DNA from: a bacterium
GTDB taxonomy: Bacteria > JAMCPX01
Assembly (NCBI GenBank): GCA_021789095.1
Contig: JAJYJX010000007.1
Span: 1 to 27,642 of the forward strand
DNA: 27,642 nt
Direction: 5' to 3'
The number at the start of each line of letters is the position of its first letter. Positions within the stretch are counted from its first letter, which is position 1. Positions 1 to 27,642 of the stretch are shown piece by piece. The translations under genes and the position numbers were made by a program. The notes below the pieces were generated by a model. It was given only the letters and a program-made list of their open reading frames with translations, was not told the origin of the DNA and did no database searches.

Positions 1-14
1 TCTTTTGCGGTCAT
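1..14 (-). CDS. 5' end of an unidentified gene, cut by the window edge
   Basis: An ATG on the minus strand at 14-12 is followed by codons reading M-T-A-K before the window ends. A strong Shine-Dalgarno, AAGGAGG, lies at 25-19 on the same strand with four bases before the ATG, and a sigma-54-type promoter sits just upstream (60-45). Four residues are too few to name the product. Its position directly downstream of a NifA-like activator suggests a nitrogen-related or other sigma-54-dependent gene, which is an inference only. Confidence 0.5.
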
Positions 15-44
15 AGTGCCTCCTTAAAGTTTATTTTTTTAGAA

Positions 45-60
45 TGCAGATAACATGCCA
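45..60 (-). promoter_or_regulatory. Candidate sigma-54 (-24/-12) promoter
   Basis: Read on the minus strand, 60-45 is TGGCATGTTATCTGCA. Against the RpoN consensus TGGCACG-N4-TTGCA it keeps the invariant GG and GC with the correct ten-base spacing, and differs only at C6 to T and T12 to C. The predicted transcription start, about 12 bases after the GC, falls near position 34, leaving room for the AAGGAGG site at 25-19 and the ATG at 14. The neighbouring gene encodes a sigma-54 activator, which strengthens the call. Confidence 0.65.
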
Positions 61-91
61 ACTGTTCCTCTGGATTGCAAGCATTTTATGA

Positions 92-109
92 TGTTACATC
101 TTTGTAACA
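92..109. promoter_or_regulatory. Palindromic candidate activator-binding site
   Basis: TGTTAC (92-97) and GTAACA (104-109) form a perfect inverted repeat with a six-base centre, giving TGT-N12-ACA. It lies about 32 bases upstream of the sigma-54 box at 60-45, between the NifA-like gene and the gene it probably regulates. The classical NifA site is TGT-N10-ACA, so the spacing here is two bases longer. Related half-sites follow nearby, such as TGTTGAAACA at 144-153 and TGT-N9-ACA at 125-139. Binding by the adjacent activator is an inference. Confidence 0.45.
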
Positions 110-200
110 ACTTTACAACAATTTTGTTCTATTGTGACATAAATGTTGAAACACAGGGCTGTCTTTTTTTGGGACGGACGGCATCCTGTCCTGCGGAATT

Positions 201-1802
201 TCAATCCCGTGAAACCCCGTTTATGGTGGCGCCGACTTCAAGTGCTATACCGTACTTCTGTATTTTATATCCCAGCTGCCTCTGGGTAATGCCGAGCAAT
301 CTTGCGGCTTTTGCCTTTACGCCGTTGACCTTTTTCAATGCATCGATGATCTTGCTCTTTTCAATGTCCTCTATCATACTGTCAAGCCGGTAATGCTCTG
401 AAATCGCCTGTTTGGAAGGTGCCGAATAAGACTTTCCCTGCTCTCTGCTTACAACCGGTATAGGTATGTCTTTTATGTTGATAACATTGCCCCGGGTCAT
501 GATAACAGCACGCTCTATCATGTTTTCAAGCTCTCTTACATTGCCGGGCCAGTTGTAATTTATAAGGAACTCCATTGCGTGTTCTGAAAGTTTCAGAGAT
601 TTGCCGTGCTCTTTGTTGAACCCGCCAAGGAAGTGCTCTACGAGCAAAGGTATGTCTTCTTTCCGCTCCCGCAGTGCAGGCATAAATATAGGGACCACAT
701 TCAGCCTGTAGTACAGGTCTTCCCTGAATTTTTTTTCTTTTATTGCTTCTTCAAGATCGCTGTTCGTTGCAGCAATTATCCTTACATCAACCTCCATAGT
801 TTTTGTACCGCCGAGCCTTTCAAAACGCTTTTCCTGTATTACCCTGAGAAGTTTTGCCTGGGTTGCAAGGCTTATCTCACCTATTTCGTCGAGGAACATG
901 GTGCCTTCATGGGCAAGTTCGAACCTGCCCTTCTTTGTTTCGGCAGCGCCGGTAAAAGCGCCTTTTTCGTATCCGAACAGCTCGCTTTCAAGCAGTGTAT
1001 CGGGCAGAGCGGCACAGTTCGTCTTTATAAACGGTTTTCCTGCTCGCGGGCTGTGGAAATGTATTGCCCTGGCAACAAGCTCCTTGCCTGTTCCGCTTTC
1101 ACCCCGGATAAGCACTGTTGCCTTCGTGGGGCTGACCCTGTCTATGATTTCAAACACCTCTTCTATGTGCGGGCTTATGCCTATTATGTTCTCCGGCCGG
1201 TATTTTGATTTTAATTCATTGATCAATTCTTTCTTTTCCTGCTCCATGTCGTGGCGCTGTTTCTCTATCGTCTGATTTAACCGTATTGCCTGGCCTATAA
1301 GTGCAGCTATCATGGACAGGAGGTTTACATCCTCTTCGAACGAAACGTCCTCCTCAAATGTCCTCTGTGCGCTCAAGACGCCTACCACTTTCCTGTCAAT
1401 CTTGACCGGAACGGCAATGAAGGAACCAGCGTCCCTTTTCAGCTCCTTGCCGGTCTTGTTCATAAACATGGGTTCGTCCTTAATATCGGGCAGGACAATG
1501 GGTGTACCGCTCTTACCCACTTTCCCTGTTATACCCTCTCCCAGTTTGTATCTGGCTTTCTGTTTTTCCTCATGCGTAAACCCATAGGAATAATGTATTG
1601 CAAATTCTTTTGTGTCCGGTTCGAACATGAACAGGGCTATCCTGTGTATATCAAGGTACGTCGCGAGCAGTTTAAGGCTGGAATTTACTGAAACATGAAG
1701 GTCTATGCTGGATGACAGCTGTTTGCTTGCTTCGTAAAGCGCTGTAAGCTGCTTCTTTTTGTTGTTGAGCTGTTTTATAAAACCAGAAGGTGTCCTAGGC
1801 AT
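201..1802 (-). CDS. nifA: NifA-like sigma-54-dependent transcriptional activator (GAF-AAA+-Fis HTH)
   Basis: This 533-residue protein has the standard three-part enhancer-binding layout. A GAF sensor domain spans about residues 20-175. The AAA+ domain spans about 200-435, with Walker A GESGTGKE at 234-241, the sigma-54 contact loop GAFTGA at 281-286 and Walker B FLDEIGE at 303-309. A Fis-type helix-turn-helix lies at about 480-517. The C-terminal ARLLGITQRQLGYKIQKYG resembles NifA proteins, but the cysteine pair in the linker of oxygen-sensitive rhizobial NifA is absent. The ATG overlaps the end of miaA by eight bases, so the gene is probably translated in the DUF488-miaA operon. A sigma-54 box and palindrome lie between it and the next gene. 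The NifA subfamily is likely; the target regulon cannot be read from the window. Confidence 0.85.
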   Translation of the reverse strand: MPRTPSGFIKQLNNKKKQLTALYEASKQLSSSIDLHVSVNSSLKLLATYLDIHRIALFMFEPDTKEFAIHYSYGFTHEEKQKARYKLGEGITGKVGKSGTPIVLPDIKDEPMFMNKTGKELKRDAGSFIAVPVKIDRKVVGVLSAQRTFEEDVSFEEDVNLLSMIAALIGQAIRLNQTIEKQRHDMEQEKKELINELKSKYRPENIIGISPHIEEVFEIIDRVSPTKATVLIRGESGTGKELVARAIHFHSPRAGKPFIKTNCAALPDTLLESELFGYEKGAFTGAAETKKGRFELAHEGTMFLDEIGEISLATQAKLLRVIQEKRFERLGGTKTMEVDVRIIAATNSDLEEAIKEKKFREDLYYRLNVVPIFMPALRERKEDIPLLVEHFLGGFNKEHGKSLKLSEHAMEFLINYNWPGNVRELENMIERAVIMTRGNVINIKDIPIPVVSREQGKSYSAPSKQAISEHYRLDSMIEDIEKSKIIDALKKVNGVKAKAARLLGITQRQLGYKIQKYGIALEVGATINGVSRD

Positions 1803-2721
1803 AAATAAACCGTTTGATCCGATCTTTCATATCATCTTTGCCGGATGCATCCGTCCATACAGCATCCTCTATTCTCTTAAACCATGTAACCTGCCTCTTG
1901 GCATATGATTTCGTATGCTTTTTTATAAGCTCCACGGCAGTATCCCTGTCCGTTTTATTATTAAGATATGCAGATATTTCAGCATAGCCAACAGTTTTCA
2001 TTACAGGCAGAGTTATACCATAACCATGGTCAATTAACCATCTTACTTCATCCACCAGTCCCTGTTCGATCATACGATCAACGCGCCTTTCTATAACTGC
2101 ATGATACCCCTTTTTGTCAGGATTATGCAGAACAATATAAAAATAGTCATACCTTTTTTGTAAAAACCGGTGCTGATCCAGATACGTACGCAGTGGTTTC
2201 CCTGTCGCAGTAAATACCTCGAGCGCCCTTACCAGCCTGTATGTATCATTCTGTCTTATGCAGGACGCATCCTCGGGATCAACCTGTTTGAGCCTTTGAT
2301 ACAGTGCATCATTGCCGTACTGCTCTTGCTGCCGCCTGATCTCAGTGCGTACCGCGTCATCGATGTGCGGGATCGGTGCAAGACCGTGCAGCAGCACCTT
2401 GATATAAAGGCCTGTACCGCCTACAACAAACGGCACACGGCCGCTACCGATGATGGCCTCTATGCTTTCATCAGCCATGTCAACATACCGTGCGGCACTG
2501 AAGCGTACAGACGGTTCTATCACATCTAACATATAGTGCTTTACAGCGGCTCTTTGCCTTGCATCAGGCTTTGCAGTGCCTATGTCCATGTATTTATATA
2601 CCTGCCTTGAATCGCAATTAACGATCTCCCCATTGAAGGATAAAGCAAGATCAATGCCACATTCCGTTTTTCCCGTCGCAGTAGGTCCTGATATAATAAT
2701 GATTTTGTGTTTGGAAGTCAT
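1795..2721 (-). CDS. miaA: tRNA dimethylallyltransferase MiaA
   Basis: MiaA transfers a dimethylallyl group to N6 of A37 in tRNAs reading codons that start with U. The protein has the P-loop GPTATGKT at residues 12-19, the DSRQVY segment that contacts the tRNA, and GGTGLYIK further on, all typical of the family; 308 residues is a usual length. I placed the start at the ATG at 2721 (MTSKHK...), just before the P-loop as in other MiaA proteins. A TTG at 2754, overlapping the DUF488 stop, would add 11 residues, and neither start has a clear Shine-Dalgarno. Its TAG stop (1797-1795) lies inside the start of the nifA-like gene, indicating translational coupling. Confidence 0.95.
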   Translation of the reverse strand: MTSKHKIIIISGPTATGKTECGIDLALSFNGEIVNCDSRQVYKYMDIGTAKPDARQRAAVKHYMLDVIEPSVRFSAARYVDMADESIEAIIGSGRVPFVVGGTGLYIKVLLHGLAPIPHIDDAVRTEIRRQQEQYGNDALYQRLKQVDPEDASCIRQNDTYRLVRALEVFTATGKPLRTYLDQHRFLQKRYDYFYIVLHNPDKKGYHAVIERRVDRMIEQGLVDEVRWLIDHGYGITLPVMKTVGYAEISAYLNNKTDRDTAVELIKKHTKSYAKRQVTWFKRIEDAVWTDASGKDDMKDRIKRFIYA

Positions 2722-2750
2722 AAAAGCTGGATCTATACCTGAAAGGAATA

Positions 2751-3113
2751 TCAAATCTTATGCTGAGCGTGCAGGTATTCCATAAGTGCAACAGCATTAT
2801 TATGGTGTTCATCCTTTGCGGCGTAAAGCAATGTAACAACACCTTTCCGTGAACGCTCCGCAATAACACTGAGGAGTTCTTCTTTACCGGGCAGGGCTTC
2901 CAGTTCTTTAAAATACCTGCGTTTGAACTCATCCCATTTTTCAGGGTCATGGCCAAACCATTTTCTCAAATCGTTTCCGGGTGCAATCTCTTTTAACCAC
3001 AGTTCAATCTTTGCTTCCTTCTTGTTCATCCCCCTCGGCCACAATCTGTCAACAAGTATCCTGAATCCGTCGGCATCTGAGGGTTTATCATATATTCTCT
3101 TTATCTTTACCAT
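2751..3113 (-). CDS. DUF488 (YeaO-like) family protein
   Basis: This small protein of about 120 residues begins [20 protein letters not shown] and contains DRLWPRG followed by WLKEIAPG and LRKWFGHDP, all characteristic of DUF488/YeaO. The biochemical function of the family is not established. I chose the ATG at 3113 because GGGAGG lies just upstream at 3122-3117; an in-frame start at 3170 would add 19 residues that do not fit the family N-terminus. The TGA at 2753-2751 touches the alternative TTG start of miaA. The gene heads a minus-strand unit running into miaA and the activator, and diverges from the homospermidine synthase gene. Confidence 0.85.
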
Positions 3114-3236
3114 ACTACCCTCCCGTATATATGCTTTATCCGATAATTTTTTTACAATAGCATACTGCAAGGAATAATAATATAAAATGGGTTTATGCTG
3201 CCGGGATGGCTTCTTCCCTTATGTTTGAAAAAAATA

Positions 3237-3265
3237 TTGACTTCATAGAAACATTTTTATATTCA
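3237..3265 (+). promoter_or_regulatory. Weak candidate sigma-70 promoter for the polyamine cassette
   Basis: TTGACT at 3237-3242 is a good -35 match. A -10 could be TATATT at 3258-3263 (spacer 15) or TATTCA at 3260-3265 (spacer 17). Either places the transcription start only about 8-12 bases before the ATG at 3281, giving a very short or nearly leaderless transcript, consistent with the lack of a Shine-Dalgarno. The -10 assignment is uncertain. Confidence 0.35.
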
Positions 3266-3280
3266 TTGCATAAATAATTT

Positions 3281-4726
3281 ATGAAATTAAACTTCAACAA
3301 CAATATTTTAATTATGGGGTATGGTGCTGTTTCTCAATGCACCATTCCAATTCTTCTTGATCATATAGATGTACCAAGAAAAAAAATAACGATTGTTGAT
3401 TTCGAAGACAAATCTTCCAAATTAAAATCAATTACAGATACAGGGATAAATTTTGTACATAAAAAAATAACGCCTGAAAACCTGAAATCGGTTTTGGATA
3501 AATATGCAGGTAAAAACGGGCTAATAGTCGATTTGGCATGGAATATAGGAGCAATAGACGTCTTAAACTGGTGTCATAATAACAACACACTGTATGTAAA
3601 CACCTCCGTCGAGGTATGGGACCCCTACAGGAACGAAGAAATTTTCGAAAAAACTCTTTACTGGAGACAGATGCAGATAAAAGGGCTGAAAGAGAAATTC
3701 GGAGACTCCTCAACAGCAATCCTGGACCATGGAGCAAATCCGGGATTAATTTCTCACTTTACAAAACAAGGATTAATGGATATCGCAAATGAGATTATGA
3801 AAGATAAAAAGTTTTCAGGAAAATTACTTGACGAGTTATCAGGCTATAAAAAAGCGAAGGATTTCCCGAATTTGGCACGGATACTCGGAGTTAAAGTAAT
3901 CCATTGCAGTGAAAGAGACACCCAGATAACGAACAGGCCGAAAGAGGTTGATGAATTTGTGAATACCTGGAGTATAGAAGGTTTTCGGGAGGAAGGGATG
4001 GCCCCGGCTGAGATGGGCTGGGGGACCCATGAAAAAAAGCATCCGCCGCTTACCTATGAAGCGCCCTACGGCCCGAAAAACCAGATATTCCTGGCCCAGA
4101 TGGGAATGAACACAAGAATTAAATCATACGTTCCTGAAGTCGGACCAATCGAAGGTATGATAGTAAGACATGGAGAGGCATTTGGAATCTCAGACAGGCT
4201 GACCGTCTATGATAAAGAGGGTCGTCCAATCTACAGGCCGACCGTACATTATGCTTATATGCCCTGCCATGAAGCAATCGTTTCTCTGGCTGAATTAAGG
4301 GCAAGAAATTATGAATTACAGCCAAAATTAAGAATAATGACCGATGAGATTATCTCAGGGAAAGATATCCTGGGGGCATTATTAATGGGACATCCCTACA
4401 ATTCATGGTGGACAGGTTCAATCTTAAGTATTGAGGAAACAAGAAGGCTTGCACCGGGACAGAATGCAACAACACTTCAGGTAGCAGCCGGAGTTGTTTC
4501 AGCGGTAAAATACATGATTGAAAATCCAAAAAAGGGAATTCTTATTCCGGATGATATACCCCATGATTATATCTTGAACATAGCAAAGCCTTATCTCGGA
4601 GAACTGCATTCAAGACCCTATGACTGGACCCCGCTGAAAAGCAGAACTGTTTTTTTTAAAGAAAACCCGGAGCATAGTGTAGATGGAGATCTGTGGCAAT
4701 TTGAATGTTTCAGACCTTTACCGTAA
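3281..4726 (+). CDS. hss: Homospermidine synthase
   Basis: Homospermidine synthase is an NAD-dependent enzyme of the saccharopine-dehydrogenase-like fold that joins two putrescines, or transfers an aminobutyl group, to make sym-homospermidine. The 481-residue length is usual. The Rossmann glycine motif GYGAVSQC is at 13-20, the NTSVEVW strand at 107-113, DHGANPGL at 149-156 and WSIEGFREEG at 230-239. The last matches the Trp/Glu segment that lines the substrate site in the Blastochloris enzyme. AEMGWGTHEK at 243-252 and HPYNSWWTG at 371-379 are also family-typical. A fold-III decarboxylase starts three bases after the stop, so the pair can supply its own putrescine. Base composition is very AT-rich (14 of 60 G+C in the line starting at 3421), and no Shine-Dalgarno precedes the ATG. 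Confidence 0.9.
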   Translation: MKLNFNNNILIMGYGAVSQCTIPILLDHIDVPRKKITIVDFEDKSSKLKSITDTGINFVHKKITPENLKSVLDKYAGKNGLIVDLAWNIGAIDVLNWCHNNNTLYVNTSVEVWDPYRNEEIFEKTLYWRQMQIKGLKEKFGDSSTAILDHGANPGLISHFTKQGLMDIANEIMKDKKFSGKLLDELSGYKKAKDFPNLARILGVKVIHCSERDTQITNRPKEVDEFVNTWSIEGFREEGMAPAEMGWGTHEKKHPPLTYEAPYGPKNQIFLAQMGMNTRIKSYVPEVGPIEGMIVRHGEAFGISDRLTVYDKEGRPIYRPTVHYAYMPCHEAIVSLAELRARNYELQPKLRIMTDEIISGKDILGALLMGHPYNSWWTGSILSIEETRRLAPGQNATTLQVAAGVVSAVKYMIENPKKGILIPDDIPHDYILNIAKPYLGELHSRPYDWTPLKSRTVFFKENPEHSVDGDLWQFECFRPLP

Positions 4727-4729
4727 AAA

Positions 4730-5920
4730 ATGAACAAAGAGACTATTAAAAAGCTGGCTGAAGAGAACGGAACTCCTCTCCTGATAATGGATCACGAGCA
4801 GATAAGAAGAAACTATCAGGAATTCAGGGATAGACTGCCAAGAGTCCAGATTTATTATGCAATAAAGGCAAACTCTGATCCTGAAATCATAAAAACATTA
4901 TTGAAGCTCGGCTCAAGCTTCGATGTGGCCTCTCTCAATGAATTTAACCTGATTTTTGATCTGGTAAAACATCTTGAGCCACGGGATCTGCAGAATTTTA
5001 TCTGGAACAATATTATCTATGCAAATCCCGCCAAAAAACCTGATTCCCTGCATGTTTTAAATCTATACAAACCGCTCCTGACCTATGACAGTATCGAAGA
5101 AATGAAAAAAATCAAAACACACTCCCCGGATGCCGGCCTGTTATTGAGGATAAAAATTTCAGATGAAGGTTCTGTTGTAAAATTTTCAAATAAATTCGGG
5201 ATTGACCCGGAACAGGCTGTGGATTTAATAGAAAAAACAATAAAAGACGGCCTGACCGTCGAGGGGATAAGCTTTCATGCAGGAAGCCAGTGCAATAAGC
5301 CGAAAAATTTTGTAAAAGCATTAAGGACTATTTCTGAAATCTTCAAAGAAGCGGAATCAAAAGGTTATGCAATTGGAGAGACCGTAACAAAGGGCTATCC
5401 AATAAAAATTGTAGACATCGGAGGAGGTTTTCCGGTGCAATACAATGGAGATGAACAGTCTTTTGAAGGATTAGCAAATATAATCAATAAAGAAATTGAT
5501 AAATTATTTTCAAAAGATAAAATATTGTTGCTGGCAGAACCGGGAAGATTTTTAGTTGCAAATGCAGGGACAGAGGTCGCAAGCGTTGTACTTGCGAAAC
5601 ATTCAACAATTCCTCCTTCCTATCATATTGATGATGGGGTCTATCATACCTTTTCAGCACTAATTTATGATCATGTTCCAATAAAGGTAAGATCCATTAA
5701 AGCCGGTGAACTAAAAGAATGCAGGTTGTTCGGCCCGACCTGTGACGGATTGGATACCCTTTCGGAGAATGAGTATATTCACAATACAGGAAAGGTTTTC
5801 CTGCCGGAATTACAAGAGGGCGATCTCATTTATACGGAAAATATGGGCGCCTATACGACGGCCTCTTCGACCAATTTCAATGGCATGCCCCCTGCGAAGG
5901 TTATCCATATCAATTTATAA
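4730..5920 (+). CDS. Fold-III PLP-dependent ornithine/lysine-type decarboxylase
   Basis: This 396-residue enzyme belongs to the alanine-racemase-fold group of PLP decarboxylases that includes eukaryotic-type ornithine decarboxylase and bacterial lysine/ornithine decarboxylases. Visible landmarks are YYAIKAN with PLP lysine 46, HAGSQC at 183-188, the glycine loop GGGFP at 231-235, EPGRF at 270-274 (phosphate binding), and GPTCDGLD at 335-342 with Cys338 and Asp339 of the second-subunit active site. A late YTENMGAYT is typical of the family. Coupling to homospermidine synthase makes ornithine to putrescine the likely reaction. Lysine or carboxynorspermidine activity cannot be excluded by eye, though the GPTCDGLD signature favours ornithine/lysine. 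Only AAA separates it from hss, and there is no clear Shine-Dalgarno. Confidence 0.88.
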   Translation: MNKETIKKLAEENGTPLLIMDHEQIRRNYQEFRDRLPRVQIYYAIKANSDPEIIKTLLKLGSSFDVASLNEFNLIFDLVKHLEPRDLQNFIWNNIIYANPAKKPDSLHVLNLYKPLLTYDSIEEMKKIKTHSPDAGLLLRIKISDEGSVVKFSNKFGIDPEQAVDLIEKTIKDGLTVEGISFHAGSQCNKPKNFVKALRTISEIFKEAESKGYAIGETVTKGYPIKIVDIGGGFPVQYNGDEQSFEGLANIINKEIDKLFSKDKILLLAEPGRFLVANAGTEVASVVLAKHSTIPPSYHIDDGVYHTFSALIYDHVPIKVRSIKAGELKECRLFGPTCDGLDTLSENEYIHNTGKVFLPELQEGDLIYTENMGAYTTASSTNFNGMPPAKVIHINL

Positions 5921-6080
5921 ATCCGGCAAACCCCGGTAGAAAGTCCGTGCCTGCACACAGAAGTGATATTACAAAAACTCAGCGTCAGTATCATTTTTTC
6001 TTTCTGTCCCTCATTAATCCGCCTAAGAATCTCAATATTTAAGTCAGACCCCGATCGCTTCCTTCCGATCACTTCTTTCC

Positions 6081-6109
6081 TTGACGAATGCTTTCTGTAA
6101 AGCTATTGC
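6081..6109 (+). promoter_or_regulatory. Candidate sigma-70 promoter of the TRAP binding-protein gene
   Basis: TTGACG (6081-6086) and TATTGC (6104-6109) are separated by 17 bases. The predicted start near 6116 precedes the AAGGAGG at 6125-6131 and the ATG at 6136. This agrees with choosing that ATG over an upstream in-frame one at 6088, which would lie inside the promoter. Confidence 0.45.
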
Positions 6110-6135
6110 TCATATTGATCGGGCAAGGAGGCGTG

Positions 6136-7365
6136 ATGTTGTTGGGTATTACAAAAAAGATCTTTTATATTATGCTTATAGCATCTGTTATTCCGGCTGC
6201 AGCCACGGCAGCAAAGTCCACACAGAAAGAGAACGATGAAGTTGCGGCATTCGCGGCGAAATTCAAGATAGACGATATGAATGTAGCCAGGAACATCATT
6301 AAAGAAATAAAAAAGAAATACGGAATAAAAGATGTCGTGAAGGAAAGAATAATAGATGTGCTTGCAAAAAGGTACAATGTAAGTGCGGAACAGTTTCAGG
6401 AACTTACTCCAATTACGCTGAATATGGGTACACTTGCTCCTGCGAATACGCCCTGGACCAAACTTGCAACAGAAACCGTTATTCCGTTTCTTTACTGGGA
6501 AACCGGCGGTCTGGTCAAACAAAGGCTTTATGCAGCAGGGGCAATGGGAGAAGATGCGGACATCTTGAGAAAGATGCGTACGGGAGAACTCCAGGGCTGC
6601 GGATGTAATGCACAGGGCGTTATTGATGCCGCCCCTGAATTGTCTGTCTTTGCACTGCCGATGCTGTTTGACAACTACAAGCAGGTTGATTGTGTTTTAG
6701 ACGGACTAAGAAAAGACATAGATGCAATATTTGCAAGGCACGGGTATGTACTGATAGGACTGGTGCATACAGGGTTCTTTTATATTTATACCAAGAACAA
6801 TGTAACGACTCTGGCGCAATTAAAAAAGCAGAAGATTAATACATGGTTCGGAAAAGTGGAAAAAACATACATGAACGAACTCGGCATCAAACCTATACCT
6901 GTCAGCGTTACTGATATTATTCCGTCCTTTCAGACAGATACTATAAATGCCACAATAACACCACCCGGGTGGCTGCTTGGTGTGCAGGGTTTTGTATACA
7001 TGCACTATTTCCTGACACCGCCGGTTTTCTATTCCCCGGGAGCAATCTTTATAGACAAGAAACAGTTGGATGCTGCTGTAAAAAGATATCCCCAGGGTTT
7101 TGCAAATGCTGTAATAGAGTTTGCTTTGGATTTCATGAAGATATATGAGATTGGGTGGAGAAACGATATTGCATCTTTTGAGAAAAAGAGTTTAGAGGCG
7201 TTTAAAGAAGAAGGACTTAAAGAAGTCAGGTTAGACGATCCTGATATAAAAACCATGAGAGCAACGGCTAAAAAGACATGGGAACAACTCAGTGGAAACG
7301 CTTATTCAAAGGCATGGTTAAACAGGGTGATCCAGCAAAGGAATAAATGTAGTTTGGGTAGATAG
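6136..7365 (+). CDS. Orphan TRAP-type (DctP family) periplasmic solute-binding protein
   Basis: The 409-residue protein starts with a signal peptide (ITKKIFYIMLIASVIPAAATA), followed by about 60 charged helical residues (roughly 27-90) that standard TRAP binding proteins lack. The DctP-like domain then begins near LNMGTLAP, with LSVFALPMLFDNYKQVD matching the family's PELxxxxLPFLFxxxxxVD segment. In place of the usual K-I/L-R-V substrate-binding arginine the sequence reads QKINTWF, so the carboxylate-binding arginine appears to be replaced by asparagine. A CGC pair sits at about residues 155-157. The start is set by AAGGAGG at 6125-6131. No dctQ or dctM membrane genes are nearby, so partner and ligand are unknown. 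It may bind a non-carboxylate solute, or act in sensing or lipid trafficking. Confidence 0.75.
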   Translation: MLLGITKKIFYIMLIASVIPAAATAAKSTQKENDEVAAFAAKFKIDDMNVARNIIKEIKKKYGIKDVVKERIIDVLAKRYNVSAEQFQELTPITLNMGTLAPANTPWTKLATETVIPFLYWETGGLVKQRLYAAGAMGEDADILRKMRTGELQGCGCNAQGVIDAAPELSVFALPMLFDNYKQVDCVLDGLRKDIDAIFARHGYVLIGLVHTGFFYIYTKNNVTTLAQLKKQKINTWFGKVEKTYMNELGIKPIPVSVTDIIPSFQTDTINATITPPGWLLGVQGFVYMHYFLTPPVFYSPGAIFIDKKQLDAAVKRYPQGFANAVIEFALDFMKIYEIGWRNDIASFEKKSLEAFKEEGLKEVRLDDPDIKTMRATAKKTWEQLSGNAYSKAWLNRVIQQRNKCSLGR

Positions 7366-7651
7366 AATCAAACGAATGCTGCTGTTTCGCCATAATTCCT
7401 TATAAGAGATCCATAACCTGATTGCTTCTCTTGATGTTGGTCATCTACAGTATTATCGCAAGAAGTGCAGTATCAAAAATGCTGCCCGGGTTTTCAACCG
7501 TACCCCTGAAATCATAGGGCGGGACCGGCTTCAAACCAAATCCTAAACTGTGTGAAAGTTTTGTCATTCAACACTCTGTATAGGGTGTTTACAATTATTC
7601 AGGAATATATAATACTTCATACATAATCCTTGAATAATGAAAGGAGGCTTT
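7366..7651. other. Intergenic region with a possible gene remnant
   Basis: No complete gene is visible in these 286 bases. An open stretch without a start codon, 7406-7546 on the plus strand, encodes 46 residues ending in TAA and containing YYRKKCSIKNAARVFNRTPE. It looks protein-like and could be the decayed end of a DNA-binding protein, but I do not recognise it. The downstream part carries a TATAAT at 7608-7613 with no good -35, and an inverted repeat listed separately. Confidence 0.3.
7594..7638. promoter_or_regulatory. Inverted repeat flanking the crotonase promoter, possible operator
   Basis: ATTATTCA (7594-7601) and TGAATAAT (7631-7638) are perfect 8-base inverted arms 29 bases apart. 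They bracket the TATAAT at 7608-7613, and the right arm ends two bases before the AAGGAGG at 7641-7647. They could be two half-sites of an operator or a weak mRNA stem next to the ribosome-binding site. The arms are AT-rich, so chance occurrence is possible. Confidence 0.35.
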
Positions 7652-8488
7652 ATGGAAGGCAAAAAACGTTTGGACAACACCGGAGGCCCTGTGCGGTACG
7701 AAACGCAGGGGAAGATAGCGCTGGTAATGATTGACCGGTATGACGAGGCGCGTAACGCAGTCGATCGGCTGACTGCCACACAACTTGCGGAGGCATTCCG
7801 ACGTTTTGACGCGGATGATTCGCTGTCCGTTGCAGTGCTGTCAGGTGCAGGCGGCGTCTTCTGTGCAGGCGCTGACCTCAAGCAGGTATCACAGCCCGAG
7901 AAAATGCTGCGCATACAGGACAGCGGTGACGGACCCATGGGCTTCAGCCGCCTGCTGCTTTCAAAGCCGGTGATCGCGGCTGTAGAGGGTTATGCCGTTG
8001 CCGGCGGGCTGGAACTGGCAATCTGGTGCGACCTCAGGGTTGCGGCAAAGGACGCGGTCTTCGGCGTTTTCTGCAGGCGCTGGGGCGTACCCCTGATGGA
8101 CGGCGGGACCGTGCGTCTTGCACGTATGATCGGCATGAGCAATGCACTCGACATGATTCTGACGGGCCGGGGCGTGTCCGGAGATGAGGCGCTCAGGATG
8201 GGACTTGCGAACAGGATCGTTGCAAAGGGCCGTGCTCTTGATGCAGCAATAGAGCTTGCAGAACAGCTTGCCGCCTTTCCGCAGTACTGTATGCGCAGCG
8301 ACCGTATGGCAGTATACGAAGGATGGTCAATGACCATGCCGGAGGCCCTGCGCAACGAGTTTTTCCGGGGGAAACAGGTGATCGAATCCGGCGAGACGGC
8401 AGAGGGTGCGGTACGCTTTGCCGAAGGCTCGGGACGCCACGGCAGCTTCAACGAGTTCGGGAGCAAAACCCGCAAACCTCGCTATTGA
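7652..8488 (+). CDS. Crotonase (enoyl-CoA hydratase/isomerase) family protein
   Basis: The 278-residue protein has the crotonase fold signatures: the first oxyanion-hole segment GVFCAGADLKQ and the second EGYAVAGGLELA with its glycine and glutamate. In classical hydratases a second catalytic glutamate follows in FGxPE; here the aligned segment is FGVFCRRWGVPLMDGG, so that residue is replaced, probably by cysteine. This sub-type is common in bacteria and is labelled crotonase/enoyl-CoA hydratase family, but true hydration of enoyl-CoA is doubtful. The start at 7652 follows AAGGAGG at 7641-7647; an ATG at 7637 would precede that site. The gene is GC-rich (34 of 60 in the line starting at 8101) and ends ten bases from the convergent nuoN. 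No fatty-acid or acyl-CoA genes lie nearby. Confidence 0.82.
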   Translation: MEGKKRLDNTGGPVRYETQGKIALVMIDRYDEARNAVDRLTATQLAEAFRRFDADDSLSVAVLSGAGGVFCAGADLKQVSQPEKMLRIQDSGDGPMGFSRLLLSKPVIAAVEGYAVAGGLELAIWCDLRVAAKDAVFGVFCRRWGVPLMDGGTVRLARMIGMSNALDMILTGRGVSGDEALRMGLANRIVAKGRALDAAIELAEQLAAFPQYCMRSDRMAVYEGWSMTMPEALRNEFFRGKQVIESGETAEGAVRFAEGSGRHGSFNEFGSKTRKPRY

Positions 8489-8498
8489 ACTTTTTGGG

Positions 8499-9986
8499 TT
8501 AATAGTACATGAAGCTTGAGAAATGGGCAAAGTACTGGAGCGGCGCCCACCAAACGCCGAACAGGATCGTCGGCACGAGCAGGCTTATGACTATAAGTGC
8601 AGGGAGTACGCCAATCGAAACCCGCCTGGCGGGCTGCGGCGGGGACTCCAGGTACATCTTTTTTATAATCCTGACATAATAATAGAGCGACACAACGGTG
8701 TTCAGCACGGCAACAACAACAAGCCAGTAAAGGCCCTTGTCTATGGCGGCAATGAAAACGACCACCTTGCCTATAAAGCCTGCAAACGGCGGTATTCCTG
8801 TAAGCGAGAAAAGAAAGATGGTCATCGAGGCAGACAGTACCGGCGATGTCTGTGCAAGCCCGCTGTAATCATTGATGTCCTCCGAATGTATGCTGTTATC
8901 AACGATCATGACGATGACAAAGGCGCCGAGGTTCATAAAAAAATAAATTATCAGATAAAGCAGTACGGAACTTATTGCATCCTGTGAAATGATGGACAGC
9001 CCTATAAGCATATACCCGGCATGGGCTATGCTTGAATATGCAAGAAGCCTCTTCAGGTTGTTCTGCGGTATTGCCACGATATTGCCGATCGTCATGGTGA
9101 ATGCAGAGATAATGGCAATGATCAAAAGCCATTTGATCGGGCTCGCATTAACATATGACTGGGTCATACTCATAGAACTTATGTAAGCCGTATAAAAAAA
9201 CCTCAGGAGTACCGCAAAACCCGCTGCCTTGGACGCTACCGCGAGGAGTGCAGTCACGGGTGTCGGCGCACCCTCGTAAACATCCGGCGCCCACATGTGC
9301 ATAGGAGCCATCACTATCTTGAACCCGAAGCCGGCGAGTACAAACAGGGTTGCGACATAAAGTGTGACCGGCGGATAGCCGTAATTCTGGAAAGTAGTCA
9401 GGATATCCTTCAGGTTCAGGGAATGTGCTATGCCGTAAAAGAGCGACATACCGTAGAGCATGAACCCGGATGCGATGGAACCGTATATGATATATTTAAG
9501 ACCGGCTTCTTTTGACCGTCTTTCTCCCTTTGTGTACGACACCAGCATATACGACATGACGCTGAGCAGTTCCATCGACAGATAGATCATAAGGAGATTT
9601 ATCGAACTCGCCATCATGGACATGCCTATGCCGAACCCGCACAGGATCGCCACAAACTCCCATTTCCCCCGGGAATCCTTGACCTCACGCGAACTGAAGG
9701 ACATAAGCAGTACATATATTACAGACACGTAGGCTATGATCCTGAAAAAAAGGCTGAATGGATCTATGGCTATCATACCATAAAAAGCAGTGTCCAGGGT
9801 AAGCCTTGTATAGAGTATGATTGTGGCAGCAAGCGCTCCGAGCATACCGAATATGCCTATGTAAAAAGCCCCGCTGCCCCTGGAATGCCTGATTGTCATT
9901 GCACCGGTGAGCGCTGCAAGGGCGGTAAAAGCTGCGATTAATTCTGGTGCTATTAAAACAAGTGATCTGATGAGGTCTGTTTGCAT
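8499..9986 (-). CDS. nuoN: NADH-quinone oxidoreductase subunit N (proton-pumping antiporter-like)
   Basis: NuoN is one of three antiporter-like membrane subunits of complex I. The hydrophobic protein of about 495 residues contains the conserved glutamate in MIYLSMELLSVMSYML and the lysine in GFGFKIVMAPMHMWAPDVYEG, the proton-channel residues of the family. I place the start at the ATG at 9986 because AGGA lies eight bases upstream; the ATG at 9992 would leave only two bases. It is the last gene of the nuo operon, 13 bases after nuoM, and converges on the crotonase gene with ten bases between stops and no visible terminator. Confidence 0.95.
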   Translation of the reverse strand: MQTDLIRSLVLIAPELIAAFTALAALTGAMTIRHSRGSGAFYIGIFGMLGALAATIILYTRLTLDTAFYGMIAIDPFSLFFRIIAYVSVIYVLLMSFSSREVKDSRGKWEFVAILCGFGIGMSMMASSINLLMIYLSMELLSVMSYMLVSYTKGERRSKEAGLKYIIYGSIASGFMLYGMSLFYGIAHSLNLKDILTTFQNYGYPPVTLYVATLFVLAGFGFKIVMAPMHMWAPDVYEGAPTPVTALLAVASKAAGFAVLLRFFYTAYISSMSMTQSYVNASPIKWLLIIAIISAFTMTIGNIVAIPQNNLKRLLAYSSIAHAGYMLIGLSIISQDAISSVLLYLIIYFFMNLGAFVIVMIVDNSIHSEDINDYSGLAQTSPVLSASMTIFLFSLTGIPPFAGFIGKVVVFIAAIDKGLYWLVVVAVLNTVVSLYYYVRIIKKMYLESPPQPARRVSIGVLPALIVISLLVPTILFGVWWAPLQYFAHFSSFMYY

Positions 9987-9999
9987 GTACATTGTCCTG

Positions 10000-11499
10000 T
10001 CAGTGCACTACCATCATAAGCAGTCTTGTCAGCGATGAGTTTACGAGATCAAAGAACGGCATCGGGTAAACACCGAGGAATACGGCAACCAATGCAAGAG
10101 GCACAAGCGTAAACATCTCCCTGAAATTTACCTCCGGTATTCCTTTGTATTTTTCATTGGCCGGCCCCAGGAACACCCTCTGGTAAGCCCACAGGAAATA
10201 ACCTGCCGTGAATACAACGCCTGTTGCGGATATAATAACGATTACTGGATAAACCCTGAATGTACCGAGGAATGCAAGCACCTCCCCTATAAACCCGCTC
10301 AGTCCGGGCAGACCGAGCGACCCCATGAACGCAAGGCTTGTTATACCTGCATAAACGGGCATGTATACAGCCAGTCCGCCGAATCCGTTCAAATCCCTGT
10401 GGTGCGCCCTGTCGTAAAGAACACCAACAAGCAAAAAGAGCATACCCGTGATAATACCATGGTTGAACATCTGCATGAGTGCACCGGTAAACCCGATAAG
10501 GTTCATTGATGACAGCCCCAGCAGGACAAAACCCATATGGCTTACCGACGAGTAAGCTATCATCTTCTTGAAATCTGTCTGAGCCATGGCAACGAGTGCG
10601 CCGTAAACAACATTTATCAGACCCAGAATGGCCATTGCAAAGGCCGTATAGACCGCCATGTCCGGCAGCAGCGGATAGCTTATCCTCATAAAACCATAAG
10701 CCCCCATCTTCAGCAGGACACCGGCAAGTATGACGCTTATTGCAGTCGGTGCTTCGACGTGTGCATCAGGCAGCCATGTATGGAACGGAAATACAGGCAC
10801 CTTGATCGCAAAACCTATAAACAGCGCAATGTACATTGCAAGCCTTACACCGAACTGTTTTATAAAAGGACCCTGTACAGACTGGTTCATGAGCGTCACA
10901 ATATCAAAGGTGTGCCTGCCTGTTGCCGGGTCGGTACTGTTGAAGTAAAAAGCCAGGATAACAACGAGCATGAGAACACTGCCTGCCAGCGTATACAGGA
11001 AGAACTTTATGGCCGCATACTCTCTCCTCGGACCTCCCCATATACCGATAAGGAAATACATGGGGAACAGCATCAGCTCCCAGAATACGTAAAAGAGGAA
11101 GAAATCAAGTGCAAGGAAAACACCGAACATGGCAGTAACAAGCAGGAGGTAGAGGGAAAAGTATGCCTTGTGCGCCTTGCTTATGTTCCACGATGCAAAC
11201 ACGGACAGGAAACCCAGCAGGCCGGTAAGCACGACCATCGAGGCACTTATGCCGTCAACACCCAGATGATACCGTATATTGAATGCAGCTATCCACTGGA
11301 AATTTTCCACGAACTGGAAGCCCGGATCGGACAGGTTCATTATCCCGTACAGGTAAAAAGACAGCACCATCGGTATACAGGTAAATACAACTGCAGTCCA
11401 TCTGATCCATGCAACCCTATCTCTCGGCATCAGTAAGATCAGAACAAACCCAATCATGGGTGTAAAAACAATCCAGCTTAACAGATAATTCAACGGCAT
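10000..11499 (-). CDS. nuoM: NADH-quinone oxidoreductase subunit M (proton-pumping antiporter-like)
   Basis: The 499-residue membrane protein carries the NuoM/ND4 hallmarks. Glutamate in FYVFWELMLFPMYFLIG and lysine in FAIKVPVFPFHTWLPDAHVEA lie in the proton half-channels, and KMIAYSSVSHMG is in the following discontinuous helix region. AGGAGG eight bases before the ATG supports the start. It lies between nuoL (12 bases upstream) and nuoN. Length and order match other bacterial nuo operons. Confidence 0.97.
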   Translation of the reverse strand: MPLNYLLSWIVFTPMIGFVLILLMPRDRVAWIRWTAVVFTCIPMVLSFYLYGIMNLSDPGFQFVENFQWIAAFNIRYHLGVDGISASMVVLTGLLGFLSVFASWNISKAHKAYFSLYLLLVTAMFGVFLALDFFLFYVFWELMLFPMYFLIGIWGGPRREYAAIKFFLYTLAGSVLMLVVILAFYFNSTDPATGRHTFDIVTLMNQSVQGPFIKQFGVRLAMYIALFIGFAIKVPVFPFHTWLPDAHVEAPTAISVILAGVLLKMGAYGFMRISYPLLPDMAVYTAFAMAILGLINVVYGALVAMAQTDFKKMIAYSSVSHMGFVLLGLSSMNLIGFTGALMQMFNHGIITGMLFLLVGVLYDRAHHRDLNGFGGLAVYMPVYAGITSLAFMGSLGLPGLSGFIGEVLAFLGTFRVYPVIVIISATGVVFTAGYFLWAYQRVFLGPANEKYKGIPEVNFREMFTLVPLALVAVFLGVYPMPFFDLVNSSLTRLLMMVVH

Positions 11500-11511
11500 C
11501 TCTTCTTCCTC

Positions 11512-13518
11512 CTATAATAGAACGATTGAAAGCAGTACTGCTATGCCTATTATGGCAAATATCAGGTAATTCTGTACAAGCCCTGTCTGAAGGCGCCTGA
11601 GGACATTTCCTGCGGATAGAAAGCTGTCTCCAACGGTATTTACAGCGCCGTCAATAACAACCCTGTCGAACGCACCTTCGAAATCGGAAAGCTTCTTGCC
11701 CAGCTTAGCAGTACCATTTACAGCACCATCTATAATGCCTGCATCGAACCTTCCGAGCAGGTCCTTAAATTTCATAACGGGTTCAACGACATAGCCGGAA
11801 TAGAACTCATCAACGTAGTACTTGTTGAGGAGCCATGCATACGCTGTCCTGTACTTCTGCGCCAGTTCGCCGGGCAGCTCGGGGTTGACCGCGTAAAAAT
11901 AGTACGCAGTGCCGATACCCGAAACAGCCGCAAAAACGGACACCGCCATCAGGATCCATTCAAGGGACAAAGAGCCCCCGGCCAGCTTAGCGGAGGAAAC
12001 GAATACAGGATCAAGGAACTGTGCAAAGATATTATGGACACCGAAAACCTCGGGCATTCCCATATAACCGCCGGCAGCAGACAGTACGGCGAGTATTATA
12101 AGCGGGATGGTCATTGTCTTCGGCGGTTCATGGACATGTTCCGCTGTATGATTGTCCATTCTCGGTTTGCCGAAAAACGTCAGTATAACCAGCCGTGTCA
12201 TATAAAATCCGGTAAGGATTGCTGCCAGCACGCCCAGCAGCCAGACAAAGGTACCGCCGTAAGGGCTGATATAGGCATTGTACAGTATGTCATCCTTGCT
12301 GAAAAACCCTGCAAAGCCCGGCACACCGGTTATTGCAAGGGTTGCAATTATAAATGTAGCCGTGGTTATGGGGAGTTTTTTCGCAATGCCTCCCATCTTT
12401 CTTATGTCCTGCTCACCCGACATGGCATGGATAACGCTGCCGGAGCCCAGGAACAAAAGTGCCTTAAAAAAGGCATGCGTAACGAGGTGGAATATGCCTG
12501 CGCTGTATGCACCGACACCTACGCCTATAAACATGTATCCGAGCTGGCTTATGGTGGAATACGCGAGCACCTTTTTTATGTCATTCTGGACAAGCCCTAT
12601 TGTTGCAGCAAAAAAGGCTGTAAGTGCTCCTACAACGGCAATCACGCTGAGGGCATCAGGTGCAAGGGTATAAAGGAAGTTCATCCTTGCGACCATGTAC
12701 ACGCCCGCTGTTACCATTGTAGCAGCGTGTATAAGGGCGCTGACAGGCGTGGGGCCTGCCATTGCATCTGGCAGCCACACATAGAGTGGAATCTGTGCAG
12801 ACTTGCCGGTCGCGCCTACAAAAAGCAGTATGCCGACCGCCGTCAGTATTGCCGTGGGCAGAAGCGATATGTGTGAACCAATAACGCCGAAATCGAGCGA
12901 CCATATGCCGGTCTTCACGCCCATGGTCGTGAACAGAAGCATGAAACCCAGTATGAATCCGAAATCCCCTATCCTGTTCACTATAAATGCCTTCATGCCA
13001 GCCTTGGCATTCTCAAGCTTTTCAAACCAGAACCCGATCAGAAGATAAGAACACAGTCCCACGCCTTCCCAGCCCACAAACATAAGCAGTATACTGTTTG
13101 AGAGAACGAGCAGGAGCATGGAAAACGCAAACAGGTTCAGGAATCCGAAGTATTTCGAGTATTTCTTGTCGTCGTGCATGTAACCGACAGAATAAAGGTG
13201 TATGACCGACCCGACTCCGCTGACCACAAGCATCATAACTGCGGACAATGGATCAACAAGGAACGAAAGCCCTACATTGAAACTCCCAAGGCCTATCCAG
13301 TTGTAAACCGTGTCTATGAAATGTCTCTGGTCCGCAGGCAGTGAAACAAGGTGGAGATATGCAATAACCGCCAGGACAAATGATACGGTAATGGATCCGA
13401 CAGCAATAATACTGACGGTATGCCTGGACAGCTTGCTGCCCGCAATCAGGGTTACCGCGGAGCTGATCAGGGGCAGTAAAGGGATCAACCAGATATAATG
13501 TTCGATAGAAAGATTCAT
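11512..13518 (-). CDS. nuoL: NADH-quinone oxidoreductase subunit L (proton-pumping antiporter-like)
   Basis: At 668 residues this is the longest antiporter-like subunit, with the expected C-terminal extension that forms the lateral helix along NuoM and NuoN. The conserved glutamate is in [20 protein letters not shown] and the pumping lysine in [34 protein letters not shown] follows. GGAG lies about ten bases before the ATG at 13518. The gene ends in TAG, one of several normal TAG stops here. It is separated from nuoK by 207 bases, unlike the tight spacing elsewhere in the operon. Confidence 0.97.
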   Translation of the reverse strand: [668 protein letters not shown]

Positions 13519-13704
13519 TTATTTACTCCAAATCTGTACAGGAAGGATTGTTTCATTCGATACAATCTGCGATCCACCTAAGATACCGTCTCCTTCAAAA
13601 ATATACATCCATTCTGTCCTTCGTAAGCATATATGCCGGCACTTGGTTTTATTTGTCCTGCTGATATTCGCAGCAGACCCTGTTTGACGCATCCTTCCGC
13701 TCAT
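13519..13704 (-). CDS. Possible small ORF filling the nuoK-nuoL gap
   Basis: This 61-codon frame starts at an ATG preceded by AAGGAAGG at a usable distance, and its TAA sits directly against the nuoL ATG (TAAATG). It occupies nearly all of the only long gap in the nuo operon. The product begins MSGRMRQTGSAAN, is basic, hydrophilic and has no membrane segment, and I recognise no family. The gap DNA also holds two potential hairpins: GATTGT/ACAATC at 13546-13567 and CTGCTG/CAGCAG at 13658-13676. It may instead be an untranslated spacer or processing site. Confidence 0.3.
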   Translation of the reverse strand: MSGRMRQTGSAANISRTNKTKCRHICLRRTEWMYIFEGDGILGGSQIVSNETILPVQIWSK

Positions 13705-13725
13705 CTCGACAATCCTTCCTTCATC

Positions 13726-14043
13726 CTATCCTTTCAACGTATCTTCTTTATCAAGGTCTATGGTTTTTGTCGTTTTGTAAACCGCTATTACAATGGCAAG
13801 CGCCACGGCGACCTCTGCAGCCGCGATCACGATGGAGAACAATGCGAATATCTGCCCATTGAGCCCGGTCTCCGCATACCGTGAAAACACAACAAGGTTT
13901 ATGTTCGCGGCGTTCAGCATGAGCTCGACGCCCATTAACACCGCAATCGCATTTTTCCTTGTAAGCACTCCGAATACACCTATGGAGAACAGCAAGCCTG
14001 AAAGTATAAGATAGTCCGATATTGACAGGTATGAGACCAACAT
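13726..14043 (-). CDS. nuoK: NADH-quinone oxidoreductase subunit K
   Basis: The 105-residue protein has three hydrophobic segments and the two conserved membrane glutamates of NuoK/ND4L, in [13 protein letters not shown] and in [12 protein letters not shown]. These form part of the central proton-transfer path between NuoH and the antiporter subunits. The ATG directly follows the nuoJ stop, with a purine-rich AAGGAAAGGGG site inside the end of nuoJ. The stop is TAG at 13728-13726. Confidence 0.95.
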
Positions 14044-14646
14044 TTATTTTCCCCTTTCCTTTACCCCGGTGGAGGAAACCTCCGGGGTCAATCCGCTGTC
14101 ATTATCCCCTGTTTTCGTTATAGGGCTGCGTTCTCTGGCGGTGGTTACCTCTGATCGTATCAGGTAAGCCGCACCGATCATCGCAAGCACAAGCAGCACA
14201 GACACAAGTTCGAACGGCAGAAGGTATGTCGTAAGAAGTTCTTTGCCGATAGGCTGTGTTGTCGGCAGCGCCGGCTTGTATCCGACAGAATACCAGGGTG
14301 CACGTCTTACCGCATAGTATATGATTGTGAACGTGACGATTGCGCTCACAGCGCCCATAACAAGCGTGCCGAGCCTGTTGAACATGTCAACGCTGTAAGA
14401 CCTGTGCGTAAGCATCACACCGAAGACTATAAGTATCAGAACACCGCCGATGTATATCAGTACCTGTGTTACACCAACGAAATCCGCACCCAGCAATACG
14501 TATATGCCTGCCACTCCGAAAAGCGTAAAGAACAGCGCAAAAGCGGACCTCACGATGTTCCTGAACAAAACGACCAGCAGAGCAGAGCCGATAATCATTG
14601 CAGAGAATAAATAAAAGAATGCAGCCTCCAGCGCGTATGGGTTCAT
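14044..14646 (-). CDS. nuoJ: NADH-quinone oxidoreductase subunit J
   Basis: The 200-residue membrane protein shows the NuoJ/ND6 pattern, including FALFFTLFGVAGIYVLLGADF and the glycine-rich third helix LIYIGGVLILIVFGVML, where a pi-bulge is known in complex I. The last roughly 35 residues after LIRSEV are hydrophilic and look like a lineage-specific tail. The ATG overlaps the nuoI stop as ATGA, so the two are translationally coupled. Confidence 0.95.
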   Translation of the reverse strand: MNPYALEAAFFYLFSAMIIGSALLVVLFRNIVRSAFALFFTLFGVAGIYVLLGADFVGVTQVLIYIGGVLILIVFGVMLTHRSYSVDMFNRLGTLVMGAVSAIVTFTIIYYAVRRAPWYSVGYKPALPTTQPIGKELLTTYLLPFELVSVLLVLAMIGAAYLIRSEVTTARERSPITKTGDNDSGLTPEVSSTGVKERGK

Positions 14647-15194
14647 TTCCCTTCTTCTTTCCTTGTTTCGTCCGTCTTGCCCTGCACCGGCTGGTCCTTT
14701 GCCGGTCCGGCCTGTGCAGGCATGTCGGGAGACGGCCTGTCTGCAGCCGGTTTGTCCGGCTGAGGCAGTTCTCCAAGCCCGAAATGGGAGATCAATTCGT
14801 CCTTTGAATAGCTTGAAAATTCATATTCCTTCCTGAAGTAAAGGCAGTTATCTACAGGGCAGGCTTCGACACACAGCCCGCAGTAGATGCACCGCGCATT
14901 ATCTATATCAAATACAACAGGCCTGAGTTTTTTGTTCTCGTCACGGACTGTCTTCAATACGATTGCATCAACCGGGCAGATCCTCGCACACGCAGTACAC
15001 CCGGTGCATATATTTATATCAACAAAAAGCTTGCCCCTGAACCTGTCATACGGCTCCCTTTTAACTTCGGGATACTGCTGTGTCACTTCCCTGCCGGGAC
15101 TGACCCCGTACCCGATAGTTACACCGAGGCCTGTAAACACGGACTTTACAGCATCAAGCATTTTTTTAAAGTATCCTTTACTGTTTTCCGTCAT
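14643..15194 (-). CDS. nuoI: NADH-quinone oxidoreductase subunit I (2x[4Fe-4S] ferredoxin-like)
   Basis: NuoI carries two [4Fe-4S] clusters (N6a/N6b) passing electrons toward NuoB. The motifs CTGCTACARICPVDAI (Cys 63, 66, 69, 73) and CIYCGLCVEACPVD (Cys 102, 105, 108, 112) are complete. I start the gene at the ATG at 15194 (MTENSKGYF...), which has GGAGAA upstream and leaves ten bases after nuoH; an ATG at 15290 would overlap nuoH by 86 bases and adds an unlikely N-terminus. After residue 140 there is a proline-, alanine- and lysine-rich tail of about 43 residues, longer than in well-studied NuoI proteins. The protein is 183 residues. Confidence 0.95.
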   Translation of the reverse strand: MTENSKGYFKKMLDAVKSVFTGLGVTIGYGVSPGREVTQQYPEVKREPYDRFRGKLFVDINICTGCTACARICPVDAIVLKTVRDENKKLRPVVFDIDNARCIYCGLCVEACPVDNCLYFRKEYEFSSYSKDELISHFGLGELPQPDKPAADRPSPDMPAQAGPAKDQPVQGKTDETRKEEGK

Positions 15195-15204
15195 CGGTTC
15201 TCCA

Positions 15205-16323
15205 TCAATGCACAAAGAGTGCCGAGAGTATGTCATAAACTCCCTTCCCGTTGAACAACAATACCCATACACTCGCACCGATAAGGTCAAAGAATGCTAT
15301 CGGTGTCAGATACTTCCAGCACAATTCCATAAGTTGATCAACACGCAGCCTTGGCAGCGTCCACCTGATCCACATCATAACGTATATGAGCACGAAGATC
15401 TTTGTCAGGAACACGACGACCTGCAGTGTTTCCCTCAGCCATAACGGCATTGCAACGCCGTTTATGAAGGGTATCTGCCAGCCTCCAAAAAACAGTGTCG
15501 CTGCGATAGCGCTGACTATGAACATGTCTCCGTACTCGGCCATAAAGAAAAATGCAAAGCGCATGCCTGTATATTCCGTATGATAACCGGCGACGAGCTC
15601 CGACTCTGCTTCAGGTATGTCAAAAGGCGTCCTGTTCACCTCTGCGATAGCTGCAGTGAAATAGATAAAAAATGCGAGCAGTGTGAACGGGTTGTTAAAT
15701 ATGATCCACCTGAATATGCCGAGTCCGCCGGACTGATACAAAATTATATCTTTCATATCCAGTGACGATGGTATGATAATGGCGGCAAGCAGCGACAGTA
15801 TTATCGGTATCTCGTAGCTTACAATCTGTGCAACAGCGCGCATACCGCCGAACAGAGACCATTTGTTGTTGGAACCCCATGCGCCCATGAGTATCGCCAT
15901 GGACACAACGGATGAAACGGCAATGATATACAAAACACCCACGTTCATATTTGCTACATATACATGGTCGCTGTACGAAAGGGGCACAAATGCAGCGAAA
16001 GACGCTGTAAAAACAATATAAGGTGCTATGATGAACAGCCATTTGTCGGCATAAAACGGGATAATGTCCTCTTTGAGAAGCAGTTTTACTCCGTCGGCAA
16101 CGAACTGCAGCAAACCGTACGGACCAACCCTGTTCGGCCCTATTCTTGCCTGTATGTCGCCTGCAACCTTTCTTTCTGCGTAGGTCGCAAACCCTTCGTA
16201 AAGCAGGGCAAAGGAAAGGACTATGACGGAAGAGATCACGATAACCATCACATATACAAGCCATCGTATCATCGGTGTTGAGCTGTGGATATTCCCGATA
16301 ATGTTGTTTATAAGCTCGATCAT
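15205..16323 (-). CDS. nuoH: NADH-quinone oxidoreductase subunit H
   Basis: NuoH/ND1 forms the quinone tunnel at the junction of the peripheral and membrane arms. The 372-residue protein contains ADGVKLLLKEDIIP, the loop ERKVAGDIQARIGPNRVG, and DIPEAESELVAGYHTEYTGM, which holds the conserved acidic cluster of the E channel. The gene starts seven bases after nuoD and ends ten bases before nuoI. The Shine-Dalgarno (AGAAAG) is weak. Confidence 0.96.
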   Translation of the reverse strand: MIELINNIIGNIHSSTPMIRWLVYVMVIVISSVIVLSFALLYEGFATYAERKVAGDIQARIGPNRVGPYGLLQFVADGVKLLLKEDIIPFYADKWLFIIAPYIVFTASFAAFVPLSYSDHVYVANMNVGVLYIIAVSSVVSMAILMGAWGSNNKWSLFGGMRAVAQIVSYEIPIILSLLAAIIIPSSLDMKDIILYQSGGLGIFRWIIFNNPFTLLAFFIYFTAAIAEVNRTPFDIPEAESELVAGYHTEYTGMRFAFFFMAEYGDMFIVSAIAATLFFGGWQIPFINGVAMPLWLRETLQVVVFLTKIFVLIYVMMWIRWTLPRLRVDQLMELCWKYLTPIAFFDLIGASVWVLLFNGKGVYDILSALFVH

Positions 16324-16330
16324 CTTTCTG

Positions 16331-17449
16331 CTACCTGTCTATCTCCGGGAGTATGATATCAAGGCTCCCGATAATGGCGACAAGGTCCGCTATCATTACT
16401 CCGCCGGATAATTTCGGAACAATACTCAGGTTAGCAAACGACGGCGCCCTGATCTTCAACCGGTACGGCTTTGTAGAGCCGTCACTGATAAGGTAGAACC
16501 CGAGCTCGCCTCTCGGATTCTCCGCACGCACGTACACCTCCCCTGCCGGTACCTTCAGTACCTTGGGCACTTTTGCAATGTGATCGCCCTGCTGGAACAT
16601 ATCAATGCACTGCCTTACGATCTTTGCCGACTGTTCCATCTCGTATATCCTCATCATGTACCTGTCCCATGCATCGCCGACCCTGCCCATCTCGCCCCTG
16701 CCGACCGGTATGTCAAAATCGAGTTCATTGTACATGAGGTATGGTTCTTCCCGCCTCAGGTCCCATTTTATGCCCGATGCTCTGAGGTTCGGCCCCGTTA
16801 CTCCGTAATCGAGTGCATCTTCGGGGCTTATCACTGCTATATTGGCAAGCCTTTTTATGAATATCGCGTTGTAAGAAAGCAGATCGTTGTATTCCTTTAT
16901 CTTTGGAGGAAAATAATCCAGAAACTCCTTTGTCTTATCAATAAACCCATCCGGTATATCCTGCGCAACGCCGCCTATCCTTATGTAGTTATACGTCAGC
17001 CTTGCTCCGCATACCATTTCAAAAAGGTCGTTTATGAATTCCCTTTCCCTTATGCCGAAGAGAAAAGGCGTAAAAGCACCCATGTCCGACGACAGTGAAC
17101 CGAATGCGATAAGGTGGCTTGAGATCCTGTTCAGCTCCGCCATTATCACCCTCAGGATCTGCGCCCTTCGGGGAATTTCTATGTTCAGCAGCTTCTCGAC
17201 CGTAAGTGCGTATGCAAGGTTGCAGTTCATGGAGGCGAGGTAATCCAGCCTGTCGGTGAACGGTGTAAACTGGGGGTAGGTAAGCCTCTCGGCTATTTTT
17301 TCGAGTGCCCTGTGGAGATACCCTATGTAAGGCGTTACCCTGCTTACGACTTCGCCGTCGGTCTTAATGAGCAGCCTCAGGACCCCGTGAGTGCTGGGGT
17401 GCTGGGGTCCCATATTAAGGTCCATGAATCTTTCGTCAACAACCGCCAT
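16331..17449 (-). CDS. nuoD: NADH-quinone oxidoreductase subunit D (49 kDa homologue)
   Basis: NuoD, with NuoB, forms the quinone-reduction site. The 372-residue protein starts MAVVDERFMDLNMGPQHPST; the GPQHPSTHG hairpin with its quinone-site histidine is at 14-22 and the TDRLDY tyrosine segment near 65-70. It is a separate gene here, not fused to nuoC as in E. coli. The ATG follows the nuoC TAA with no gap. Confidence 0.97.
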   Translation of the reverse strand: MAVVDERFMDLNMGPQHPSTHGVLRLLIKTDGEVVSRVTPYIGYLHRALEKIAERLTYPQFTPFTDRLDYLASMNCNLAYALTVEKLLNIEIPRRAQILRVIMAELNRISSHLIAFGSLSSDMGAFTPFLFGIREREFINDLFEMVCGARLTYNYIRIGGVAQDIPDGFIDKTKEFLDYFPPKIKEYNDLLSYNAIFIKRLANIAVISPEDALDYGVTGPNLRASGIKWDLRREEPYLMYNELDFDIPVGRGEMGRVGDAWDRYMMRIYEMEQSAKIVRQCIDMFQQGDHIAKVPKVLKVPAGEVYVRAENPRGELGFYLISDGSTKPYRLKIRAPSFANLSIVPKLSGGVMIADLVAIIGSLDIILPEIDR

Positions 17450-17923
17450 TTACACATCCCATGTATGGTACCTCTTTGGATAAACATAGTCCTTACGCAT
17501 CGGCCAGCCTTCCCAGTCATCCGGTAAAAGTATTCTTCTGAGATCGGAATGGTTGTCAAACACTATACCGTAAAGATCATAGGCTTCTCGTTCATACCAG
17601 TTTGCTCCGGGCCATACCTTCTCGACCGTTGGGACATGGGGGTTGTTTCTGTCAAGTTCCACCTTTAATGCAATCTTATGCTTATGCCTGATTGAACCGA
17701 GATGGTATATAACAAGCATCTTTCCCTGGTCCTTGAGATCGACACCGCTCAGGCTGATCATGGATGTGAATTCCAGTTCCGTTTCGCGCTTCAGGAAGCT
17801 GCAGATATCAACAATGGCATCACTTTCCACTACAACTGATGCGGGATGCGTATTCTCCTGAAACTGCTTTATCCTGCCGGTGAATTTCTCAGATAATGTC
17901 TGGTAGATCTGCTTTGCATCCAT
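17450..17923 (-). CDS. nuoC: NADH-quinone oxidoreductase subunit C (30 kDa homologue)
   Basis: The 157-residue peripheral-arm protein contains KVWPGANWYEREAYDLYGI and RRILLPDDWEGWPMRKDY, the signature region of the 30 kDa subunit. It holds no cofactor and packs against NuoD and NuoB. Its ATG overlaps the nuoB stop by one base (TAATG). The length is near the short end for stand-alone NuoC. Confidence 0.95.
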   Translation of the reverse strand: MDAKQIYQTLSEKFTGRIKQFQENTHPASVVVESDAIVDICSFLKRETELEFTSMISLSGVDLKDQGKMLVIYHLGSIRHKHKIALKVELDRNNPHVPTVEKVWPGANWYEREAYDLYGIVFDNHSDLRRILLPDDWEGWPMRKDYVYPKRYHTWDV

Positions 17924-18408
17924 TATTTCTTCACCAGCGTTTTTTTCTCCATTATCCTTTCCTGCAGTTTCATGATCCCTTCTATCAATGCCTCGGGCTT
18001 CGGCGGGCAGCCCGGCACATACACGTCAACAGGTATTATCCTGTCAACACCTTTGAGAACAGCGTAGGAATCTTTATAAAACGGCCCTCCTGTATTTGCG
18101 CAGCTGCCCATTGCAATCACGTACTTTGGAGAAGGCATCTGGGCATAAAGCTTTTTTACCCTGTCGGCCATCTTGTGTGTTATCGTGCCTGCCACGATCA
18201 TGAGATCCGACTGCCGCGGCGTTGCCCTGAACACTGCACCGAACCTGTCGAGGTCGTAACGCGACGCACCCGTCTGCATAAGCTCAATGCCGCAGCACGC
18301 TGTTGCAAAAAGCATATACCACAGCGATGATTTTTTTGACCAGTTAAGAAATTTATCAACGGTTGTAAACAGTATATTTTCCGGCAACCTGTCTTCCAGT
18401 ACACCCAT
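17923..18408 (-). CDS. nuoB: NADH-quinone oxidoreductase subunit B (cluster N2)
   Basis: The 161-residue NuoB binds the terminal [4Fe-4S] cluster N2 that reduces quinone. All four ligands are visible: the tandem Cys38-Cys39 in [10 protein letters not shown], Cys103 in MGSCANTGG, and Cys134 in [17 protein letters not shown] overlaps couple it to both nuoA and nuoC. Confidence 0.97.
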
Positions 18409-18806
18409 TATTGTTTGTCTTCGCTTTCTTTAAGATTGCCCAGATCCTTAATCCAGTCGAGATCTCCCATGTTCCATACGTATGCAAAACCAAAAAGCAG
18501 TATGACAATAAATATAAGCACGTCCCAGAATGCTATCCAGCCTATGGATTTGAATACAACAGCCCACGGGAAAAGGAATACGACCTCAACATCGAATATA
18601 ACAAAGATCAATGCTATGATATAGAACCGTATGTTGAATGTTATCCAGCTGTACCCTATCGGATCCTCTCCGCATTCATAATTGCTCATCTTTACCACGT
18701 TCGGCTCGGCAGGTCTTACAAGCCTTGCAATCAGCAGGGTTACGGCGACAAAAACAACGCCTACTACTATAAAAATAAACGCGCTTGAAAAATTTATCAT
18801 CATCAT
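18408..18806 (-). CDS. nuoA: NADH-quinone oxidoreductase subunit A
   Basis: The 132-residue three-helix membrane subunit carries the conserved NYECGEDP loop, which lies near the quinone site, and [13 protein letters not shown] with its membrane acidic residues. It is the first gene of nuoABCDHIJKLMN. Three ATG codons are in tandem at the start and only a weak GGG lies upstream. The 214 bases to the divergent HD-GYP gene must hold the operon promoter. A perfect TTGACA is present at 18863-18858 on this strand, but I see no matching -10 at the right distance. Confidence 0.95.
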
Positions 18807-18979
18807 ACTTTTTTACCCGTATACTGTATACGCTTGCTACATTAAAAAATAAAGCCTTGTCAAGGATTTGTAAACCCCTTTATTGTTCATTTTTGTAAAA
18901 TTTCCAACAATTTTAGATATAAGGACATATCTGCAATATATTACCGCCTAAAATTCATACAGTTAGACTCCTTTAAGTC

Positions 18980-18995
18980 TGGTATATAAAATGCA
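18980..18995 (+). promoter_or_regulatory. Sigma-54-like box upstream of the first HD-GYP gene
   Basis: TGGTATATAAAATGCA keeps the GG-N10-GC spacing of RpoN promoters but departs from the consensus at four positions (C4, C6, G7, T12). Thirteen of 16 bases match the box at 21169-21184 in front of the second HD-GYP gene. The predicted start near 19006 would fall at the G9 tract and leave a leader of about 15 bases to the ATG at 19021. An imperfect dyad, AGACT/AGTCT, lies just upstream at 18965-18980. Confidence 0.35.
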
Positions 18996-19005
18996 TATAA
19001 CTGTA

Positions 19006-19014
19006 GGGGGGGGG
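19006..19014 (+). repeat. Nine-guanine homopolymer in the ribosome-binding region
   Basis: Nine consecutive G residues lie six bases before the ATG at 19021 and form the only Shine-Dalgarno-like sequence (AGGGGG) for the HD-GYP gene. If translation instead began at the in-frame ATG at 18991, the tract would encode three glycines. Length changes by slipped-strand mispairing would alter ribosome-site spacing in the first case or the reading frame in the second. Confidence 0.85.
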
Positions 19015-19020
19015 TATTAT

Positions 19021-21039
19021 ATGGAAACTCCCGTGCAGATAGAAGAAACATTGGACAGGAGTGCACGTGCATTGAAAGCTATCATGCAATGTCACTTTGC
19101 GGTAATGCACGCAAAGGATGAATCCGGTCTTCTTAATGATATATGCAGGATCGTAGTAGAAAAGGGTATATACAGGTTTGCATGGGTCGGTTTTGCCAGT
19201 CATGACAAACAGAAGTCTATAATACCTGTAGCAAAGGCAGGGTTTGAAGAAGGATATCTTGATGCCGTTCAAATTACATGGGCCGATGAGGAATTGGGCC
19301 GCGATGCGGCAGGTATAGCTATAAAAACAGGCCAGCCTTTTTTTATAAGGAATATAGATGATCCTGATTTTGGTCCATGGGTTGCTGAAGCAAAAAAACG
19401 CGGATATGCTTCTGTAATAGCGCTCCCATTGATTATTGATTCTGAACCTATCGGCACACTTAATATTTATGCCTCGGAGTCAGATGCCTTTAATGAAAAT
19501 GAAATTAATCTCCTCATAGAATTTGCCAATGAGCTTGCATTTGGGATTAAAACCCTCCACACGCAGGCAGAAAAGGAAAAGGCTGAAAAAGAGCTTGAAA
19601 AAAATGAAATATATTACCGGTCTATCATTGAAAACTCACAGGATATGATCAGCGTTTTGAACGTTGACGGGATCATACGGTACATGAGTCCTCCTGTTAA
19701 AACAGTACTTGGTTATAATCCTGAAGAATTGATAGGCACAAATATCGTCAAAATAATACATCCTGCAGATAAAAGAATGGCTATTGAGAAATTTTTAGCC
19801 GGCATCAATACACCCGGTTTTACAAGTATTATTGAGCACCGTTTTAAACAAAAAGATGGTTCATGGCGTTTTGTTGAGGCAAAGGGAAAGAACCTCGTTG
19901 ATAAAGAAGGGGTTGCGGGCATTGTTTTTCATTACCGTGATATCACAGAGCGGAAATTAGCCGAGGAAAAGCTGAAAAAAGAGATGGAAACGATAAATAC
20001 AATGCACGAGATTGATCAGATTATCCTCTCTACACTGAAGCCGCAGCGTATCCTGTATTCCGTTCTTATGAAGGTAAACAGTTTCATACCGTGCGATGCA
20101 GCCGGGATTGCGCTTATAGATAAAGAAAGGGGAGGCTTTACTCTTGCTGCAGGATTCGGCATACCGTTATTTACAAAGGATTTGTTTATCGGGTTTTCGG
20201 ATACAAGCATGACAGATGTCGTCAGAACAGGCAAATACCAGTACATACCGGACATATCCGGCATAGCAGAACACCTGCTTTTAGAAAAAATATTTATGGA
20301 TTTAGGATTTGTATCAATTATACGGATCCCTGTTAAGATAAAGGATGAAATAATAGGCGTCGTGAAATTTATTTCAAGAAAGCCCTCGGCATTCAGGACA
20401 GATGACATGGTGGTTTTAGAAAAGCTTGCGGCACAAATATCGGTTGCCTTCTCAAACACAAGACTTGTGACAGACCTTGAAGAGCTCTCGATAGGAACGA
20501 TAAAGGCGCTTTCAAATGCCATAGATGCAAAATCCAGATGGACAGCAGGACACTCGGAGCGTGTTACGGCATATGCTGTTATGATTGGCAAAGCAATGGG
20601 ACTGGAGGAAAAAGCTCTAAATACGCTCGAGATTTCAGGGCTTCTCCATGATATAGGAAAGATCGGCACATTTGAGAACATCCTTGATAAGGAAGCAGAG
20701 CTTAGCGAGGAAAACAGGAAGTTGATCAGAGAGCATCCCGGTAAGGGTGCAGAGATCCTATCACCAATCAAGCAGTTGAAAAATATTATACCTGCTGTTA
20801 AGCACCACCATGAGTGGTACGATGGAACAGGTTATCCTGACGGATTAAAGGGTACGGTCATCCCTTTGTCTGCCAGGATACTTGCAGTAGCGGACACAAT
20901 GGATGCAATGGCTTCAGACAGGCCTTACAGAAAAGGCAGACCGAAGGAAGAGATCGTCGCTGAATTAAAGAAGTTTTCCGGTATTCAGTTTGATCCTGAT
21001 ATTATAAAGATTTTCTTACTCCTCGATATGCCAAAATAA
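19021..21039 (+). CDS. GAF-PAS-GAF sensor with HD-GYP domain (predicted c-di-GMP phosphodiesterase)
   Basis: This soluble 672-residue protein has a GAF domain at about 20-175, a PAS/PAC at 195-310, a second GAF at 325-480 and a complete HD-GYP domain at 490-672. The catalytic region shows GHSERV (His511), the HD pair in HDIGKIG (543-544), HHHEWYDGTGYPDGLKG with the GYP at 604-606, and the late DTMDAMASDRPYRK helix. All expected metal ligands appear present, so c-di-GMP hydrolysis to pGpG or GMP is the likely activity, controlled by ligands of the GAF/PAS domains. There is no transmembrane segment. The start at 19021 follows the G9 tract; an ATG at 18991 would add ten residues. The gene diverges from nuoA and has a paralogue immediately downstream. 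Confidence 0.9.
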   Translation: METPVQIEETLDRSARALKAIMQCHFAVMHAKDESGLLNDICRIVVEKGIYRFAWVGFASHDKQKSIIPVAKAGFEEGYLDAVQITWADEELGRDAAGIAIKTGQPFFIRNIDDPDFGPWVAEAKKRGYASVIALPLIIDSEPIGTLNIYASESDAFNENEINLLIEFANELAFGIKTLHTQAEKEKAEKELEKNEIYYRSIIENSQDMISVLNVDGIIRYMSPPVKTVLGYNPEELIGTNIVKIIHPADKRMAIEKFLAGINTPGFTSIIEHRFKQKDGSWRFVEAKGKNLVDKEGVAGIVFHYRDITERKLAEEKLKKEMETINTMHEIDQIILSTLKPQRILYSVLMKVNSFIPCDAAGIALIDKERGGFTLAAGFGIPLFTKDLFIGFSDTSMTDVVRTGKYQYIPDISGIAEHLLLEKIFMDLGFVSIIRIPVKIKDEIIGVVKFISRKPSAFRTDDMVVLEKLAAQISVAFSNTRLVTDLEELSIGTIKALSNAIDAKSRWTAGHSERVTAYAVMIGKAMGLEEKALNTLEISGLLHDIGKIGTFENILDKEAELSEENRKLIREHPGKGAEILSPIKQLKNIIPAVKHHHEWYDGTGYPDGLKGTVIPLSARILAVADTMDAMASDRPYRKGRPKEEIVAELKKFSGIQFDPDIIKIFLLLDMPK

Positions 21040-21168
21040 CTGACTGCGCCAAAGCGTTCGAACCCGTATGAATATTTTTAAACACTGTTGATGACTTTTA
21101 ATCAGCTTGGTATGGCTCACAAGATTTGTACTATTGAAATTACGATTAGTTATACTGATTCCTTTTTT

Positions 21169-21184
21169 TGGTATAAATAATGCT
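21169..21184 (+). promoter_or_regulatory. Sigma-54-like box upstream of the second HD-GYP gene
   Basis: TGGTATAAATAATGCT has GG-N10-GC spacing and closely resembles the box at 18980-18995 (13 of 16 identical). It lies 114 bases before the ATG at 21299. The surrounding 259-base intergenic region is AT-rich and holds no gene or clear terminator; the Shine-Dalgarno AAGGAG is at 21284-21289. Confidence 0.35.
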
Positions 21185-21298
21185 AATAAATAGGTGATAG
21201 TTTTGTACATAGTATAGCGAGATTAAAGATATAAAACAAAAGAGGTTGCATTCATTACTGCAGTTTTGTCTTTAACCTATTTGAAGGAGTTAATGTAA

Positions 21299-24169
21299 AT
21301 GTATAAACAGTATGACGAACAGCTTAAACATGAGGTTCAAAAGCGTATACAGATAGAGGAAAAACTTCACAGGATAATGCTGGCAATCAAGTCGCTGAGT
21401 GAATGCAACCATGCACTGGTTCATATTAACGATGAGAAAGAGCTTATGAATGTAGTATGCAAAAGTATTGTCAACACAGGCGGATACAGGCTTGCATGGG
21501 TGGGCTTCGCAGAACGTGATGATAAAAAAACTGTGAAGCCGGTGGCGTATGCCGGGTACGAGGAAGGCTATCTGGAAAAGGCAAACATCACGTGGGGCAA
21601 TGATGAGTATGGCCAGAGTCCTGCAGGCATAGCCATAAGGACTGGCACGCCGTGCATAGTAAAAAATACCCTTACCGATCCCTCTTTCGACCCATGGTGC
21701 AGCGAAGTATTAAAAAGGAGATATGCCTCATCTATTGCCCTGCCGCTTATCGTTAATAACGTAACTTTTGGGGCTCTTAGTATCTATGCAGGTGAACCTG
21801 ATGCATTTAACAGTGATGTGCGCGAACTGTTTCATGAGCTTGCAAACGACCTTGCGTTCAGGATCGAAACCATACGGATCAGGGCTGCAAAAGAGAAAGC
21901 CGAAAAAGAGCTTGAAAAAAGCGAAGTCTATTTCCGTTCAATTATAGAGAGTCTTCAGGACAGCGTAACCGTTTTCGATTACGATGGCACAATACGGTAC
22001 CGGAACTCCGGGTTCGGGGACACAAGCGGTTACAGACCAGAAGATTTGATCGGTAAAACCGCATTAAAATTTATACACCCTGACGACAGGCAGAGAGTTA
22101 TAGAAGACTTTACAAACGGTATAAAGATACCCGGCAAGACAACGGTCAGTGAGTTCCGCTACCGTTTCAAAGACGGTTCATGGCACGTTCTTGAAGCACA
22201 GATAAGGAACCTCCATGACATGCCCGAGGTTAAAGGTGTCGTGGTCAATTCAAGAGATATAACAAAGATGAAACAGGCCGAGGGGAAACTACGTACAGAG
22301 ATTACCGAGAGGAAAAAGACCGAGGAGGCACTTAAGACAAGCGAGGATCGTTTTCGTGCCATGGTACAGAACAGCTCTGATATAATATCTGTAATGGACG
22401 AGCATGGTATATTAAAGTATGTATCGCCGTCTATAGAGCGGCTGCTTGGTTATGTCCCTGGGGACAGGATCGGAAAGAGCGCACTTGATCTGCTGCATCC
22501 GGATGATATTGAAATGACCCTTAAGGCTGTGAGCGATATATTGGCCTATCCGGATCACCCTTATGCGATCGAGATAAGGTACCTTCATGCAGACGGCGTA
22601 TACAGGAACTTCGAGATAAGGGGCTCAAACCAGCTTAACAATACAAGTATTAACGGAATCGTTGGGATTGGAAGAGATGTAACAGAGCATAAGCAAACAG
22701 AATCCAACCTCAAGGAAGAGATGGAAATAACAACGAACCTCCTGATGCTTTCCGAGGCAGCCGCCCATATAACGGATGTAGACAAGTTAATGGAAAAGGT
22801 TGTAAAGTCAAGTCGCAGGATTATGGGCTGTGATATATCGCTGTCTTACCTCCGGAACAAAGAATCCGGGGCATTCATGCCAAGCAGCCAGATCGGCCTC
22901 CCCAATAAGATTGTACCCATTTTTAACACCGAACCGCTCAGTGCGGAGATTATAAAAAAGTACCTTGATCTTAAGAAGCCTGTGCTGGTCTCATTAAATA
23001 TGCCGTACAGTTCAAACGATATTTCTATGCCGATCATAAAGATTGAAGATACGGATTCAGGCAAATGGCCTTTGTTTAACTTTAGCAGCGATATAAAGGC
23101 TGCGGTCATCGTACCATTGACGAATACAGATGAGTACCTTGGACTCATAGTGGGTATGTATGCAACACAGGATGCAGGCAGGTTCACGGATAGATACAGA
23201 AAAATGATGGTGGGTATATCCAACCAGGTTTCCACAGCACTTGATCAGGCAAGGCTTTACAGGGAGTCGGTGGAAAAGACAATGGAATTCTCGAACAAGA
23301 TCGAAACTATCAGCATGATGCATGAGATCGGTAAAAGCATACTTTCAACGGTTCAGTCTCAGGGTATACTTGACTCTATGACAAGAATGGCAGGAAAGAT
23401 AGTACCGTGCGATGCCGCGGGTGTTGCCATTGTTGATGTGGATAGAGAAGGGTTTTTATATGAAGCTGGTTTCGGGGCAGAATCTTTACAAAAAGATTCG
23501 TTCATAAAATTCCGCGATACAAGTGCTACGGACATCATCAGGACAGGAAGGCCACAGTACATTGCAAAATTATCGGATATGAAAGGGCTCCTGCCTTTTG
23601 AAAAAAATCTATTGCACGAAGGGGTTATATCATTGATAAGAATTCCAATGAAGGTTAAAGAGGAGATCATAGGTGTGCTGAGTCTCGGATCCAAAAGGTC
23701 GTCCGCATTTATGCGAGAAAACCTTCTTGTCCTGGAAAATTTTGCAGACCAGATATCAGTGGCGCTGTCCAATGCAAGACTGCTGACCGATCTTGAGGAT
23801 CTTTTTATCGGGACGATCAAATCACTATCTACTGCCATTGAAGCAAAGTCAGCGTGGATAGCGGGGCATTCCGAAAGGGTAACAAAATATGCCGTTATGA
23901 TAGGGGAAGAATTGGGTCTGGACGAGAAAATGTTGAAGAACCTCAAGATTGCGGGTATTCTGCACGACATAGGCAAAATTGGTACTTATAGTATATTGGA
24001 TAAAACTGCTAAATTCACTGACAAAGAGATAGAATTGATTAGAGGCCACGCTGCCAAGGGGGCAGAAATACTGTCTCCCATAAAGCAACTCAAGGACATC
24101 GTTCCCGCTGTTAAATACCATCATGAAGCTTTTAATGGCACAGGTTATCCCGAGGGTTTAAGGGGTTAG
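21299..24169 (+). CDS. GAF-PAS-PAS-GAF-GAF-HD-GYP protein, truncated by an in-frame TAG
   Basis: This is a longer paralogue of the preceding gene. Domains in order are GAF (25-190), PAS (205-325), PAS (345-465), a divergent GAF-like region (480-655), GAF (670-825) and HD-GYP from 835. GHSERV (His857), HDIGKIG (His889-Asp890) and HHEAFNGTGYPEGLRG are present; Asn946 replaces the usual aspartate before GTGYP. Codon 957 is TAG (24167-24169). The same frame continues open for 64 residues to a TGA at 24362-24364, and these align without a gap to the end of the paralogue. The full protein would have been about 1,021 residues. The frame-keeping tail indicates a recent nonsense mutation, stop-codon readthrough or a sequence error. 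AAGGAG lies nine bases before the ATG. Confidence 0.85.
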   Translation: MYKQYDEQLKHEVQKRIQIEEKLHRIMLAIKSLSECNHALVHINDEKELMNVVCKSIVNTGGYRLAWVGFAERDDKKTVKPVAYAGYEEGYLEKANITWGNDEYGQSPAGIAIRTGTPCIVKNTLTDPSFDPWCSEVLKRRYASSIALPLIVNNVTFGALSIYAGEPDAFNSDVRELFHELANDLAFRIETIRIRAAKEKAEKELEKSEVYFRSIIESLQDSVTVFDYDGTIRYRNSGFGDTSGYRPEDLIGKTALKFIHPDDRQRVIEDFTNGIKIPGKTTVSEFRYRFKDGSWHVLEAQIRNLHDMPEVKGVVVNSRDITKMKQAEGKLRTEITERKKTEEALKTSEDRFRAMVQNSSDIISVMDEHGILKYVSPSIERLLGYVPGDRIGKSALDLLHPDDIEMTLKAVSDILAYPDHPYAIEIRYLHADGVYRNFEIRGSNQLNNTSINGIVGIGRDVTEHKQTESNLKEEMEITTNLLMLSEAAAHITDVDKLMEKVVKSSRRIMGCDISLSYLRNKESGAFMPSSQIGLPNKIVPIFNTEPLSAEIIKKYLDLKKPVLVSLNMPYSSNDISMPIIKIEDTDSGKWPLFNFSSDIKAAVIVPLTNTDEYLGLIVGMYATQDAGRFTDRYRKMMVGISNQVSTALDQARLYRESVEKTMEFSNKIETISMMHEIGKSILSTVQSQGILDSMTRMAGKIVPCDAAGVAIVDVDREGFLYEAGFGAESLQKDSFIKFRDTSATDIIRTGRPQYIAKLSDMKGLLPFEKNLLHEGVISLIRIPMKVKEEIIGVLSLGSKRSSAFMRENLLVLENFADQISVALSNARLLTDLEDLFIGTIKSLSTAIEAKSAWIAGHSERVTKYAVMIGEELGLDEKMLKNLKIAGILHDIGKIGTYSILDKTAKFTDKEIELIRGHAAKGAEILSPIKQLKDIVPAVKYHHEAFNGTGYPEGLRG

Positions 24170-24364
24170 CCAATACGATTGCTTGCAAGGGTCCTGACAG
24201 TTGCAGATTCAGTTGATGCAATGGCTTCAGACAGGCCTTACAGGAAGGCTAAATCAAGGGAAGAAATCTTACAGGAATTAAGAAGATGTTCCGGAACACA
24301 GTTTGATCCGAAGATCGTAAAAGCATTTTTACCTGTTTACACATCCGATCACCCGATTGTATGA
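24170..24364 (+). pseudogene. Separated C-terminal end of the second HD-GYP domain
   Basis: These 64 codons follow the TAG in the same frame and encode PIRLLARVLTVADSVDAM, then SDRPYRK and FDPKIVKAF. Each element matches the corresponding end of the HD-GYP domain at about 20870-21030. An ATG-less TTG could start a fragment near 24179, but no Shine-Dalgarno is visible, so independent translation is unlikely. It is either the dead tail of a nonsense-mutated gene or the readthrough portion of a functional protein. Confidence 0.8.
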
Positions 24365-24514
24365 TTTTTATTTCCGGTGTAAGCCCTCGAAATTAGCTGT
24401 GCAGCCTATGTGTATATCTTCGCTTGCATCTTTACTTCTTCACACATCCCCGACACCCCCCAGTCAATGAGGGATCGTGGGAAGCTCTATGTTGATTAAC
24501 TATTTGAACAACAA

Positions 24515-24601
24515 CGGAGGGAGTAGGATTCGAACCCACGATCCACTTGCGCGGATAACGGTTTTCAAGACCGTCGCCTTAAACCACTCGGCCATCCCTC
24601 C
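24515..24601 (-). tRNA. tRNA-Ser, anticodon UGA
   Basis: Read on the minus strand the gene begins GGAGGGATGGCCGAGTGG. The acceptor stem GGAGGGA pairs with TCCCTCC, the anticodon loop is CTTGAAA (anticodon TGA, reading UCA), and a long variable arm typical of serine tRNAs precedes GTTCGAAT in the T arm. The discriminator base at 24515 is G, as expected for serine. CCA is not encoded (the next bases are TTG). The 150 bases between it and the HD-GYP tail hold nothing I recognise. Confidence 0.96.
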
Positions 24602-24617
24602 ATGCGCACACAAAAAA

Positions 24618-24646
24618 ATAACAGAGTTATAAAAATAATCAAGCAA
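24618..24646 (-). promoter_or_regulatory. Candidate promoter of the tRNA-Ser gene
   Basis: On the minus strand TTGCTT (24646-24641) and TGTTAT (24623-24618) are spaced by 17 bases and lie about 16 bases before the mature tRNA 5' end. The region between lolC and the tRNA is strongly AT-rich. Both hexamers are partial matches. Confidence 0.4.
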
Positions 24647-24682
24647 TTTGTAGTTTTGATCTGTGGTTTTTTGGTTAAAAAA

Positions 24683-26038
24683 TTACTCGTATCTCAGCGT
24701 TTCTGCAGGGGGCAGCTTTGACGCCTTGTAAGACGGATAAATGGTTGCGAGGAAGCTTACGATGATTGCAGACACAGCCACGATCACGAATATTCCCGGC
24801 CTCATGGTAACAGGAAGTGTATCTATGTAATAAACGTCCTTTGGAAGACTGATAAAATGGTACTGCTTGAGCAGAACACACAGGGCATAACCAAACAACA
24901 TACCGAGGAGTGTCCCGATAAAGCCGATGAATAACCCCTGATAAACAAAGATCTTCATGATACTCCTGCTCGTAGCGCCAAGTGCCTTCAGTATTGCAAT
25001 ATCTTTTGTCTTCTCAACAACAACCATGATAAGACTGCTCACTATGCCAAGCGCTCCAACCATTATAATCAGTATCAAAATTATGAACATAACGGTTTTC
25101 TCGAGTTTCAATGCTGTAAAAAGGTTTCTGTTTGTTTCTTCCCAGCTCCTTGCGTAATAAGGGAACCCGAGCTGGTTTTGAATGAGTCTCGCGACCTGGT
25201 TCGCCTTGAATATATCCTTTATTTTTACCTCCAGTCCTGTAACCCTGTTTCCCATGTTAAGAAAACTCTGCGCATGAGCAAGGGAAAGGTATGCAAGCCC
25301 TGAATCGTACTCATACATACCCGTTGAAAATATACCGACCACTTTAAATTTTTTCATTCTCGGTATCATGCCGATCGGCGTCATAACGCCAAGCGGAGAT
25401 ATAATATTCACGGTATCGCCGTACACAACGCCAAGACTTCGGGCAAGCTCCTTGCCTATAATTATGCCTCCTATCTTTGCATTGCTTTCAGGGTCTTTGT
25501 ATGTCTCTGCAAGCTGCGCAATGCTGCCATTTATAAGCGTCTTGGATAGATCGGTGACCTGTGTCACTGTTGTAGGATCAACTCCCCTTAAAACAACACC
25601 GGTAACATTGTCGTGCGAAGAAAGCATTGCCTGGCTGTAGATAAAAGGCGTGACACCTTGAATCTGCCCTGCAAGACTGATCTTCTCATCATGCGAAATC
25701 TCTTCGGTGAATGCATGCAGGATATTACTAGATTTTTTATTCTTTTGATCTGTATACTGTTTATTTATATCACTTTTTATAGTATTTTTTAAAAAACCAA
25801 CTATGCTGTTGTAGTTGTCAATGCCACCCGAGAATTTCAGTATAACTATATGGGCATTTGTTCCGAGAATTTTACCCCTGAGATCATCTTCAAACCCTGT
25901 CATGACAGACAGTACAATGATCAAAGCCATTACGCCTACCATTATACCGATGATGGACAGCAGTGTTATGATTGATATGAACTTCTGTCTTTTTTTGGAT
26001 CGAATGTATCTCAGGCTGACGCCCAGCTCGTATCCCAT
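24683..26038 (-). CDS. lolC: LolC/E-type lipoprotein-releasing ABC transporter permease
   Basis: This inner-membrane permease extracts lipoproteins for transfer to the outer membrane. The 451-residue protein has one N-terminal membrane helix (about 20-45) after SLRYIRSKKRQKFIS, a large periplasmic MacB-like domain, and three C-terminal helices in an FtsX domain containing EKTKDIAILKALGATSRSIMKIF. A short hydrophilic insert around residues 85-110 (KSDINKQYTDQKNKKSS) looks lineage-specific. AGGAG lies five bases before the ATG, and lysS ends two bases upstream, so the two are co-transcribed. The usual partner ATPase gene lolD does not follow; tRNA-Ser and the HD-GYP tail do. LolC versus LolE cannot be separated by eye. 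Confidence 0.92.
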   Translation of the reverse strand: MGYELGVSLRYIRSKKRQKFISIITLLSIIGIMVGVMALIIVLSVMTGFEDDLRGKILGTNAHIVILKFSGGIDNYNSIVGFLKNTIKSDINKQYTDQKNKKSSNILHAFTEEISHDEKISLAGQIQGVTPFIYSQAMLSSHDNVTGVVLRGVDPTTVTQVTDLSKTLINGSIAQLAETYKDPESNAKIGGIIIGKELARSLGVVYGDTVNIISPLGVMTPIGMIPRMKKFKVVGIFSTGMYEYDSGLAYLSLAHAQSFLNMGNRVTGLEVKIKDIFKANQVARLIQNQLGFPYYARSWEETNRNLFTALKLEKTVMFIILILIIMVGALGIVSSLIMVVVEKTKDIAILKALGATSRSIMKIFVYQGLFIGFIGTLLGMLFGYALCVLLKQYHFISLPKDVYYIDTLPVTMRPGIFVIVAVSAIIVSFLATIYPSYKASKLPPAETLRYE

Positions 26039-26040
26039 GT

Positions 26041-27513
26041 CTACTCCTGCTTTTTCAGCAGCGGGAATAATATTACATCCCTTATTGAAGGAGAACCTGT
26101 TAAAAGCATTACAAGCCTGTCTATGCCGATGCCCTCACCTGCAGCAGGAGGCAGGCCGATATCAAGTGCGTTGATATAGTCCTCGTCCAGCTCTTTAAGA
26201 CCTTCATCCGCAGTTTTTATCTGCTGTCTGAACCTTTCTTCCTGATCAACCGGATCGTTTAACTCCGAGAAAGCATTGGCTATCTCAATGTTTGCAATGT
26301 AAAGTTCAAAGCGGTCAACTTTGTCCGGTTGTGCGTCATTCCTGCGCGCAAGAGGAGAAACCTCAACAGGGAAACCTGTTATAAAGGTGGGCTGCACAAG
26401 TTTTTCTTCAACGACCCTGTCAAAGAGTTCGATCTGGATATCGGCCGCACCCGCAATCCTGTCAACCTTCAGGCCGTGTTGATCTGCATACAGTAAAAGA
26501 GCTTCCCTGCCGTTCAGTTTTTCTTCGGGTATGCCCGTGTTTACTGACAGGGCTTCATGAAATGACATCCTTTTGAACGGTGGTGCAAGCGCTATCTCTC
26601 TACCGTTGAAATGTATGGTACTGCCTGTACCAAGCTGCTTTATTATAAAGTCGATCATGTCTTCTGTCAACTTCATAAGATCATTATAATCCGCATAAGC
26701 ATGGTAGAACTCAAGCATCGTAAATTCCGGATTGTGCTTTGTAGATACACCTTCGTTGCGGAAGTTGCGGTTTATTTCGAAAACACGCTCCATGCCGCCC
26801 ACGACAAGCCTCTTCAGGTAAAGCTCCGGGGCAATCCTCAGATAAAGGGGCATGTTCAGTGCATTGTGATGCGTTTTAAAAGGCTTTGCAGCCGCGCCGC
26901 CGGCTATCGGCTGCATCATGGGTGTTTCAACCTCTATGAATTCACGTGACTTTAAAAACATCCTTACTGCGTCTATTATCCCTGCCCTGGCGATGAATGT
27001 CTGTTTTACCTGTTCGTTAACAATGAGATCTATATACCGCTTCCTGTACCTTATCTCGATATCCTTCAATCCATGCCATTTCTCGGGCAGATCAGACAAC
27101 GTCTTGTTCAGTATCCTGAATCTGTATGCCCTGAGCGTCAGTTCATTGGTTTTCGTTTTAAAGGGTGTTCCTTCGACCCATACGATGTCCCCTACATCCA
27201 GGAGTTCAAACGCTGAAAACTCCCTGTCATCGATCTTCCCCTTCTGGATGTATGCCTGGAGCCTGCCGCCCCTGTCCTGGACTACAATGAATGCGGATTT
27301 ACCGAAGCTCCTGACGATCATAACCCTTCCTGCAATGGAAAGCCTGTCGGTTACACCCTCGAGCGCATCATTCGTCTTTTCATTGTACAGAGATGTTACC
27401 ATGGCCGTTGTATGTGAAGGTTTCAGATCATTCGGATACAGCGGGAACCCCAGTTCTTTTAACTGTTTTAATTTTCTGTACCTGGTCTGAAAAACCTCGT
27501 TATCTTCCTTCAT
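26041..27513 (-). CDS. lysS: Lysyl-tRNA synthetase, class II
   Basis: The 490-residue class II synthetase charges tRNA-Lys. The N-terminal OB-fold anticodon-binding domain covers about 50-150 ([21 protein letters not shown]). Catalytic-domain motif 1 lies near [11 protein letters not shown], motif 2 is [22 protein letters not shown], and motif 3 is [22 protein letters not shown]. The ATG overlaps the prfB stop as ATGA, and GGAG in the end of prfB serves as its ribosome site. The stop is TAG. Confidence 0.98.
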
Positions 27514-27642
27514 TTAGGCTCCACTTGTATTAATAGGTATGCTTCTATAAAATCATCCAGTTTCCCGTCAAGCACACCAAAAGGGTCCCCTGATTGGTAT
27601 TCTGTCCTGTGGTCCTTTACCATCTTGTAAGGATGAAGGACA
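27510..27642 (-). CDS. prfB: Peptide chain release factor 2, C-terminal fragment (cut by window edge)
   Basis: The last 43 codons read [18 protein letters not shown] followed by [15 protein letters not shown]. This is the C-terminal end of RF2/RF1-class factors, and the DGxLDxFIEA ending and linkage to lysS favour RF2. The gene ends at TGA overlapping the lysS ATG. The GGQ motif and any programmed-frameshift site lie outside the window. Confidence 0.9.

Follow-up and report, generated by a model that had tools for sequence, protein, structure and literature searches.

The window, by which we mean the whole stretch of 27,642 nucleotides that was analysed, carries a sensor gene of the HD-GYP (cyclic-di-GMP phosphodiesterase) type that is interrupted by a TAG codon within its last domain. 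Judged from the sequence, this TAG probably reflects a nonsense change of recent date in a gene that is redundant; RF1 would terminate translation there and give a probably inactive product. We assign this reading a probability of about 0.62. An ancestral GAG glutamate codon would have been converted to TAG by one recent G-to-T transversion. With UAG read as a stop by RF1, a protein of 956 amino acids would be made that keeps its sensor domains but whose HD-GYP domain ends before its final helices, with the loss of one metal ligand and of residues that contact the substrate.

The open reading frame (21299-24169, forward strand) and its Pfam domains describe a protein with the order GAF-PAS-PAS-GAF-GAF-HD-GYP, 956 amino acids long as written. 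It ends at TAG (24167-24169, codon 957), directly 3′ of the GYPEGLRG codons. As pointed out in an earlier note on this DNA, the same frame carries on beyond the stop; it stays open for 64 codons (24170-24361) and closes with TGA (24362-24364), and in the alignment this segment (24170-24364) completes the HD-GYP domain. With translation continued across the TAG, Pfam detects GAF and PAS domains together with a full HD_5 domain, which spans the stop (residues 842-1006, 2.8e-33) and contains the HD, HH and GYP motifs. A scan of the window's own genome with HD_5 recovered the gene at 1.2e-34, with profile positions 2-170 of 170 matched and one TAG inside. An open tail of 64 codons that matches its family from end to end is far above chance expectation. 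The tail aligns to the nearest orthologue gap-free with 78% identity. Its alignment to the tandem paralogue, previously described as gap-free to the paralogue's end, was reproduced with 58% identity over 59 codons, except that the last few residues differ in length.

Among the genomes available for comparison, eight belong to the same family and none to the same genus. Across 38 distinct homologous HD-GYP stretches (window included), the site of codon 957 is a sense codon in 37, and the sole stop is that of the window itself; this set, without a same-genus genome, holds no homologue that shares the TAG. Glutamate is the commonest residue, encoded by GAA or GAG in 21 of the 38 stretches, followed by D (6), K (4), T (2), Q (2), N (1) and G (1). 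Comparison with orthologues had been suggested earlier as a check on the stop, and the nearest one (L040, on contig C122 of genome G006, a metagenome assembly with coverage 2.1 for that contig) has GAG at this position and keeps the full tail. Since glutamate prevails at the site and the orthologue carries GAG, a single G-to-T change explains the TAG. The two proteins are 71% identical up to the stop position and 78% identical beyond it. Their architectures differ, as about 320 middle residues of the window protein (the third GAF region) are absent from the orthologue (L040, 4773-6947). The orthologue also carries a glycine at the site matching D308 of the HD-GYP phosphodiesterase PmGH, where most homologues have aspartate. 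In another genome of the family (L180, G002:C15, 2480-2620), the lesion of an HD-GYP gene falls within the corresponding short segment that follows GYPDGLKG. It is a frameshift at a run of seven G, the new frame meets TGA a few codons on, and the HD-GYP tail runs on in the shifted frame beyond this TGA.

The tail appears to be as constrained as the rest of the domain. Between the window and its orthologue, pN/pS was 0.176 for the tail, 0.220 for the part of the domain before the stop and 0.248 for the whole gene before the stop. Changes specific to the window, counted by hand as positions where the orthologue agrees with one or more outgroups and the window with none, affect 2 of 58 tail residues and 5 of 120 residues ahead of the stop (Fisher p = 1). 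The tail thus shows no excess of such changes, as expected if the stop is very recent. Had selection on it ceased for 10% of the branch, with Ks of the branch assumed to be about 0.75, about 10 amino-acid changes would be expected, and the chance of 4 or fewer is 0.03; because synonymous sites are saturated, this estimate is a rough bound. Unless it is read through, the stop would date to roughly the last 10% of the branch, an age that rests on a distant pair (Ks about 1.5, synonymous sites saturated), as no genome of the same genus is in the set. Constraint of this kind leaves three options for the stop, namely a recent origin, readthrough or a sequence error. The direction and the recency of the change at codon 957 are what we infer from these comparisons.

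Two residues near the stop deserve separate mention. The earlier description of the tail as showing no visible decay is nearly right, with one exception: three codons past the stop the window alone has arginine (Arg960), where 30 of the 38 homologous stretches have proline. It is the only oddity near the TAG. Asn946, which replaces the aspartate before GTGYP, had been taken as a hint of relaxed selection or altered catalysis. This interpretation does not hold, as asparagine occupies the position in 15 of the 38 stretches, the full-length orthologue included; it probably predates the stop and is no sign of decay. The matching aspartate of PmGH is not among the metal ligands or the catalytic residues tested (PMC4159591).

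The consequence of termination for the enzyme was assessed by mapping residues onto PmGH (numbering from PMC4159591, chain offset of 6). The equivalents of D305, a metal ligand, and of D308, R314 and K317 all lie beyond the stop, and the metal-ligand set of the protein as terminated is therefore incomplete. In PmGH, activity was strongly lowered by D305A and D308A and not by R314A and K317A (PMC4159591). A missing core helix is a more severe defect than any of these point mutations, which argues for an inactive HD-GYP domain, and on sequence grounds the 956-aa protein probably has no phosphodiesterase activity. Such a loss may be tolerable to the cell. An intact tandem paralogue with the order GAF-PAS-GAF-HD-GYP (682 aa, 18991-21039, forward strand, ending in TAA; ORF and Pfam) lies in the same window. 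Besides this paralogue and the truncated gene, four further HD_5 domains above cut-off were found in the genome. With these copies present, the stop may be tolerated through redundancy.

The strongest competitor of a recent nonsense change, clearly less probable than it but deserving serious weight, is an error of assembly, consensus or sequencing, with a sense codon at 24167-24169 in the organism itself. The draft assembly to which the window belongs, as contig C80, is fragmented and metagenome-type (2.15 Mb, 203 contigs, 92% complete), the tail is free of decay, and Arg960 could be the second member of an error cluster. Against such an error stands the survey of other genes, in which the homologous genes sampled yielded no further confirmed in-frame stop, so that the consensus appears to be generally clean. 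For this survey, 548 reference ORFs from the relatives were compared with 739 kb of the assembly, of which about 230 kb were matched, part of it by antisense or shadow ORFs. After inspection of the strongest candidates, no convincing in-frame stop in a real homologous gene outside the window was left in these roughly 230 kb. Most apparent second internal stops seem to come from reference ORFs in the wrong strand or frame or from upstream-frame extensions. A TAA in a PAS match of the genome was rejected since it is absent from the aligned stretch, and a TGA in L186 is the normal end of that gene. Scans of the genome with HD_5 (7 matches), GGDEF (8) and PAS_9 (21) likewise showed no internal stop besides the TAG of the window.

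Functional readthrough, in which UAG 957 is decoded as an amino acid by near-cognate tRNAs or by a suppressor that escaped notice and some full-length enzyme is made, is unlikely. It would account for the constrained tail as well as a recent mutation does, and in this respect the undecayed tail counts against the recent nonsense change; a C directly follows the UAG, and constrained tails past in-frame stops reportedly occur widely among prokaryotes (PMC7918605). On the other hand, the stop is shared with no homologue, and the survey gave no second candidate gene. The RNA around and downstream of the stop showed no stable structure, folding no better than shuffled sequences (z 0.03 and 1.08). 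The decoding capacity of the cell also speaks against readthrough. The genome encodes a complete RF1 (TIGR00019, 516 bits against a cut-off of 423) and an RF2 that is broken off by a contig end. The earlier note had proposed a search for pylT/pylS or an amber suppressor tRNA. In the assembly (92% complete), the only PylS profile matches are below cut-off, the best being the window's lysS, and the 39 tRNA genes that pass the Rfam cut-off all have sense anticodons, with no CUA among them. This tRNA set is incomplete, as it lacks those for Lys, Asn, Trp and Ile, and a suppressor tRNA that was missed keeps a slight probability.

Two tRNA matches below threshold were rejected as suppressors, one as a fragment of tRNA-Arg(ACG) and the second for having no CTA triplet. 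A partial tRNA-Arg(ACG) copy (L089, G000:C67, 16877-16932) lies 3.2 kb from a complete tRNA-Arg(ACG) (C67, 20163-20235), and the pair might be the attachment sites of an integrated element. A degenerate tRNA-like sequence at 9516-9581 of another contig (L090, G000:C6), below the Rfam cut-off, has a normal-looking T arm and acceptor and no clear anticodon arm.

More doubtful still is a leaky UAG in the HD-GYP loop, at which a small, perhaps regulated share of ribosomes would produce active phosphodiesterase and most would produce a sensor-only protein. If readthrough were true, the stop codon would act as a switch on a cyclic-di-GMP enzyme. Neither a general reassignment of UAG nor insertion of pyrrolysine has anything beyond the open tail in its favour, and both can be set aside given the PylS and tRNA results above and the use of TAG as an ordinary gene end. 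TAG closes 95 of the 468 closed ORFs that reach 200 aa (about 20%; 739 kb of assembly sampled) and six other window genes, namely the five listed in the earlier note (miaA, nuoK, nuoL, lysS and the TRAP gene, under the names given there) and the gene at 16331-17449. From the four explanations offered in the earlier note, a recent nonsense mutation and an assembly error are thus favoured, and recoding, conceivable only as readthrough at a low level, finds no support in the decoders, RF1, the RNA or the survey. A nonsense allele of recent origin in a redundant gene and an assembly error are the likeliest accounts of the TAG. Any nonsense mutation that is very young, like any base error, leaves a tail that looks intact, and such a tail by itself is no evidence for recoding.

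The HD, HH and GYP motifs of PmGH (PDB 4mcw) are also found in the window protein, and the equivalents of D305, D308, R314 and K317 are kept in its tail, the last as Arg for Lys; the Asp of the HHExxDG motif is Asn, as in many homologues. Unlike PmGH, the terminated protein lacks the last core helix and the two C-terminal helices. Belinky et al. (2021) described prokaryotic in-frame stops with suspected readthrough, with a focus on stops common to at least two species (PMC7918605). Like these cases, the window TAG lies inside a gene and is followed by a tail under purifying selection, but it is common to no homologue. The window gene resembles a nonsense pseudogene or loss-of-function allele with a single lesion, in that relatives have a sense codon where it has its stop, the gene is otherwise intact and a paralogue lies nearby, and it differs in carrying no further lesion yet, except the Arg for Pro close by.
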